DNA of 64,000 nucleotides, taken from positions 1 to 64,000 of the forward strand of contig KI542674.1 of the NCBI GenBank assembly GCA_000496135.1. Direction: 5' to 3'. The stretch comes from Thermoplasmatales archaeon E-plasma (GTDB taxonomy: Archaea > Thermoplasmatota > Thermoplasmata > Thermoplasmatales > Thermoplasmataceae). The notes below the pieces were generated by a model. It was not told the DNA's origin and did no database searches. It worked only from the letters and a program-made list of their open reading frames with translations. The translations under genes and the position numbers were made by a program. Below, one piece after another: positions 1-64,000 of the stretch. Position 1 is the stretch's first letter. Every line of letters begins with the position of its first letter.

Positions 1-120
1 CCCATGTTTCACCCTTGATCACAATCGCTAATCAGCAAATTCTTCCCTCTGGGGGAAGCACATAGGTGGATGCGCAGCGATCATTACTCCCTGCAGGAGT
101 GCAGGCAGGAAAGGAATAAA
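1..120 (+). ncRNA. Structured leader of the IS110 element (possible bridge RNA)
   Basis: This stretch precedes the IS110 transposase and can fold. ATCGCT (24-29) can pair with AGCGAT (76-81), enclosing a CTTCCC (42-47)/GGGAAG (53-58) hairpin. A separate ACTCC (86-90)/GGAGT (96-100) hairpin follows. IS110-family recombinases of the IS110 subgroup are known to use a bridge RNA encoded in the non-coding end upstream of the ORF, so a bridge RNA here is a reasonable inference. The window starts at base 1, so the true left end of the element and part of any RNA may lie outside. Confidence 0.35.
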
Positions 121-1359
121 ATGTTATCTTGTGGAATAGACACGCATCAGAAGATGCATCAGGTGGAGGTTCAGAATGAGAATGAAAAGATAATGTGGAG
201 AGGGCAGATATCAAATAACAGGAAAGGGTTTGAAACACTGCTTGAGAAGTTTAGAATAATAGAAAGGAGCAACAACGATAAAATAAAGGGGATATTCATG
301 AATCCCACAGGCAATTACCATATACCACTGCACCATTTTCTTGAATCCAACGGTTATAAGGTGATATATGTGGATCCAAGGGTAACAGATTATGCAAGGA
401 AGATGTCAAATCTCGGAAAGGAGAAATCAGATACCGTTGATTCAGCAATGCTTGCTTCTGCGCCATGGAAGAATAAGAATAAGGAGCTATTTGACAAGAA
501 TGTGCACAGGAAAGACGCTGTGTCGGGATTAACCAGGTTGCGTCAATCCGTGACAAAGAATATAACAAGGATCACAAACATCATTGGCAGTGATCTTGCA
601 TGTGTATTCCCTGAATTCACGGATGTGTTTTCCGATATTGGATCAAAGACATCACTGGCCATACTGGATCAGTTCACAACACCATCCTTGATTGTCAATG
701 CAGGCATTGACAACGTATTGAAGGTCATGCGGAAAACAAGCAGGAACCACTACGGGAAAGAGAATGCCCAGAAACTGCTTGAACTTGCAAAGGAATCCGT
801 AGGCATACCAGATACGGAATGTATATATGCATTCAGGATAAGGCAGAATGTTGCAAGGTTGATCTCAGAGCAGAAGCATTTGAAGGAGATAGAGGAAAAG
901 ATCCTTGACCTTACTAAAAATGATGAGAACATAAAGCGGTTGGATGACATCAAAGGTATCGGCCCAATGAATGCAGCCGCAATCGTCTCTGAAATTGGTG
1001 ACATAAAACAGTTTGAATCCGCCCTCAAGCTTCAGTCATACGGAGGCAAGGCACCAATGATGTCAGGATCTGGTGGAAAGAATCACGCCACCGGGATATC
1101 GAAGATAAGCAATTCCTATCTGTCAAATTCTGTTTATGAAAGCGCCAGGTCACTTGTTAATCATAATAACGAGGAGTTCGTGAAGATATATGAAAGAGAG
1201 ATAGGAAAGGGAAAGAAGAAGAAACAGGCGTATATCATTGTTGCCAGACGCCTGCTTTACCATGTTTATTCAATGATGAAAAACGAGAAACCCTACAGGG
1301 TCAGATTGCCTACCATGAAGGGAGAGGGGGAAACGTTTCCACTGGATTATAAGAAATGA
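121..1359 (+). CDS. IS110-family transposase (DEDD recombinase)
   Basis: This 412-aa protein has the two IS110 domains: an N-terminal RuvC-like DEDD domain (about residues 4-165) and a C-terminal Transposase_20 domain with a helix-hairpin-helix (DDIKGIGPMNAAAIVSEIG, about 275-293) and a Ser-rich MMSGSGGK segment (313-320) where the family's catalytic serine lies. D7 (GIDTHQK), D104 and D107 (KSDTVDSA) match three acidic positions. The second, normally Glu in an E-x-TG-x-Y context, is Asn61 (MNPTGNY). The ATG at 121 was chosen because family members begin just before GIDxxxx and a purine-rich GGAAAGGAA precedes it; the frame is open further up to 70. IS110 elements cut and rejoin DNA without long terminal inverted repeats. 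Confidence 0.93.
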   Translation: MLSCGIDTHQKMHQVEVQNENEKIMWRGQISNNRKGFETLLEKFRIIERSNNDKIKGIFMNPTGNYHIPLHHFLESNGYKVIYVDPRVTDYARKMSNLGKEKSDTVDSAMLASAPWKNKNKELFDKNVHRKDAVSGLTRLRQSVTKNITRITNIIGSDLACVFPEFTDVFSDIGSKTSLAILDQFTTPSLIVNAGIDNVLKVMRKTSRNHYGKENAQKLLELAKESVGIPDTECIYAFRIRQNVARLISEQKHLKEIEEKILDLTKNDENIKRLDDIKGIGPMNAAAIVSEIGDIKQFESALKLQSYGGKAPMMSGSGGKNHATGISKISNSYLSNSVYESARSLVNHNNEEFVKIYEREIGKGKKKKQAYIIVARRLLYHVYSMMKNEKPYRVRLPTMKGEGETFPLDYKK

Positions 1360-1412
1360 GTCCCGTTGAAAATAGGGAATCTGCAATCAAACCCCCCTTA
1401 ACCCCCCATTAA

Positions 1413-2060
1413 TCTAATATAGGTGTTATTCCATTAGGGATAGATTATAGGATATATGCCAAAAGAGATTTAAGTTTATTTCGTAGGTCAAGTGGACTTA
1501 CTGAAGACTTGTTCGTGATTCTTATACCAAGAAAATCTAAAGAAAAGGGAACTTATTCTACACTTAAAGCAATGGTAAATTTAAGCCAAAAATATAAGAA
1601 ACTTGGGTTAATTCTACTTGACAAAACCTCCAAAAGAGATGAACATATTTTGATGGAATATTTACGAACTTTAACATTAAACGGGGTAAAGGTTATAGAC
1701 CTAGGTTATGTATCAGGACAGACATTAATCGAGGCTTATCAGGCAAGCGATGTCGTAGTTCAACCAACTAGTGTGGATTCATTCGGCATGGTGTTTTTAG
1801 AGGCTTGGGCATGTGGAAAGCCAGTAATAGCTGCAAATTACGGAGCCATCCCTGAGATTATTAATAACGGTTCAAATGGATTTTTAGTAAAATTTGGTGA
1901 TTGGGAAGAGATAGAAAGAGCCATTATAACTTTCATTCATGATGTTAATTTGAAAATAAAACTTGGTGAAAAGGGAAGACAAGATGTTATAAAAAAATAC
2001 TCAATAGAAAATATGATTCAGAAAACAGAACGTATATATGATTCGATAAAGAATAAATAA
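1413..2060 (+). pseudogene. Glycosyltransferase family 4, 5'-truncated fragment
   Basis: The frame is open from just after a TAA at 1410 and reads SNIGVIPLGIDYR at once, which is the linker and start of the C-terminal Rossmann domain of GT-B glycosyltransferases. It continues through ILIPRKSKEKG and the nucleotide-sugar motif DSFGMVFLEAWACGKPVI to a normal C-terminus (KTERIYDSIKNK). The whole N-terminal acceptor domain is missing. The break falls about 50 bases after the IS110 transposase, so the IS end probably lies near 1360-1412 and insertion or a linked deletion removed the 5' half. A TTG at 1509 would give a 183-aa peptide, but homology starts upstream of it, so I treat the gene as broken. 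Confidence 0.75.
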
Positions 2061-2138
2061 AAGAGAATTTCTATAAAACTCCCTCCTGGACAAGTCTAAT
2101 TACCAACAACTTTATTCATGAATCATCCATTTTACTTC

Positions 2139-2282
2139 ATGTGTGATCTCTTTGATTCAACTTTAAGGAGAAATGCAGGCAATATGCTATCAGCGACTCC
2201 CACTGCGTTTGCAAACGATGCAATTCATTGGTCTGCATTTTATCTTCTCCTGAAGGATCTATATCATAATTCTCTTCGTTAA
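2139..2282 (+). other. Possible small ORF or gene remnant in a gene-poor spacer
   Basis: The 2061-2492 spacer contains one stretch with codon-like character: an ATG-started frame of 47 codons at 2139-2282 (MCDLFDSTLRRNAG..., ending KDLYHNSLR). I recognise no family. It may be a leftover of a gene disrupted when the flanking IS elements moved, or chance. The rest of the spacer is A/T-rich and shows nothing else. Confidence 0.2.
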
Positions 2283-2492
2283 TTGTCAAGAACTATGAGG
2301 AATAGTGCAAAGGTGATATCTGTATCGGTATGATCAATAAATCCAGGCAAGATAAAAGAGGGAAATCATGAATCTTGTGATTTAAATAACTTTGGAACAC
2401 CTTATCCTAGATTTTTTATTAACTAAGTAACGCATCACTAACTTTTTTAAGGAAAATTCTATGTCACTGATTGTTATATAAAGAGAGAAAAA

Positions 2493-4031
2493 ATGAGCGA
2501 AACTTTTATTGGAATCGTAGAAAATTTAAAATTGGATTATATGAGCAGGATTTTGATCGTTTCAACTAAATTAAGCAGAATTTCTTACCAACTTTCGGAG
2601 AAAGGATATAAAAGGATATATTTGCTGGGAAAACGAAAATCTATATATTCAACACCAAATAATACAAAAGTAAGGTGCTCGTACGAGAGAAATTTGGCTT
2701 TACATTATCCAGAATCATTTTTTAAACTTATTATCACAAATCTAAGTAACTTCAATGTTGTAATGATGGATTTTATTCAAACTGATGGTTTTATAATTTT
2801 AACCTATAAGCAAAGCGAACGCAAAGAGATAAGCAGGTTGTTTAAAAAAGTCGAGCTTTATACTAATAATCGTTTTAATGTTAAAACTCTCAAGAACTAC
2901 ATTATCATTAAAAAAGAAATTAATGATAAGAACATAATCCCAAGCCAAAAGAATATCGACATTTTATGTTATATCGATAAAGAAGAGGGTCTCTTTATAC
3001 ATTCAAAGATTCTAAGGGATAGACTTAAGAACGAACTCGGATTAATTTCAACAGTTAAACAAAGTTTAGACAAAAACATGGCGCCAACTGTGATTGTAGA
3101 ATATCATAGAAACTTAAAGAAGGATCAACAATTGTTAGATGATATAAAGGAAATGACTAAAAACAAAAGAAATGTAATATTAGAAACTCATTCGCCACTG
3201 GGCTCAGAAATCTACTTAAAATTGCTGCAGGTTCCGGAAAGCAATTTAACGATTACATATAGGTCTAATGAAATTGCAGAATATGATCATGCAAAGAAAT
3301 ACAAAATACTACCTGTTTTAACTTATTCAAATATTCCTAAAATAGCATCTTTTAATAAAAACGAGATCCGTGTTGGAAGCTTTGGATTTTTAGGTAAGCA
3401 GAAGGGAATTATAGAAATAGTTAATTTATGTAGAAAATTGAAAATTCCAGCATTATTATTACTTGGTTTTAACCCCCTAGGTTCTGAGGAAAATTTTAAT
3501 AGAGATATAAATAATTTGCGAGATAATTTAGGTAAGCAGAAGGAAATTATTTTATACACATCGAACGAATTGGACAAAATAGATTTAACTAAGATAAATA
3601 TAGTGTATGGTATATTTTCTGATGAGCAAATTGTTTATTTTATGTCAAAATGCTCCCACATAGTTTTTGCTCACAGAAGTAGACTGGAAGAATCTGGTAC
3701 AATAAAATATGCAAAGAGATTAAACAGGCCCATTTTTGCCCTTGATAGTTTCCAAGCTAGGCTAGGTCAGGTATACAGATTTAAAAAATTTTCTAAAAAA
3801 ACTCCTTTTCTGGTTTTTAGGGATTCGTTGACAGAAGTTACTTTTGCGTTTCTTAGAAAAAGAATAAATTACAAGCAACTTGTGTTAGGGACAGTGGAAT
3901 CTTTTTTAACGTTTTTAGATCAATTAATATTTGGTGGTGCCCCAGGTATGGAGATAATTACCTCTATGAAAGCAGACGATATGATGGATGATGATGGATT
4001 TGAGTATTTGAGATGTTTATTAAAGGTCTAA
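2493..4031 (+). CDS. Two-domain protein: methyltransferase-like N-terminus, GT-B-like C-terminus
   Basis: A 512-aa protein I cannot assign to a named family. Residues about 10-145 resemble a minimal Rossmann methyltransferase-like fold (strands SRILIVST, KRIYLLGKR, NVVMMDFI) without a clear glycine-rich SAM motif. Residues about 160-480 look like a GT-B glycosyltransferase: a first half around TVIVEYHRNL, then a hinge (IRVGSFGFLGKQKGIIEIV) typical of the second domain of GT4 enzymes, and ESGTIKYAKRLNRPIFAL where the sugar-nucleotide site would lie. The canonical E-x7-E motif is not clear. It sits among other GT genes in an IS-rich patch, which suggests surface-glycan synthesis by inference. 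Codons are very A/T-rich. Confidence 0.6.
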   Translation: MSETFIGIVENLKLDYMSRILIVSTKLSRISYQLSEKGYKRIYLLGKRKSIYSTPNNTKVRCSYERNLALHYPESFFKLIITNLSNFNVVMMDFIQTDGFIILTYKQSERKEISRLFKKVELYTNNRFNVKTLKNYIIIKKEINDKNIIPSQKNIDILCYIDKEEGLFIHSKILRDRLKNELGLISTVKQSLDKNMAPTVIVEYHRNLKKDQQLLDDIKEMTKNKRNVILETHSPLGSEIYLKLLQVPESNLTITYRSNEIAEYDHAKKYKILPVLTYSNIPKIASFNKNEIRVGSFGFLGKQKGIIEIVNLCRKLKIPALLLLGFNPLGSEENFNRDINNLRDNLGKQKEIILYTSNELDKIDLTKINIVYGIFSDEQIVYFMSKCSHIVFAHRSRLEESGTIKYAKRLNRPIFALDSFQARLGQVYRFKKFSKKTPFLVFRDSLTEVTFAFLRKRINYKQLVLGTVESFLTFLDQLIFGGAPGMEIITSMKADDMMDDDGFEYLRCLLKV

Positions 4032-4254
4032 ACATCACTTTACATGGCTTATTTTTATTGATACTTCCTAGTGACTTTATTCTAATCTGAAATGCAATTC
4101 GGGTCAAGAGTGCTATTTCGCATTTTCTAGTCAAATGATTTTCAAGGCCTTGATACCTGTACTTCATGGGATACCACCGTCTTCCTGACCTACCGGCTTT
4201 TCATGAGGAATATTATTCTTATGGTTTTCAGATCATCAATGGTTGATATAAGAG

Positions 4255-4647
4255 ATGTTATATCTTTGTGAAATGTTTCAGGCATCTGCTGTCAAGCTGG
4301 TGCAGTCTCTCAGGAAGGAATACATGAGAGACAGGCTCAATATCCTTCTACGCAGTTATTCAAGGTATTCTCTCATGATAGTGGATGAGATAGGTTATCT
4401 CCCGTTGAACCGGGAAGAGTCCAATCTCCTGTTCCAGCTCGTCTCGTACAGGTATGAGAAATCATCCACCATATTCACCTCAAACAAGTCTTTCGCTGAA
4501 TGGGGTGAGGTCATGGGTGATCAGGTGATGGCCTCAGCCATCCTGGACAGGATACTGCATCACTGCACTGTCATTAACATAAAGGGTGAGTCTTACAGGC
4601 TCAAAGACCGGCGGAAGGGTACTCCTCCGCCGTATAGGGAGAAGTGA
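4255..4647 (+). pseudogene. istB: IS21-family helper ATPase IstB, 5'-truncated
   Basis: The 130-aa frame matches the C-terminal half of IstB-like AAA+ proteins: FQASAVKLVQSLRKEY, Walker B in SLMIVDEIGYLPLNREE, sensor region STIFTSNKSFAEWGEV, and the family-typical end DRILHHCTVINIKGESYRLKDRR. The N-terminal half with Walker A (G-x4-GKT) is absent and no IstA transposase lies upstream, so the element cannot act on its own. Homology starts near 4267; the bases before that do not continue the family. The remnant ends at an IS21-type terminus near 4723. Confidence 0.85.
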
Positions 4648-4673
4648 AAGAAAATGGAAATAATAAATATGGG

Positions 4674-4723
4674 TGGACAAATTTCAGAGGCCGATCTTGG
4701 ACAATTTTCAGCTGGCGTTTACA
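4674..4723 (+). mobile_element. IS21-type right terminus with repeated end motifs
   Basis: Two near-identical 14-mers, TGGACAAATTTCAG (4674-4687) and TGGACAATTTTCAG (4698-4711), lie just downstream of the istB remnant. Read on the minus strand, the end begins TGTAAACGCCAGCTGAAAAT. A terminal TGT and repeated internal end motifs are typical of IS21 elements, where IstA binds several sites at each end. No matching left end is visible upstream. Confidence 0.7.
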
Positions 4724-4926
4724 ATTCCGGTTGAGTGCTAATCAATTCAGACTGATAACCCTTATGGGAAAGCCCATTTTATAGTGCAATAATACGATCG
4801 TCAAGTTCTTACCCAAACGAGAGTCAGATAACCTTAATTTTATTTTCTATATCAGTGGTTCTGCGAATCCCGTTCTCAAAACTTTTATCTCAGTAGCAAT
4901 TAATTATGTTGTTGGACATAAAAATA

Positions 4927-5907
4927 TTAAAATAATTTTTTATACTTTTCCATGAAATAAACCTGAGAGGCAATAGATCGGAGCTTTCGCTGTTCACCCC
5001 TACCAATAGTACTTCCGATCCTATCATCTATGTTATAATCTATATTTTTCATAGTGGATTTATCCACATGCAATCTAAGTGAGAGGTCCATATCTTCCAT
5101 GTGGTTTATGAATATTTCATCAAATATTTCATTACTACATCTGCTAACATAATCTGATGAAAAAATTGCAAAAGAACCTACTTGAAGTAAACTGAACAGT
5201 TTTTTGAAGTAAACCTTATTGTATAAATTTCCTCTTATTCCAATATCAGGACTCCCTACTCCAACAAAATTTATTTTAAATCTTCTTAAGAGTTCTACAT
5301 ACCTCCTTTCCTTTGAAAAGAAATTCCTGAGAAAAAATATAGACCGTATCCTTGAAATCCAAATTTTGTAAGAATGGTAATTAGTGGGAGTGGTAAAAAC
5401 CACATCAGTAGTACCGCGAATTGAATTTAATTGTGATTTTAATTTGCCATAGTCATCATGAAGAATAACATCGTCATTTGAAAGGACTACCCACTTAGGA
5501 TTATATTCCATGGCCTTTTTTATTCCAATGTTACAATTATGTGAGTAATTGAAGTATGGATCGGGATTCTCTCCGCTTTCAACAAATATAATCTTGAGGC
5601 TTTTAAATATGGAGTTTTTGCATTCTTGAGCATATTCTCCATCAACATTTGAGGTCGGTATTACAACTATTATATCGTTATCGCCGTCTATTTCATAAGT
5701 GTTTGATATACCCTTTGGTCTTTGTCTCATCCAATCTATGAGATGAGATTTATCCGAAAAGAAATTATAAAACTCAGAAATTTTCTTAGGATCATTACTA
5801 GTAAAATAGTTGTTTAAATAATCCATAAGACTAAAAAAAAGAGGTTTTTCTTTTGCTTCCACCATTGATCTTTTTTTACCATTTTTGATGTTCAATCTAT
5901 CTTTCAA
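4927..5907 (-). CDS. Glycosyltransferase family 2 (GT-A fold)
   Basis: A 326-aa protein with the GT-A core: a nucleotide-binding strand DIIVVIPTSN (about 78-87) and a DxD-like NDD (144-146) in VVLSNDDVILHDDY, followed by a long acceptor region and HMEDMDLSLRLH, a likely catalytic-base region. It should transfer an activated sugar onto a surface-glycan acceptor on the cytoplasmic face, but donor and acceptor cannot be read. No membrane segment is visible. An internal ATG (M15) is an alternative start. The gene stands alone, with large A/T-rich spacers on both sides, and belongs to the accessory GT patch. Confidence 0.75.
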   Translation of the reverse strand: MKDRLNIKNGKKRSMVEAKEKPLFFSLMDYLNNYFTSNDPKKISEFYNFFSDKSHLIDWMRQRPKGISNTYEIDGDNDIIVVIPTSNVDGEYAQECKNSIFKSLKIIFVESGENPDPYFNYSHNCNIGIKKAMEYNPKWVVLSNDDVILHDDYGKLKSQLNSIRGTTDVVFTTPTNYHSYKIWISRIRSIFFLRNFFSKERRYVELLRRFKINFVGVGSPDIGIRGNLYNKVYFKKLFSLLQVGSFAIFSSDYVSRCSNEIFDEIFINHMEDMDLSLRLHVDKSTMKNIDYNIDDRIGSTIGRGEQRKLRSIASQVYFMEKYKKLF

Positions 5908-6464
5908 ATACTAAGGTTTAATGGAACATCATCTTAAAGTTTACCTACAAAAAAACTTGATTATCAATGAGTTTCCTCCAGAACCATTCGTTTTTTATTA
6001 ATTCTATTGATTAACTTTTAAATTGAGACAATATTACATCGGCTTTACTATAACACTGGCGATTTAACTATGATTTTCACCATAATTTTTCCTGAATACC
6101 ATAACTTATCCGGTCCTAACAAGAAATCTGGTCCTTGAAGGGCTGTGATATAAAAGTGAATAAATATGATTTCGTGGTTTTTCTACGAGATGATCCCAAT
6201 TCTTTATAATACTCTCAGTTAATTTTTTATACCTTCGCTATTTAGAACCTCTCTTTAGCTAAATAATTGGCTTTCATGAAGAAAATTCCACGATCTGGAA
6301 AACATTTTTAGCATTCTCTATATGTATTAGTTCTTATCCATAATATTATTATCATGGCTTTCCAGTTCTGTGAAGGTGAAGGTCGCTTAGAGTACCCTAT
6401 TGAATTGCTTAAGATACCTTATAATATATAATAATCCTTATCATCAGATTTTAAATACTCTTAT
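5908..6464. other. Long A/T-rich spacer, no gene seen
   Basis: About 560 bases between two divergent GT genes. I see no convincing coding frame, RNA or IS end. It should contain both promoters; a TTTAAATA box near 6450-6457 serves the gene to the right. The length is unusual compared with the tight spacing elsewhere and fits a region assembled by transfer. Confidence 0.5.
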
Positions 6465-6473
6465 ATGGACAAG

Positions 6474-7595
6474 ATGAAAATTGCAATTATTATCCCTTAT
6501 TTACATAAAATAGAAGGAAATAAAACCGCTTTGCTTTTAGCTTCTCAATTAATGAAAGAAGGCAATGATGTTTTTCTAATCATATGGAAAATTAAATCTA
6601 CCATATATGAAGATTTAACAGAAAAATACCCTGATTTGAAAATAAAATACCATAAAATATTGAAGAAGGGAAAATTTGGAATTATATTCGCGATTAAGTA
6701 TCAACTATTAAAAGGAGTGGATCGTAAATTATCAAATATGATTTTAAACGAAGAGAAATCCTCCATGTTTGATTTTGTTATTGTCCCCTCAAATGAGGGG
6801 AAGTGGATAGGACAATACATCAAAAAGAGCGAACTGAAAGAAAAACCAATCACCATGGTCACAGTTATGGAACTTCATGAAAACGGTATGCTAATGTATC
6901 ATAGAAAGAAGGGTATTAAAATTGCATCGCTTCTATTTTATCCACTTTTTTTTATTCTGCAAATTTTCGAAGATGAGCGAATCAAATCCTTCGATATCAT
7001 AACTGTTAATTCAAAATGGACTGCAAATTCACTTTCATATTTCTATGGCCTAAATTCTCAAATCGTAGTTAACCACTATGATTCTGAAGTCTTTAAAGTT
7101 CATAAAGAATATGAAAAGATTGACGTGAAATATATTGCAGTTCCAACTATAAGCATTACAGAAAAACACAAACGAATAATACAAAAACTCTTAAAAGATG
7201 GAATTAACATAATCGCCTTCGGAAAAAGAAAAATTGACACTGAAAATTATCTTGGATTTGTAACCGATGAAAAATTGAGAGATATACTAACAAATGCATC
7301 AGCAACTCTGTTTCTGTTTGATTATGAGGCGTTTGGTCTGATCCCGCTTGAATCTCTTATTTGCGGAACACCTGTTATCACAGAACCTAAACTCGGGGTA
7401 TTTGCAGAATACAATGACTGCCCTGATGTACACTTTGCAGAAAAATATGAAGATATAAAAAAACTTTGTAATAGCTTTTTGAATTCAGAAAAATCGTCTG
7501 AATCCATAAAAAGATGCATTGAATGGGCCAAACAATATGATCCAGAAATAGTTACAAAAAAAATATTACATGCATATGAAAATGCAAGGAAATAG
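6474..7595 (+). CDS. Glycosyltransferase family 4 (GT-B fold)
   Basis: A 373-aa GT-B enzyme. The N-terminus MKIAIIIPYLHKIEGNKTALLLASQLMK is the typical first strand and acceptor-side helix. The C-terminal domain carries ATLFLFDYEAFGLIPLESLICGTPVI with the E-x7-E retaining-GT motif. The ATG at 6474 is preferred to the in-frame ATG at 6465 because family members start with MKI and a TTTAAATA box about 20-25 bases upstream suits a leaderless transcript. The likely role is transfer of a sugar from a nucleotide donor during surface-glycan synthesis; the specificity is unknown. It is followed within 75 bases by the membrane glycosyltransferase cluster. Confidence 0.8.
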   Translation: MKIAIIIPYLHKIEGNKTALLLASQLMKEGNDVFLIIWKIKSTIYEDLTEKYPDLKIKYHKILKKGKFGIIFAIKYQLLKGVDRKLSNMILNEEKSSMFDFVIVPSNEGKWIGQYIKKSELKEKPITMVTVMELHENGMLMYHRKKGIKIASLLFYPLFFILQIFEDERIKSFDIITVNSKWTANSLSYFYGLNSQIVVNHYDSEVFKVHKEYEKIDVKYIAVPTISITEKHKRIIQKLLKDGINIIAFGKRKIDTENYLGFVTDEKLRDILTNASATLFLFDYEAFGLIPLESLICGTPVITEPKLGVFAEYNDCPDVHFAEKYEDIKKLCNSFLNSEKSSESIKRCIEWAKQYDPEIVTKKILHAYENARK

Positions 7596-7669
7596 AAAAA
7601 TAATAACCTGACGAACAGATTAATCAAAAGAATTATTAAATAACGTTATAAAATGTCCTTTATAAACAA

Positions 7670-9958
7670 ATGAGTGCAGATACTGAAATATCAGGAAAAG
7701 TAGGTGTTGAGATCCTCCGAAGAGGAAGTATGATTGCAATCGGAGCCTTTTACATATTTATTGGAAATCAACTGTGGGGTCAGGGAGGATATATAAATCT
7801 CATTAGCTTAACTGGTTTATTCATTCTTCTTTTTAGTGCTGCTTTACTTTTCATACTTGCTTTCTATGGATTTTCAAATGAAAAATGGGCAAAAAGGTCA
7901 TTGCTTATTGCAGTTCTTCCTGGAATACTTGCAATGTTTATTTCATTTTCCCAATTCTATCCGACTTTCGGAACTGACGAAATTGCAATTGACAACTATT
8001 CAGCATATCTCTTTTTACATGGGATCAACCCATATATATATCCAAATGTATCAAATTTTTTGAGCTTTTCAGGTCTTCCCGGATCATATGTGACACCTGA
8101 GCTAAATGGAGGGCATATTAATTATATCCAATATCCAGGACTATCTGTCTTGTTGTTTATACCATCAGCACTATTCTCATTTCCCCCTTTTTACATTGTA
8201 TCAGTTTTTTACCTGGCAATGTTTCCTATTACCTATTACTATTTCAGGAAGATAAACAAGCTTGACTTTTTCCCATATGCCGCGCTTATTTTCATGATTA
8301 ACATTAATGCAATTTACTATGCGCTCGGTGGCATTACTGACGCAGTCTGGATTACTTTTTTTGCATTATCATATATATTCAGGAAAAATTACATTATAAG
8401 CGCCATATTTCTTGGTCTTGCCTTTGGTTTTAAACAAACAGTCCTTGTCATAGTTCCATTTTATCTTATTTTCCTTTACAAAGAGGAGTTGAAAAGTTAT
8501 ATAAAGGTTATTAAGTACCTTGTCGCAGGGGGATTAACATTTCTTGTTGTGAATCTACCTTTTATAATAACTGGCCCAATTTCCTGGGCAACATCTGTAC
8601 TTGGCATTGCAACCCAACCTGTTATCGGCAATGGAATTGGTATCTCAATCCTTAGCTTTGCTGGATTTTTCCCGGTGGAAATTTTTGTGTATTATGTATT
8701 GACGCTCATTGCTTTCATGCTTCTGTTTGTATTATATCTAAGGAATTATGAGAAGATGAAATATTCATTTCTGGCTTTCCCGGTTCTAATATTCTTCTTT
8801 TATTACAGATTGTTATTGAACTATGTTATGTATTGGCCATTTATAATGGTTATAGCATTTCCAGACTATTTTGATTCCATAGTAGCCAAGGTATCTGCGA
8901 GGCGAAATGACAGAAGAGAACCGATTATTTTTTTGAAAGAGCTTATTTCTAAGGTCATGAAATTTATTAGAGCCAGATCAACAGGATCGATCGTTCTTGT
9001 TGCCGTTCTCATATCCTCAGGAGTCACATTTTACGGATATGTTGAAGAAACACACAACCCTCTTTCCCTAGATTCGGTAAATAATTTTTCTGACCCTTAT
9101 ATGGTGAATAATTCAATAACGTCAATGAATGTAAAAATAAGTTATTTACCTCAAAGCGGGCAGCCTTCTTCCATACCTGTATACTTTAGAATTTATATGT
9201 ATAATGATATGACAAGTGGTAACGGATTGTTATGGTCCGCTTCAAATAATCAGGTTGGATTTGGTACCTCAAATATAACAATATACCCTGAGGGGCCAGC
9301 AGATTTATTACCTGATAACATTTCCTTCAGACTGATTGCATACTATGGAAATTTCCAGAGTTCTATTGCTGAAAGTGGAAAAGTAGCAGGTTTCTATGGC
9401 TTAAACAACCCTGAATTACTCCTGCCGGTAAATCATTCGGGATGTCTTGTTCCCTATGGATGGAATTATTTCCCCCGGCAGAAAAATGATTATTCCTTTA
9501 CTCCGGGAAATTTAACGTTAGCAATAAGTTCAGAACTTAACAGGGGAAATTACACAAGTTCAATAAACAATCCTGCAATAAATATTTCAAGATTAAGATA
9601 TAATGAAATTATTTATTCCATGGATGCGAAGGTATATATAAACACCAACGAAACTAATATAAATAAACTAGCGATCTCGAATATATCATTCGGAATAAAT
9701 CTAACGTTTGATAATGGGAAAGATTATATGATATTTGAGGAAAATACGACTGGAACAAATTCCCCACAATTGCTTAGTCAGAATGCTATTCTTTTCCCAT
9801 CACTTAATTTGAATTTTACTGAAATATTCAACTATGCTTCAGCCTTACAATGGGATATTCAAAGCTCCCTGACCAATATGAGATTATTTATAAATGAAAA
9901 GAACAACGATATAAATGCATCAGTATCATTTTTTAATATTCGCGAGGTGCATCAATGA
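7670..9958 (+). CDS. GT-C-like multi-pass membrane glycosyltransferase with extracytoplasmic domain (paralogue 1)
   Basis: A 762-aa protein. Residues about 15-450 contain roughly ten or more hydrophobic segments, with an acidic loop motif GTDEIAIDNYSAYLF after an early membrane segment, as in GT-C enzymes that use lipid-linked sugars. After the last membrane segment (about 440-465) comes a roughly 300-residue exported domain rich in N-x-S/T sequons (NNSITSMNVKISY, NISFRLIAYYGN). It is a clear paralogue of the protein at 13026-15347 (TDEIA motif, NPY/DPY, ITDAVWITFFALSYIFRKN versus TTDILWITFLIFAYITRKN). Its stop overlaps the next start in ATGA, so the two are translationally coupled. The likely role is transfer of polyprenyl-phosphate sugars onto surface glycans; this is inferred. 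Confidence 0.72.
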   Translation: MSADTEISGKVGVEILRRGSMIAIGAFYIFIGNQLWGQGGYINLISLTGLFILLFSAALLFILAFYGFSNEKWAKRSLLIAVLPGILAMFISFSQFYPTFGTDEIAIDNYSAYLFLHGINPYIYPNVSNFLSFSGLPGSYVTPELNGGHINYIQYPGLSVLLFIPSALFSFPPFYIVSVFYLAMFPITYYYFRKINKLDFFPYAALIFMININAIYYALGGITDAVWITFFALSYIFRKNYIISAIFLGLAFGFKQTVLVIVPFYLIFLYKEELKSYIKVIKYLVAGGLTFLVVNLPFIITGPISWATSVLGIATQPVIGNGIGISILSFAGFFPVEIFVYYVLTLIAFMLLFVLYLRNYEKMKYSFLAFPVLIFFFYYRLLLNYVMYWPFIMVIAFPDYFDSIVAKVSARRNDRREPIIFLKELISKVMKFIRARSTGSIVLVAVLISSGVTFYGYVEETHNPLSLDSVNNFSDPYMVNNSITSMNVKISYLPQSGQPSSIPVYFRIYMYNDMTSGNGLLWSASNNQVGFGTSNITIYPEGPADLLPDNISFRLIAYYGNFQSSIAESGKVAGFYGLNNPELLLPVNHSGCLVPYGWNYFPRQKNDYSFTPGNLTLAISSELNRGNYTSSINNPAINISRLRYNEIIYSMDAKVYINTNETNINKLAISNISFGINLTFDNGKDYMIFEENTTGTNSPQLLSQNAILFPSLNLNFTEIFNYASALQWDIQSSLTNMRLFINEKNNDINASVSFFNIREVHQ

Positions 9959-11010
9959 CCACCGAATTGTCCATTATAATTCCAACGTACAATGAGAAGG
10001 ATAATATACCCATATTGTTGCACAGAATCGAAGCCCTGGGAATGAACGATGAGATTATCGTAGTAGACGATAACAGCAACGATGGGACAGCTGAGGTCGT
10101 GCAACGGCTATCAAGTAAATATAACAATATTCACCTTATAGAGAGACCTTCAAAGATGGGCATTTCCAGCGCTGTGAAAGATGCATTGGGAATTGCAAGT
10201 GGTAAATACGCACTGGTGATGGATGGAGATTTGCAGCATCCTCCAGAGTTAATACCAAAACTCTTAAGAGAAATAAGAAAGGGAAAGGATATAGTTGTTG
10301 CCTCCAGGTACATGAAAGGAGGAAAGAGTGAGTTTGGTCTCCACAGAAAGATAGTTTCCAAGGTTGCAACCTTCTTTGCCCATATGAGTTTACAGGAAAC
10401 AGAAAAAATTTCAGATCCATTGTCAGGTTTTTTCATTTTCAGGCGCAATCTGATTAAACCGGAAGATATCCAGAGCCAAAGCTATAAGGTCTTGTTGGAG
10501 GTTGTTGTAGCAAGCCATTCCATGAATATATCTGAAATTTCATATCGATTTAACAAAAGAAAGTATGGAAAGAGCAAACTTGGTGGGAAGGAATTCATAA
10601 GATTTATCGCTTTGGTTTTAAAATTGTCAAGATATTCCACTTTGAAATTTCTTGCAGTTGGCCTTACTGGAAGTATAATTCAACTGGGGATACTCGATAT
10701 TCTATATGGAAATTTACATTTAGTTGAATATCTTGCCCTGCCAATTGCAATTGAATCATCTATAATCAGCAATTTCATTTGCAATAATTTCTGGACATAC
10801 AAGAAAAGACTTTCCTCTGGAAGTGCAATGAAGAAATTTTTCCATTATAATATAAGTTCAATGCTGGCGTTTATAATCAACTTCTCAGTAGCTACAATCC
10901 TCACTTTAACCATATTAAGTTCAAATTATCTCATAGCAGATATGGCAGCTATAATAGCTTCATTCGGCGTTAACTTCATGGGAAGCAACACATTTGTATG
11001 GCACCTCTAA
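9955..11010 (+). CDS. Dolichol-phosphate mannose synthase-like GT2 fused to GtrA membrane domain
   Basis: Residues 1-225 are a GT2 catalytic domain of the DPM1 type: LSIIIPTYNEKDN, VVDDNSNDGT, the metal-binding DGDLQHP and DPLSGFFIFRR. Residues about 228-351 form four membrane helices of the GtrA family (STLKFLAVGLTGSIIQLGILD ... NFWTYKKRL ... GSNTFVWHL). The enzyme would load a sugar from a nucleotide donor onto polyprenyl phosphate; GtrA domains are linked to flipping such lipid-linked sugars. It overlaps the GT-C-like gene upstream by 4 bases, which supports a donor-maker/donor-user pair. Its end overlaps the converging DUF2079 gene by 4 bases. The sugar is not readable from sequence. Confidence 0.88.
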   Translation: MTTELSIIIPTYNEKDNIPILLHRIEALGMNDEIIVVDDNSNDGTAEVVQRLSSKYNNIHLIERPSKMGISSAVKDALGIASGKYALVMDGDLQHPPELIPKLLREIRKGKDIVVASRYMKGGKSEFGLHRKIVSKVATFFAHMSLQETEKISDPLSGFFIFRRNLIKPEDIQSQSYKVLLEVVVASHSMNISEISYRFNKRKYGKSKLGGKEFIRFIALVLKLSRYSTLKFLAVGLTGSIIQLGILDILYGNLHLVEYLALPIAIESSIISNFICNNFWTYKKRLSSGSAMKKFFHYNISSMLAFIINFSVATILTLTILSSNYLIADMAAIIASFGVNFMGSNTFVWHL

Positions 11011-12935
11011 TCTGAAACCTGGGTAAGATTTACTGATTGCAGGGTAAATGTACCTGTGAGATTTTCTCCAAAGAGGTCGTACTGAATATTGTTAAAATAG
11101 TAAAGTGAATCCAGTGTTGCACTAAGATTAAGGTAATTCTGTGTGCCACTTACATTGAAAACTTCATTTCCTATACACTGATCAACATGAAGATAATTGG
11201 AAACGGTAAATGCTTGAAGAATCAATTTGCTTCCATTTGAAATACTCAAATTTGAAAAGTGGAATGTTAAGTCAAATTTTCCTGGAGGCATGTTATAGTA
11301 TGGACCATAAATCAAAGTTCCATTTTCATGATTGCTTGAAAATATCTCTCCATTGCTACTCATAACTCCAGTTTTGCCTGGAAATGATCTGAAAGATAAA
11401 TTTTGATCGTATGGTATAAAACTATTGCTAGACTTAACATTAAGTTCATAAAGCGTGATGCCCGCCTTCTCTTCCACAATCCCATAGTCATCATGAGAAA
11501 GGAGAGAATCGATCGTATATAGAGGTGTTGCGTTTTGACCCATTGACGGAAGGATTACTCTGTCAAACCAGGTAGTATAGGGATATGCTAAAATATATTG
11601 TGGAATGAATCCAACGGTCATAATTCCGGGAAGTGTGGATTGGTACCCCTGAACCATGCAAGGCATATTATTCTGGATAAGAATGGATTGATCCCTTGGA
11701 ACAAGTGATATTTCATTATTAAGGTAATTTATATATTTTTGATTTACCGGCGAATATGAGTATTGGTTATCCTTATAAAGTGGATAAATATTTTGTATTT
11801 CGTTCATTAGGGGATTCTTTTGAAATGCAGCATAGGGGCCAATGGATATCCCTGTTATCACAATAATGATCAGTGATATGACAGCTATGAATCTGATAAG
11901 GGAATTTGTTTTCATGGAAATCCATGGCCGTGGGATTCTAACATGGGAAATATGTTTGGAAAGAATAGAAAGTGATGATATAAAACCCAGAAATATCCCT
12001 GGGGCATAAAGCGATGGATATTGAAACCCCTGCTGATAAAAGCCAGGATAATTATTGAATATTGCAAGCATGATACCAGGTATTGCCACCAATAATTCAA
12101 GCGGTGCTATGAACGGTAAAAATAAGAATGGAATGAATGTCCAAACTATGAATTCTATTTTATCAATAACATATCTAACCCCTGTTGAAGAGGCTGGAAA
12201 AAAGTTGGACGTAAAAACATATGTATAGTTAAAGGAGGTTGCCATGTTGACTGCCACGAAAATAAATATTAATAATGCAGAAAAATAAAGAAGTACTCTT
12301 TTGTGATATTTTGTATCAGCAGAATCATTTTTTCTTGCCTGAACGTAAGTAACGAAGATAAAAGCAAAAACTATGAATGGAGACAAGTAATCAGTGAGTG
12401 CAGAAAGAATCAGGAAAATAATGGATAAACGTTTTTTTCCATATTCATGGAACATTACCCCCGTTATGAAAAAGAATGGAAATAATGCCATGAAGTGAAA
12501 ATCAAACCAGAATACTCCCTCTATGGGAAAATACATATTCCACATAATTGCAATAAAAATAGATATGAGAATTGATCTTGTCTTTTTCCATGTAATAAGA
12601 GAGAGGGGGAGAGCAGTAAAAGCGAGAAGTGTATCCTGAAATATGAGAATAATCCACATTTTGGGGTAAATATTATAGAATGGAGCAATTAGAAGATATA
12701 TGAGTTTATTGTATGCTATATTCTTTAACCCTTGAATTGTAAGTGGTAATCCACCGTGAAATACCTGATATAACAATGCTGCATTTACCCCAAGGTCCAT
12801 AGCTGTTAGTTTATATTCGAAGAAACGAATTAGGGAGATTTCTGAGTATATTACTGAAAATATAAGTGATATTATGAACGAAAAAAAGAAAACCTGATAC
12901 TCTTTTTTTGTCCTGAAAATTCTCAATACCTCCAC
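11007..12935 (-). CDS. DUF2079 multi-pass membrane protein
   Basis: A 642-aa membrane protein of the DUF2079 type: the N-terminal helix YQVFFFSFIISLIFSVIYSEI is followed by the family's D-G-N-like motif (TAMDLGVNAALLYQVFHGG) and FWFDFHFMALFPFFFI. There are about ten hydrophobic segments in residues 1-385, then an exported C-terminal domain (about 390-642) with several N-x-S/T sequons. DUF2079 proteins are GT-C-like; the catalytic role is unproven. The GTG start is the first in-frame start, and the gene diverges from paralogue 2 across a 90-base promoter region. Its place between the two GT-C-like paralogues and beside the DPM/GtrA fusion suggests a joint lipid-linked glycan pathway. Confidence 0.75.
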   Translation of the reverse strand: MEVLRIFRTKKEYQVFFFSFIISLIFSVIYSEISLIRFFEYKLTAMDLGVNAALLYQVFHGGLPLTIQGLKNIAYNKLIYLLIAPFYNIYPKMWIILIFQDTLLAFTALPLSLITWKKTRSILISIFIAIMWNMYFPIEGVFWFDFHFMALFPFFFITGVMFHEYGKKRLSIIFLILSALTDYLSPFIVFAFIFVTYVQARKNDSADTKYHKRVLLYFSALLIFIFVAVNMATSFNYTYVFTSNFFPASSTGVRYVIDKIEFIVWTFIPFLFLPFIAPLELLVAIPGIMLAIFNNYPGFYQQGFQYPSLYAPGIFLGFISSLSILSKHISHVRIPRPWISMKTNSLIRFIAVISLIIIVITGISIGPYAAFQKNPLMNEIQNIYPLYKDNQYSYSPVNQKYINYLNNEISLVPRDQSILIQNNMPCMVQGYQSTLPGIMTVGFIPQYILAYPYTTWFDRVILPSMGQNATPLYTIDSLLSHDDYGIVEEKAGITLYELNVKSSNSFIPYDQNLSFRSFPGKTGVMSSNGEIFSSNHENGTLIYGPYYNMPPGKFDLTFHFSNLSISNGSKLILQAFTVSNYLHVDQCIGNEVFNVSGTQNYLNLSATLDSLYYFNNIQYDLFGENLTGTFTLQSVNLTQVSD

Positions 12936-13025
12936 TTATACTTTAAGCCATTGCTCATATAATTCTTTTAGTCTTATGATTTGAAAATGAAATAGATTTT
13001 AAAGTAAATTGCCATTTCCAATTTA

Positions 13026-15347
13026 TTGGAAGCTGAACAGGAACTAACTGAAATAGAAGAGAAAAAGAAGGAAGAATTCAGAAGATTCAAGTTTATAGTA
13101 TTCGGTATTCTTTTTGTCACCTATCCATTTCAGGTATTCCCGTTCATAAGTTATCTGAATATTCCAGCCATAATAGGATTCTGGGTCTCCATTATTATTG
13201 GAGGAATATTGCTCATTTATGTGTTTATACCGAAGTTGAAGATTCCACTTATTGAAAAACTTCCTTATATCGGGCTTATCATAGTTATATTCGAGCTCTT
13301 TCTCGTAGTAATTAGCGTGTTTCCCAATGCCATGACAGACGAAATTGCCGTTTCAACATATGCTGCGAAACTGTTTCTTGAAGGGAAAGACCCATACAGC
13401 AACGCAAATATGGCGCCCGTATTCAATTCATTTTTCAGGCCTGCAGGTTATACTCCAACACTTTTTGGCGGGGTAATGAATACCCTGATATACCCGGGAA
13501 TGTCTGTTATTGCCTTTATACCTGTGGTTGTATTGAATCTGCCCAACTATTCAATGCTCCTTGTCTTTTCAATGGTCGCCTTTGCAGGAGTATTTTACGA
13601 GTATTACAAAAAGAAGATCGTGGATCTGGTACCTTTTCTTGCAGTGATGATTGCCATAGCAGCAGAGATATTTGGATTTTCCATGGCAGGAACGACCGAT
13701 ATCCTATGGATCACATTCCTAATTTTTGCATATATTACAAGAAAGAATCCCTGGCTTTCAGGCATATTCTTTGGTTTAAGTTTATCATCAAAGCAGACCC
13801 CCATTGTAATTCTCCCCTTCTTCCTTTATTTTCTATACAAGGAAAATAAGTCAAAACATATTTCTGTACCGGAATTCCTTATTGGAGCCTTTGCATCATT
13901 TTTTGCAACAAATATACCGTTCTTTATAATGAGTCCAAAGGATTGGCTGAGGAATGTGCTCATTGCAGCGTATCAACCTGTAATAGGCGTTGGCATAGGA
14001 TTCTCGGAACCATCTTTTCTAGGTGTGATAAATATTCCAAGCATTTTCTTCACAACGATGTTTGTGGCCGTGGCAATGTTATTCTTTATTGCATATGTAA
14101 GGTACTTTGACCTGTTGAAGTATGCTTTCTTTGCGTTCCCCATGATTATCTTCATGTTCAACTATCGTGTATTCATCAACTACATTGTTGACTGGACATT
14201 CCTCATATTTCTCATATATCCTGAATACCACGATATGTTCAATAAGAGTATGTACATGAGAAAGGAAATCCACATAGATGTTGTTGCAACACTGAAGGAT
14301 TACAAGAATTTCGTTAAGAAAACATTCTCAAAACACTATGCCATAGCCATAGCTCTAATAGTTGTTTTTGGTCTAGGCACCGGGGGAGCATATGCCCTCT
14401 CCTATGAGAATTCCACATATACCACTTTCCATATCAACTCCATATCGAATATGTCAGATCCCATAGGTATTCCTGGCTATGTTACGGAAATGTCCATGAA
14501 CATATCTTATACTCCACTTTCAAACCCGGGAAACCATACAGCGGTCTACTTCAGAATATTTCCACAGAATCCAGTAGGAGGAAGGTTTAATGGCCTTCTC
14601 TGGAGCACCAATTCAACTCTCTCATACGGATATAACCATATTATAATCAAACCTTCAAGATTCGTTGACTTTCTGCCGCAGAATACTTCATTCAGAATAG
14701 AGGCATATTATGGTTCAGAAACCGGATTTTTTAATGACAGGTCAGGATTTGTTTCAACGGATGGAGAAGCAATGCAGAACTGGATGATGAGCTATCCAAC
14801 GTATGAATCACAGGAACCGTTTCCTGGATGGAATGCAATGTATCATGGAGTTAAAACAGGATTCTATAACTATTCCGGAACAGATGGAATTACACTTTCA
14901 GTTAACACCATAACAAATGGGTCTTTTTCATATTACGGTATTGAAACTCCGCTTAATTTTTCCATGCTTGTCAGGAATAACTATTCCATGTCGTATTATC
15001 AAAGTTCATCGTCTATCTTTAATTCAACCAAAAATATGTCATACGCCACAAGCTTCTCGGGTATCCTTATTTCACTGAATTCAGGTTCTGAGAATATCTG
15101 GGTCACTACTGATAAGAGTTATAACACTGACAACATGACAGTGATACCAACCAATAGCCTGCAGAATATTACCATAATTGACAATAAGATGGTATTTAAT
15201 TATGAGCAAATCAACGATATTCTGCAGAACTATACAGGAATGAATTTCGGAGCATCTGTTGGAACCATTTCGTTCATAGTTGGTAGTGGTTATTCCGGAG
15301 TGCATGTTGATTCAACGTTTTCATCCATTAAATTATTTATCGGATAA
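13026..15347 (+). CDS. GT-C-like multi-pass membrane glycosyltransferase with extracytoplasmic domain (paralogue 2)
   Basis: A 773-aa paralogue of the 7670-9958 protein, with the same order: a charged cytoplasmic N-terminus, about ten membrane segments, an acidic MTDEIAVSTYAAKLF motif at the first external loop, then (from about residue 455) an exported sequon-rich domain (SNMSDPIGIPGYVTEMSMNISY ... SFRIEAYYGSE). The start is TTG at 13026; a TTTTAAAG box about 25-30 bases before it supports a leaderless start there. By inference it uses a polyprenyl-phosphate sugar. The two copies have diverged most in the exported domain, so they may recognise different acceptors. Confidence 0.72.
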   Translation: MEAEQELTEIEEKKKEEFRRFKFIVFGILFVTYPFQVFPFISYLNIPAIIGFWVSIIIGGILLIYVFIPKLKIPLIEKLPYIGLIIVIFELFLVVISVFPNAMTDEIAVSTYAAKLFLEGKDPYSNANMAPVFNSFFRPAGYTPTLFGGVMNTLIYPGMSVIAFIPVVVLNLPNYSMLLVFSMVAFAGVFYEYYKKKIVDLVPFLAVMIAIAAEIFGFSMAGTTDILWITFLIFAYITRKNPWLSGIFFGLSLSSKQTPIVILPFFLYFLYKENKSKHISVPEFLIGAFASFFATNIPFFIMSPKDWLRNVLIAAYQPVIGVGIGFSEPSFLGVINIPSIFFTTMFVAVAMLFFIAYVRYFDLLKYAFFAFPMIIFMFNYRVFINYIVDWTFLIFLIYPEYHDMFNKSMYMRKEIHIDVVATLKDYKNFVKKTFSKHYAIAIALIVVFGLGTGGAYALSYENSTYTTFHINSISNMSDPIGIPGYVTEMSMNISYTPLSNPGNHTAVYFRIFPQNPVGGRFNGLLWSTNSTLSYGYNHIIIKPSRFVDFLPQNTSFRIEAYYGSETGFFNDRSGFVSTDGEAMQNWMMSYPTYESQEPFPGWNAMYHGVKTGFYNYSGTDGITLSVNTITNGSFSYYGIETPLNFSMLVRNNYSMSYYQSSSSIFNSTKNMSYATSFSGILISLNSGSENIWVTTDKSYNTDNMTVIPTNSLQNITIIDNKMVFNYEQINDILQNYTGMNFGASVGTISFIVGSGYSGVHVDSTFSSIKLFIG

Positions 15348-15383
15348 AACAAACGCCTGATGGTAATCAGTTTACCTGCTCTT

Positions 15384-16295
15384 TCAATGAAATACCTTCA
15401 ATGGCAAATATGCCGAGACAACAAAATTTGGTTCATCCACGATCTCGGAAATAACCAGATCCATTGATACGCTTGAAAGAATATAAGCTTCCTCCTCCGT
15501 ATAACCCTTTGAAACAATGAAATCTATTACGGAAAGGGTAGCTTCCCTTGATGATTCATATAGATTTTCGCCAATTCCGGTTGCGACAAAACACATTCCC
15601 CTTTCCTTTCTCTGGCCAATCATGGCTGGAGACCTGATCTTCATATCTTCAACTATATCGATCTTGCAGAGTACCTCAGCGGAAGTTTCAATGCCCGTAC
15701 CACAGACTTCCCCATCACCCTGAGAGGCATGTGGATCTGCAAAGGAAATCATTCCTCCGCTCCTCAATACTGGCAAATAAACTCTCGTTCCTGCATGATT
15801 TATCCTGCTGTCCATATTGCCTCCAAAGGCCTGCGGCGGTATCATGCCGTATTCACCCTTTGTTGGCGAAACCCCGATGACTCCAATCATTGGCTCCAGA
15901 GGTATTTCTATTCCGTCAAGGAAATTTACGGGTCTGCATACCCCATCCTCAATATCCCAGAATACAAGTTTCTGTTTGTATCGACCCTTCAGAAGACCTA
16001 AATCGTCAATGATGGCACTCCATCCCCATGACCCTGTTTTAATATCCTCAATATGAACCTCAAGGACATGTCCCTTCATTGCACCATCCACTTCTATTGG
16101 CCCAAGGGCACCATCAAGATGTGAATTATCAATGCCTGCTAAATCTTCTGTTTTCATTCCGTACTTAATCTGATTGGTGGAAGCATCAGGTATCTTCAGG
16201 CGTAATTCGGTGTCCGGTTCAACTTTTCCTATTGGCCTGTTTTCAGGGGTCCATGAGAAATGTACATTTCTTAGCTTAAATCCATCGAAATTCAA
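15384..16295 (-). CDS. Acetamidase/formamidase family amidohydrolase
   Basis: A 303-aa protein of the FmdA/AmdA family, which hydrolyses short-chain amides such as formamide or acetamide to the acid and ammonia. Diagnostic segments are HFSWTPENRPI near the N-terminus, GPIEVDGAMKGHVLEVHIEDIKTGSWGW, GVIGVSPTKGEYGMIPPQAFGGNMD and SFADPHASQGDGEVCGTGIE, which contain the Asp/His metal and active-site residues. The length is normal for the short prokaryotic form. It stands alone, converging with the upstream membrane gene and preceded by a large surface-protein gene on the same strand. A role in nitrogen scavenging is inferred. Confidence 0.9.
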   Translation of the reverse strand: MNFDGFKLRNVHFSWTPENRPIGKVEPDTELRLKIPDASTNQIKYGMKTEDLAGIDNSHLDGALGPIEVDGAMKGHVLEVHIEDIKTGSWGWSAIIDDLGLLKGRYKQKLVFWDIEDGVCRPVNFLDGIEIPLEPMIGVIGVSPTKGEYGMIPPQAFGGNMDSRINHAGTRVYLPVLRSGGMISFADPHASQGDGEVCGTGIETSAEVLCKIDIVEDMKIRSPAMIGQRKERGMCFVATGIGENLYESSREATLSVIDFIVSKGYTEEEAYILSSVSMDLVISEIVDEPNFVVSAYLPLKVFH

Positions 16296-16323
16296 CTGTC
16301 AAAAGTATAACAGAGCAATATTA

Positions 16324-18732
16324 TTAACTTTTTTTATATGGGCATCTGTGCCTGAGATGAATGAAGCCAACCTCTGAGAGGCAGAGAGGGCACATTCTCA
16401 AATATCTGACCCGGATAAATGCGCCCATACATATCATAACACCCCCGGCTGCGATTATCGGGTAAATCTTATTCAAAATATCTGTTGGCGGATTATTTGC
16501 CGCCGCCCCTTTATGGAGAGATATCACTATAGTCTGATTCATCTCATATATGAATATGGTAGCTGTGTAAATCTGACTGTTTCCGGAGTAAATTGACAGA
16601 CTGTAATTCCCCATTTGAAGTGAAAAATTTAATGTTCTGTTATCCGGTACATAAACGAGGTTACCAATAGATAGATAGCTATTGTTCCTCTCCGGATATC
16701 CGGATATTTCAATACTAACATTTGCTATAATTTTTGAGAAAGTTATGTTATTTAACAAACCTGGTTTTTCATCCAGATTACGGTTAACCGGATAAAACAT
16801 TCTCTGATCCGGAATGTAAATTTTTGCCGTGTTTACCGGCAAAAAAATATCCATTAAGTTTGTTGATGAATGAAAGGGTTCTCCATCCGCAAATACTAAC
16901 CATCCCTTCGACATGGATAAATTGACTGCATAAAGTGAAAACTCATGAATGGCTCCGGGAATTGTAATGCTTTGCGATCCTGTACCGGTTTCAATGTTCA
17001 ATGTGTTGTTATATTGCAGCGACCATGCAATTATCCCGTTAGTGGTGTTTTGAATCAGTGGAAAAGTGAATGTGTGATTATACCATTCCATTGAATTTAA
17101 ACTTAATTCAGATACTTTGAATTTGTAATACGCAGAATAGGAAACCATTCTGAATGAAAGATTCATGATCAAATTATTCGAATTTTCATATAGATCATTT
17201 ATGACAGCAGATACTTCCAGAGAGTTGTTATATGCACGAGAATTAATCCTTACATCTACCATTGAAACATTCACAGAATAATTTTCCACATATCTGTGAC
17301 CGGAAAACATTTCATCAGGATTCAGTGAAAAGTAAAAATTCCAATCGCTGTAGGGAAGAATGAAGTCTGCAATTGATTTTACGGATGAATTCATTATCTT
17401 ATATTCCACGAGAGCGGTTGAGTATGTTCTGAAGCAATTCTGAACTTCATGTAAAAGATTGTTTGCCTTTCCCTCCATTGCTGTAATATTAACAGATATT
17501 GTGGATACTTGGGATGCCAGTTCAGATGGCTCTGCATTGGCAATTACAACGTATGAAATGTTTGATTTAATTCTCTGGAGAACCTCTGAATAAATAAAGA
17601 AAGATGAGTTTTCAGAAGAAATAATTGGAGTTATCCCTGAATTACCGGCATAGAAAGCAGTTGATATGAAATTTACCCATGAGTTACCGTCCAATATTAT
17701 CCCCCTCTTCAGAGGGTTAATAATCCCATTCATGGAATACCGGCTCTGGTTATTGGAAATCAAACTGTCAGAAACCATATTCATTGTACTGTTATTGAAA
17801 ATAATGAAGTTGTGACTGGTACCGTTAAGATAAAGCGAATCATTTGACAGAAATACAATGGATGATTTCCATACGGTTATGTTTTCTCCATAGGGGATAG
17901 TAATGTTAACCGGAACTTTTCCATTGATAGGATATGAATTTAAACTGGAAAAGTGATTATCCTGGTATACCAGATTAATGCATGTGCTGTTTCCATCCAT
18001 TACAATGGATCTGTTGATATAACCTGACGACCCGTTTCCCAAACTGATTCTAATGCTTCCTGTAACATTTCCCAGCGTGTAATTTATTTTAATTGCCTCT
18101 GAATCAATGAATGGTATGAAAGGATTCAATCGGGTCCCTGAATATTCATACGTATGGGTTATGCTTATGGGTTGCCCGTTCTGGTTCATGGTATAAACGT
18201 CAACGAAAGATGCTGAAGATGCATCGGTTACATTTAACGACGATAATGTGATGTTTCCCGTATCGTTACTGAAAGTGGTTTTCATGGGTAGGTATCTGTA
18301 AGAATGTGTGAACGAACTGTTCATAATTCCCAAATTTCTTCCGGAGACATCAAAGGTACCTGAAAAATCCAACCTTGAACTGTTTATGACCAGAGAGGTT
18401 CCATGGATGGAAGTATCATTGAAATCCAGAAGCGATCCATACGTTAGAATGGAGGAATTTACAAGAGTTAAATTTCCATTGATGGTGAAAGAACTGATCC
18501 CGGATTTTGCCTCAAAAACAATATTGGTATTGAGAAAGATAACGGATGAATCCGCATCCGTTGTGATATTACCGGCTGAATAAAATGTTGAGTTATATCC
18601 CATGCCTCCTATTGTCTGATTTCCAATTATTATTGTTGAAGATTCTGCACTGATACCTTTGTTAACGGAATGATGCACTCCGTAAGAAGAGATCAGAAGG
18701 AATAAAAGAACGATTACGGGTATAACACGCAT
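16324..18732 (-). CDS. Large exported, membrane-anchored protein with a C-terminal Cys/His cluster
   Basis: An 802-aa protein with an N-terminal signal sequence (MRVIPVIVLLFLLISSYG), a long predicted extracellular region of beta-rich, repetitive character (SSVIFLNTNIVFEAKSG, FTINGNLTLVNSSIL) with many N-x-S/T sequons, then one membrane helix near the C-terminus (YPIIAAGGVMICMGAFI). After the helix comes a short tail, CPLCLSEVGFIHLRHRCPY, with a C-x2-C and H-x2-H-x-C arrangement that could bind zinc on the cytoplasmic side. The N-terminal repeats resemble parallel beta-helix surface proteins. Function is unknown; I recognise no enzyme motif. Confidence 0.7.
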   Translation of the reverse strand: MRVIPVIVLLFLLISSYGVHHSVNKGISAESSTIIIGNQTIGGMGYNSTFYSAGNITTDADSSVIFLNTNIVFEAKSGISSFTINGNLTLVNSSILTYGSLLDFNDTSIHGTSLVINSSRLDFSGTFDVSGRNLGIMNSSFTHSYRYLPMKTTFSNDTGNITLSSLNVTDASSASFVDVYTMNQNGQPISITHTYEYSGTRLNPFIPFIDSEAIKINYTLGNVTGSIRISLGNGSSGYINRSIVMDGNSTCINLVYQDNHFSSLNSYPINGKVPVNITIPYGENITVWKSSIVFLSNDSLYLNGTSHNFIIFNNSTMNMVSDSLISNNQSRYSMNGIINPLKRGIILDGNSWVNFISTAFYAGNSGITPIISSENSSFFIYSEVLQRIKSNISYVVIANAEPSELASQVSTISVNITAMEGKANNLLHEVQNCFRTYSTALVEYKIMNSSVKSIADFILPYSDWNFYFSLNPDEMFSGHRYVENYSVNVSMVDVRINSRAYNNSLEVSAVINDLYENSNNLIMNLSFRMVSYSAYYKFKVSELSLNSMEWYNHTFTFPLIQNTTNGIIAWSLQYNNTLNIETGTGSQSITIPGAIHEFSLYAVNLSMSKGWLVFADGEPFHSSTNLMDIFLPVNTAKIYIPDQRMFYPVNRNLDEKPGLLNNITFSKIIANVSIEISGYPERNNSYLSIGNLVYVPDNRTLNFSLQMGNYSLSIYSGNSQIYTATIFIYEMNQTIVISLHKGAAANNPPTDILNKIYPIIAAGGVMICMGAFIRVRYLRMCPLCLSEVGFIHLRHRCPYKKS

Positions 18733-18824
18733 GGGCGGTTATGGGAATCACATATTAATCATTAGCGTGGTACACTGTATCAAACGTCTCAAGCCCCAAT
18801 CAGAATTCAAAAAGAACTATACAA

Positions 18825-20159
18825 CTATTTCTTAACCTCAATGCGAAGACCATGCCATTTGACCTCATATCCTGCCTCAATAAGGGCTTCTGCAGGTGAA
18901 AATCCCATGAACTCAAGATAATCCACCATAGCTGATGAATCCGGATAAAGATTCCTCAGATGATTGATCATATCCTCACCCAGCTTTTTTGTATTGCGAA
19001 CCTCATTTTTTTCCTTTAAGGGCTCAATTGATTTTCTCTTTCTCTCCTCGTATTCATATTTCTTATGGAGAAATTCATAGGCATCGGTGAAGTTAAACTC
19101 AGATTTCATGCAATTTGCACCCTTTGGACATTTCTGCCCTGAATCAACTATGCAAAAAAGGGCACACTCATGACCTGACTTTCTAATACTTTCCATTATG
19201 CTGTAATCCTCCTCGTAATAGTTTGGCCTTGTGATCATGATCATTATTTCCTTATTTCCCAGTGATAGAGAATAATCCGCATAAATCCGGTTTCCTAACA
19301 CTTCAACCGGTTCAGGGTCTCCCCTGAAGTGTTTATTATAAACGCCATGACTTATTTCCTGGACATTACCGGTATACTCACTTACAGAACTGTCCAGATG
19401 ATAATTATACTCTGCTTTTCCCTGAATGCTTTTCAGATTGACCTTTGCATCCATCTCCCAGTTCTGCAGTTTCATTAGAAATCTTACAAGCGGGGCGAAT
19501 TTGTATCCATATCTTTCGCTGTGCTCCTTTATCATTAGCGGACCGCTTAAGGTGATTGATGATTCTGCAGAACCTGATTCAAGAGTGTAGAGAAGGCCAA
19601 GGCTCCTTGCTTTCCTGACAATGCGATTCATTCCTTCCTTGATTTTAACAGTCATTGTAAGGCATTTGAGAATTACTGTTTCTATCTGTTCCATGTTGAA
19701 CTTTTTTGAAAGTTCATCGCTTGAAATTTCAGGCACTGCTTCAAGTATCTGTTCATTCTCCTTGTCAGCGTACATGGATTTACTAATCTCATTTACTGTA
19801 CTTTTCAGTTCCTCAGCCACCCTTGCAAGTATCTCTTCTCTCCCTTCAGGGGAAACAGGCGGAACCTTTGCATATTTGAATATAGTGGACCTTACAAGTT
19901 CAGCATCCATATTTCCCGGTGGTACCATTTTTGACAATCGGAACATTATGAGTGACAGACCGCGGATAATCTTTGGATTCTGTATTTTTAACTCCAGGAT
20001 CTTGATATCCCTTTCAATCTCTTCCCTTGAAAATCCCACATGTGATTTAAAGAGCTCCAGAACGGCAGAACAGTAATCGCTGTTTTCTTCAGTGAGGAAA
20101 ACGGATCTGACTGTGCCATTCCTGCTTTTCCTAACTGTCATCAGTTGAACCGGGAACAC
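18825..20159 (-). CDS. bax1: Bax1-type nuclease partner of XPB (DUF790)
   Basis: A 444-aa protein of the DUF790/Bax1 family, known in archaea as an XPB-binding structure-specific endonuclease. The N-terminus MFPVQLMTVRKSRNGTVRSVFL is the family start. The C-terminal half has the nuclease-like region (RIYADYSLSLGNKEIMIMITRP, then ALFCIVDSGQKCPKG) and ends in GYEVKWHGLRIEVKK. The GTG start at 20159 lies 29 bases inside the 3' end of the XPB gene, so the two are co-translated. The pair should unwind and incise damaged or bubble DNA in a nucleotide-excision-repair-like process. Confidence 0.88.
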   Translation of the reverse strand: MFPVQLMTVRKSRNGTVRSVFLTEENSDYCSAVLELFKSHVGFSREEIERDIKILELKIQNPKIIRGLSLIMFRLSKMVPPGNMDAELVRSTIFKYAKVPPVSPEGREEILARVAEELKSTVNEISKSMYADKENEQILEAVPEISSDELSKKFNMEQIETVILKCLTMTVKIKEGMNRIVRKARSLGLLYTLESGSAESSITLSGPLMIKEHSERYGYKFAPLVRFLMKLQNWEMDAKVNLKSIQGKAEYNYHLDSSVSEYTGNVQEISHGVYNKHFRGDPEPVEVLGNRIYADYSLSLGNKEIMIMITRPNYYEEDYSIMESIRKSGHECALFCIVDSGQKCPKGANCMKSEFNFTDAYEFLHKKYEYEERKRKSIEPLKEKNEVRNTKKLGEDMINHLRNLYPDSSAMVDYLEFMGFSPAEALIEAGYEVKWHGLRIEVKK

Positions 20160-21483
20160 CCTTTCTCCTCCTCCTTGATGTGTTGTATTCTGAAGTGCCC
20201 TTTGCTACAATTTCGTAAAGAATTGAGTGCTTTCCCTCGGATTGTCTTAAAAGTCTGCCCAGACGCTGTCTGAACTGTCTTGTGCTGCCTGAACCGCTAA
20301 GGACAATACCTACCGTTGCATCGGGAACATCTATCCCCTCATCAAGCACCCTTGAAGTTGCAAGCACTGATATCTCCCCGCTTCTGAACATTTCAAAATA
20401 TTCCTTTCTTTCCTGACCAGGCGTAAGATATGTAATGCATGGTACAAGGAATTCCTTTGATATCAGGTATGCCGTGGCCGTATCTTCAGCGAAAATAAGG
20501 GTCTTCTTCCCCCTGTTCTGTGACAGCACATACCTCACAGCATCAACCTTTATTCTTGCGCTGAATGCAATCTCCCTTGCCTTTCTCCATGCCATGAGTG
20601 CTTCTCTTCCCTCAGGATTCCATGATGACATGATGAACTTCTCAAAATCCCACGGACCTCTCATTGTGATGCGGTGTTTCCTCAGATAAGAAATGAAAAT
20701 TTCCCTGTTTCTCTCGTATTCCTCCTCTTCTTCCTGCTCCAGATCAACAGGTATTCTAACAATATCATAACCTGCAAGAAATTCTGTCAGCTCCTCGTAA
20801 CCCAGTTCGAAAATTTTTCCCCCCATGGTTATTTCAAGTGATTCATGAAGCATGTCAAGGCGTTCAAGTGTTGCTGTAAGTCCCAGTCTATACGGCGAAG
20901 CAAACATCCGCGCAATCTCTCCATATCTTTCCGATGCAAGATGATGCACCTCGTCCACCAGGAGAAATTTAAATCTGTTTCCCAGTTCTTCGGCCATCAG
21001 ATATGCGGAATCATATGTGCAAACACTTATTGGCTTAATGTCCTTTTCACCACCGCCTATCTGCCCCACTTCAATACCGAGAACATTTTGAAGTTTGGTT
21101 CTCCACTGCTGAATCAGCTCAATGGTTGGTGCTATTATTATGGTTGATACGGAAAGTTTTACGATGGCTTCTATGCCAATATGTGTTTTTCCGGCAGCTG
21201 TGGGCAATACCACGATTCCTCTCATATTATTTGCTGACCACATATCTATGGCCTTTTTCTGGTATGATCTTAGCTTTTCATTGTGGGACAGATTCAATCC
21301 TTTTTCGTCAGTGAAAACCCTGTCCTCTGCTTCTGGATATCTTTGCTTCAAGGTAAAATATTCGTATGCAGGCGACCTGAAAGACTGTATTCTTTCATCA
21401 TAAAGTGCAATGGATGAAATATTTTTAGGTGGATCCCGAATAAGAATAGTTCCTCTTGAGAAGGTAAGGATCATTGCTTTCAT
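20131..21483 (-). CDS. xpb: DNA repair helicase XPB (SF2)
   Basis: A 450-aa superfamily 2 helicase. An N-terminal damage-recognition-like domain (about 1-65) is followed by RecA domain 1 with Walker A LPTAAGKTHI, motif II DEVHH and motif III LTATLER. A coiled, charged thumb-like insertion (EQEEEEEYERNREIF) follows, then RecA domain 2 with ATSRVLDEGIDVPDA and motif VI FRQRLGRLLR. Size and order match archaeal XPB. It is an ATP-driven DNA translocase working with the Bax1 nuclease encoded immediately downstream. An in-frame ATG three codons in is an alternative start. Confidence 0.93.
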   Translation of the reverse strand: MKAMILTFSRGTILIRDPPKNISSIALYDERIQSFRSPAYEYFTLKQRYPEAEDRVFTDEKGLNLSHNEKLRSYQKKAIDMWSANNMRGIVVLPTAAGKTHIGIEAIVKLSVSTIIIAPTIELIQQWRTKLQNVLGIEVGQIGGGEKDIKPISVCTYDSAYLMAEELGNRFKFLLVDEVHHLASERYGEIARMFASPYRLGLTATLERLDMLHESLEITMGGKIFELGYEELTEFLAGYDIVRIPVDLEQEEEEEYERNREIFISYLRKHRITMRGPWDFEKFIMSSWNPEGREALMAWRKAREIAFSARIKVDAVRYVLSQNRGKKTLIFAEDTATAYLISKEFLVPCITYLTPGQERKEYFEMFRSGEISVLATSRVLDEGIDVPDATVGIVLSGSGSTRQFRQRLGRLLRQSEGKHSILYEIVAKGTSEYNTSRRRRKGVPGSTDDS

Positions 21484-21617
21484 ATGAAAGATGCACTAAT
21501 TAATATAACTGTGAGGATAGTCAACTTATTGCTGGTGCTTCCACAATTAGAATAAGATAATTCGCACTCCTCAGAAGGGAACAATTAAGATTTTTTATTC
21601 TGAGCAACCTTAATTTA

Positions 21618-21636
21618 TCATATGCGTATGATCATA
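21618..21636 (+). promoter_or_regulatory. Overlapping palindromes at the aldo/keto reductase start
   Basis: TCATA-TGCG-TATGA (21618-21631) overlaps TATGATCATA (21627-21636), and the ATG follows at 21638. A T/A-rich TAATTTATCA lies just upstream, so a protein bound here would cover the transcription start of a leaderless mRNA. Operator function is inferred. Confidence 0.35.
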
Positions 21637-21637
21637 T

Positions 21638-22654
21638 ATGAGATATCTAAAATATGGAAAAAGCGGGATTTATGTATCGGAAATCGCCCTGGGTGCAATG
21701 ACATTCGGTGACAGAAACAGCTGGAAATTGGGTGGTCTTTCACAGCAAACTACTAATGAAATGGTTAAAAGAGCATATGACTATGGAATAAACCTGTATG
21801 ATACAGCAGATGTATACGATGAGGGTGAATCTGAAAAGGCTCTCGGTATAGCAGTGAAGGATTTCAGGGATGAAATTCACATTGCAACCAAGGTCAGAGG
21901 AAAAACTGGAAATGGAATAAATAATGTTGGACTTTCAAGGGCTCATATTTCAAGGTCCATTAAAGGGAGTCTGAAGAGATTAAATACAGATTACATTGAC
22001 ATTTACCAGTTTCATTCCTTCGATTACCATGTACCGTTTGATGAGAGTATGGAAGCAATGCAGGATTTAGTTGAAAGAGGAGATGTCTTCTATCCCGGTG
22101 TTTCCAATTTCACTGCATGGCAGATGGCAACTTTCAATGCCGTTGCAAGGGAAAAGGGTTATGAGCATTATCAGAGTGCCCAGATGAATTATTCCCTCCT
22201 GAACAGGGATATTGAGCATGAAATTTTGCCGTATATGGAACATGACAATATGACCCTTCTTGCATGGAGTCCGCTTCATGGCGGAGTTCTTTCCGGAAAA
22301 TACACATCTAAGATCGACCTGAAACCTGGAACAAGAATGGGGGATCGCGGATTCGTGTTTCCAAGGTTTGATGAAAAAAGATATCCTAAAATATTAAATG
22401 AAATGGAAAAAGTGGCTTCTGAACAGGGATGCAGCGTTGCCAATGTGGCCTTATCATGGCTCAGGGCAAAGAAGGTTGTCATAATTCTTGGGGCACGAAC
22501 TCTTGAACAGTTTGAAGAAAACATGAAATCTGTTGATGTGAATCTCACTGCAGAACAGATCCAGAGCCTGGATAAGATATCCGAAGAAAGGGAACAATAT
22601 CCTAACTGGATGATAGGTAGAATGGACAGGGGAAGAACTTTCGAAACGGCATAG
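21638..22654 (+). CDS. Aldo/keto reductase
   Basis: A 338-aa NADPH-dependent oxidoreductase of the AKR superfamily (YghZ/Kv-beta-like group). The TIM barrel shows the catalytic tetrad context: NLYDTADVYDEGESEKALG with Asp and Tyr, the Lys in HIATKVRG, and the His in YQFHSFDYH. The C-terminal cofactor loop is VVIILGARTLEQFEENM. It would reduce aldehydes or ketones in the cytoplasm; the substrate is unknown. It is monocistronic, with a palindrome at its start and a T-rich tract after its stop (TTTTTTCCCATAC...TTTTTATTTTTAG) that probably terminates transcription. Confidence 0.92.
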   Translation: MRYLKYGKSGIYVSEIALGAMTFGDRNSWKLGGLSQQTTNEMVKRAYDYGINLYDTADVYDEGESEKALGIAVKDFRDEIHIATKVRGKTGNGINNVGLSRAHISRSIKGSLKRLNTDYIDIYQFHSFDYHVPFDESMEAMQDLVERGDVFYPGVSNFTAWQMATFNAVAREKGYEHYQSAQMNYSLLNRDIEHEILPYMEHDNMTLLAWSPLHGGVLSGKYTSKIDLKPGTRMGDRGFVFPRFDEKRYPKILNEMEKVASEQGCSVANVALSWLRAKKVVIILGARTLEQFEENMKSVDVNLTAEQIQSLDKISEEREQYPNWMIGRMDRGRTFETA

Positions 22655-22750
22655 TTTTTTCCCATACATCTTTTTATTTTTAGAAGAGGACATAAATTAT
22701 TTGCCTTTCTTATAAGGCAGTTATTCTGTTTTAGAGAATCAGGCTAAAGT

Positions 22751-22763
22751 GTTAATTATTAAC
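22751..22763 (+). promoter_or_regulatory. 13-bp palindrome in the chrB-like promoter
   Basis: GTTAAT-T-ATTAAC is a perfect 13-base palindrome 25-37 bases before the ATG at 22788, where the TATA box of a leaderless gene is expected. It may be the core promoter, an operator overlapping it, or a chance A/T palindrome. Confidence 0.3.
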
Positions 22764-22787
22764 TCACCATAAATGCAATAGATTACT

Positions 22788-23249
22788 ATGAAGTGGGTAA
22801 CAAGAGAACATGCAAAGGTTGACAGAATAGCATGCCCGTGGTTGATTTCAAGGTTTGTTGACAGGAACCCGGAATTTATATTTGCCCCAAAGGATGAGGT
22901 TATGAAGATTGCTAAAAGTCAGGGAGCAATTCCTTTTGACACTCCGGGAGCAGAACTCCACCATTATAAGGAAAACGGCTATGAATTTGTGAGCTTCGAT
23001 GCCATAATAAAAAAATATAATCTCGATGATCCCGCTCTTCTTGAATTTGCAAAGATTGTGAGATCTGCTGATGCAAGTCCTCCTGACGCAAAACCTGAAG
23101 GTGCAGGGCTTGAAGCTGCTGCACTAGGATTCAGACAGATAGCAAAGGATGATCATGAGAACATGAAATTACAATTTCCACTCTACGATGCATTATATGC
23201 TTACTGCAAATGGAGAATTGAAGAAGGCGGAAAATTAGAACATTCATGA
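22788..23249 (+). CDS. ChrB C-terminal domain protein (chromate-resistance family)
   Basis: A 153-aa protein matching the C-terminal domain of ChrB: MKWVTREHAKVDRIACPWLISRFVDRNPEF, FDTPGAELHHYKENGYEFVSFDAII, and IVRSADASPPDAKPEGAGLEAAALG. In bacteria this domain is part of a chromate-responsive regulator or resistance protein; stand-alone forms are common and may be enzymes of unknown substrate. No chromate transporter (ChrA) is nearby, so a role in chromate resistance is not supported by context. It is monocistronic. Confidence 0.85.
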   Translation: MKWVTREHAKVDRIACPWLISRFVDRNPEFIFAPKDEVMKIAKSQGAIPFDTPGAELHHYKENGYEFVSFDAIIKKYNLDDPALLEFAKIVRSADASPPDAKPEGAGLEAAALGFRQIAKDDHENMKLQFPLYDALYAYCKWRIEEGGKLEHS

Positions 23250-23363
23250 TCAGGATATTATCCATTCCGATTTTTAGTTAAAGAATTAAATACCTTCCAT
23301 AATTTTGATTGTAAACCGCGCTCTTTGAACCTCTCTTTTTTTGAAAAATCTCCAATAAGAAAA

Positions 23364-23380
23364 TTGAACAAATTGTTCAA
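23364..23380. repeat. 17-bp palindrome carrying the AACAA-A-TTGTT core
   Basis: TTGAACAA-A-TTGTTCAA is a perfect palindrome in the space between the chrB-like gene and the converging GT gene (stop at 23384). It shares its AACAAATTGTT core with sites at 45777-45791 and 61851-61861. Lying between two converging genes, it could be a terminator hairpin or a protein-binding site. Confidence 0.4.
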
Positions 23381-23383
23381 CAA

Positions 23384-24400
23384 TTATTGAAATGGCTCAT
23401 AATCGTTTTCCACAATGAACTGCCTCAGGCTCCTGTTTACTTTCTTCCAGAGGTCACTCTTCCTGAAAAGATATGATTTTTCCATGCTTGTAATGCTGAT
23501 CCTCACATCTTTTCCAAAGGTCTCAAATTTCTTGTATTCGCCAAGTACCAGAGATTCAAACATTGTTTCCATGAATACCAGATAGTTGTTTCTCCTGTAC
23601 GACTCCTTTTTCTCCCTTGATAATTTTGCACTAATATGGCTAGCCAGAAGAAGGAAAAATCTTCTTTTACCGATCTTGTGGAATGGATATCCGTTCAAAG
23701 TGAGAATGTCCTTGAATGAATAGTTGCACCCGATAATGAGATCTCTAATCAGCGAAATCTTTTTCTTCAGTGATAGGCGTTTAAATCCCGGTCTCTTTTC
23801 CAGATCAAGATTATGAAATATGAGTCCATCCCTCCTGGGTTCCATTATCTGAGTGGGGTAATGAGATATTGGCCCATTTATGGATATTCGTGCAAAAAGA
23901 TCTATATCTTCAGAAACCTTAAGATTCCTCCATGCCCCGGCTTCCTCGATCATCTCTCTTGGGATAATTGAGAATTCTGATATGAGAACCCTCTTCTCCC
24001 TGAAACGGAGGTACGAGAATATGAGATCGGAATAGTCAATCTCGTATTCCTTTTCTGAATCAAACATAATTATGTGGGAGCCTCTTAATTCAAGGAATGC
24101 CAGATTTTTTGCAAGTCCTCTACTCATACCCGGCCTTTCGAAAACCCTGAAATTTTCAATGGAATCCCTTACTCCAGCAAGTGAGTCCGGATGAATGGGG
24201 AACATACTAGTATTAATAATGGCAATTTCGTAAGGTTCACCTATCTCCTGGGCTATTTTATCAATGCTCATTATGGATTCTTCAATAAATTGATCCCTTC
24301 CTTCGAACACTGTAAGAAATGTTAGAAACAACTCCTTTTTTGAAATCTTTCTTAATTCGTATATTTTACTCGCTATAGAGGAATATGTTTCTGACAACAT
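23384..24400 (-). CDS. Glycosyltransferase family 2-like protein
   Basis: A 338-aa GT-A-like protein: the first strand and loop LFLTFLTVFEGRDQFIEESIMSID and EIAIINTSM, then SRGLAKNLAFLELRGSHIIMFDSEKEYEID, where FDSE replaces the usual DxD, and EDIDLFARISI, the ED-x-D acceptor-side motif of GT2 enzymes. The start at 24400 (MLSETYSS) is preferred because a GTTTAATTTT box lies about 27 bases before it; an in-frame ATG four codons upstream also exists. No membrane segments are seen. The FDSE motif could weaken metal binding, so activity is uncertain. Confidence 0.65.
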   Translation of the reverse strand: MLSETYSSIASKIYELRKISKKELFLTFLTVFEGRDQFIEESIMSIDKIAQEIGEPYEIAIINTSMFPIHPDSLAGVRDSIENFRVFERPGMSRGLAKNLAFLELRGSHIIMFDSEKEYEIDYSDLIFSYLRFREKRVLISEFSIIPREMIEEAGAWRNLKVSEDIDLFARISINGPISHYPTQIMEPRRDGLIFHNLDLEKRPGFKRLSLKKKISLIRDLIIGCNYSFKDILTLNGYPFHKIGKRRFFLLLASHISAKLSREKKESYRRNNYLVFMETMFESLVLGEYKKFETFGKDVRISITSMEKSYLFRKSDLWKKVNRSLRQFIVENDYEPFQ

Positions 24401-24517
24401 AACTACATACATAAAAGAAAATTAAACTTGTTGTTCGATAAATCGGATTTCGTTTCACTTCATTGAATTTGAATAATGGACTTCCTCATATTTTTATGAG
24501 GGTAAGGCAGTTGAGAC

Positions 24518-25855
24518 TCAGAGGATAATGGATGTAAGTTCCCTGACCGTCTCCATGCTCTGAACATTCATGATTGAGTTCCACAGTTCTATTCTCCTCT
24601 TTCCTTCAAGGGATGATGTATTTTCCATGAATTTCTTCTTAAGAGATTCGCGATCAGGATGGACTATCTCTAGCCAGTTGATTTTCTCTGAAATTATGCG
24701 ATTATCAGTTGTATGGAAAATAACCTTTGAGAGCCACTTCTCAGGGTACATATCATCACACTCATCATCGAGATAGATCCTTATTTTTGATACATAATCC
24801 TTTATTTCAGAGTCATGGTTTGAATTTCCTGAAACTGCAAGAATATCCAGATTCTGATTCCTTAGAATCATGCCCAGCATTCTTTCCAGTTCACTGAACT
24901 TTTCACCCCTCTTCCTAGATTCCTCCAGCTTTTCCATTATGTATGAGTTGACACCAACTTCCAGTTCCTTAAGAGTTTCTCCGTAAAGGTCGTTATTCTT
25001 CATCATCTTTATGAGAATATGCACTGGCCCCTGGAAGAGCCTGTCGCCTGGATAATATTTAAATGCGGTTTTTAAAAGGCTCCAGCTTTTTCCCAGACCC
25101 CTGTTTATTTTTTCCGGATCAAAATCCTCTGAATAATTTCGAACAAATGAAGATTCAGGAAGAAGAAAATCGTAAACAGGAACTGCAACGTTGGCAGATG
25201 ACATATATCCTATAATGCCTCTTGTGCATGAAACTGCGCTTTCATATGGCGATAAATCAACCTGCTGCATATCCATATCATTCCTGACACCTCCTGCTGA
25301 AAATGCCGTTATTGTCATGGCTATTGCCGATCTTTCCAGAGAGGCATTATCTGCCACGCAAAGTGCTGCACATGATCCAAGAGGACCAAGTGTCAGTGTT
25401 GGACTGAACCCTCTTCTGTAGTGTGAAGGCATCATGGATTCCGATATCCTTGAAGCAATTTCATACCCCGATATAAGACCAAGAAGGAATGTTGAACCGG
25501 AAACCTCTTTTTCCTCTGAGAAGGCAATCAATGGAGGTATAATGGCCGCACCGGGATGAATCATTCCCGGGCTGAATTCATCATCATATTTTAGTACTCT
25601 CATGTAGAAGGAGTTACACGTAGCAGCCCCCAGCATACTCATCTTCTTTCTGGAAAGAAAATCCATGGACTTTCCATTTTGATCAAAAAGCGAAACCATC
25701 TCTCTGGAGAACCCCTGACTCTCTTCCATTTCAGTTCCTTTTAAGATGACCCCGAAATTATCAGCTAGAATCAGTTTTCCATATTCAAGTACTTTTTGTG
25801 GAATTTGCTCCTTATTAATACTGCTCAAAAAACGGCATATGTTGTCAAGGGTCAT
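24518..25855 (-). CDS. MmgE/PrpD family protein
   Basis: A 445-aa member of the MmgE/PrpD fold, whose known members include 2-methylcitrate dehydratase, cis-aconitate decarboxylase and iminodisuccinate epimerase. Typical segments are LADNFGVILKG near the N-terminus, LGAATCNSFYMRVLKYDDEFSPGMIHPGAAIIPPLIAFSEE (the helical active-site entrance) and LLGLISGYEIASRISESM. No citrate synthase or isocitrate lyase neighbour is present, so a methylcitrate cycle is not supported here and the substrate is unknown. The C-terminal part is less conserved than the N-terminal part. Confidence 0.82.
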   Translation of the reverse strand: MTLDNICRFLSSINKEQIPQKVLEYGKLILADNFGVILKGTEMEESQGFSREMVSLFDQNGKSMDFLSRKKMSMLGAATCNSFYMRVLKYDDEFSPGMIHPGAAIIPPLIAFSEEKEVSGSTFLLGLISGYEIASRISESMMPSHYRRGFSPTLTLGPLGSCAALCVADNASLERSAIAMTITAFSAGGVRNDMDMQQVDLSPYESAVSCTRGIIGYMSSANVAVPVYDFLLPESSFVRNYSEDFDPEKINRGLGKSWSLLKTAFKYYPGDRLFQGPVHILIKMMKNNDLYGETLKELEVGVNSYIMEKLEESRKRGEKFSELERMLGMILRNQNLDILAVSGNSNHDSEIKDYVSKIRIYLDDECDDMYPEKWLSKVIFHTTDNRIISEKINWLEIVHPDRESLKKKFMENTSSLEGKRRIELWNSIMNVQSMETVRELTSIIL

Positions 25856-25997
25856 TATTAAGATATATTGAATGACATTAAAATAACTTTACCTTGATAT
25901 ACCATTCAAAATCAGAAAATAGTGCATCTATAATTAATGTATCAGATGATTTTAAATATTTAGGAAATCAATTTATAGGATATACTTATTTTCGACA

Positions 25998-27017
25998 GTG
26001 AAATTGATCAGGTTTGGCGCGTTTTTTCTTGTTATCCTGATGGTAGCAACACCAATATTTGAAACATCATCTCAACCTGCCCTGATGAACATTCAATTAT
26101 CAACCCGTCCCACTATTGAGCTAATGGATAATAATGCTGTTCAAACTGAATCTGTTTTTCAATGCCACAAAGACAAACAGACTCCCAAAACAAATGAACA
26201 TAAGATAGAAATTCCCGGGAATCCTCTCAGGTTGTCTTATGCTACAGATAATGTGACGTTCAACGAATCGGGTCTTCCCCATGGTGATGTCTGGTATGTA
26301 AATCTTAGCGGGAATTATTCATCCGGCCCCATTGTAACCCACTATTATACGTTTCATCTATCGAATAAAACATATTCCTACCTTATTGGTACTACCGCGA
26401 AAATTTATCACGCTAATGGAGGAATCATAAGCCTACCTACCTCAAATTCAACTGAACAGATAATTTTCTATCCATATGTTTATGATGTGAACTTTACAGG
26501 AAAAGGATTATATGGATACAACGTTTGGTCTGTGGACTTTAATGGACGTATATGTAGTTCGTTTACTTCAATAACTTTCTATGTAACAAATGGCACATAC
26601 CATTATACCATCTGTAATTTAACAAACTATAATATAACTCAACCTAAAGGAATAATTGTTGTCAACGGTCAACCTGTTCAGCACTGTGTTATTCTTGTTG
26701 GATTTGCAATCTTGAAGGGGATAATTACTCCAACTGATGCTGCTTTTACATTTAATGGCACGGTTGAAAAACTGAATGCGAGCGGAACATTTTGCATGAG
26801 GTTAAAGCCGGGTATATATAGTTTTACTGTTTCTGCATTAGGGTATGATACGGACACCCAAAATAGACTTAATCTCACCGCAGGAACAACCATTATGCGT
26901 ATTAATCTGCAACTTTATAGTTTTTTGGAGAGAAGTCACCTGATTTTTATTGCAACTGTATTTGGAGCTGTATTTCTAGTTGCAGGAATCGCATATTTTC
27001 TTAGAAAAAAGGTGTAG
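25998..27017 (+). CDS. Exported, membrane-anchored surface protein with ESGLP-type repeats
   Basis: A 339-aa protein starting with GTG. It has an N-terminal signal sequence (MKLIRFGAFFLVILMVATPIF), an extracellular region and a C-terminal membrane anchor followed by a basic tail (LIFIATVFGAVFLVAGIAYFLRKKV). The middle contains VTFNESGLPHGDVWYVNLSG and VNFTGKGLYGYNVWSVDFNG, copies of a beta-rich repeat frequent in surface proteins and thermopsin-like proteins of Thermoplasmatales. A PEGA-like segment (AFTFNGTVEKLNASGTFCMRLKPGIYSFTVSALGY, read in parts) precedes the anchor. Many N-x-S/T sequons suggest glycosylation. There is no catalytic motif; a structural or adhesive role is inferred. Confidence 0.7.
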   Translation: MKLIRFGAFFLVILMVATPIFETSSQPALMNIQLSTRPTIELMDNNAVQTESVFQCHKDKQTPKTNEHKIEIPGNPLRLSYATDNVTFNESGLPHGDVWYVNLSGNYSSGPIVTHYYTFHLSNKTYSYLIGTTAKIYHANGGIISLPTSNSTEQIIFYPYVYDVNFTGKGLYGYNVWSVDFNGRICSSFTSITFYVTNGTYHYTICNLTNYNITQPKGIIVVNGQPVQHCVILVGFAILKGIITPTDAAFTFNGTVEKLNASGTFCMRLKPGIYSFTVSALGYDTDTQNRLNLTAGTTIMRINLQLYSFLERSHLIFIATVFGAVFLVAGIAYFLRKKV

Positions 27018-27043
27018 GGCTGAGAGATTTTATTTTAAAAATC

Positions 27044-27241
27044 TTAATCAAAGGTAAATCTTATTGTCTTAACCTGAGGTTCTATTTTCTCCTTTATAAT
27101 TTCATGGAATTCTTTCCCGCTTTCAAGAGATTCCTCACATACTTTAACGGTGGTTTCATGATCCAGTTCAAACTTTGTTCCATTCCGTCTGTAGATAACA
27201 GTCTTTCCCAGTTGCTCACATTCAATTCCCATTCTTGCCAT
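27044..27241 (-). CDS. Small protein of unknown function downstream of NfeD-like gene
   Basis: A 65-aa basic/acidic mixed protein (MARMGIECEQLGKTVIYRR ... VKTIRFTFD), soluble, without membrane segments or a recognised family. It overlaps the NfeD-like gene by 20 bases in the same orientation, so translation is probably coupled and the two may act together. The codon pattern and tight overlap argue for a real gene. Confidence 0.55.
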   Translation of the reverse strand: MARMGIECEQLGKTVIYRRNGTKFELDHETTVKVCEESLESGKEFHEIIKEKIEPQVKTIRFTFD

Positions 27242-27542
27242 CCTTTTTTGTTACTGTAACCTTTAATCCGGATACATTTGTTACAATGACATTGTCACCA
27301 ACATTAAAATCCTCTTCCTGCGGGAATACAGCACGCCATGTCTGTCCATCGATCTTGACCATTCCAAAGGCTCGGTCATTCTTTACTACGGTTGCAGTCT
27401 TTCCAATCATACTCTTTGCTCCTGTAAAGACTCTTCCACCTCTTGGATACCATATCAATAGCCGGTAAAACCATACTCCAAAGAAGAATGAGAGAACAGT
27501 GTCAAGAAGAAGCAGGGCATAAACCGTACCGTTCTGAATCAT
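27222..27542 (-). CDS. NfeD-like OB-fold membrane protein (short form)
   Basis: A 106-aa protein with one or two N-terminal hydrophobic segments (VYALLLLDTVLSFFFGVWFYRLLIW) followed by an NfeD-type OB fold: SMIGKTATVVKN, GMVKIDGQTWRAVF, FNVGDNVIVTNVSGLKVTVTKK. NfeD proteins accompany SPFH/stomatin proteins or an associated serine protease; neither is encoded next door. It overlaps the small gene downstream. The role is probably membrane-protein quality control, inferred from the family. Confidence 0.8.
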   Translation of the reverse strand: MIQNGTVYALLLLDTVLSFFFGVWFYRLLIWYPRGGRVFTGAKSMIGKTATVVKNDRAFGMVKIDGQTWRAVFPQEEDFNVGDNVIVTNVSGLKVTVTKKDGKNGN

Positions 27543-27627
27543 GTAGTGCTATTTCATAATGAGATATAATATTTAATGGTATTATTCAGGCGAATTACTT
27601 ATTCATTCTTCATGATCGCACTTATTC

Positions 27628-27637
27628 AACAATTGTT
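27628..27637. repeat. AACAATTGTT palindrome
   Basis: A 10-base palindrome in the divergent promoter space between the NfeD-like and GNAT genes. It resembles the AACAAATTGTT core found elsewhere in the window but lacks the central base. Confidence 0.25.
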
Positions 27638-27687
27638 CCATGAGGGTATTGCTCAAAAATTAATATTGGAGGAATCGCTTTAACATA

Positions 27688-28398
27688 GTGAACATTCGTA
27701 CTGCAACTCTCAGTGACTGGTATCACATATCAAACATTTCAAAAATATCCGGTTATATTGACTATATCAGTAAAATAGGGCCATCTTACATTAATGATGG
27801 TACTGTAATAGTGGGAGAGGAAACTGGAACCATAACCGGTTTTCTGAAGATAGAAGAGCTCATTGATAATACCTCATGGCTGGGAGGATTGAGAGTTCAT
27901 CCTGATTTCAGAAGAAAAGGGATTGCCATGCAACTTACCAGAGAGGCTGTGAATATGGGAAAGGTAAGAGGGCATACAGCCACAAGGATTTTGATTAGTA
28001 CTGATAATGTGGCCTCCATTGAACTCTCAAAGAAATCAGGCTTTAAAATAATCTCAGAGCAACTTTTCTTTTCAGGATTTCCTGATGTAAAGAATGGGAA
28101 ATATGTTTCACCTGTTAACGATAAATTGATAAATTATGGATGGAAGTATGGTTACTGGACTTTTGAAGAATTTGGTCCTAAGGTTGATTTTATCCAGGAA
28201 GGTAATATCATATATTCCCTGATGAAAGAGGAAGAGCAGCAGTCATCCTATGTACAGATCATCTCCGGCGAAGGAGAAATTGAGCTTGATGGAGAGGGTA
28301 TAACTTCAATTGATAAGAGACTAACAGGAAATATCAAAATCAAGGGAAACCCCATGGAAGGATTTACCAGCGCATATATTCTTGAAATTAAACTTTAG
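27688..28398 (+). CDS. GNAT-family N-acetyltransferase
   Basis: A 236-aa protein starting with GTG. Residues 1-150 are a GNAT fold: MNIRTATLSDWYHISNIS, VIVGEETGTITGFLKIEE, then the acetyl-CoA signature LRVHPDFRRKGIAMQL (R-x2-G-x-G/A region) and IELSKKSGFKIIS. The C-terminal 85 residues are an extra domain seen in two-domain GNAT proteins. It would transfer an acetyl group from acetyl-CoA to an amine; the substrate is unknown. The gene converges with the small membrane protein gene and overlaps its end by 11 bases. Confidence 0.85.
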   Translation: MNIRTATLSDWYHISNISKISGYIDYISKIGPSYINDGTVIVGEETGTITGFLKIEELIDNTSWLGGLRVHPDFRRKGIAMQLTREAVNMGKVRGHTATRILISTDNVASIELSKKSGFKIISEQLFFSGFPDVKNGKYVSPVNDKLINYGWKYGYWTFEEFGPKVDFIQEGNIIYSLMKEEEQQSSYVQIISGEGEIELDGEGITSIDKRLTGNIKIKGNPMEGFTSAYILEIKL

Positions 28399-28771
28399 AT
28401 GGTGGTCCTGAAGATGATCTTGCCACAATGGCCACATTGAAATATATCATCATACCTCCTATGAGTGCCATTATAAAGCCTATAAGAAATCCACCATCAG
28501 CCCCTAACCATGAGAGAAAAGAAATAACTGAAATAATACCCCCAAGAAGTTTATAGTTCTGATCCGGAAATATGGATATAATTGAAAGAACGATGATACC
28601 AATCCCAGGCAGAAACCCACCAAATATAAGAATGAGATATGAGTTTAATGTGGCACCGGAAGTTCCATTATAAATTAAGAGAAAAATCTGAAAAGCAACC
28701 CCCAATATAATTGCTCCTCCAACAATGGAAGAAACTGCTGCGTCAAGGTTCTGGAATCCCCTTTTTGCCAT
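28388..28771 (-). CDS. Small four-helix membrane protein of unknown function
   Basis: A 127-aa hydrophobic protein with about four membrane segments (SIVGGAIILGVAFQIFLLIY, LILIFGGFLPGIGIIVLSIISIF, LLGGIISVISFLSWL, FLIGFIMALIGGMMIYFNVAIV). The start at 28771 (MAKRGFQNLD) is preferred because GCTATATAAGG on the minus strand is centred about 26 bases upstream, as in leaderless genes; an in-frame ATG at 28804 lies upstream of that box. A perfect palindrome sits between the TATA box and the start. I recognise no family. Confidence 0.65.
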   Translation of the reverse strand: MAKRGFQNLDAAVSSIVGGAIILGVAFQIFLLIYNGTSGATLNSYLILIFGGFLPGIGIIVLSIISIFPDQNYKLLGGIISVISFLSWLGADGGFLIGFIMALIGGMMIYFNVAIVARSSSGPPSKV

Positions 28772-28775
28772 ATTA

Positions 28776-28792
28776 GGGGTATTGATTACCCC
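28776..28792 (-). promoter_or_regulatory. 17-bp perfect palindrome between TATA box and start codon
   Basis: GGGGTA-TTGAT-TACCCC lies between the likely TATA box (about 28794-28802) and the start at 28771. Its position over the expected initiation site makes a repressor operator likely. It is G/C-rich in an A/T-rich region, which makes chance less likely. Confidence 0.5.
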
Positions 28793-28831
28793 CTTATATA
28801 GCATGTTGCAGGTGTCTACTGGTGTCTACTT

Positions 28832-29548
28832 CTAATTCAACGTGATTGTTCTGGTGCTGAAGTCTGTAGGTGCTGTGATGTCAATTACGGCCGGGTTTCC
28901 TATGGGCAGAACTATCTGGCCCAGTATGGTTCCACCCTGAGTCAGATTTGAACCGAATGTATTTGTGACATTTACCATAATGCCAACTACGGAATTCTGG
29001 GTCAATATGGGGAATTTTGCTGTTAATGATGAGGAGGGATCTGAAGCTACAAAGACACCAAAGCTGGTTGGATTGTTCTCCTTCTTTGAAAGAAGTTTCC
29101 ACTGGGATGCGCCGAAAATGTTAGTTGTACCTGTCGATTCATCCGCAAATATAGTATTATTATAACGGAGAATTGCCGTATAATCTCCAATGCTTAATTC
29201 CATTGTAACATTTGCCAGATTTATGGAAGGGCTTCCTGTGTCAGGTTTAACAAATATTATGAGATTACTTATTCCGCCCGATGCCGGTGGTGATGCATTA
29301 TCACATCCTATGACACTAGTTATCGTTATACCTGATGAAACCTGCTGAATTGTCTGTGTTCCTGTTGCGGTTGCCCTGGTTTGAAGGATACTTACAGTGT
29401 GCAATAGAACAGCTGCCGCAACTGCAGCTACCAGAATCATGGCGATAAAAACTATCAGCATCCCTATACCTGTCTCGGCACGATCTTCATCATGCTTGAA
29501 AGATTTCCTCAGGATGCGTTTAACTTTTTTTAGATAGTTCATTATCAT
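28832..29548 (-). CDS. Archaellin (archaeal flagellin) structural protein
   Basis: A class III signal peptide and N-terminal helix typical of archaellins: positively charged KKVKRILRKSFKHDEDRAE, then TGIGMLIVFIAMILVAAVAAAVL, processed by the FlaK/PibD prepilin peptidase before the hydrophobic helix. The remaining roughly 170 residues form the beta-rich outer domain (TSVIGCDNASPPASGGISNLIIFVKPD ..., several N-x-S/T sequons). The start is taken at 29548, where a CTATATACATAAT box lies about 25-30 bases upstream; a longer frame to 29635 exists. No fla/arl motor genes are adjacent, so this is an isolated archaellin. Confidence 0.85.
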   Translation of the reverse strand: MIMNYLKKVKRILRKSFKHDEDRAETGIGMLIVFIAMILVAAVAAAVLLHTVSILQTRATATGTQTIQQVSSGITITSVIGCDNASPPASGGISNLIIFVKPDTGSPSINLANVTMELSIGDYTAILRYNNTIFADESTGTTNIFGASQWKLLSKKENNPTSFGVFVASDPSSSLTAKFPILTQNSVVGIMVNVTNTFGSNLTQGGTILGQIVLPIGNPAVIDITAPTDFSTRTITLN

Positions 29549-29734
29549 CACATTGCATATTTTGTTGTATGCTATTATGTATATAGCCCTGTAAGTATAT
29601 AAGTAAAGTATGATAAGAATGCGAAATTTCGTCATGGCATGTTGAAATAATACTATCTACAAGCCCATTTACATGTTATCATATATTAGGACATACAAAA
29701 AACACTTTTATCCTGATTCCGGGCTCTATTTATT

Positions 29735-30580
29735 ATGTTAAGAGCAGAAGACAGGCAATTCATTAAGGAAAGTGTCAGCAAGGGATATAAAGTAAGGGAC
29801 ATTGCAAAAATCTTCAATGTTACTCCAAGGAGGATTCAGCAGATCCTCAAAGATGATTCTGAAAGTTCTGACGAAAAGAAAAACGATGATATGGATCATG
29901 AGACAGAAAAACAGATTATGACACTGTGGTCCAGCTACAAGATAGGATCAAGAACCATGTACTATTATTTGAGATCTCAGGGGTTCAGGGTTTCATACTA
30001 TCAGATATACAATTTCATGAGAAATAATAACATGATCAGAAGCAGAGACAAACAGAACAGGGAGTTAATGGAAATGAAGCCGTTTGAATCGATTTATCTG
30101 GATTACTATCAGCCGGAAATTTCCAAACCCTATGCAGTCGTATTGACCGACTGGGCAACAAGAAAGATAATTGCAATGGTTGAAGGCCACAGAATAACGA
30201 AGGAACTCCTTGCGTCATGCCTGTCATCACTCAAGGAGATTGCAATGAATACAGATCTTGGGGACTCAAAATTATCATTGAGAAGTGGTATTCTCAGTAT
30301 AGTATATTCCACAACAGATCTGCCGAAATATATGCAATCACTTGGAATTGGAAAGGTCATAATCGATAAGGGAGGCAACAGAATTCATCTTTCATTGTCA
30401 AAGCTATGGCAGATATATGAAAAATACAGGGATGATTTCCCTTCAGCAGAAGAATTTGTAAACTGGTATAACAATCGCCCCATGATCAGAGGAGGAAGGA
30501 GTGTTGTGAGCCCCAATTCTCTGATGAGAGATGAAGTTGAATCTGAGGACCGCCTCTACGCAAATAATGTGACAAAATAA
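29735..30580 (+). CDS. HTH plus retroviral-integrase-fold protein, probably catalytically inactive
   Basis: A 281-aa protein. Residues 1-45 form a helix-turn-helix (FIKESVSKGYKVRDIAKIFNVTPRRIQQIL). A second DNA-binding region with IS3/IS481-like spacing follows (RTMYYYLRSQGFRVSYYQIYNFMRNN), then an rve-type core. The first Asp is kept in SIYLDYYQPE, but the second (usually SD-G) reads VYSTTDLPKYM, and the position of the catalytic Glu (usually IER) reads RIHLSL. The C-terminus FVNWYNNRPMIRGG...VSPNSLM is family-typical. The frame is intact and no IS ends are seen around it, which suggests a domesticated transposase acting as a DNA-binding protein. Confidence 0.72.
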   Translation: MLRAEDRQFIKESVSKGYKVRDIAKIFNVTPRRIQQILKDDSESSDEKKNDDMDHETEKQIMTLWSSYKIGSRTMYYYLRSQGFRVSYYQIYNFMRNNNMIRSRDKQNRELMEMKPFESIYLDYYQPEISKPYAVVLTDWATRKIIAMVEGHRITKELLASCLSSLKEIAMNTDLGDSKLSLRSGILSIVYSTTDLPKYMQSLGIGKVIIDKGGNRIHLSLSKLWQIYEKYRDDFPSAEEFVNWYNNRPMIRGGRSVVSPNSLMRDEVESEDRLYANNVTK

Positions 30581-30583
30581 AAC

Positions 30584-30612
30584 CTCCTTTATGGAGTCTG
30601 GGTTTTATGGAG
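30584..30612 (+). terminator. Possible hairpin terminator after the integrase-fold gene
   Basis: AAAACCTCC at 30580-30588 can pair imperfectly with a downstream GGAG...GGTTTT around 30594-30608, giving a stem-loop right after the stop codon, followed by a second GGAGG copy. It could end transcription before the converging PEBP gene. The evidence is weak because the stem has a bulge. Confidence 0.25.
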
Positions 30613-30625
30613 GTGGTCCTTCCTC

Positions 30626-31087
30626 CTAATGCTCATATGTGAGCATAAATGTTACTTTTTTTATACAGTTTTTCTCCGCTGTGGAAACAACATTTTCCCT
30701 GGAACTGCCAGGTTCTAGCCCGGAATGTTTCACCATTGCATATAGTGTAAAAAAGTATCTGTGTGTTTTTCTCCTTGGTGGGCAGGGCCCATTATATCCA
30801 ATCTTCCCAAAATCGTTTTTTCCCTGGTAAAATCCCTCTGGTGTCTTTTCCCCTTGCTTAATACCTTCCTTGAGTTCTGTAACTGTGGATGGTATGTTGT
30901 ATATTAGCCAATGGGTGAATGTTCCACGCGGAGCATCAGGATCATCCATGACAAGGATAAACTCCTTTGTGGATGCAGGAGCTTCAGTCCAGGTTATATG
31001 CGGTGACACGTCAGATGAATCACATGTAAATTTTTCCGGGATCTTGTCTCCGTATCTAAACCCTGATATTTCAATTGTAAATGACAT
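30626..31087 (-). CDS. YbhB/YbcL family protein (PEBP fold)
   Basis: A 153-aa protein of the phosphatidylethanolamine-binding/Raf-kinase-inhibitor-like family. Typical segments are IPEKFTCDSSDVSPHITWTEAPASTKEFILVMDDPDAPRGTFTHWLIYNIP (read in parts), containing the D-P-D-A-P ligand-site motif and the H-W-x-x-x-N motif, and YNGPCPP followed by HRYFFTLYAM. The prokaryotic role is unclear; proposed functions include small-molecule or phospholipid binding. It is full length, monocistronic and cytoplasmic. Confidence 0.92.
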   Translation of the reverse strand: MSFTIEISGFRYGDKIPEKFTCDSSDVSPHITWTEAPASTKEFILVMDDPDAPRGTFTHWLIYNIPSTVTELKEGIKQGEKTPEGFYQGKNDFGKIGYNGPCPPRRKTHRYFFTLYAMVKHSGLEPGSSRENVVSTAEKNCIKKVTFMLTYEH

Positions 31088-31523
31088 AATCTGTAATTAC
31101 AATCTTGCTTAATATTTTTACCCATTAATTTAAAGGCTTGAATCCAGCTAAAACACAGACAACCAGTAATCACTTCCCGCTTGATATTACAAAAAGTCCT
31201 GCAGTTAATGGACTGTTCCAATTTCTTTCCTATTAATTTATTAAATGGAAAGTTTTTCTCACATTCGCTTTTTTGTACCCCTGTCCTCATTTTTTTACCT
31301 TAAGAACCGGACATTAAATTATTGAAATTTGCTTTGTTTTGATAATTGTACATACAGACTGACCATCTTTTTGAAAGTGCTTGATTATTATATTAATTAA
31401 AATCCATTCTATTACTATATTATAGACTTTAATATATTTAATAGTTACCGAGTTTAAGAAATGTTTGTTGTCCATACAGACACAAATATTAATATAGGTC
31501 TAAGATTATTATGTTTAATCATC
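31088..31523. other. A/T-rich spacer upstream of the RHH gene
   Basis: About 430 bases with no convincing gene. An ATG-initiated frame opens at 31461, but homology of the RHH protein begins at the ATG at 31524, and the 21 codons before it do not look like protein sequence. A/T-rich tracts between 31386 and 31450 (TATTATATTAATTAAAATCC, ATATTATAGAC) could supply promoters for the cluster to the right. Confidence 0.4.
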
Positions 31524-31943
31524 ATGAGAAACGAATCTAAGGATACAAAAATAACAATGCGAATTTCCGAAGATGAACTGTCTGAAATTGACAGTTTTTT
31601 AAATCATAATCCCAAATATGGAAACCGTTCTGAATTCCTGAGGAACAGTGCCCTTGAATTCATTGCTAACAACAGGATAAAATTAACTTCCGGCTCACAG
31701 ATTTGCATGGATCTTCCCCCCGCATATGAAGAGATATTGAATTCTATCGTTGACGAAGGCTATTTCAGGAGTACCAACGAATTGATTTCCGCCATTATCG
31801 CCAGAGCATTTGATGAAAATCTGGTAAAGGAACTTGTCAGAGTAAAGAAAGCTTCAACCCGTGATTTGAGGGGAATAGTTGGTAAAGGAACCTTAAGAGA
31901 AGAGGGTACTTTTGATTTAAGCAGAGAGAGGAAAAAGAGGTAA
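31524..31943 (+). CDS. Tandem ribbon-helix-helix DNA-binding protein
   Basis: A 139-aa protein with two RHH modules. The first (about 8-45) is KITMRISEDELSEIDSFL followed by YGNRSEFLRNSALEFI. The second (about 60-100) is QICMDLPPAYEEILNSIV followed by FRSTNELISAIIARAF. The C-terminal tail is basic (TRDLRGIVGKG ... SRERKKR). RHH proteins bind palindromic operators as dimers; a tandem form could do so as a pseudo-dimer. Four bases separate its stop from the FtsZ-like ORF, so they form one operon. In haloarchaea, RHH regulators CdrS and CdrL are linked to ftsZ2 and control cell division; a similar role here is inferred. The start at 31524 (MRNESK) fits the family. Confidence 0.78.
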   Translation: MRNESKDTKITMRISEDELSEIDSFLNHNPKYGNRSEFLRNSALEFIANNRIKLTSGSQICMDLPPAYEEILNSIVDEGYFRSTNELISAIIARAFDENLVKELVRVKKASTRDLRGIVGKGTLREEGTFDLSRERKKR

Positions 31944-31947
31944 AAAG

Positions 31948-32415
31948 ATGATGGAAGAGATATTAAGAAACAGGAGAAAAATGGAAATAGGCCTGGTATC
32001 TGAAGGTTTTGGCAGATGGAAATGCGCACTTGTCTTCATAGGTGAGGGTGTAAGTGAATTGCAGAACAGGGTCAGGTTGAAAAATGATGCATCTGGATTC
32101 TTCTATTCCTCAATACAGGGTGTTGAAAAAGGTCAAAGTATAATCATTGGAAATACAACAAGAAGTGTTGGTTATATCGAAGACACTCGTAGGAAAGATA
32201 CTTATGAAGTTCACTGGGAAGGTACACGGTACAATGGTATGGACATGAAAAGTACATCATGTGCATTCAGAGTAGATACTACGTTACCACACATGGAATA
32301 CAACAGACTAACAGAGTGTATACTCAGTGAAGTCGACTCTTCCCATTCGTTTATTCTTGTGGCTGACTTTTCACAAAGATATTCCAGAGAATTTAACAGG
32401 TATAATGGCGCATAA
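31948..32415 (+). CDS. Divergent FtsZ-like GTPase domain, N-terminal part (frame 1)
   Basis: A 155-aa ORF directly after the RHH gene. The proposed FtsZ/tubulin correspondence is: first strand and T1 loop MEIGLVSEGFGR; a strand around GFFYSSIQG in place of the NTD-containing T2 region; IIIGNTTRSVGYIED where FtsZ has I-x-I-G-x3-T-x-G-L-G-A-G; and the strand SFILVADF where FtsZ has MVFVTAG before its T4 loop. The T4 signature GGGTGTG itself is absent. The ORF ends in TAA at 32415, but the fold continues in the +1 frame in the next ORF. No strong database-level match can be claimed from reading alone. Confidence 0.45.
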   Translation: MMEEILRNRRKMEIGLVSEGFGRWKCALVFIGEGVSELQNRVRLKNDASGFFYSSIQGVEKGQSIIIGNTTRSVGYIEDTRRKDTYEVHWEGTRYNGMDMKSTSCAFRVDTTLPHMEYNRLTECILSEVDSSHSFILVADFSQRYSREFNRYNGA

Positions 32416-32662
32416 AATAGTTAAAAGGGGAGTTGCTGTTTCTGTTATAATATCAATGCCTGAAAGGGATCATCAAGAGTTCTATGACTCCAGAAATGAG
32501 CTCAGAGATCTCAGGAATCTTACGGACAATATCGTTGATATTAATAGAACATCGCCGATTTCAAGAAGCTCCACAGGATTTAACGGAATAAGCAGCCAGA
32601 GTGATAAAATTCAAAAATCAGTTGGCTCAGCAATATCAAAAATTAAAGAAATTATGAGGTGA
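32405..32662 (+). CDS. Divergent FtsZ-like GTPase domain, C-terminal part (frame 2)
   Basis: An 85-aa ORF whose ATG at 32405 overlaps the end of the preceding ORF by 11 bases; the frame itself is open from 32327. It reads KIVKRGVAVSVIISMPE, matching the FtsZ segment EIAK..GALTVAVVTKPF. Then comes FYDSRNELRDLRNLTDNIVDINRTS, matching the FtsZ region where L..L....D.vivI.N occurs, and finally FNGISSQSDKIQKSVGSAISKIKEIM, matching the central H7 helix (AF..AD.vl..aV..I). It stops there, so the FtsZ C-terminal domain is missing. It may be expressed by frameshifting with the upstream ORF, as a separate subunit, or be part of a decayed gene. Confidence 0.45.
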   Translation: MAHKIVKRGVAVSVIISMPERDHQEFYDSRNELRDLRNLTDNIVDINRTSPISRSSTGFNGISSQSDKIQKSVGSAISKIKEIMR

Positions 32663-32720
32663 TATTTGGTGTTTCATGAATTTATGATGTAAAAACCAGA
32701 TATATTTTTCAAGTTAATAA

Positions 32721-33197
32721 TTAAATTTTATGGCATATCTCCGGCTGGATCATTGTCCTGTCACAATAGACACATCTGAGTATTAAAGGATTCTTTGATT
32801 CAACCCTGAATTCTGCACTAACTGGTTCCTTATTGTTTGATATGCAGTTCTGATTTGAGCACTTGACGATTCCAATGATACTATCAGGTATTTCCACCTT
32901 GAATTTTCTTTCTATTTCAAAGTTTTTAATTATATTTATTGTGGCACCTGGAGAGACAAGTGATATACGGTCAAGTTCAACTTTCTTCAAAACCCTTCTC
33001 TCAATTTTCACCACATCCTTGAATGAATTCATTGTTTTGCTCTTGACATTCATCAAGACACTTACAGTGAATTCTTCCCCCCCACTGATTCCAAGTGTGG
33101 AAAGAACCTTGAGAGCTTTTCCATGATCAATATGATCAATGACAATCCCATCCCTGATCTTGCTAACCTTAAGAGTGCTCTTATTATTCTCCTCCAT
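32721..33197 (-). CDS. pyrI: Aspartate carbamoyltransferase regulatory chain
   Basis: A 158-aa PyrI. The N-terminal allosteric domain (KVSKIRDGIVIDHIDHGKALKVLSTLGI) binds nucleotides. The C-terminal zinc domain has the four-Cys pattern C-x4-C (CSNQNC) and C-x2-C (CVYCDR) that holds the catalytic chain. It starts one base after the pyrB stop, in the same operon. It should confer feedback control of the first committed step of pyrimidine synthesis. Confidence 0.97.
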   Translation of the reverse strand: MEENNKSTLKVSKIRDGIVIDHIDHGKALKVLSTLGISGGEEFTVSVLMNVKSKTMNSFKDVVKIERRVLKKVELDRISLVSPGATINIIKNFEIERKFKVEIPDSIIGIVKCSNQNCISNNKEPVSAEFRVESKNPLILRCVYCDRTMIQPEICHKI

Positions 33198-34118
33198 TCA
33201 GTTCACCCCCAGCATTTTGCTGATAAGAGCCATTCTTACGGGTACTCCGTTTGCTGCCTGCTGGAAATATCTCGCATTAACGGTTTCATCCACATCCGGC
33301 GTTATTTCGTCTATCCTGGGAAGAGGGTGCATTATAATGGAACCCTTCTTCATTTCCTGAGTAGTTTCAAGGTTTATGGAGTATGCTCCTATAACACCCT
33401 GATATTCGTTTGGATCAACAAATCTTTCTTTCTGAATCCTTGTTACATAAAGAACATCGGTCTTCGGGAGAACGGCATTAAGATCTCCTGTTACATTCAC
33501 TTTGAAATTCTTTGGCAGAGCAGAGATGACATGCTCCGGCATCTTCAATGTATCTGGTGATACGAGATTGACATTTGCCTTGAACCTGCTAAGCATCCTT
33601 ATGAGAGAATGAGTGGTTCTTCCGTATTTCAGATCTCCAAGAACTGTTATGGTCAGCTTATCGAAACCGCCGAATTCCTTCCACATCGTATATAAATCTA
33701 GAAGTGTTTGCGTTGGATGCTGTCCTGAACCGTCCCCGCCATTAATAACTGGAACGGAGGAGAACTTTGAAGCAAGTCTGGCGGATCCGTCCAGCGGATG
33801 CCTTATAACTATAATATCTGAATAGGCAGAGGCCATTCTCATTGTGTCTGCGAGAGTTTCACCCTTGGCAGCAGAGCTCGACTTTGGTTCCGGCACCGAA
33901 AGAACGGATCCTCCCAACCTGTGCATTGCACTTTCAAAAGATAATCTCGTTCTTGTGCTTGGCTCGTAAAAGAATGTTGCCATAATCTTTGATTCAAAAT
34001 CAGAAATTCTCTTTCCCGATTTTAAAAGATTTTCATACTTTTTAGCCAGTTCAAAAATTGCAAACATCTCGTCCGTTTCAATGTCGTCGACAGATACAAC
34101 ATCCCTTTGTTTAAGCAT
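33198..34118 (-). CDS. pyrB: Aspartate carbamoyltransferase catalytic chain
   Basis: A 306-aa PyrB that joins carbamoyl phosphate and L-aspartate to carbamoyl aspartate. Visible motifs are the carbamoyl-phosphate loop FYEPSTRTRLSFESAMHRLGG, the 80s-loop region KGETLADTMRMAS, GDGSGQHPTQTLLDLYT and the aspartate-domain HPLPRIDEI. Length is normal. A TTTATATATC box (minus strand) centred about 27 bases before the start suggests a leaderless pyrB-pyrI transcript. Confidence 0.97.
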   Translation of the reverse strand: MLKQRDVVSVDDIETDEMFAIFELAKKYENLLKSGKRISDFESKIMATFFYEPSTRTRLSFESAMHRLGGSVLSVPEPKSSSAAKGETLADTMRMASAYSDIIVIRHPLDGSARLASKFSSVPVINGGDGSGQHPTQTLLDLYTMWKEFGGFDKLTITVLGDLKYGRTTHSLIRMLSRFKANVNLVSPDTLKMPEHVISALPKNFKVNVTGDLNAVLPKTDVLYVTRIQKERFVDPNEYQGVIGAYSINLETTQEMKKGSIIMHPLPRIDEITPDVDETVNARYFQQAANGVPVRMALISKMLGVN

Positions 34119-34173
34119 TAAAAATAATGATGTTAGCTTGATATATAAATCTGGTCAGGCGTTTTCAATGACT

Positions 34174-35455
34174 TTAAATATCCTGCACAGCCTGGGTCAG
34201 TTTTCCAGAAGGTTCAGGTATGGCAATGCTAGTTTTTGAAACCTTGAAATAGGTAATGAGGGCGTAAACTGATGCCAGAAAGATAAGGAATGAAGCCATT
34301 GCACCAAAGACAATTATCTTGATTCTGTCCTTCTTCACGTTACTCATAGCCGCGGCCAGAAAAACAAAAGATCCACCGCTTCCCATTATGGAAGCAATGG
34401 CATTCATTGGTCTCCTGAAATCCAATATGGAAAACCTCTCCACTGAGATCATTGTTGCAATAAGATCATAGGTTCCGGAATGAAACAGGAGGTGAAAATA
34501 GAAAATACTCCTTATTGCAAGTGCCAGAGCAAACATGATTGGCATGGCAAATGTCATTATCATTTCAAGTTTGTAAAAATTACCCGCTTTCCTGGCTGTT
34601 CCGTTTTTAAAGTTTGCAAAGAGCGACCTCCATGAATTACTTGTCCATCTTACCAGCTGTTTTGAGAAAGCTTTTACCGTTTTTTTTTGCAGAAACGCTA
34701 ACCATTACATCAAAGTCCTTTGTTGCAAGATATCCTTTTCTTATAATGAGTGAAGTCAGTTCGGAATCGTCTCCTCCTCCTTCATATGGTATATTCCCAT
34801 TGATCCTGAGATTACGGAATTCTGTTGACAGAATATGCTCTCTTATCAATTCGGTACGATACATTGCACATGCACCGTCCAGCAGGGAAACGCTTCCACG
34901 AAGGCTCATAGCCCTCATTATGGTCTCCTTGGAGCGTTCAATGAACTCTGATGCGTAGGAGATTTTGTTCTCAGGCTGTAGAATAATACCTACGTTTGCT
35001 CCGACTCCACCAACATCCGGTGTAAAATTATTAAGCAGCTTTCTTACTCCTCCTTCTGGAAGGGAAGCATCCGCATCAATAAGCATTGTAAATTTTGTAT
35101 CTACCCTTGACATTCCCCTTGCTATTGATTCTCTCTTTCCCATTCTGCTGCCATTCTTCAGGAGAAGAACCTTTGGAATTAACTGCAAATTATCATAATC
35201 TTCGCTGTTACCGTCAACAACCACTATAACATTCCTAACCTGGTTTGCCAGTGAAGTTATGCTTTCCTCTATCCTCTTAGGATCTTCAGAATATACTGGC
35301 ATAATAGCTGTCACATCGTTTTCTGAAAAATTGGTCATAACATAATTTTTCCTCACATATTTCGATGCATATGCCGCATTTAAAATATAAAATAGCATCG
35401 AAGCAACTGAAATGAGTAAAAGTATGGTTATAATGGTCAGAAAACTGAAATTCAT
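34174..35455 (-). pseudogene. Processive GT2 (hyaluronan/cellulose synthase-like), frameshifted at an A9 run
   Basis: Two frames make one gene. The 5' frame (35455-34637) has an N-terminal membrane helix, DVTAIMPVYSEDPKRIEES, VVVDGNS, the metal-binding DADAS, and GGGDDSELT near the catalytic base. It then runs out of frame at a run of nine A (T on the plus strand, 34680-34688). One base less would give SAKKTVKAFSKQLVRWTSNSWRS, containing the Q-x2-RW motif, and lead into the second frame (to 34174) with about three membrane helices. The start at 35455 fits a TTTAAATT box about 27 bases upstream. It may be a true mutation, slippage-based switching or a sequencing error. Confidence 0.75.
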
Positions 35456-35640
35456 TATATGGCAAGTATTGTGCACGAGAATTTAAATTTATGGAACAAC
35501 ATATTAGTACATACCTTTAAGCCATGTATATTTAAAAAACATAATCTTAGAGGGGAGATTGTTTGCAGGCCTATATAAAAACATGAACACAATAAAGCCA
35601 ATCCTTTTAATTTCCGCAGTTATATCATAATGAACATTTC

Positions 35641-36666
35641 ATGGTGCAGGATGATAAGACTGTCTACAAAAATATACAGCGGGAAGCTTACGAATTTGGT
35701 ATTGGTAAAACACCTGTTTTTTCTTTTTCACATGAAAATGGTTCCAATATATATGCAAAACTTGAATCGTTTAACAGATTTGGTTCAATCAAGGACCGTG
35801 CCGCATTTTTCATGATAAAGAAAGCACTATACGATTCTGGAGATGGCATAAGAAAGGTAATAGTTGAAGGAAGTTCTGGTAACACCGGCATAGCTATTGG
35901 AAATATTGCAACAGCTCTTGGTCTTAAAGCAGAAATAATGGTTCCACCGGGAGTGTCAAAGGGCACCATGAATGAACTGGAAAAGACAGGGGCGAAAATA
36001 GTGCTGAGCAGAGATGGTACTAATCCTGTGAGCACTGAGGGTGCCATTAATCAGGCAAAGAAAAAGGCAAAGGACAACCCGGAACTGTATATCAATCTGT
36101 ATCAGCACGGAAATGAGGCAAATACAAATGCACACATTTATACAACAGGTCCTGAAATTGAAGAAGCACTTGGAAAACTCCCGGACTATGTGGCCATAGG
36201 CATGGGGACAGGAGGATCCATTACAGGAATTGGAAAATATTTCAAAGAAAGAAACCGAAAGATCAAGGTTTATCTTATTCAACCTGACGAGACCAGTTTC
36301 ATACAGGGTTTGAGAAATTTTGTGAGTGCAAAAGACAAGAAAATTGTTCTTGATAATATCGATCTCATCGATGGTTTCCTGACCGTCACCGCCGAAAAGG
36401 CTTTCGGAGCAGTTAAGCATCTTGCAGAAAATTACGGAATATATGTGGGTCATTCTTCAGGGGCAAATTACTATGGTGCAATGGAACTGGCAAGATCCTC
36501 AGGTCCCGCTGATATTGTAACTGTTTTTCCGGATAACGGAATCAAATACAGGGAGCTCTATCTTTCAAGGAATATTTTCTCAGAAGAAACAATTGATCGC
36601 CTTGAAGAAAAAGCTGGAAAGATTCCTTCCGGTTCAATATTAATGAATAACAAATTTAAAATTTAA
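35641..36666 (+). CDS. Cysteine synthase-family PLP enzyme
   Basis: A 341-aa fold-type II PLP enzyme. PLP-lysine is in RFGSIKDRAAFFM, the substrate-binding loop in EGSSGNTGIAIG, and the phosphate-binding glycine loop in GMGTGGSITGIGKYF. These match cysteine synthase/O-phosphoserine sulfhydrylase, which makes L-cysteine from an activated serine and sulfide. Cystathionine beta-synthase or related beta-eliminating activity cannot be excluded. It is monocistronic, and an A/T tract after its stop is shared with the converging crotonase gene. Confidence 0.9.
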   Translation: MVQDDKTVYKNIQREAYEFGIGKTPVFSFSHENGSNIYAKLESFNRFGSIKDRAAFFMIKKALYDSGDGIRKVIVEGSSGNTGIAIGNIATALGLKAEIMVPPGVSKGTMNELEKTGAKIVLSRDGTNPVSTEGAINQAKKKAKDNPELYINLYQHGNEANTNAHIYTTGPEIEEALGKLPDYVAIGMGTGGSITGIGKYFKERNRKIKVYLIQPDETSFIQGLRNFVSAKDKKIVLDNIDLIDGFLTVTAEKAFGAVKHLAENYGIYVGHSSGANYYGAMELARSSGPADIVTVFPDNGIKYRELYLSRNIFSEETIDRLEEKAGKIPSGSILMNNKFKI

Positions 36667-36680
36667 AAAAAAATTTTTAT
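36650..36680. terminator. A/T tract between converging genes
   Basis: A run of A followed by T (TTTAAAATTTAAAAAAAAATTTTTATC, in parts) spans the stop of the cysteine-synthase gene at 36666 and the stop of the crotonase gene at 36677. U-rich tracts end archaeal transcripts, and this one reads U-rich on both strands. Confidence 0.45.
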
Positions 36681-37420
36681 CTGCCAGTGAAGTTAGCCTT
36701 CCTTTTTTCAATAAAGGCGCTTGCACCTTCCTTCTGGTCATTTGTTTCAAAAATCTTTCCGAAATATTCCGCCTCCTCTTCAAAAAGCCTGTCATTTCTC
36801 TTTCTAATAAGCCTCTTAATGTATTTCAGTGCTATGGGAGGAAGCGCTGCATATTCCTCTGCAATCTTTTCAGCCATTTTAACAGGATCATCAGATGTGT
36901 AATTCACAAGACCAATGTTAACTGCTTCTTCCCCTCTGATCTTCCTTCCCCTTGATACAAAATCAAAGGCGATTGATTCACCAAGCAACTCCTTCATTCG
37001 TTGCGTGCCACCGAAGCCCGGAAGTATACCCAGGGTTACCTCAGGGAGACCAAGAACTGCATCCTTTGTTGAAATTCTCAAGTCACAGGCGAGAGCCAGT
37101 TCAAATCCACCGCCAAGAGCATAGCCGTGAATAGCCGCGATCACCGGCATTGGATGCTGAGCGATGAAATGCATGATCTCATTTCCCCTTGTTGAAAAAT
37201 GGAATGCGTCCGAAGGTTTCATTTCAAGGAACCCTTTTATGTCAGCTCCGGCTGAGAAGGCTTTGTTTCTTCCCGCTATAATTACTATCTTTTCCGGGTT
37301 TGCCCTTATGGCCTCATATATCTCCTCCATGGTATCCATATTCAGAGGATTGAGAGGTATTTCCCTTCTTATCCATATTTTTATAACTTTTTCTGACTTC
37401 TCTGTTTCAATATTATTCAT
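36677..37420 (-). CDS. Enoyl-CoA hydratase/isomerase (crotonase)
   Basis: A 247-aa crotonase. The CoA-binding and oxyanion-hole segments are AGRNKAFSAGADIKGFLEM and AIHGYALGGGFELALACDLRI; a catalytic Glu lies in GLPEVTLGILPGFGGTQRM. It hydrates trans-2-enoyl-CoA to 3-hydroxyacyl-CoA. It is the last gene of a thiolase/dehydrogenase/crotonase operon, 12 bases after the dehydrogenase gene, giving three of the four beta-oxidation steps; no acyl-CoA dehydrogenase is in the window. An N-terminal extension (MNNIETEKSEKVIKIWIRR) is slightly unusual but contains the expected first strand. Confidence 0.93.
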   Translation of the reverse strand: MNNIETEKSEKVIKIWIRREIPLNPLNMDTMEEIYEAIRANPEKIVIIAGRNKAFSAGADIKGFLEMKPSDAFHFSTRGNEIMHFIAQHPMPVIAAIHGYALGGGFELALACDLRISTKDAVLGLPEVTLGILPGFGGTQRMKELLGESIAFDFVSRGRKIRGEEAVNIGLVNYTSDDPVKMAEKIAEEYAALPPIALKYIKRLIRKRNDRLFEEEAEYFGKIFETNDQKEGASAFIEKRKANFTGR

Positions 37421-37432
37421 TGGTCACCATCC

Positions 37433-38269
37433 TCAATATTTATAAAATCCTTCTCCAGATTTTCTTCCCAATTTCCCTGCATAGACCATATTTCTGAGAA
37501 GTACCGGCGGTTTATAGTGCGGATCACCAAATTCCCTGAATAAGACCTCCATAATATCAAATACCACATCATTGCCTATGAAATCGCACAATGTCAGAGG
37601 TCCCATTGGATGATTGAGACCCAGTTTGATTGTTTTGTCAATGTCCTCTGCGCTTCCTATACCCTCTTCAAGACATACTATTGCCTCCCTGAGCATGGGC
37701 ATGAGAACCCGGTTTGAAACAAAACCGGGATAATCATTTACTATGACAGGTTCTTTTCCTAGCTGCTTCGATATTTCAAAAATTTTGTTTCTGGTTACCT
37801 CTGATGTTCTATTACCGTTAACGATCTCAACAAGTTTCATGATTGGCGGTGGATTGAAAAAGTGCATGCCTATGAAATTCTCAGGCTCTTTCACAAATGA
37901 GGAAAGAAGACTGATGGATATTGATGATGTGTTCGATCCGATTATGGTTCCCTTCGATACATTTGAAGATACCTTTGCCAGAATATCCTTCTTAACATCC
38001 AGTCTTTCAAAAGCAGCCTCCACTACTAATTCGGAACCCTTCAGATCATCATATGAACTGCTGAATTTGATCATGTCTAGAATCTGATTCGGTGATAATT
38101 TAATGCTCCCTTTTTCACTAAGTTTTGATAATGATTTTTCTATGTTAACCCTGCCCTTCTTTATGGCATCCGGAAATATATCAATGAGAGTGACCTCATG
38201 ACCTGCCATTGCAAAAACCTGCGCTATTCCGCTGCCCATGGTTCCGGCACCTATGACAGATACTCTCAA
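37433..38269 (-). CDS. 3-hydroxyacyl-CoA (3-hydroxybutyryl-CoA) dehydrogenase
   Basis: A 278-aa single-domain dehydrogenase: an N-terminal NAD-binding motif VIGAGTMGSGIAQVFAMAGHEV, SNTSSISISLL, GMHFFNPPPIMKLVEIV with the catalytic His, and the C-terminal dimerisation domain NHPMGPLTLCDFIG. It oxidises 3-hydroxyacyl-CoA to 3-ketoacyl-CoA or the reverse. Its start overlaps the thiolase stop by 4 bases. Length is normal for the monofunctional enzyme. Confidence 0.95.
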   Translation of the reverse strand: MRVSVIGAGTMGSGIAQVFAMAGHEVTLIDIFPDAIKKGRVNIEKSLSKLSEKGSIKLSPNQILDMIKFSSSYDDLKGSELVVEAAFERLDVKKDILAKVSSNVSKGTIIGSNTSSISISLLSSFVKEPENFIGMHFFNPPPIMKLVEIVNGNRTSEVTRNKIFEISKQLGKEPVIVNDYPGFVSNRVLMPMLREAIVCLEEGIGSAEDIDKTIKLGLNHPMGPLTLCDFIGNDVVFDIMEVLFREFGDPHYKPPVLLRNMVYAGKLGRKSGEGFYKY

Positions 38270-39432
38270 TATATCGCCTCCAGTGTCATTGTGTGAGCTC
38301 CTCCGCCACCGTGGCAGATGGTTGCCAGCCCGTTGCTGAGCTTTCTTTCCCTCATTGAATGGATCAGCGTAACCAGAATTCTCGATCCGCTGTTTCCGAG
38401 CGGGTGACCAATTGCTACGGCTCCTCCCCTGACATTTAGCAATTCGGGGTTTATTGACAGCTGATTTCTTACCACTATTGATGCAACTGAATATGCTTCA
38501 TTGTGTTCAAAAATGTCGTAATCATCTATTTTTTTCCCCTGCTTTTCAAGAAGCTTTTTGGTTGCCGGTACTGGAGCCTCTACAAAATCCTTGGGCGCCA
38601 GACTTGCTGACATGAACCCCGTGATCCTGGCTATTGGCCTGAGACCATACTCCTTCAATGCATTTTCCGAAGCCAGCAGGAGTGCAGATGAACCGTCAGA
38701 GAGCTGTGAACTGTTTCCTGCGGTCAAAATGCCGTCAGGTCTAAAGGCAGGCTTAAGCGCCTCAAGCGATTCCAGTGATACATCCCGTATTCCTTCGTCC
38801 ATGCCCAGTTCGTCCATGTGAATGAGTTCATCTTTATTGAGACCTGATTTATTGTATTTTGATGCAAGTTGAAAACTTCTCAGAGAGAATTCATCAGCCT
38901 CTCTTCTGGTTATACCATATTTTTTTGCTGTATCCTCTGCGTAAATCCCCATGTGATCTCCGTGAAGCCCTTCAAGCAAACCATCCTTAAGCATGGAATC
39001 TGTAAGTTCCATGTGTTTATTGGTCAGATGCTTTACTCCCCATCTGAAATCTGAATCCATCATAAACGGAGAGTTGCTCATGCTTTCAACTCCTCCTGCA
39101 ATTATGAGGTCCTTTTCTCCCAGCATTATTTCTCTTGACCCGGATTCAACGGCAAGCATTCCGGATGCACATACAACATTAACCGTATACTTTGTTACAA
39201 AATCAGGAAGACCAGCCATTGAAGCACACTGACCGGCGAGATTCTGCCCGTTACCTGCCTGAATCGTGTTGCCCATTATTACTTCCTCAACTGTTGACGG
39301 ATCTATATTAACGTGTTCCATGACACCCTTTATTGAGCGCGATCCAAGGGAATTTGCCTTTATTCCCTTCAGTGATTTCCCATATTTTCCAATTGGAGTC
39401 CTCTTTGCTGCTACAATATAAACTTCATTCAC
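38266..39432 (-). CDS. Acetyl-CoA acetyltransferase (thiolase)
   Basis: A 388-aa thiolase. The nucleophilic Cys lies in VNVVCASGMLAVESGSREI, the His in IFEHNEAYSVASI (family motif HNEAF/Y), the GHPLGNSGSRI loop follows, and the second Cys is in ATICHGGGGAHTMTLE. The GTG at 39432 (VNEVYIVAAKRTPIG) is preferred because homology starts there; the frame is open to 39456. The first gene of a three-gene operon, it makes or cleaves acetoacetyl-CoA and could serve short-chain beta-oxidation, with mevalonate supply an alternative. Confidence 0.95.
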   Translation of the reverse strand: MNEVYIVAAKRTPIGKYGKSLKGIKANSLGSRSIKGVMEHVNIDPSTVEEVIMGNTIQAGNGQNLAGQCASMAGLPDFVTKYTVNVVCASGMLAVESGSREIMLGEKDLIIAGGVESMSNSPFMMDSDFRWGVKHLTNKHMELTDSMLKDGLLEGLHGDHMGIYAEDTAKKYGITRREADEFSLRSFQLASKYNKSGLNKDELIHMDELGMDEGIRDVSLESLEALKPAFRPDGILTAGNSSQLSDGSSALLLASENALKEYGLRPIARITGFMSASLAPKDFVEAPVPATKKLLEKQGKKIDDYDIFEHNEAYSVASIVVRNQLSINPELLNVRGGAVAIGHPLGNSGSRILVTLIHSMRERKLSNGLATICHGGGGAHTMTLEAIY

Positions 39433-39660
39433 AATTATCCATACCTGATTGAACATTTCTTAATATTCTTTCTTGAAGACTTTTGCAAAATAGAATTGGT
39501 TAAAATATCTCTTTACCATGGTAAAGATTAATACCTGTCATAACAAACCTGGTTTTTGATCTCAGGGAATTCCATATTGAAAATGATGGAAACGCTAAAG
39601 TATGAATTTATCCTGTTTTATCTTAAAAGATCGTAAAAATTTCTGAAAAAAAATAATAGA

Positions 39661-39888
39661 TTATACCTGTCCGGTAAATTCCATTTCTTTTTGTGTCCTG
39701 GTTCTCTTTTTAATTATGAATCTGGTGACATACCCTGATATCAGGTTAGTGTTCTTCTTAGATGAACCTACAATAGCAGCAGAAATTATCTTCTTATTGT
39801 GATTGAAATCCTCGTTGAAAGTTTCCGGATTTGATTCCACTAAACTGATTGCGATTCTTTTGACATACTGCGGTCTTATACTTCCCAT
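39661..39888 (-). CDS. rps17e: Small-subunit ribosomal protein eS17
   Basis: A 75-aa protein matching the archaeal/eukaryotic eS17 family: MGSIRPQYVKRIAISLVE, FNHNKKIISAAIVGSS (family: F..NK..v..va.ipSK) and the LISGYVTRFIIKKR helix. It is part of the 30S subunit. It lies 34 bases downstream of uspA in the same orientation, so the two may be co-transcribed. Confidence 0.9.
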   Translation of the reverse strand: MGSIRPQYVKRIAISLVESNPETFNEDFNHNKKIISAAIVGSSKKNTNLISGYVTRFIIKKRTRTQKEMEFTGQV

Positions 39889-39922
39889 TCAAACCAGTAT
39901 TTCCGGTAACTATAAAAATATA

Positions 39923-40366
39923 TCATGCCTGTTGATTCAACGGGACAACTAAAACCGGAAATGGAGATAATTTTATGATTTCCGAACTTACTGAACCCAG
40001 AATGAATTTGCTTATACCTGAAAGCCTTCTTGTTCCAGAAACTATTAGATCTGCCCCAACTTCACCGGCAGTTTGAACAACCGTTTTGGCTATATCCTCG
40101 CCTGGAGAATCTTTTTTGATAAAATTTATGTTAACTCTCATCTTTTCCACGATTTCCATAGCCCCTTCTTTGACGTGATTTGAAATATCCTCCTGTTCGG
40201 TATAAACAGTCTCTGGTATAAACGTGTCCACGCCGGTAGCCCCTCGCATAATCCCTGGATTTACAAAGAGAATTGTATACTCCTCACTTATATCCTTAAA
40301 TTTCATCGAATAGGATAGAGCTTCTCTTGCATTAGGGGAATTGTCGAATGCTACTAGAATTTTCAT
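39923..40366 (-). CDS. Universal stress protein (UspA family)
   Basis: A 147-aa UspA-fold protein: MKILVAFDNSPNAREALSYSM and the ATP-binding signature VSGTRRLSGISKFILGSVSSEIIKLSPFPVLVV. This binding motif (G-x2-G-like, x9, GS) suggests the ATP-binding subgroup. A TATATATTAA box at 40391-40400 lies about 29 bases before the start, so the mRNA is probably leaderless. The left end of an insertion sequence lies only 16 bases beyond that box, replacing whatever upstream region the promoter had. Confidence 0.93.
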   Translation of the reverse strand: MKILVAFDNSPNAREALSYSMKFKDISEEYTILFVNPGIMRGATGVDTFIPETVYTEQEDISNHVKEGAMEIVEKMRVNINFIKKDSPGEDIAKTVVQTAGEVGADLIVSGTRRLSGISKFILGSVSSEIIKLSPFPVLVVPLNQQA

Positions 40367-40390
40367 TTCGAATGATATTAGAAGAGAGTT

Positions 40391-40400
40391 ATATATTAAG
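40391..40400 (-). promoter_or_regulatory. TATA box of uspA
   Basis: TTAATATATA on the minus strand is centred about 29 bases upstream of the uspA ATG, the usual spacing for an archaeal leaderless promoter. The IS target duplication starts 7 bases further upstream. Confidence 0.55.
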
Positions 40401-40406
40401 GTTATG

Positions 40407-40415
40407 GCATCTTAG
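40407..40415. repeat. Target-site duplication, left copy
   Basis: GGCATCTTA directly precedes the IS left end at 40416 and is repeated exactly at 41908-41916. A 9-bp direct repeat flanking inverted repeats is the footprint of a cut-and-paste insertion. Confidence 0.9.
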
Positions 40416-40429
40416 GCTTTGGGACAATA

Positions 40430-41554
40430 TTATTTTGAGCAGAGTCCCCTGTAATCTTTTATCATCTCTGGATTGGTACGCTTCAGATAGCTGTACTGTC
40501 TCAGGTTGTGCATGTTGATCTTCAGAGTCTCCTCCGTCTGTTTTCTCTGAGGCAGTTTCTTCCTTATCTTTACAGGCATCTTCCTCTTTATCATGGAATT
40601 CACGGATTCTGATATGGATCGCATGTGGTACTGCTCCAGCCATGATTGAGTGTCATCAACGAAACTGTATAACATGGTTTTCCATGAAGCCACTCCTTTG
40701 GAACGGAATGTTGCATTTGTCTTCGGGAGGAAATATGGTGTGATTCCGTATTCTTCCACTATTGAGCAGATCTTCCTGTTGGAATACAGTGCATCTCCAA
40801 GCATTACCTCAATCTGCGGGCACAGATCCACAGTGTGTGCCATTATATCCGGAAACATGGACAGTTCTCCTATGGAGTGATCATCAGTTGTGTATAAACC
40901 AGCTATCATCTTGGTGTGAACACCCACTGAAAAGGAGGAATACTGGAAGTCATGCTTTCCCTTTGTGTGCGGGAAAGCATCCGATTCCATCTTATCCTTA
41001 TTCTTATTCTTCTCCTTCTCGATCCTCTGCTGGCTCCTCTTTGATTCGTAGTTGACCTTCATGGTGTCTGGATCACCGGTTCCATCGGTGGAGAATATCT
41101 TCTCCATGGAATTGCCCGATTCATTCATGATCTTCAGAACCTCATCCAGTAGTTTTTTTGATCGTCCGGGATCATAACCTCTCTCTATGGTCTTGTATGA
41201 GAATTCAGATGACACTCCAAGTTTTTCCCCGAATAATCTCAGGAATCCCTCTGCAATCCTGTTGGGCATGCCGAAGTATGTCTGCATCAGCATGACCTTA
41301 ACTATATCCGAAGTTGGAACGGGAGGCCTTCCCGCTCCCCTCTTCTCCACCTGGATACGGGATGAGGCAATGTTAACAACATCCCTTATTGTTTCCAGAA
41401 CGTCGGCGATCTCGTTTACCTGTGCCTGGTCATACTGGTGCCAGTTCCTTTCGGCCGGTTCCCTCTTCTCGTAGGAGAAGGATTGATCCCTTACCGATTT
41501 AACAAGATTCCTCAGGTCCTCGACATTCTTCCTGGCCACATGTGTATATGACAA
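40430..41554 (-). CDS. DDE transposase of the intact IS
   Basis: A 374-aa transposase of the IS4/IS5-like DDE superfamily. The N-terminal domain has GRPPVPTSDIVKVMLMQTYFGMPNRIAEG. Catalytic candidates are the Asp in KIFSTDGTGDPD, the Asp in EVMLGDALYSNRK and the Glu in SISESVNSMIKRKMP. A lysine-rich insertion (EKEKNKNKDKMESD) sits between the first and second Asp. The start could be TTG at 41554 or the GTG five codons in. The stop lies 14 bases from the left IS end, so the gene fills the element. Confidence 0.88.
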   Translation of the reverse strand: MSYTHVARKNVEDLRNLVKSVRDQSFSYEKREPAERNWHQYDQAQVNEIADVLETIRDVVNIASSRIQVEKRGAGRPPVPTSDIVKVMLMQTYFGMPNRIAEGFLRLFGEKLGVSSEFSYKTIERGYDPGRSKKLLDEVLKIMNESGNSMEKIFSTDGTGDPDTMKVNYESKRSQQRIEKEKNKNKDKMESDAFPHTKGKHDFQYSSFSVGVHTKMIAGLYTTDDHSIGELSMFPDIMAHTVDLCPQIEVMLGDALYSNRKICSIVEEYGITPYFLPKTNATFRSKGVASWKTMLYSFVDDTQSWLEQYHMRSISESVNSMIKRKMPVKIRKKLPQRKQTEETLKINMHNLRQYSYLKRTNPEMIKDYRGLCSK

Positions 41555-41569
41555 ACAGGTTTAAATAGT

Positions 41570-41589
41570 TATGTGGACTATTCCACATA
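41570..41589 (+). promoter_or_regulatory. 20-bp perfect palindrome at the passenger-ORF start
   Basis: TATGTGGA-CTAT-TCCACATA ends at the base before the ATG at 41590 and lies 16 bases before the transposase start on the other strand. A TTTAAATA box (41561-41567) precedes it. A protein bound here would cover both divergent start sites, so it is a good candidate operator for control of transposition. Confidence 0.6.
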
Positions 41590-41892
41590 ATGAATGGGAC
41601 AATGATACTCTTTCATTTTCCTGAGAAGTCCGATCATGGAACAATAAACAAGTTCATGCAGAAATTCTACGGGCAGGATTCAACTTCATGGAAAGGAAAA
41701 TACACGTATCACAGACATGGTTTGCTGGAGAACATACCTCACAGAAAACTGCTTAGAGGAGTCCTGATACTCAGGAACGAAGATGCTCCAAAAGTACTTG
41801 AGTTTCTAGGGCAGTATTCTCTGACCCTGCATGTTAGGGAGATAAAGCTGACACCGGACGACGAAAAAACATTAGGGGAGACCCATGAATAA
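41590..41892 (+). CDS. Passenger protein of the intact IS, unknown function
   Basis: A 100-aa basic protein (MNGTMILFHFPEKSDHGTINKFMQKFYGQ ..., with RGVLILRNEDAPKVLEFLGQY and VREIKLTPDDEKTL, read in parts), divergent from the transposase and ending 15 bases from the right IS end. I recognise no named family. The many Lys, Arg and His residues and short mixed alpha/beta pattern suit a DNA-binding accessory or repressor acting on the palindrome at its own start; that is inference. The tight fit inside the IS argues that it belongs to the element. Confidence 0.7.
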   Translation: MNGTMILFHFPEKSDHGTINKFMQKFYGQDSTSWKGKYTYHRHGLLENIPHRKLLRGVLILRNEDAPKVLEFLGQYSLTLHVREIKLTPDDEKTLGETHE

Positions 41893-41907
41893 TTTTGTCC
41901 CAAAACC

Positions 41908-41916
41908 GGCATCTTA
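41908..41916. repeat. Target-site duplication, right copy
   Basis: GGCATCTTA directly follows the IS right end (AAAACC at 41902-41907) and is identical to the left copy at 40407-40415. Confidence 0.9.
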
Positions 41917-42118
41917 TACCATCTTAAGTACTTCCAATTATGTCCAGAGCCTAAATTCCATATTTGTAATTTTTCAGTCATTTCAATGATATCTCCACTT
42001 CTAATATGGGTGAATTCAGTTTAATAACCTTTTATTCACTCTAATCCCCCGGCTATCTCATCGGAGTATTACAGTTCAAAATAGATAAGATATAAAAAGT
42101 TCGCCTGAATATAACTGC

Positions 42119-43204
42119 CTAGAGCCATCCTTTCTTCTTTCCTGATTCCTCGCGGAACTGCTCCAGCAAACTCTTTTGAGCACTTGTAAGCTTCTTTGGA
42201 ACTGCAATCCTGATTCTTATAACCAGATCACCATTCCGGCCTGAATTTACATTCTGGAAACCTTCTCCTTTCACCCTCACAAGATCCATTGGTTGCGTAC
42301 CGGCGGGAACCTTTACCGTAACCTTTTTTCCAAAAACATCAATTTCGTTCTCAACTCCAAGAGCAGCATCCGGGAATGATATTTCCATATCTGTAACTAA
42401 ATTATCCTCGCTTCGTCTGAAATTTGGGGCAGAATGAACCTGAATGGAAACATAAAGATCTCCCGTCCTGTTATTATGAGTTTGTCCCTTTCCCTTCACG
42501 CGAAGTCTGAGACCATCATAAGCACCCTTTGGTATCGATACGTCTATATTTTCAACTATAGATTTATTTCCAGTTCCGTGGCAGGCCTTGCATGCCTCCT
42601 TTGCAACAGTTCCCTTCCCGTTGCATGTCCTGCATGTGGTAACGGAAACCATTCTGAAGAAACCCTGTCCCTGAACAACTCTCTGTTGACCGGTACCATT
42701 ACAGGTTGGACAGGTAGTAACCTTACCGTCCTTTGAACCGGTTCCATTACATACCTCGCATGGTACAGTTCTTCTGTACTTGATTGATTTTACCGTTCCA
42801 TGATAGGCTTCACTCATTGAGATGGATATTTCAGTAAGAAGATCCAGTTGAGGATCGTTCTGCCTGTTGAATCCTGAAAAGAAATCTCCTCCACCAAAAC
42901 CTCTAAAGACCTGTTCAAAAATATCGCTGAAATCATTGTAATGACTAAAGTCCTGCCACGAGAAATCACTCCTTCCCTCTCCAAAGTTTACTGAACCTGT
43001 CTGATCATATTGCTTTCGCTTCTGCGGATCTGAAAGAACCTCGTAGGCTTCACTGATCTCCTTGAATTTTTCCTCAGCAACTTTCTTATTATCCGGATTT
43101 GTGTCAGGGTGCCATTTCTTGGCCAGCGAACGAAATGCTTTTTTTATCTCTTCGTCTGATGCCCCTTTTTGAACGCCAAGAGTGGCATAATAGTCCTTAC
43201 TCAA
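42119..43204 (-). CDS. dnaJ: Chaperone DnaJ (Hsp40)
   Basis: A 361-aa type I DnaJ. The J domain (about 4-68) carries HPD in [10 protein letters not shown]; a G/F-rich linker follows ([14 protein letters not shown]). The zinc domain has four C-x2-C-x-G-x-G repeats ([42 protein letters not shown]), followed by the substrate-binding C-terminal domains. The start is TTG ([11 protein letters not shown]). It stimulates the DnaK ATPase and delivers unfolded clients. It is the last gene of grpE-dnaK-dnaJ, 11 bases after dnaK. Archaeal DnaK systems are thought to come from bacteria. Confidence 0.97.
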
Positions 43205-43215
43205 TTTTTAGTCAC

Positions 43216-45090
43216 TCAGTCTTGCTTGCTGTTGTCTTTGAAGTCAGCGTCAACAGTCTCTCCCTGTTCCTTTTCTGTCTCTGGACCCTGGTTACTCTCT
43301 GGAGTTTCACTCCCCTCACCAGCGGTCTGGCCTTCGCTTCCCTGTGCCTGTGAATATAGCTTGGTGCCGATTTCCTGTATGGAATTACTCAGTTCCTTTG
43401 AAATCTCATCAATTTTTGCAATGTCTGATTCTGCTGCTGCTTTCCTGAGTTCAGCAACCTGATCCGTAACCTTTTTGATTTCATCTTCCGTAAGCTTTTC
43501 CCTGTTATCATTTATAGTCTTTTCAGCAGTATATGCGAGATTCTCTGCAAGATTGACCTTTTCTGCCTTTTCCTTCTTCTCCTTATCTTCCTGGGCAAAT
43601 TCCTGAGCCTGCTTCTTCATTCTTTCAATTTCCTCGGGGGTAAGCTTGTTTTTAGCCTCGATTGAAATACTCTGTTCTTTACCGGTTGCCTTATCCTTTG
43701 CATTTACATGAATGATACCATTGGCATCAATATCAAAAGTAACTTCTATTTGTGGTATGCCCCTGGGAGCTGGAGTAATACCAACCAGATTGAACATTCC
43801 CAGAGAGACATTATCGGCTGCCATCGGTCTTTCACCCTGCACTACATGGATGGTTACCGCTGTCTGCATATCCGCTGCGGTTGTGAATATCTGTGATCTC
43901 TTAACTGGAATTGTTGTGTTTGCCGGGATAATAGGCGTTATGACACCACCTAATGTTTCTATACCAAGAGTAAGTGGCGTTACATCCAGAAGAACAACGT
44001 CCTTAATATCTCCTGCAAGAACTGCTCCCTGAAGAGCGGCACCCATGGCAACACATTCCATTGGATCAACTCCACCTTCTACCTGCTTGCCAAAGAAATC
44101 CTCAACGAATTTCTTTACCATTGGTATTCTTGTTGGTCCTCCCACAAGAATTATCTTATCTACCTGATCCTTCTTAAGTTTTCCACCTTCAAGTGCCTTC
44201 TCCAGGGAGATTTTTGATCTTTCCACTATGGGTCTGATCAACTCTTCGAGCTTACCTCTTGTCAAAGCCATCTGTATGTGTTTTGGCTGACCATTTACCG
44301 CTGTAATATATGGAAGATTTATTTCAGTGGTTAATGTAGACGATAGTTCAATTTTTGCCTTTTCAGCTGCGTCCTTTAATCTGATATAGGCGGATTTGTC
44401 CTTTGAGAGATCTATATTTTCTTTTTTCTTGAAATCTGATATGAGATAATTGATAATGGCTTCGTCCATATCGGTTCCGCCAAGTTTTGTATCACCAGAT
44501 GTTGAGACAACCTCAAAAACACCATCCCCGAAATCCATGATGGTTACATCAAGGGTCCCGCCTCCCAGATCGAAAACAAGTATCTTCATGGACTGGTTGT
44601 GTTTATCAATACCGTATGCCAGAGAGGCAGCCGTTGGTTCATTAATTATCCTTTTCACGTTCAGACCCGCAATTGAGCCTGCATCCTTTGTGGCCTGCCT
44701 CTGATTGTCGTCAAAGTAGGCTGGCACAGTTATCACCGCATCTGTCACCTTCTCGCCCAGAAATGCCTCGGCATCTCTCTTTATTTTCTGAAGGATAAAA
44801 GCCGATATCTGTTGTGGAGTGTATTCTTTTCCGTAGGCCTTGAATTTATAGTCCGTACCCATTTTTCTTTTTGCCGCATAAATTGTTCCTTCCGGATTTA
44901 ACAAGGCCTGTCTTCTTGCAGGTTCTCCCACAAGGAGATCACCCTCCTTGGTGAAGGCCACATAACTTGGAAATGATTTCCCTCCAATGGATACCCCCTC
45001 TGCACTTGGAATAATCGTTGGTTTACCTGAAATCACAACCGCCGCTGCTGAATTACTTGTTCCTAGATCAATACCTATTATTTTTGACAT
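43216..45090 (-). CDS. dnaK: Chaperone DnaK (Hsp70)
   Basis: A 624-aa Hsp70. The N-terminal ATPase domain has [31 protein letters not shown] and [12 protein letters not shown]. The substrate-binding domain begins after the [14 protein letters not shown] linker region and ends in an acidic Gln/Glu-rich tail ([19 protein letters not shown]). The shortened ATPase subdomain typical of Gram-positive and archaeal DnaK is suggested by the length. It lies 4 bases after grpE in one operon. It folds and protects proteins in the cytoplasm by ATP-driven cycles with DnaJ and GrpE. Confidence 0.98.
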
Positions 45091-45094
45091 TATT

Positions 45095-45625
45095 TCACCT
45101 CTTGCACACTATTACCTTTGAAGTCCTTATTACTTCATTGTTGAATAAATATCCCTTTTGAATTTCAGCCACCACCTTATTTTCCTCCCCTTCTTCAGTT
45201 ATGGACACAACTTCATGAAGCATGGGATTAAACGTTTCTCCAACCGTCTTCATTTCAGTTACACCCAGAGATAGAAGTGTTTGCGTTAATTGTTTTTTTA
45301 TGGGTTCCAGAATGTCTTTATGTGATTCAATGGCCATTCCTGCGTCTATTGAGTCAAGCACGGGCATCAGTTTCATTACCAGATCTTTTGTTATGAGCTT
45401 CTTTGAAATTTCTATATCTTTCTCCTTTGTCCTGATGTATGTTTGCATTTCAGCAATACTTCTGAGAAGCTGGTCTCTCTGGGAATCCATCTTTTCCATA
45501 AGTTCCTTTATTTTCAAGTCTTTCGCACTTTCCTTTGTTCCACTCTGTTTTCTTCTCTTAGCCTTGTCTATTTCTTTCTTTATGGGATCACGCGCATCTG
45601 TGGATTTCGATGATTCTAAGGGCAT
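45095..45625 (-). CDS. grpE: Nucleotide exchange factor GrpE
   Basis: A 176-aa GrpE: an N-terminal charged region and long coiled helix (about 30-75, [24 protein letters not shown]), then [15 protein letters not shown] and the C-terminal beta-wing domain ending [13 protein letters not shown] ... [16 protein letters not shown]. It releases ADP from DnaK. It is the first gene of the chaperone operon; a TATATATA box lies about 28 bases upstream of the ATG, consistent with a leaderless transcript. Confidence 0.94.
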
Positions 45626-45646
45626 TGAAATGTAAATTTGTTCTTC

Positions 45647-45720
45647 TATATATATTTAACTATTATTCCACATTTTGTGTGAGAGAAAAATCCCGAAAGG
45701 ATTTCTGTATGTTCCACACA
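45647..45720 (-). promoter_or_regulatory. Promoter region of the grpE-dnaK-dnaJ operon
   Basis: A GTTAAATATATATAG box (minus strand, about 45646-45660) is centred about 28 bases before the grpE ATG. Upstream, TTCCACA occurs twice (45667-45673 and 45712-45718), flanking a small hairpin AAATCC-CGAAA-GGATTT (45688-45704). The repeats and hairpin are candidate heat-shock operators; no regulator gene is nearby. Confidence 0.4.
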
Positions 45721-45776
45721 ATGATTTATCATGCACATTGGACGTCCGAATATTGCAAGTTAAATTTCACTGTGAA

Positions 45777-45791
45777 TTAACAAATTGTTAA
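45777..45791 (+). promoter_or_regulatory. 15-bp palindrome in the DsrE-like promoter
   Basis: TTAACAA-A-TTGTTAA is a perfect palindrome ending 24 bases before the ATG at 45816, overlapping where the core promoter of a leaderless gene should be. It shares half-site TTAACA with the AbiE operator and the AACAAATTGTT core with the sites at 23364 and 61851. Confidence 0.45.
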
Positions 45792-45815
45792 TAATTGAAT
45801 TAGTACTTATGATTT

Positions 45816-46157
45816 ATGACAAAAGTATTGTTTGTTCTCACGAGTGGAAAGGAAACACCGGAAAAATCCAGAATGGCTCTTGTAATGGTTTCAAGACAGG
45901 TCAATGCCAAAAGATATGAGGATGTTAAAGTATTATTATACGGAACTGCAGAGGAATTCGTGGCGACTGGAGAGGGCCCTATTGCTGAGGCTTTTGAAAC
46001 AATAATAAAGAGTGGGGCGCTTGATTCCGCGTGCGTGGCTGTTGCAAAAATGTATAACGTCGATGAAAAACTAAAGTCTAAAGGTGTTGAACTGTTTCCG
46101 TTTGGAGAAAGGCTTGCTAAGTTTGTCAACGACGGATATCAGGTAATAACCCTCTGA
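45816..46157 (+). CDS. DsrE-family small protein
   Basis: A 113-aa alpha/beta protein resembling DsrE/DsrF-like or related small sulfur-relay folds: MTKVLFVLTSGKETPEKSRMALVMVSRQV, DVKVLLYGTAEEF and ALDSACVAVAKMYNV. A Cys in DSACVAV is near a plausible active-site position but not in the classic context, so sulfur transfer is uncertain. It is monocistronic, divergent from the chaperone operon and convergent with dphB. Confidence 0.7.
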   Translation: MTKVLFVLTSGKETPEKSRMALVMVSRQVNAKRYEDVKVLLYGTAEEFVATGEGPIAEAFETIIKSGALDSACVAVAKMYNVDEKLKSKGVELFPFGERLAKFVNDGYQVITL

Positions 46158-46159
46158 AT

Positions 46160-46906
46160 TCAATCTGATTCAAAAACGGCTTCGTTGGAATCCAACTTTG
46201 CGGGAACTATTAACGTATAAGGTGTCAGATCCTCATGAATTGAGGGTAAACCTTTCAGGTCGGTGATGAGAATTTTCTCCCCTGGCTGGTTGATCCTTGA
46301 AGCTATAATGAGCTTCCTTCCGTCAATTGATTCGTCCTCAGCTTTTTCCATCATCTTTTTCAGAGATTCCGCAAGTTCTGAGGTGGATATATTTCTCCCA
46401 TCGAAAATATCAATGAGGGCAATTGTGTGCAGATTATTTTTAAGATTTACCAGAATTTTTGTAAGTGGACTTACCGGGATAAAGTTCGAATATACCTTTG
46501 GAATTGATACAACCTGTCCAAACCTGTAGAATGATAAGCCGCACTTAAATGGTATGCTGGATATGATTGAGGCATTTTCCCTTACTTCCACAGTTTCGCC
46601 GGTCTTTTCAAGACCTTTTATTAAAGATATGTGAGTTGTTGCAATGAATGGATCGCCGGGAACAAGAATTACTATATCTTCCCCATTTCTAAGTATGTGG
46701 GAATAGTCATCAACTTCCATCTTATCTCTGGTAAGGTGGATATATTCCTTGTGAAAAAATTGCTCAAATTCCTCCCGGAAATGTTCAGGCAAAAATGATG
46801 TGTAACCATCCAGATAGATATAATTTGACTTTTTCACTATATCTGATTCTTCCAGTGTAAAACTCCTGACACCCCTCATGCCAGTTCCTAGAATGAAGAT
46901 GGTCAC
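46160..46906 (-). CDS. dphB: Diphthine synthase
   Basis: A 248-aa SAM-dependent methyltransferase of the Dph5/DphB type: TIFILGTGMRGVRSFTLEESDIVKKSNYIYLDGYTSF (in parts), VILVPGDPFIATTHISLI with the GDP-x-x-AT motif, SSIPFKCGLSFYRFGQVVSIP. It methylates the modified histidine of elongation factor 2 on the way to diphthamide. It overlaps the enolase stop by 4 bases and so belongs to that operon. Length is normal. Confidence 0.95.
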   Translation of the reverse strand: MTIFILGTGMRGVRSFTLEESDIVKKSNYIYLDGYTSFLPEHFREEFEQFFHKEYIHLTRDKMEVDDYSHILRNGEDIVILVPGDPFIATTHISLIKGLEKTGETVEVRENASIISSIPFKCGLSFYRFGQVVSIPKVYSNFIPVSPLTKILVNLKNNLHTIALIDIFDGRNISTSELAESLKKMMEKAEDESIDGRKLIIASRINQPGEKILITDLKGLPSIHEDLTPYTLIVPAKLDSNEAVFESD

Positions 46907-48117
46907 TCTTTCAGTTCCTCTTCTATTCTCACAAGCTCATTTAATTTCGCCAGTCTTTCCCCTCCGATTGTACCGGTTTTTATGTAAGATGATGAAAATG
47001 CAATTGAGAGATGTGCTATGAAATCATCAGTGGTCTCACCACTTCTGTGGGATATTACATTCTTCATTGAGGCTTCGGTTGCAGCTTTTACAGCTCTCCA
47101 GGTTTCTGTTAATGTACCGATCTGATTTACCTTTATGAGAACAGCATTTGTAGAGTGCATTTCTATTCCTTTCTCAATCCTTCTGGCATTTGTTGTATAA
47201 AGATCATCGCCGATGATAAGGGCCCTTGATCCAACAGAGGAAGTTATTAATGAAAAACCATCAAAATCTTCTTCGTCCATGGGGTCTTCAATAATTGTAA
47301 ATCCTTTCTCCTTAACCATGGACTTTACAAAATCTATCTGCTGATCCCTTGAAAGTTTATGATTTCTATAGTTATATGACGATCCGTCAAAGAAATTAGA
47401 TGCGGCAAGATCTGATCCCATGACCACATTGACCTTTTCCTCAGAGGATATTTCATTGCATGCTCTCTTCATTATATCCATTGCATCTTCATCACTTATG
47501 GATGCTACCCATGCTCTCTCGTCTCCAACACCAATACTTTGACCGGGGAGTTTTTCAGATAATAGTTTTCCAACTCTTTTATGAATTTTGGAATTCACCA
47601 TTATTGCCTTGAGAAAGGATTCGGAACTGTTCGAAACAAGAAATTCCTGAATGGTGGTTCCATTTATTGCATGCTTTCCGCCACCGAGAACATTGCCCAA
47701 AGGCTTTGGAAGCTTTGCTCTGAAATTACCGCCAGCATACCTGTATAATGGAATGCCGATCTTATTTGCAACAGCCTTTGCACATCCAATGGAAAGTGCT
47801 GTTGAAAGGTTTCCACCAATCTCAGCAAAGTTTTCCGAGCCATCGATCTCCCTGAGAAGATCGTCAAAGCCTGATTGATTAAAAGCGTTAAATCCAATTA
47901 GCCTTTGCCTTACTCTTGCATAGAAATTCTCCACAGTTTCTTCAGGGGAGCCATTTCTGAAAGGTATTACTTCAGTTGCACCTGTGCTCGCTCCTGATGG
48001 CGCACCGCATGTACCCATAAAATTTCCTATTTTAACAGAGGCTTCAACAGTAGTATTGCCTCTTGAATCTAATATAACCCTCGCACTGCAGTCCGTAATT
48101 CTAAAGTCGTCGTTCAT
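46903..48117 (-). CDS. eno: Enolase
   Basis: A 404-aa enolase interconverting 2-phosphoglycerate and phosphoenolpyruvate. Visible motifs are SARVILDSRGNTTVEA at the N-terminus, GAPSGASTG loop, the metal ligands in IEDPMDEEDFDGF and IGDDLYTTN, the Lys in LIKVNQIGTLTET and SHRSGETTDDFIAHLS. It is slightly shorter than the usual 415-430 residues. It lies in an operon with a PfkB kinase, a gamma-carbonic-anhydrase-like gene and dphB. Together with glycerate 2-kinase at 54245-55531 it fits the non-phosphorylative Entner-Doudoroff route. Confidence 0.97.
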   Translation of the reverse strand: MNDDFRITDCSARVILDSRGNTTVEASVKIGNFMGTCGAPSGASTGATEVIPFRNGSPEETVENFYARVRQRLIGFNAFNQSGFDDLLREIDGSENFAEIGGNLSTALSIGCAKAVANKIGIPLYRYAGGNFRAKLPKPLGNVLGGGKHAINGTTIQEFLVSNSSESFLKAIMVNSKIHKRVGKLLSEKLPGQSIGVGDERAWVASISDEDAMDIMKRACNEISSEEKVNVVMGSDLAASNFFDGSSYNYRNHKLSRDQQIDFVKSMVKEKGFTIIEDPMDEEDFDGFSLITSSVGSRALIIGDDLYTTNARRIEKGIEMHSTNAVLIKVNQIGTLTETWRAVKAATEASMKNVISHRSGETTDDFIAHLSIAFSSSYIKTGTIGGERLAKLNELVRIEEELKE

Positions 48118-48147
48118 GTTAGTGATATCATTTCAAACAAAATAAAA

Positions 48148-48672
48148 CTACTTTTTCTCCTTCAGATTATTTTTATATCTTACGCAAAAGGATTGATAGT
48201 TCTTTTTATAATCAGTCCACTGTGATTTAAAATCATCATTTACCCTGGTAATTTCCTTTGCAGGAACACCCCCTACAATGGTATCCTCATTCACTGTCTG
48301 CCCTTTTTTAACAACAGAACCCTCTGCTACTACCGCCCATTTTCCAACTTTGGTAAAGTCTGTGACAACCGATTTCATTCCTATAACTGCATAGTCAGAT
48401 ATTTGGGCCGTATGAATGACGCATGAATGACCAAGCGTTACGTTCTCCCCGATTATTGTCCTTTCTCCTGGTCTCGCATGAATCACACAATTATCCTCCA
48501 CAGCTGTTCCGTTTCCAATGATAATCTCTCCGTAATCACCACGAATCACTGCCCCGGGTCCTACCCATACGTTTTCGCCAATGGTAACCCTACCAATGAT
48601 CGTTGCGTTTTCAAAAATATAACAGCTCTCTGATAACTTCGGGACCCTTCCTTCAAATTCAAATATTGGCAT
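48148..48672 (-). CDS. Gamma-carbonic anhydrase-like protein
   Basis: A 174-aa left-handed beta-helix protein of the gamma-CA/YrdA-like family: hexapeptide repeats (ATIIGRVTIGENVWVGPGAVIRGD in parts), a conserved VEDNCVIHARPG and LGHSCVIHTAQI with the three His positions that bind metal. It may hydrate CO2, but many such proteins lack proven activity. It starts 2 bases after the upstream kinase gene in an operon with enolase. Confidence 0.92.
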   Translation of the reverse strand: MPIFEFEGRVPKLSESCYIFENATIIGRVTIGENVWVGPGAVIRGDYGEIIIGNGTAVEDNCVIHARPGERTIIGENVTLGHSCVIHTAQISDYAVIGMKSVVTDFTKVGKWAVVAEGSVVKKGQTVNEDTIVGGVPAKEITRVNDDFKSQWTDYKKNYQSFCVRYKNNLKEKK

Positions 48673-48674
48673 GA

Positions 48675-49586
48675 TCAGGTAATGTTTGTCTCCTTAAGTT
48701 TTTTAGCAATGCTTTCTACAACTTTCCATGATTGATCATATTTCATTATACCGCTCTGCACTGTGAGCCCTGCCACAATATTTCCGCATAGAACAGCAAA
48801 ATCAATGTCATACTTATTGTAAAGAGCGGCGTAAAATCCCGCTCTGAAAGAGTCCCCGGCACCTATGGTATCTACCACTTTCTCTGCCTTAAGCGCCTTC
48901 ACATCTATCTTTTTGTCACTGTGATAAAGCGTTGTACCTTTCGAACCTCTTGTTATTATGATATCAATGCCTGTGGCTGTCATTTCTGCAATATTAACAT
49001 TAGAGAGATTCTGAATGATATTTATTTCATGCTCATTGCAAATTATGACATTTGCCACATCGAGGAACCTTTTTATTGCTGATGAATTGTATTTACTTCC
49101 AGCCTCTTGGCCCGGATCGAAGACAACTTTGCTGTGAGGGGTTGTTTCAATAAGTGCCAGATTCTTTTCAGGTATCCCGGTAGATGAATGTATATATTCA
49201 TAGTTCTTCGCAGGAAAAATATAATCATCTGTTCCCATTGGGCCATCGGCCATAAAATATCTCTGATTGGCCCCATCCGTAACTGCATAACAATTTGGAC
49301 CAAAATTGCCATCGACGATCCTGATAAATTCAGTATTAATTTTCCTTCTCTTCATTTCCTCTATATAGGAAGAGTGTGACTTTGCTGAAACTATGGATAT
49401 TATATCAAAGGGAAAACCCAGTATAGATCCTATCAATGCAAAGTTGCCGGCTGTCCCGCCAAATGCCTCCATTGCCTCTGTTACAGGCGTTGAAACGAGA
49501 TCGCCTAAGGCACTGACTCTCAGAACTATATCTATGTTGATATGACCAATAAATGCGAGAAATTCATTCTTCTTTTCTGGCTGCAT
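48675..49586 (-). CDS. PfkB-family carbohydrate/nucleoside kinase
   Basis: A 303-aa ribokinase-like kinase. N-terminal FIGHINIDIVLRV, GGTAGNFALIGS where PfkB signature 1 has a GG-x-x-N, and signature 2 VVDTIGAGDSFRAGFYAAL with the catalytic Asp. The ATG at 49586 (MQPEKKNEFLAFIGH) suits the family; the frame opens at 49640. The substrate could be a nucleoside, ribose or 2-keto-3-deoxy sugar acid; archaeal nucleoside kinases are the closest general type I recall. It is the first gene of an operon with gamma-CA, enolase and dphB. Confidence 0.85.
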   Translation of the reverse strand: MQPEKKNEFLAFIGHINIDIVLRVSALGDLVSTPVTEAMEAFGGTAGNFALIGSILGFPFDIISIVSAKSHSSYIEEMKRRKINTEFIRIVDGNFGPNCYAVTDGANQRYFMADGPMGTDDYIFPAKNYEYIHSSTGIPEKNLALIETTPHSKVVFDPGQEAGSKYNSSAIKRFLDVANVIICNEHEINIIQNLSNVNIAEMTATGIDIIITRGSKGTTLYHSDKKIDVKALKAEKVVDTIGAGDSFRAGFYAALYNKYDIDFAVLCGNIVAGLTVQSGIMKYDQSWKVVESIAKKLKETNIT

Positions 49587-49675
49587 AATCCACAAACTTG
49601 AATCTGAATAAATAATATTTGATCCTTTTAATGGGATCAAACATCAGACCTGCGCTTTTTAAATCAATGATATAA

Positions 49676-51493
49676 TTATCTGGTTTGTTGCAGCTTTCCA
49701 AGTTTAACACCCACTCTGATGACGCCTATATGGGTTATTGCCTGCGGGTAGTTTCCTATCATATCAAAATTGTCCATATCAATCTCCTCCGAGAAAAGTT
49801 TAAGGTCGTTTGATAGCCCGAGGATGGTTTCATAAACTTTCCTGGCATCTTCTTCTCTGCCCATTTCAATGAGTGCTTCTGCGTACCAGAATGAAAGCAA
49901 TAGGAATGGATTATCCTTGCAGGATAAACCATCGTCGTTAAGATATCTGGAAAACAGATATCTGTCATGCATGAGATTCTTCTCTACCATGGCTATTGTT
50001 CCCTTAATCCGTTCATCTGTTCCAGGAAGGAAGTCGAGCACTGGAATCCTGAGAAGAGATGCATCAACATCCCTGGATCCATAGTATTGAACAAATGAAT
50101 TCAGACCCTTATCAAATCCATTTTTAAGCACATCTTCCTTGATCTTGTCCCTCTGGATTTCCCAGTCCTCGTACGGAAAGGAAAAATTTTGCATCTTTCC
50201 AATCTTAATTGCCCTGTCGATGCCCATCCAGCACATGATTTTTGAATATACATAATGCTTTTTTTCAGTCCTGAACTCCCAGATGCTTGAATCTGGTTCA
50301 GCCCATTTTTCTATTATTTTGTTTGTTGTTTCAATGATGAAGTTTCTCAGGAATGTGTTTATGTATCCCCCAGCATTGCACAGGTGATAAATGGCGTTTA
50401 TTATGGATCCATATTGATCCAGTTGCAATTGATTTGATGCCAGATTGCCTATTCTTACTGGCTTTGAACCCATGTAACCTTCGTAATCCAGAGATTTTTC
50501 ACTGATGTCGTCCTGTAAATTAATGGGATATATTGTCCTTATTTTACCTTCGTTTTCTATGATTTCCATTATATCATAGAGAAATTTTGTTGCATATTGG
50601 TGATACCCAAGAAATGATTGTGCTTCAATCACGTATGCGGTATCCCTTATCCATGAATACCGGTAATCCCAGTTTCGTTCTCCCCCAATGCATTCTGGCA
50701 AGCTTGTAGTTGGTGCTGCAACCATAAGTCCTGTGGGCTCATAAAACAGACCTCTTAGAGTTATGGCTGACCTCATTATTTCGTCTTTATATATACCATT
50801 ATATGTACTCTGATCATGCCAGTTAGACCAAAATTCAATGGTCTTATTCAAAAGTTCCATGGTCCTGAAATCATCTATGACAATGTGATCCTTTAATCCG
50901 TAAGATATGACAAAAATTTCTGTGGAATTTTCCTTTAAGGTTAATTTCTGATTTAATCCTGGTTCATTCAAGGTTATTGGAACTGTACCCAGATATGAGA
51001 TTACACGATTTCCAGAAGAAATGGTAAAACCTTTTTCATTCATCTCTTTTAATTTTCCCATATCATCATAATCTGCTCTCATTGTTACTTTTAATGAAAC
51101 CTCAATGGGGTTTTCAAAAGATCTTAAAATTCTGTGAATTTCGGGAAACTTTATGTTCTCGTATTTTGTTTCCGGGAGAAAGTCGGTTATTTCCAAAATT
51201 TTTTTTTCATTCTTAAAGAATGAAGTTTTAAGCACAGGAGTCTTTTCAACATACTCCTGTTTTACAGTAATTCCATTGGTGTCGGTCGGACATAATTGAA
51301 AAAATGTGCCCTTCTTGCTGTCAAGAATACAATCAAATACAGGCGGAGATGAAAAAATTGGGAGACATGCCCATGAGATCTTTCCGTTTGCAGCAACAAG
51401 TGCTGCAGAAGTATTGTTAGCTATCATTCCATGATGTCTGATCAGCGGAAATCCATTCACTTCGATATTCCTAATATCAATCCCTTGACTCAT
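49676..51493 (-). CDS. GH15 family glucosidase or trehalase
   Basis: A 605-aa glycoside hydrolase of family 15. An N-terminal beta-sandwich domain (about 1-230) is followed by an (alpha/alpha)6 barrel with GGERNWDYRYSWIRDTAYVIEA, the family signature containing a substrate-binding Arg-Asp, and EWEIQRDKIKEDVL, where a catalytic Glu region is expected. C-terminal NYPQAITHIGVI is typical. GH15 enzymes of Thermoplasma have been shown to be trehalases as well as glucoamylases, so the substrate is either alpha-glucan or trehalose. There is no signal peptide, so it acts in the cytoplasm. It is monocistronic, reading away from tRNA-Tyr. Confidence 0.93.
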   Translation of the reverse strand: MSQGIDIRNIEVNGFPLIRHHGMIANNTSAALVAANGKISWACLPIFSSPPVFDCILDSKKGTFFQLCPTDTNGITVKQEYVEKTPVLKTSFFKNEKKILEITDFLPETKYENIKFPEIHRILRSFENPIEVSLKVTMRADYDDMGKLKEMNEKGFTISSGNRVISYLGTVPITLNEPGLNQKLTLKENSTEIFVISYGLKDHIVIDDFRTMELLNKTIEFWSNWHDQSTYNGIYKDEIMRSAITLRGLFYEPTGLMVAAPTTSLPECIGGERNWDYRYSWIRDTAYVIEAQSFLGYHQYATKFLYDIMEIIENEGKIRTIYPINLQDDISEKSLDYEGYMGSKPVRIGNLASNQLQLDQYGSIINAIYHLCNAGGYINTFLRNFIIETTNKIIEKWAEPDSSIWEFRTEKKHYVYSKIMCWMGIDRAIKIGKMQNFSFPYEDWEIQRDKIKEDVLKNGFDKGLNSFVQYYGSRDVDASLLRIPVLDFLPGTDERIKGTIAMVEKNLMHDRYLFSRYLNDDGLSCKDNPFLLLSFWYAEALIEMGREEDARKVYETILGLSNDLKLFSEEIDMDNFDMIGNYPQAITHIGVIRVGVKLGKLQQTR

Positions 51494-51575
51494 TAATCAA
51501 TAACCTGCCATTTTATCTAAGTGTTATGATCTGAAATTGAAAAAGATTTTTAATGTGGGAGACTATTTGCCTTTA

Positions 51576-51674
51576 CCCGGCTTAGCTCAGTTGGTAGAGC
51601 GGCGGACTGTAGAGGGAACACGGGGTGAAACCGCCGTAATCCGCAGGTCTCTGGTTCGAATCCGGAAGCCGGGA
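51576..51674 (+). tRNA. tRNA-Tyr (GTA) with a 26-nt intron
   Basis: A full cloverleaf: acceptor CCCGGCT/AGCCGGG with discriminator A and the C1-G72 pair typical of archaeal tRNA-Tyr, D arm GCTC...GAGC, anticodon stem GCGGA (51602-51606)/TCCGC (51640-51644), anticodon GTA at 51609-51611, T arm TCTGG-TTCGAAT-CCGGA. Between position 37 (G51612) and 38 (A51639) lies a 26-base intron (51613-51638) at the standard archaeal site; the CGGGGTGAAACCG region can form the central helix of a bulge-helix-bulge for the splicing endonuclease. CCA is not encoded. Confidence 0.95.
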
Positions 51675-51745
51675 TATAAAATTTGGTGTAGTTGTTATAA
51701 TACACTTTGTTGAATGAAGTTTTTTGCGTGTAAGTAAAGGAGGAA

Positions 51746-52498
51746 CTATCTGAAATTGACCCAAATTGAGATTCTTTTGAAAACTTCCTCGAATGGTGGC
51801 AGTTCTCCAAGAACTATTTGTTTCATTTCTCTGGCAAAAGATTCTTCTCGTTCTTTCAAATTGGTTAGAAATAATGACTTGTTGAATGCCAATCCGTAAA
51901 AGCTTATCTTTTGATTAATAAGGTCTACGTCAAATTTTATATTTTTCCTCCCTATAAGATAGTATAGATCGAAAATATCCCTAGCTTTTTTCCTGGTCAA
52001 TATTGCCCTGACTTTTTCTGCGCCAACTTCATCAAGGTTCATTCCAAGTAAATTCTTAATAGGAAGATCATACTGAGGAAAATCCAGTTTTAGAGGAATC
52101 TTAGGCAAAAGTATTGTTTCTCTTCCGCTTGCCTCCACATATATAACACAACTGTCCCTTTGGGAAGTGTTTAGTGGACCATTAATCATGAACCTTGCTG
52201 AAATCCCCGTTTCCTCATTCTTTATATTCTTCAATTTGTTAGAAAAGCCATAAAGATTAAGGGATTTTGAAACAAATTCTGGGAGATCCTTTTTTATATT
52301 CCCCGTTATGGTAAAATCTAAGTCTTCCGAAAATCTATTAAGACCATGAAAAAACCAGAGATAAGTACCACCTTTGAAAACTAATGGTAAATCAGACAAA
52401 GAGGAGAGTAAAACACTCTGTAGATAGTGCTTTTCCTGTTGCCATGGTCTTAAACCTGAAACTTTTGCCATTTCTCTGATTGATTTCGCACCTATCAT
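51746..52498 (-). CDS. AbiEii-type nucleotidyltransferase toxin
   Basis: A 250-aa protein of the AbiEii/AbiGii toxin family: LVFKGGTYLWFFHGLNRFSEDLDF, with GGT (43-45) and DLD (59-61) forming the nucleotidyltransferase active site, and GAEKVRAILTRKKARDIFDLYYL, the family's K/R-RD-x-x-DL motif. Known AbiEii toxins modify and inactivate tRNA or other targets, and the antitoxin blocks their expression. It overlaps the upstream antitoxin gene by 4 bases, as in type IV AbiE pairs. It lies just downstream of tRNA-Tyr and converges with it. Confidence 0.88.
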   Translation of the reverse strand: MIGAKSIREMAKVSGLRPWQQEKHYLQSVLLSSLSDLPLVFKGGTYLWFFHGLNRFSEDLDFTITGNIKKDLPEFVSKSLNLYGFSNKLKNIKNEETGISARFMINGPLNTSQRDSCVIYVEASGRETILLPKIPLKLDFPQYDLPIKNLLGMNLDEVGAEKVRAILTRKKARDIFDLYYLIGRKNIKFDVDLINQKISFYGLAFNKSLFLTNLKEREESFAREMKQIVLGELPPFEEVFKRISIWVNFR

Positions 52499-53076
52499 TG
52501 AAATACCTCTAACATCTTTTTCTTACCCTTTCCAATGAATTTAAGGAAAAGGGGCCTTAGTTTTTTGTACTCACTCGTTCTTCCTAACTCCAAAACATCA
52601 TCTAATGTGAACAGTTTAAGGTAATAGCCATCAAGCAGTGCCTTTTCCCTGGTTGCAACGAAACAGTAACTGCCGGAGACTTTGTGACGCTCAAATCCAA
52701 ACATAAGGCCGGGGTTTATTTTATGATATTCCAAGCCCAGTTCATGATATGTAATTGAATTTACCGGGGTTACTGACTGTATATAACGGGGAACTTGTTG
52801 AATAACATTATGAAACAATAACGCAGAGTCAAGAGAAATATATGATGGCTCAACTAGTTGTGAAGCTATGACAAAATCATCTTCGACAAATGATATTTTT
52901 CCTCTGATAAGTCTTATTGCCAGTTTCTTTTGAACCAATCTCGACAGATAAACTGCAGCAACATTTCTATCTTTATTTATGAGGTGTGCTAGTTGGGAAG
53001 TATTGTATACTGCCCGTCCACTAGAAAGAGCAGAATCTCTTATTTTATAAAGCGAAGAAACTTCATTCATTGTCAT
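52495..53076 (-). CDS. AbiEi-type antitoxin/transcriptional repressor
   Basis: A 193-aa protein with an N-terminal winged helix (VYNTSQLAHLINKDRNVAAVYLSRLVQKKLAIRLIRGKISF, in parts) and a C-terminal AbiEi-like domain (EPSYISLDSALLFHNVI, HKVSGSYCFVATREKALLDGYYL). Members repress their own operon through inverted repeats and neutralise the toxin. Possible starts are TTG 53082, ATG 53076 and ATG 53070; I use 53076. The palindrome at 53082-53099 sits directly at the start, fitting autoregulation. Confidence 0.85.
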   Translation of the reverse strand: MTMNEVSSLYKIRDSALSSGRAVYNTSQLAHLINKDRNVAAVYLSRLVQKKLAIRLIRGKISFVEDDFVIASQLVEPSYISLDSALLFHNVIQQVPRYIQSVTPVNSITYHELGLEYHKINPGLMFGFERHKVSGSYCFVATREKALLDGYYLKLFTLDDVLELGRTSEYKKLRPLFLKFIGKGKKKMLEVFQ

Positions 53077-53081
53077 CCTCA

Positions 53082-53099
53082 ATTAACAAATCTGTTAAT
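53082..53099 (-). promoter_or_regulatory. AbiE operator palindrome
   Basis: ATTAACA-AATC-TGTTAAT is a perfect inverted repeat (7-base arms, 4-base spacer) immediately upstream of the antitoxin ATG. AbiEi proteins bind inverted repeats in their own promoters, so this is the likely operator. The TTAACA half-site recurs at 45777-45791. Confidence 0.65.
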
Positions 53100-53149
53100 G
53101 TACAATGATGATACTCTACTTTAAAGTTTCTACCAATGGTATTTCGTAA

Positions 53150-53323
53150 TTATTGCCTTATTGAATTTATATTAAAATCATTAAGGTGTTCAGACCCATA
53201 AGATAAAACAGCAGTTATTGCGACATCTGGAATATTAGACTCTTCTGTGAAAGGCACTGGAATGAATTTTTCCCAAGCCTCAATAATGTTTGGAGACCTG
53301 ATATGAACTTTAGGGTATTGGCT
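53150..53323 (-). pseudogene. Probable gene fragment upstream of the AbiE pair
   Basis: On the minus strand an open stretch of 57 codons reads SQYPKVHIRSPNIIEAWEKF ... NINSIRQ and looks like real protein, but it has no start codon and a stop immediately before it. In another frame the bases just upstream read EVKVKANT, which would join it after a one-base shift. I do not recognise the family. It is probably the tail of a decayed gene in the spacer 53100-53508, which otherwise shows nothing. Confidence 0.35.
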
Positions 53324-53508
53324 TTAACCTTGACTTCCGCATGACAAACACTATCATTGTTTCATGCGAAAATCAAGTTTCAATCCTCGTTAGAGGTACA
53401 TAAAGTTAAACATAAACTCCGAGAGAGGAAATTTTACAGATAATTTTCTATTAATTTGGCCCTTTAGATATTTTAAAAAATTTTCAACCTTCAATTTAGA
53501 ACTTAATT

Positions 53509-54270
53509 TCAAACGATGATTTGTTGCATAGTTTTCTTTACAGCCATTGTTATGAAAGCCGTATGCATTATGCCCTCACTGTCAGGTCTCGTTGCATCCT
53601 TCCTCACAAGAAGATTTCTCTTAATAAGTTCAAATGTTTCAATAACATACAGACCATTTTTTTCCATTTCCAGAACAGTATTTTCAACCTGGTCAAAGTT
53701 CGGCAGGTAGGTAATAATACGCCCCCCCATTTTCAGAGAACTTACCACATTTTTCAAGCATAACCATGGATCCGGCAGATCCAGAAAAACTGCATCAAAT
53801 TTCCTTTGCTCTGAAGTGAAATCAAATTCGTTTATATCTATATTGTGAAATTCAAGTTGCGCCTTTGTATTGAATAATTCCATGTTTTTTCTAACTATGG
53901 CCTCAGTGCTTTTATCACGGTCTATTCCAACTATGATTCCCTTTTCTCCGATTACGCTGCTTATTTGTACAGATAATGCACCAGATCCTATCCCTGATTC
54001 CAGTACAATTGCACCGCTTCTGATTCCTGATGCTGATACAATTGCCGCTGAATCTTTGGAATTTATAATTTGCGCTCCTCTGATACCTGCAGAACCGAAA
54101 TCATATGGGATGCCGTCCGATATGAGGTATTCATTTCCCCTGATCTTTATTATATCTCCACTCCTGATTGAAATGTTAAATGGGATCTGTATGGTTTCTT
54201 TTCCCATATATATTAGATTCTTTTCCTCATCAATGTATCCGCCCTTATTTTTCCCTATTAATGTTCTCAT
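53509..54270 (-). CDS. trmI: tRNA (adenine-N1)-methyltransferase TrmI
   Basis: A 253-aa SAM-dependent methyltransferase of the archaeal TrmI type that makes m1A at 57/58 in the T loop. An N-terminal beta-rich domain (about 1-70, IRSGDIIKIRGNEYLISDG) precedes a Rossmann domain with IVLESGIGSGALSVQISSVIG (SAM motif I), GIDRD, and FDAVFLDLPDPW, the D-x-P-x-P/W catalytic motif. It overlaps the glycerate kinase gene. The ATG at 54270 gives a 26-base overlap; the ATG at 54291 gives 47 bases and is possible. Confidence 0.9.
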   Translation of the reverse strand: MRTLIGKNKGGYIDEEKNLIYMGKETIQIPFNISIRSGDIIKIRGNEYLISDGIPYDFGSAGIRGAQIINSKDSAAIVSASGIRSGAIVLESGIGSGALSVQISSVIGEKGIIVGIDRDKSTEAIVRKNMELFNTKAQLEFHNIDINEFDFTSEQRKFDAVFLDLPDPWLCLKNVVSSLKMGGRIITYLPNFDQVENTVLEMEKNGLYVIETFELIKRNLLVRKDATRPDSEGIMHTAFITMAVKKTMQQIIV

Positions 54271-55531
54271 TATACCCTCCATAATATCCAATTATAATAT
54301 CGGAAACGTTGGTTCCGGTAAATCCCGTTTCAACCTGAACCGAATATCTTCTTGCAAACCCTGCAGAATCACTTTTGTCAAGATAGCCCTTAAAATCAGT
54401 ATTAAGTGTTTCTCTTTTCAATTTATCGTCAACCATCATTCCCATCAGTCCACTGTTACCATCATCACCATCGGTTGCCGTGGACATTAATGAAAATACT
54501 TCATTTTTGTTCATTTCCAGCATTATTCTTAGAGAGAGTTCAGTATTTCTGCCTCCTTTCCCATTACCATTGACCTTTGCTGTGGTCTCTCCAAACCCCG
54601 TAAACCAGAAAGGTTTTCCTTTTTCAGCGAATATCTTTCTCAATATTAGAGGAAGTTTTTTCGATACCTCCATGATATCTCCAATAAGTATCTGCCCAAG
54701 GCTCAGTATATCGTATTGATCAGAATACATCTTAATATTTGCAGTTAATGAATCAGCAAATATTTCTCCACTCAGAATAAGCTCCATATCTGTTTTACTT
54801 TCATGATTCAGGTTATAACTGTTCGCAACGGGGCGTAGATCTTCAGGAATACAGGAACTTTTGATGCTTCCAAAATTAAAGTGATGTACAGCAAAGGGGT
54901 TGGAGCCTATGAGGTATAATTCATTAGAAGGTACATCAGATATAAGCAGAACCATGTATCTGTTAAAATTCAATTTTTGAAGAATCTTTCCGCATTTAAC
55001 TGATGAAATACCACACCTTAAAGCATTTAAAGATTCTATATCAGTGCCCGCGTTCAGCAAACATTTAGTTATATTAGAGAACGTTTGATCGTCTATACCG
55101 CTTTCAGGTAATTCAAACAGTGCAGATGCTCCTCCCGAAAGGAGAACAATCAAATTTTCCTCCTTTGCGTTTTGTAATAGGTTCATAATCTTGCGCGTTG
55201 ATTCATATGAATCAGCAAGTGGTATGGGGTGGTTACCCTTGAATATTTTAAGATCGGAATCAGAGGAATTTACGGCAAATGGAGCGAGTATAATCTTTAA
55301 TTTTGACGATCTAAAGTTTGTCTCGCTTATTCCTGCAGCCATGGATTCCGCAGCTTTTCCAAGGGCAAATACAGCAGTTTTATCAGGTATTAAATCAACG
55401 TTTTCAAGCCTTTTAGCTACAATTCTGCCAGGTTCATTTTTCAAAAATGTTGTGCGTAATATGTTCAGAATCTTGTTTGCCCTTTGAACATTCAAAAAAT
55501 TGTGATCTGTGGGGAATTCTTGTATATTCAT
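54245..55531 (-). CDS. Glycerate 2-kinase (MOFRL family)
   Basis: A 428-aa kinase of the GK/MOFRL type: VFALGKAAESMAAGI, VLLSGGASALFELPESGID, LLISDVPSNELYLIGSNPFA and the C-terminal MOFRL domain with GRNTELSLRI and TDGDDGNSGLMGMM. It phosphorylates D-glycerate to 2-phosphoglycerate, the step known in the non-phosphorylative Entner-Doudoroff pathway of Thermoplasma and Picrophilus; the product feeds enolase. It lies between a rhodanese gene (4-base overlap) and trmI. Confidence 0.93.
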   Translation of the reverse strand: MNIQEFPTDHNFLNVQRANKILNILRTTFLKNEPGRIVAKRLENVDLIPDKTAVFALGKAAESMAAGISETNFRSSKLKIILAPFAVNSSDSDLKIFKGNHPIPLADSYESTRKIMNLLQNAKEENLIVLLSGGASALFELPESGIDDQTFSNITKCLLNAGTDIESLNALRCGISSVKCGKILQKLNFNRYMVLLISDVPSNELYLIGSNPFAVHHFNFGSIKSSCIPEDLRPVANSYNLNHESKTDMELILSGEIFADSLTANIKMYSDQYDILSLGQILIGDIMEVSKKLPLILRKIFAEKGKPFWFTGFGETTAKVNGNGKGGRNTELSLRIMLEMNKNEVFSLMSTATDGDDGNSGLMGMMVDDKLKRETLNTDFKGYLDKSDSAGFARRYSVQVETGFTGTNVSDIIIGYYGGYNENINREK

Positions 55532-55851
55532 TCTACCTCAAAATCCCTCAGATGCCATGCTATGATACCCCCGGAAACGCTGTATACAGGGACCTTAACA
55601 CTGTTTCTGAGCAGTGATGCTTCTCTTAGACTCTTACCTCCGCTGTTGCATATGATGCAAATTGGAACGTTTTGATCTTCAAGCCACTTAGACCTCTCAA
55701 TCATTTCCGGAAGTGATAAATTAATTGATCCCTTTATATGACCCAGTTCTCCATTAAAATCACCAGGATTTCTTGAGTCTATTAACAGAACTCCGTTTGA
55801 ATCCATCATTTCTTTCAATTCACTCACAGAGATTGCTTTCTTGACCTTCAT
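55528..55851 (-). CDS. Rhodanese-like domain protein
   Basis: A 107-aa single rhodanese domain. SNGVLLIDSRNPGDFNGELGHIKGSINLSLPEM is the family entrance, and the active-site Cys lies in PICIICNSGGKSLREASLL. It should move sulfane sulfur between donors and acceptors in the cytoplasm. It overlaps the glycerate kinase start by 4 bases and is the first gene of that operon. Confidence 0.92.
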   Translation of the reverse strand: MKVKKAISVSELKEMMDSNGVLLIDSRNPGDFNGELGHIKGSINLSLPEMIERSKWLEDQNVPICIICNSGGKSLREASLLRNSVKVPVYSVSGGIIAWHLRDFEVE

Positions 55852-55952
55852 TAACTATTGTTATGAATAAATCGATATAAACTATTATGTGGGAATTCAA
55901 ACGATAACTAGGTTAAATAAACAAAATAAATACTCAGAAGTCATTACTATTA

Positions 55953-57173
55953 ATGAAGAGCGAAGTTAAGGCATTGATCTTCACTTCAGTAGGACACTTT
56001 GCCAATGATGGTACATTCCTTCTTTTCTCCGCGCTCATAGTTTTTTATTCTAATATAGGGATTCCTGTATATTTCACAGGTTCATTGGCCATAGTTTACA
56101 CACTTCTCAGTGGTATTTTTGCCCTTTATGTTGGAAAACTTTCTGATAAATTTAACAAAGACCCTGAATTAATGTCAATTGGTATTCTGATAATGGGAAT
56201 AGCAGTGGCTCTTCTAGCACTTCCCTTCTATTCATCATATGGAGAATATTATACTGTCACATTAGGGTCGCTTATTCTGGGAATAGGCCAAGCTTTCTAT
56301 CATCCCATCGGGGCAAATATAATCAGATTTTCAAAGCCCGGTAGAGATATGTCTGACTTCCTTGGAATTAATGGATCCTTTGGAAGCCTCGGGAGAAGTC
56401 TCCTAATATTAGTATTTGGAGCATTTGTTCTTTCAACCGGTGATTTCACAGGTACTTTGCTTTATGCCATCATATTTATAGTTCTTTCAGGAATAATTTA
56501 TTCTGGTACTTACAGGATTAGAAAACCGGAAAGAAAATCAGGTAAACAGAATAAATCCATGAAGGGTGAATTGACGGGTAGTGCAGGTGTGTGGGGATTC
56601 ATTGCAGTCCTCACATCCTCATTCTTCCTGCGTTCAATGTTTCTTGGAAGTGTTTCAGTTTATATCTTCTCTTATCTCGATCAGATAGATGGTAACAGCA
56701 GCGCCCTGTCATTTATTTTTCTTGGGGTAAGTCTGATGACGCCCGTCATAGGACAGCCCTTTTTTGGATATCTGACCCGTAAGAAGGGAGGTTTCCTCAC
56801 AGTCGTTTTGACCGGGGTAATATCTTTTGTGATGTTTGTTGGCTTTTTAGCCACAAATATGTATTATATTGATCTTATTTTTTACTCTGTTTATGCATTT
56901 GCAGCTTACACCGGGTTTCCTACATTGCTTGGTTTTATAGGTCAGAATGTTCCAGCGTCCGTATCTGCTCGAGCGAATACCATAGCATGGGGGCTTGGAA
57001 ATACCATTGGAAGCAGTGCTGGACTTGGCTTTTTCCTTCTCTTCTACAAAGTACTGGACCAGAGCCTTCACACGGTATTTATAGAAATTTCCCTGTTCCT
57101 TCTTGCGTCAATAATAATTGCACTGTTCATCCCAATGTATTCTAAGAAAATCGTTCATGAAACAGAAACTTGA
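55953..57173 (+). CDS. MFS transporter
   Basis: A 406-aa transporter with about 12 membrane segments in two bundles: AVGHFANDGTFLLFSALIVFY (start of TM1, with the FxND motif seen in Fsr-like MFS), the motif A-like GKLSDKFNKDPELM, GSLILGIGQAFYHPIGANII and LTRKKGGFLT after the sixth segment. The fosmidomycin-resistance-like subgroup is the closest type I can see; substrates of such archaeal proteins are unknown. The gene is followed 48 bases later by a substrate-binding-like protein in the same direction. Confidence 0.88.
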   Translation: MKSEVKALIFTSVGHFANDGTFLLFSALIVFYSNIGIPVYFTGSLAIVYTLLSGIFALYVGKLSDKFNKDPELMSIGILIMGIAVALLALPFYSSYGEYYTVTLGSLILGIGQAFYHPIGANIIRFSKPGRDMSDFLGINGSFGSLGRSLLILVFGAFVLSTGDFTGTLLYAIIFIVLSGIIYSGTYRIRKPERKSGKQNKSMKGELTGSAGVWGFIAVLTSSFFLRSMFLGSVSVYIFSYLDQIDGNSSALSFIFLGVSLMTPVIGQPFFGYLTRKKGGFLTVVLTGVISFVMFVGFLATNMYYIDLIFYSVYAFAAYTGFPTLLGFIGQNVPASVSARANTIAWGLGNTIGSSAGLGFFLLFYKVLDQSLHTVFIEISLFLLASIIIALFIPMYSKKIVHETET

Positions 57174-57221
57174 AATCGATCTAATTATGTTGATCAATCA
57201 TGATAAAAGGAGGCAGAGGTA

Positions 57222-58040
57222 TTGACTGAATTCAGAGACGCTCTGGGCAATATAACACAGATTAATGATAAACTGGAAAGAATAGTTTCACTTTCACCAT
57301 CAGTAACAGAAACTTTGTTTGAATATGGGCTTGGAAAAAAAATAGTAGGAGTGAGTGCATTCTGCAAAAGGCCCGCAGAAACAGATAATATAAGAAAAGT
57401 AGGCAGTTATGGAACCGCAAGGATAGAGGTTCTTGATGAAATTAAGCCGGATATAGTGATGATGATGAGTGGCTACGCAGAGCCACTCTACAAAAAAATA
57501 AGGGAACGGTATAACACCTTTCTGTTCAAACTCCCAACAACCGTTTTTGGCATACTTGAGCTGATCAAGGAGGTTGGTATAGTAACCTCAAGTCAGGATA
57601 AGGCTAGGGAACTTGAATATGCGATGTTACAGGGGCTGAAGAAGGTTAGAAAGTATTCAATGAAAGGGTATCTGGAAATTGACCTTGGTGGACCGGTAAC
57701 ATTTGGCTCTCAGAGCTATATCACCGATTCACTCACTCTTTTTGGCCTGACTTTGCCATTTGAGATGAGACAGCACGAATGGATGGTTCCCAATGATCAG
57801 GAAATTGTGGAATTTGATCCGGATATCCTCATCTATGAAGGTAAAATGTACCGGGGTTCCAATAAGGAAGAAGTCCAGAAAGCGTTTACGGATCGAGGAT
57901 ATGGAAATTCGAGCTTTATGAGGAATAAGAATATCTTCGTCACACCTGGAAAACTGGATTTCTTTGCACACCACGGTCCAAGCTTTTTCAGGGAAGTAAT
58001 TCCATGGTTAAGAAATACACTTGATAGTGTATCTTTGTGA
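57222..58040 (+). CDS. BtuF/TroA-like substrate-binding-fold protein without signal peptide
   Basis: A 272-aa protein of the cobalamin/iron-siderophore binding fold (helical-backbone metal receptor): ERIVSLSPSVTETLFEYGLGKKIVGVS, VGSYGTARIEVLDEIKPDIVMMMSGY, and a C-terminal lobe HEWMVPNDQEIVEFDPDILIYEG. The N-terminus (TTG start, preceded by GGAGGCAGAGG) goes straight into MTEFRDALGN, without signal peptide or lipobox. It cannot be a normal exported ABC binding protein unless a start was missed; no ABC permease or ATPase is adjacent. It may be a cytoplasmic binding protein. Confidence 0.78.
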   Translation: MTEFRDALGNITQINDKLERIVSLSPSVTETLFEYGLGKKIVGVSAFCKRPAETDNIRKVGSYGTARIEVLDEIKPDIVMMMSGYAEPLYKKIRERYNTFLFKLPTTVFGILELIKEVGIVTSSQDKARELEYAMLQGLKKVRKYSMKGYLEIDLGGPVTFGSQSYITDSLTLFGLTLPFEMRQHEWMVPNDQEIVEFDPDILIYEGKMYRGSNKEEVQKAFTDRGYGNSSFMRNKNIFVTPGKLDFFAHHGPSFFREVIPWLRNTLDSVSL

Positions 58041-58140
58041 TGTTAGAATATAGAATTGTTTGCAGAAAGAATCCTTAAGAAGCACACTTGGAAAGAGTTT
58101 GTGATTAGATAAGCATTTATATAACCACAACATATCTAAC

Positions 58141-58157
58141 TTGTCTTTTTAGACAGG
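58141..58157 (+). promoter_or_regulatory. Small hairpin in the ssb leader
   Basis: TGTCT-TTTT-AGACA (58142-58155) forms a 5-bp stem 14 bases before the ssb ATG, between a CATTTATATAACC box (58112-58124) and a GGAAAAG that could be a ribosome site. The leader is longer than most in this window, so it may carry control. Confidence 0.35.
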
Positions 58158-58169
58158 AAAAGTAACCAA

Positions 58170-58670
58170 ATGGAAGGAACAACCAAAATTAAGGACCTTA
58201 ATCCTTATTCCAGAAGGGTAAACGTTTTGGGTAAGGTAGTAGAAGTTGGACAGCCAAAAGAAATAACAACCAGATTCGGAGAAGGAAAGTCTGTAACTGA
58301 AGTCGTCATTGGCGATGAAACAGGAAAGATAACACTTTCTCTTTGGGGAGATCAGGTAAGCAAAGTCGAGAGCGGAAAGACCCTTTATATTGATAACGGA
58401 TATATTTCCCTCGTTAGAGGCCATATGAGACTAAACGTCGGAAAATATGGAAATCTCAACGACTCTGAAGAAGCTATCGAAGAACTCAACACTGAGTTGG
58501 ACATGAGCGAAAAGGTTCACGAGAGCAATTACAGAAGGAGTGGACCAGGTAGTGGAAGCAGCGGAGGCTTCAGAAGAGGCGGAAGCGGTGGCGGAAGCTA
58601 CAGAAGAGGCGGTTTCAACCAGAACTCTGGAAACAGAGATAATGGCGATAACGAAGACAGAGAATTCTGA
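58170..58670 (+). CDS. ssb: Single-stranded DNA-binding protein (RPA-like, single OB fold)
   Basis: A 166-aa protein with one OB fold (about 5-110: VNVLGKVVEVGQPKEI, GEGKSVTEVVIGDETGKITLSLWGDQV, LYIDNGYISLVRGHMRLNVGKYG), a flexible glycine/arginine-rich linker (SGSSGGFRRGGSGGGSYRRGG) and an acidic end (NGDNEDREF), the layout of Sulfolobus/Thermoplasma SSB with a protein-binding tail. It binds single-stranded DNA in replication and repair. The gene is monocistronic, ends close to the converging DNA ligase gene and has a leader hairpin. Confidence 0.93.
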   Translation: MEGTTKIKDLNPYSRRVNVLGKVVEVGQPKEITTRFGEGKSVTEVVIGDETGKITLSLWGDQVSKVESGKTLYIDNGYISLVRGHMRLNVGKYGNLNDSEEAIEELNTELDMSEKVHESNYRRSGPGSGSSGGFRRGGSGGGSYRRGGFNQNSGNRDNGDNEDREF

Positions 58671-58682
58671 GTTAAATAAAAC

Positions 58683-60518
58683 TCACAAACTCTTTTTTTG
58701 ATTTTTATAAATTTCTAAAATTTCTATATTATTTGTTGCGTTTTCAGGTTTTTTATCATCTCTCCATCTACCTGTAAATCTAGGGAAACGAAGTGCTAAT
58801 CCTTTTCCAAGAGCATCTTTATTGCAAGTGTGGATTGGACTTACAGTTATCTCTGCACCCTTGACCTCCATTACTTTATCAGGATAAATCCAGACATCCG
58901 GGATTAATATTGAGTCAACATTGTTTGGCTTTCCGGGAACTACAGATCCGGAAAAAATTCGTGGTAAACTGAAAAGAACATCATCTGTAAAGCCCGTTCC
59001 CAGTTTACAGAACGTTTCAAAAATACCCTTTTCCCGGTTATAGGTAGCCAGAAGAAGAGCCCCGTACGTTTTAGCTCTCCTTCCATGCCCCCAGAATGCG
59101 CCAACAACAGCAAGGTCGAAAGTATCATTGATCATTGACTGATAATCCCTTTTGTATTTGATCCAGTTCCACCCGCGAGCGCCTGCTCTGTAAATTGATT
59201 TTTTATCAAGGCTCTTGGCAACTATGCCCTCACAGCCGTCCTCAATGGATAATTCAAAAAACGCTTCCAGTTCTGCAGGATCAGAGGATTCTATTCTTTG
59301 TGCAAGCTTTATCTTATCTGTTTCCTTTATGGTTCTCTGTAATGCTTTCCTCCTGTCGGAATACCCTTTTCTCGACAGATCCTTTCCATTTAGGTATACT
59401 ATATCAAAAAGAAACAGAGTAATGGGTATCTCATCCTCAATGGTCTTATTACCTGCTCTTTGGATTTCCTTTCCCTCCTCGGAAACAACTTCAAACTTCA
59501 TGATATTGTCACTTTTGGCGGAAGATGTTGAGAGGTCATTCTTGCGTCCGCGTCTTCTTGATATCTCCTGGAAAGGAAATATCTCCCCTGTAGCTGGATT
59601 GTATGGAACCATTTCACCATCTAGAATTCCATCCTTTATTTTGCGCTGACTTTTGACTGCTTCCACCACATCTGGAAATTGTCCTGTGGTCTCTTCATTA
59701 CCCCGTGAAAATATCTTTACAGTTCCATCCTTGATATGAACCTGAGCCCGTAAGCCATCGTATTTGTATTCAAATGCAGCTTTACCACCCATTTTCTCTA
59801 AAATAGATGGAATGCTCTGAAGCCTTTCTGCAAGCATTACTTTGAACGGTATCATTGGTTTTGGTCCAAAATTTTTGATCTCTTCACGATCATTTTTAAA
59901 AAGAATTTCAGAAATTCCTGCCAGGTCTGGATTGAAATTGTAATAACTTTCCACATCCTGTGATATATCTTCAAAATGAAAGGCATCAACCAGTCCCATC
60001 AGTATGGTGGAATCTGCAACTCCCAACCTTAGCTTTCCCAATGCGATTCTCACAATGTACTTTGCCTCGTCTGCGGACCCTGATAAAAGCAAATTTTTCA
60101 TCAGATCTTTTTTTATTTTTGTACTATCCGGCCCACTCTTTTCACTGATCAACTTCAGAGTGTTAAAGACCTTATCAACTGTCATAATGTCTTTGAATAG
60201 AAGTTCCTGTTTATTGGAATTCATTAGTTCCTGTGTCAACGAACCAATATCTCCGATTTTACCAAGCTTCCTCAGAATAATCTCAGGATCGTTTCCAGAT
60301 ATGTCAGATAAAATCTCTATTACTGTCTTTTCTGCTATGCCTGTTTCTTTTCCCTCATAATCGGGTGCAATTTTTCCCTGTATGAGGTATATTACCTTTT
60401 TTAAATCAGTTCCTGATTCAATAAAGAGGGAAGATAATATTTGCTTTAATTCAAGCCTTTTGGATGTATCAGTCATCCTGTTCAAATAATCTGAAAATAT
60501 TGAAAATAACAACACCAT
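58683..60518 (-). CDS. lig: ATP-dependent DNA ligase
   Basis: A 611-aa archaeal DNA ligase I. An N-terminal DNA-binding domain (about 1-220) is followed by the nucleotidyltransferase core with the adenylated Lys in FEYKYDGLRAQVH, ILDGEMVPYNP and EGIVAKSLDKKSIYRAG, then an OB fold containing FDLAVVGAFWGHGRRAKTYGALLLA and ending RFPRFTGRWRDDKK. Length and order are normal. It seals nicks in replication and repair. It converges with ssb. Confidence 0.97.
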   Translation of the reverse strand: MVLLFSIFSDYLNRMTDTSKRLELKQILSSLFIESGTDLKKVIYLIQGKIAPDYEGKETGIAEKTVIEILSDISGNDPEIILRKLGKIGDIGSLTQELMNSNKQELLFKDIMTVDKVFNTLKLISEKSGPDSTKIKKDLMKNLLLSGSADEAKYIVRIALGKLRLGVADSTILMGLVDAFHFEDISQDVESYYNFNPDLAGISEILFKNDREEIKNFGPKPMIPFKVMLAERLQSIPSILEKMGGKAAFEYKYDGLRAQVHIKDGTVKIFSRGNEETTGQFPDVVEAVKSQRKIKDGILDGEMVPYNPATGEIFPFQEISRRRGRKNDLSTSSAKSDNIMKFEVVSEEGKEIQRAGNKTIEDEIPITLFLFDIVYLNGKDLSRKGYSDRRKALQRTIKETDKIKLAQRIESSDPAELEAFFELSIEDGCEGIVAKSLDKKSIYRAGARGWNWIKYKRDYQSMINDTFDLAVVGAFWGHGRRAKTYGALLLATYNREKGIFETFCKLGTGFTDDVLFSLPRIFSGSVVPGKPNNVDSILIPDVWIYPDKVMEVKGAEITVSPIHTCNKDALGKGLALRFPRFTGRWRDDKKPENATNNIEILEIYKNQKKSL

Positions 60519-60549
60519 GTTATTTTATTAAATGCTTTAAATTTTCTTT

Positions 60550-60735
60550 TTATTCGTCCTCGGAATTATTCAGTTCTTCTTCCTCAGGCATATTCTCTAA
60601 AATCCACTTATGATGATTCTTCATCCACTTTGGATGTTCCTTCAGCCAGATGAAAATGGAAAACCCTTTGGCACTTATAATCCTCTTTGGAGGCGCTTCA
60701 AGGTCGTACCCATCCTCATCCAATTCATAGGTCAT
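60550..60735 (-). CDS. Small protein of unknown function
   Basis: A 61-aa acidic protein (MTYELDEDGYDLEAPPKRIIS, then FIWLKEHPKWMKNHHKWIL, ending in an Asp/Glu-rich tail). It has no membrane segment or known motif. It lies upstream of the DNA ligase gene in the same orientation with a 31-base gap, so it may be co-transcribed. Real-gene status rests on biased, aromatic/His-rich composition and the neat fit in the gap. Confidence 0.6.
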   Translation of the reverse strand: MTYELDEDGYDLEAPPKRIISAKGFSIFIWLKEHPKWMKNHHKWILENMPEEEELNNSEDE

Positions 60736-60807
60736 AAATTTGTTTCAAACTCTAGATATATATAAACTAACGACTTAATGAGCTTTACTGATAATTAAAT
60801 ATTATTC

Positions 60808-61740
60808 TTATATTGAACGTTTTCCAGGAACCTTCGGGAATGGAGTTACCATCTCTATTTTTGGAAAACCGCATAAGTATCTGACCAGCCTTTCAATGCC
60901 TATTCCAAAACCGGCTGAAGGGAGTAAACCTCCTGAAGCCGCTTCAATGAACCACTTAAATTGATCTGGACTTTGACCCTTGAGAGCCACCCTTTGAAGA
61001 ATTTTTTCTATTTCAAATTCCCTTTCACCACCTGAAATAGCCTCACCAAATCCCTCTGGATATATAAGATCCATATCCATAAGATATCCCTCATTTTCTG
61101 GATCCTCTCTGTCATAAAATTCCCTTTCATTTACTGGTATATCTATAATCCAGAAAGGATCGCTCATTTTCGCAGATAACACATCCTCGAAATGTTTTCC
61201 GTGCTGGCTCAGGGCATCTTCATACCTGATTTTGACAAATGGCTTTTCCGGCTGGTTTAAAATACGTTTTAAATCTGTAAGGTCCTGGCTGTTTTTATTC
61301 TTAACCTCTGCAATTACCCCTGAAATCATATTTTCGGCAAGAGAAATCATATCGTCTCTGGTAGCATTCAAACATTCAATATCTATTTGCGTAAATTCTG
61401 AAAGATGCCTACCGGTGGATGCCTTATCTGATGTTTCGAGCCTTACATTTGGAGAGAATGTGAAAATTTTACCCAGATACTGAACAGAAATCTGCTTATG
61501 GAAAATCATGCTCTTGGTAATTGAATATTTTTGGCCATAATATTCAAAGGAGGTATCGAAAACCGGGTGGTTTAATGGATCGGTTGCTGTTGAATAAATC
61601 ACCGGTGGAATTTCCAGATAGCCCATGTTTCTTAAAAACTCAGAAAAATAGCTTCTGACTGTTCCGTTTATCTTCAAAGCATTACGAAGAGTTGATCTGT
61701 TCAGTGGTTCAATTGTCTCTCTGATTGATATTTCTTCCAT
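60808..61740 (-). CDS. asnA: Archaeal asparagine synthetase (AsnRS-like)
   Basis: A 310-aa class II aminoacyl-tRNA-synthetase-like catalytic core without the anticodon-binding domain. Class II motif 2 is in IFTFSPNVRLETSDKASTGRHLSEFTQIDIE (in parts), motif 3 in GLLPSAGFGIGIERLVRYLCG. Archaeal proteins of this type make asparagine from aspartate and ammonia with ATP. The ATG at 61740 (MEEISIRET) is preferred because an ATTAATTAAT box lies about 26 bases upstream and homology begins there; the frame is open to 61773. It is monocistronic. Confidence 0.9.
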   Translation of the reverse strand: MEEISIRETIEPLNRSTLRNALKINGTVRSYFSEFLRNMGYLEIPPVIYSTATDPLNHPVFDTSFEYYGQKYSITKSMIFHKQISVQYLGKIFTFSPNVRLETSDKASTGRHLSEFTQIDIECLNATRDDMISLAENMISGVIAEVKNKNSQDLTDLKRILNQPEKPFVKIRYEDALSQHGKHFEDVLSAKMSDPFWIIDIPVNEREFYDREDPENEGYLMDMDLIYPEGFGEAISGGEREFEIEKILQRVALKGQSPDQFKWFIEAASGGLLPSAGFGIGIERLVRYLCGFPKIEMVTPFPKVPGKRSI

Positions 61741-61850
61741 AAGTTTTAGATTAATTAATAATATTAATATCATTTCAATGGGAAAGCGACGTTTTAATAA
61801 TATAATTGTGAAATTAATGACAATACTGTTATATTTATTAATTTAACATG

Positions 61851-61861
61851 AACAAATTGTT
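61851..61861. repeat. AACAAATTGTT palindrome
   Basis: An 11-base palindrome with the same core as the sites at 23364-23380 and 45777-45791, in the space upstream of the asparagine synthetase gene and after the HAD gene stop. Function unknown. Confidence 0.35.
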
Positions 61862-61905
61862 TATTTTAATTATTCATAATCATTATTGGGAGTCTTCTAA
61901 AAACA

Positions 61906-62394
61906 TTACAATTTCAAGCACTCCTCATAGGAAATTACCTTCTCGTTGCCAGTTCTTTTTAGTATTTTATAGTGCATACTCATATTCCTGGCCAATTCAC
62001 CATCAATATCATCACGATCACCAACAAATATACTCCCGATGAGATCGATATCGTTCTCAGACATCGCCCTCTTTATTAATCCATCTTTAGGCTTTCTGCA
62101 GTTACAATTATCATCAGGCGTATGCGGACAGAAATAAAATTTGTCTATGCCTGAATTAAATTTCTTTAAGCAATTGTTCAGAGATTCATTAAAATTTATA
62201 GCGTCTTGCTCACTGAATAATTTTCTTCCAATTCCTGATTGATTGCTTATCACTATTATTAAAAAACCAAATTTTTTATAACTCTTAATCAGATCGATTG
62301 CGTCCTTGTAAATTCTAATTTGTTCAGGCTTACTGCAATATGGACAATCTACATTTATTGTTCCGTCCCTGTCAATAAATAACGCCTTATTCAT
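61906..62394 (-). CDS. HAD-superfamily phosphatase (GmhB/HisB-N-like)
   Basis: A 162-aa HAD phosphatase: motif I FIDRDGTINVD, motif II IVISNQSGIGR, the zinc-binding loop CPHTPDDNCNCRKPKDGLI with Cys/His pattern, and motif III/IV VGDRDDIDG. This is the heptose-bisphosphate/histidinol-phosphate phosphatase type. In archaea such enzymes may serve histidine synthesis or nucleotide-sugar formation. A second zinc-like cluster CPYCSKPEQIRIY near the N-terminus is unusual. It stands alone. Confidence 0.88.
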   Translation of the reverse strand: MNKALFIDRDGTINVDCPYCSKPEQIRIYKDAIDLIKSYKKFGFLIIVISNQSGIGRKLFSEQDAINFNESLNNCLKKFNSGIDKFYFCPHTPDDNCNCRKPKDGLIKRAMSENDIDLIGSIFVGDRDDIDGELARNMSMHYKILKRTGNEKVISYEECLKL

Positions 62395-62520
62395 AGAACA
62401 TGATTTCTTAAGTATATTTAGTCATGTTCAACGGTTTTAGATTGTTCACAATTAAGTAAAACCTTTGCCTCCAATTAAATATATCAATAAATATTTATAC
62501 TATAAAATTAATAACTGAAC

Positions 62521-63105
62521 ATGGATTTCTTCAAACGTGATATAAGAATAGTTGCCTACCTGTTATTCATTGCTGTAGCCCAGTTTATAGTTTTTTTAAA
62601 TATAGCCGGGTTTCTTGCGCCAAATTATTCCATACATTCAAACACGATCAGCCATCTGGGTGTTCCAGCATATACACCTTACTGGTGGCTTTTCTCAGCT
62701 ACAATAATTATTCTCGGTGCATTACTGATTTTATCAGGTTTAATGCTTAAAGAATATTCCTTCCCTCTTATGATTTTTCTGATACTTGCCGGAATAGGAT
62801 CTGCAGGTGTGGGAATAATCAACGAAAATTACATAGGGACCTTGCATCTTATTTTTGCTCTTTTTGCTTTCCTGTTTTCCTCCCTTGCATCCTATGCTGT
62901 CTTATACAGAAATAAGAACCTTATATCTGCATTCTGGGCATTCCTGGGAACTGTTGGTCTCGCTGCATTAATTCTGTTCATTGGAAAAATACATCTTGGA
63001 TTGGGTGAGGGTGGTATGGAAAGACTTATTGTTATTCCAAATCTCATATGGGCACTTGGATTCTCAATTTATCTATTGGGACCTGCTCAAAGGGATAAAA
63101 ATTGA
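62521..63105 (+). CDS. DUF998 membrane protein
   Basis: A 194-aa membrane protein with six hydrophobic segments, typical of DUF998: TM1 VAYLLFIAVAQFIVFLNIAGFL, YSIHSNTISHLGVPAYTPYWWLFSATIII with the conserved ISxLG motif, and HLIFALFAFLFSSLASYAVL. The function of the family is unknown. A TATACTATAAAA box about 20-30 bases upstream fits a leaderless promoter. Confidence 0.85.
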   Translation: MDFFKRDIRIVAYLLFIAVAQFIVFLNIAGFLAPNYSIHSNTISHLGVPAYTPYWWLFSATIIILGALLILSGLMLKEYSFPLMIFLILAGIGSAGVGIINENYIGTLHLIFALFAFLFSSLASYAVLYRNKNLISAFWAFLGTVGLAALILFIGKIHLGLGEGGMERLIVIPNLIWALGFSIYLLGPAQRDKN

Positions 63106-63127
63106 AATAGAACAGATGATAACTGGA

Positions 63128-64000
63128 TCAGAATATTTTCAATTCTGGTCCGTATTCCAATTCATTAACATTTTTCCAAACATTGTGTGTATTAGTTAAT
63201 TCTAATTTATCTTCACCCAAAAATCCATTCCTTTGAATTGATTTTATCACCAAATAAGAAAAATAAGGTGCTCCTGTAGCACCAGGTGAATTATAGTTCA
63301 GTATGTGTATTGAAGTATCCGTATTTCTTACAATTGTTTCAGGAACAAATCCGTTTTTATCGACCAGAGACCCTCTTATTCCAGAAAAACCTCTTGTTCT
63401 TGCTTTTCTGTAATCCATTCCAGGGATAAATGAATTGATCCTCTGAATCATTTTTCTTTGACTTAGCGATGATTCCCATTCGGCCATTGCAAGTTTCAGA
63501 AATTGCGGATTGAAGAAAAGACTGAGCTTAGGGGAAAGAGGTCTTTTAAATAAAGGCCAAATCTGAAAGTTTTTCGATGTTCCCTCACGATACGAATAAG
63601 GTCCTCCTACAGGAACTGCGTTCGGACCTATCTCCAGTGAACCATCAGGTCTGAGAATCAGGTGAGGATCAAGAAAAGGAAATTCAGGGTTATCTGCGAC
63701 AGAATATATATTTCGCTTCACGAATCCATTGAGATCACTGTCAACCTTCCAGTACTCTCCCCTGAAATATAGAATGGATAAATCCTTCTGAATTCCAACC
63801 TGATGAGCTAAATCTATTGACTTATTGCCTGCAGCATTAATAATGAGATCATAATACATTTTTTCTGTTTTTTTAGAACTGTTCACTGAATATGATATAT
63901 ACTGCTTTTCATCATCAATACTCCTAACATCAGTGTTAAAAAGATAACTGACTCCATTCTTTTTGTTTATCTCATACAGTTTCCTGGAAAGAAGACCGTA
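63128..64000 (-). CDS. FAD-dependent oxidoreductase (LhgO/GlpA-like), partial, runs off the window
   Basis: The frame continues to the last base of the window (GLLSRKLYEINKKNGVSYLF immediately inside the edge), so the N-terminal FAD-binding motif lies outside; the ATG at 63886 is internal. Visible parts are DLIINAAGNKSIDLA, the end of the FAD-binding domain, and PEFPFLDPHLILRPDGSLEIGPNAVPVGGPYSYREG, which matches L-2-hydroxyglutarate oxidase-like proteins, followed by GFSGIRGSLVDKNGFVPE and NSPGATGAPYFSYLV. It would oxidise a 2-hydroxy acid or glycerol 3-phosphate with FAD. The substrate is not decided by sequence. Confidence 0.85.
   Translation of the reverse strand, partial: YGLLSRKLYEINKKNGVSYLFNTDVRSIDDEKQYISYSVNSSKKTEKMYYDLIINAAGNKSIDLAHQVGIQKDLSILYFRGEYWKVDSDLNGFVKRNIYSVADNPEFPFLDPHLILRPDGSLEIGPNAVPVGGPYSYREGTSKNFQIWPLFKRPLSPKLSLFFNPQFLKLAMAEWESSLSQRKMIQRINSFIPGMDYRKARTRGFSGIRGSLVDKNGFVPETIVRNTDTSIHILNYNSPGATGAPYFSYLVIKSIQRNGFLGEDKLELTNTHNVWKNVNELEYGPELKIF

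Follow-up and report, generated by a model that had tools for sequence, protein, structure and literature searches.

What does a locus make when it encodes a lipid-linked sugar synthase, a GtrA-type membrane domain and several large membrane proteins with exported tails side by side, and which of these parts depend on one another? The question arises in a 64,000-nucleotide stretch of DNA (the window) from Thermoplasmatales archaeon E-plasma, whose genome consists of 1.66 Mb in 8 contigs. Thermoplasmatales mostly lack an S-layer and live at very low pH behind a tetraether lipoglycan containing mannose and glucose (PMC12448462); a search of the literature found no gene for lipoglycan synthesis in this order. 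The role of GtrA, flipping of lipid-linked sugars or something else, is disputed (e.g., Rv3789; PMC7389260), and flipping is described as thought or proposed, not demonstrated. A preliminary description had read the locus as a four-gene lipid-linked glycan module, with two GT-C-like paralogues (here M1 and M2), a fusion of dolichyl-phosphate-mannose (DPM) synthase with GtrA, and a DUF2079 protein. The gene positions it gave are exact against the open reading frames. The features are:

70-1359, + strand: IS110-family transposase at the window start (side observation)
6465-7595, + strand: GT4-type glycosyltransferase, 376 aa (Glycos_transf_1, 7.5e-11)
7670-9958, + strand: M1, GT-C-like membrane protein, 762 aa (open reading frame; homology to M2)
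9955-11010, + strand: DPM/GtrA, dolichyl-phosphate-mannose-synthase-like fusion, 351 aa (Pfam; match to 5MLZ)
9955-10629, + strand: GT2 domain of the fusion (Pfam)
10645-11001, + strand: GtrA/DPMS transmembrane domain of the fusion (Pfam)
11007-12935, - strand: DUF2079 membrane protein, 642 aa (Pfam PF09852)
13026-15347, + strand: M2, GT-C-like membrane protein, 773 aa, TTG start (model and Foldseek)
16324-18732, - strand: exported sequon-rich neighbour, 802 aa, candidate glycosylated surface protein (sequon count)

M1 and the fusion overlap in the letters ATGA, in agreement with the translational coupling proposed for them. The fusion and the DUF2079 gene are convergent, their stops sharing four bases tail to tail, and M2 is divergent from the DUF2079 gene. 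M1 is preceded on its strand, at a distance of 74 bp, by a GT4-type gene that is probably part of one transcription unit with it; such a gene also precedes M1 in genome G003 (locus L060; 63% identity).

M1 and M2 share one aligned stretch, 479 residues long, with 36% identity and 285 bits, and are 31% identical over most of their length. The preliminary description of paired paralogues is thus right as to homology. As a local pair they fare worse: the M tree sets M1 near sequences of family f14 and genus g19 and M2 with genus g12 (genera and families are given here by number). Because these are different old branches, the two are ancient paralogues, and a recent duplication is rejected. Each protein has a membrane half (aa 1-450 in M1, aa 1-463 in M2) and an exported tail of about 310 residues, the sequon-rich aa 451-762 in M1 and the beta-sandwich aa 464-773 in M2. 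The number of N-X-S/T sequons is 14 in each tail, where composition would predict about 7 (P=0.004 for either one), and 2-3 in the membrane halves. D105 of the TDE motif (M2 numbering), in a loop that follows the third helix, is invariant in 44/44 homologues, and E106 is kept in at least 90% of them. The helix count and the sequon-bearing tail suggest that this acidic loop is external. The motif and the exported, sequon-rich domain had both been recognized earlier. The plan had also been called unusual, which it is not: a membrane half joined to an exported domain is known in GT-C enzymes, and extracellular carbohydrate-binding domains are described in AftD and possibly YfhO (PMC8035078).

The membrane halves do appear to have the GT-C fold on which the earlier reading depended, M2 by its model and M1 through its homology to M2. 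The AlphaFold2 model of M2, made from 44 homologues, has a pLDDT of 83 and a pTM of 0.80. Its membrane half finds GPI mannosyltransferase 1 (GPI-MT1) and ALG3, both of which use Dol-P-Man, and PIG-U as best Foldseek matches, each with probability 1.00; PimE is also listed. The E-values are modest (best 1.7e-3) and the TM-score by target is about 0.5. In this model, then, the best solved matches are users of dolichyl- or polyprenyl-phosphate-mannose (GPI-MT1, ALG3, PimE). From sequence only, the M profile finds GPI mannosyltransferase 1 at 1.4e-7, and 15/44 M members match Pfam GT87. M2 itself scores 8e-5 and 22.9 bits against GT87 (PF09594), under the 25-bit gathering cut-off; one g12 homologue is above it (28.0 vs 25), and M1 has no significant Pfam match. 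M proteins are like GT87/PimE and GPI-MT1 in their predicted GT-C fold, the acidic external-loop residue and weak to moderate sequence matches. They differ in that the acidic loop is preceded by three predicted helices and the exported part comprises one or two beta-sandwich domains, and M1 and M2 miss the cut-off that GT87 members reach. An identity as AglB/STT3 was rejected: no STT3 domain was found among the 44 M members, and an STT3-type gene lies elsewhere in the genome.

Structure prediction of the exported domains, proposed earlier as a check, gives beta-sandwiches for the tails of both M2 and the DUF2079 protein. The M2 tail model matches GH11/GH12 and CBM folds. Among 21 long forms, the invariant or nearly invariant tail columns include no acidic residue; there is none in set A2 and one in the narrower set A4. 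Since the conserved columns are nearly without acidic residues, a lectin-like tail is more likely than a hydrolytic one, and an active glycosidase of GH11/GH12-like fold was rejected on the same counts.

The fusion is what it had been taken for, with Pfam matches to Glycos_transf_2 (4e-37) and GtrA_DPMS_TM (8.5e-19). A GT2 catalytic domain is followed by a GtrA-type transmembrane domain, the architecture of Pyrococcus furiosus DPMS (5MLZ; PMC5526996), which is the closest solved protein (full length, same domain order, E 2.1e-70). The catalytic and donor residues scored were E12, D39, D89, D91, Q93, H94, R117, R131, S135, R202 and K208 (numbering of PMC5526996), and the window protein has 11/11. 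Similarity to DPMS suggests mannose as the donor sugar, although it could be another hexose. Unlike the P. furiosus enzyme, the fusion is ATGA-coupled to a GT-C gene, and many of its relatives have sequences that indicate a catalytically dead enzyme. No other GT2+GtrA fusion was found in the source genome, which also has a second, stand-alone GtrA (C2:346777) and a separate DPM-like GT2 (C3:768069). A single frame of GT2, GtrA and SIS_2 was seen at L025:4521-6089 (- strand), either a real fusion or an assembly effect.

The gene between M1 and M2 is a DUF2079 member by its Pfam score (PF09852, 1.5e-24, 87.4 bits vs a 28.2 cut-off). The model of its product (pLDDT 73) has a GT-C-like membrane part that matches catalytic chains of OST and an extracytoplasmic part that ends in a beta-sandwich, known here by prediction only, whose matches are CBM6/16/22-type modules. 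A tail similar to those of M1 and M2 had been proposed. The tail is indeed exported and sequon-rich (9 sequons, P=0.009), but in sequence it is unrelated to the M tails by hhalign (probability 0.07%). Profile comparison gave no convincing link between DUF2079 and M, in membrane part or tail, and homologous tails were rejected as unsupported, the shared modelling as a beta-sandwich being all that links them. The literature searched held nothing that ties DUF2079 to a glycosyltransferase.

How general this arrangement is was examined in 77 genomes from 19 genera of the family, many of them incomplete MAGs. M genes are found in 18/19 genera. In 57/68 cases a long GtrA gene has an M gene no more than 3.5 kb away, in 56 of them on the same strand, compared with an expected adjacency to M of about 0.8% per gene; some of the 11 without a neighbouring M stand at the end of a contig or on a different one. 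Four-base or similar overlaps between module genes recur in relatives. Close DUF2079 relatives occur within 10 kb of M in 31/51 cases, representing 8 genera, and M, GtrA and DUF2079 are found together (within 10 kb) in g1, g2, g12 and g15; the g2 genome G299 also contains a contig resembling g1. The only genus with neither M nor long GtrA is g13 (genomes G015 and G031), which could be Picrophilus, the one genus with an S-layer (PMC5155288). Outside the family, order and orientation in f14, which belongs to the same class, are identical to the window, with M followed by DPM/GtrA and then by DUF2079 on the opposite strand (L112, L113, L115); at L111 two frames together make up the fusion. The idea that M is confined to Thermoplasmataceae was abandoned in view of strong matches in f14 and weaker ones in f27. 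No M was found in f2-f6, families sampled from the same order. The cluster is therefore conserved, as the preliminary description had required of a true module.

Other genes recur around these loci. Where the window has M2, f14 has a PKD-domain protein on the far side of DUF2079 (L111:2622-4448, L115:14176-15972). Upstream of M in g2, g3, g8, g10, g14 and g15 there is another conserved gene, for a membrane protein of about 510-620 aa (L045:6198-7739, L050:7831-9411, L047:8853-10706 and relatives); one member matches PMT_2, and the gene probably encodes a further GT-C enzyme of the module. Behind the DPM/GtrA gene, g2, g3, g10, g14 and g15 have a stand-alone GtrA of about 155 aa (e.g., L050:13076-13522), which may point to a GtrA heterodimer. 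At L121:6161-7114 (+ strand) a gene for an M48 peptidase separates the GtrA gene from the first M gene. On G000:C3, at about 847.5-867.2 kb, DUF2079 and GT2 genes each occur twice, about 12 kb apart; the copies score identically and are probably the result of a recent tandem duplication or of a repeat in the assembly.

The fusion is not uniformly preserved across the family. The eleven residues were scored in 17 genera with a readable fusion, Q93 or S93 being counted as kept; g7, with a 555-residue frame in which the GT2 domain is present, was left out of the loss count. Ten genera (g1, 2, 3, 4, 6, 8, 11, 12, 16, 17) keep 10-11/11, and seven (g5, 9, 10, 14, 15, 18, 19) keep 0-5/11, with DxD, Q/H, the R117 region, R131 and S135 mostly absent. 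The N-domain of g10, g14 and g15 has lost the DxD but is plainly recognisable as GT2 (hhalign 99.85%). For g5, g9, g18 and g19 GT2 homology was undetected (hhalign probability 0.5-33%), and since it could not be shown, these N-domains are termed unrecognisable rather than decayed. The GtrA half of the same seven genera retains 10-12/12 hallmarks, the 12 columns having been picked as conserved in both intact and loser sets, and it is mostly still beside M, with exceptions in three g9 and two g14 genomes. In each of these genera, the genomes that were inspected carry a separate DPM whose catalytic set is kept (in some with a change at D39); it adjoins or is near the degenerate fusion in g14, g15 and G012 (g10). 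A simple pattern search gave an odd motif at L140, where the aligned catalytic residues are intact.

On the M tree the losers occupy at least three branches (g10+g14+g15; g9+g18+g19; g5), and as judged by these residues GT2 catalysis has been lost at least three times. An intact GT2 is likely ancestral because Pyrococcus and f14 keep the DxD. What is new, at the level of sequence, is that in 7 genera the GT2 half no longer has its catalytic residues or cannot be recognised at all, while the GtrA half and, mostly, its adjacency to M persist. Because GtrA stays beside M after GT2 loss, GtrA and not DPM catalysis is the constant partner of M, which speaks for a role of GtrA together with the GT-C enzyme, beyond that of an anchor for the synthase. 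In its strongest form, GtrA would be an obligate donor-delivery subunit of M, for flipping or docking, and the DPM half a dispensable passenger that became a pseudoenzyme at least three times; this is put forward tentatively, with somewhat less than even confidence.

An alternative is that the N-domains of the seven genera are neofunctionalised and not dead, handling another activated sugar or acting in regulation, in which case retention of GtrA would tell little. They are intact reading frames under constraint (55% identity between two genomes of one genus, 56-66% in several other within-genus pairs) and must therefore have some function; because they are still conserved, it is probably structural or regulatory. 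Against neofunctionalisation, however, few of the scored residues are left, four of the genera show no detectable GT2 homology, and an apparently competent separate DPM is at hand, next to the fusion itself in g14, g15 and part of g10; it is considered unlikely. Far less credible, and very improbable overall, is that M proteins are carbohydrate receptors or, like PIG-U in GPI transamidase, non-catalytic subunits of GT-C fold. The structural search does place PIG-U near the top, but the invariant D105 and near-invariant E106 after the third helix are what an active GT-C would have, M members match GT87, and the pairing with donor-side genes is constant.

A third possibility accepts that M1 and M2 are enzymes and restricts them to N-glycans: modelled on Haloferax AglS, they would add late sugars from Dol-P-Man to a dolichol-linked oligosaccharide or glycoprotein handled by AglB, with no lipoglycan involved. 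AglS is itself an archaeal mannosyltransferase known to use Dol-P-Man (PMC4973528), the genome has an STT3/AglB-type gene, and a very sequon-rich exported protein is encoded close by. The absence of M from f2-f6, where N-glycosylation is expected to be general, speaks against so narrow a role, and it is regarded as somewhat unlikely.

The reading preferred here, and held with good though not full confidence, is that the four genes together encode a multi-component module for transmembrane glycosylation in an archaeon. The GT-C model of M2, the PfDPMS-type fusion with all its catalytic residues and the linkage of M to GtrA support the earlier view of a lipid-linked glycan module. In the proposed mechanism the GT2 domain would work at the cytoplasmic face and charge dolichyl phosphate with a hexose, most likely mannose, taken from a nucleotide sugar. 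By presenting or flipping the lipid-P-sugar, the GtrA domain would then make it available at the outer face and to M, as is suggested by an M-GtrA pairing that is constant even where GT2 is dead. M1, M2 and probably the DUF2079 protein, as putative GT-C glycosyltransferases of predicted fold with a conserved external-loop Asp, would use this donor to lengthen a glycan at the cell surface, which their lectin-like exported tails would hold. As acceptor, a mannose-containing tetraether lipoglycan or an N-glycan is most likely. Sequons are usable in principle because an STT3/AglB-type gene is present, and the 802-aa neighbour, with 42 sequons vs 17 expected and a Cys in its C-terminal end, is a possible acceptor or client; its homologue directly adjoins an M gene in g12 (L043, L044).

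The nearest known kind of system is the three-component one, GtrA-GtrB-Gtr(type) or CsbB-GtcA-YfhO (PMC8035078, PMC7389260), with a GT2 lipid-P-sugar synthase, GtrA and a GT-C, some with a lectin-like domain. The same three parts are encoded together in the window and at the 57 linked long GtrA loci. Unlike those systems, the locus is archaeal, synthase and GtrA are fused, there are two to three GT-C enzymes per site, and the family repeatedly loses the synthase half as GtrA stays with the GT-C.

For the Thermoplasmatales, these genes are strong candidates for synthesis of the lipoglycan behind which the cells live. The death of the synthase half while GtrA stays beside the same GT-C makes the disputed role of GtrA testable. 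If the donor-delivery reading is true, the family would hold natural GT-C partners of the type "GtrA without synthase", which separate the two functions of DPMS fusions.
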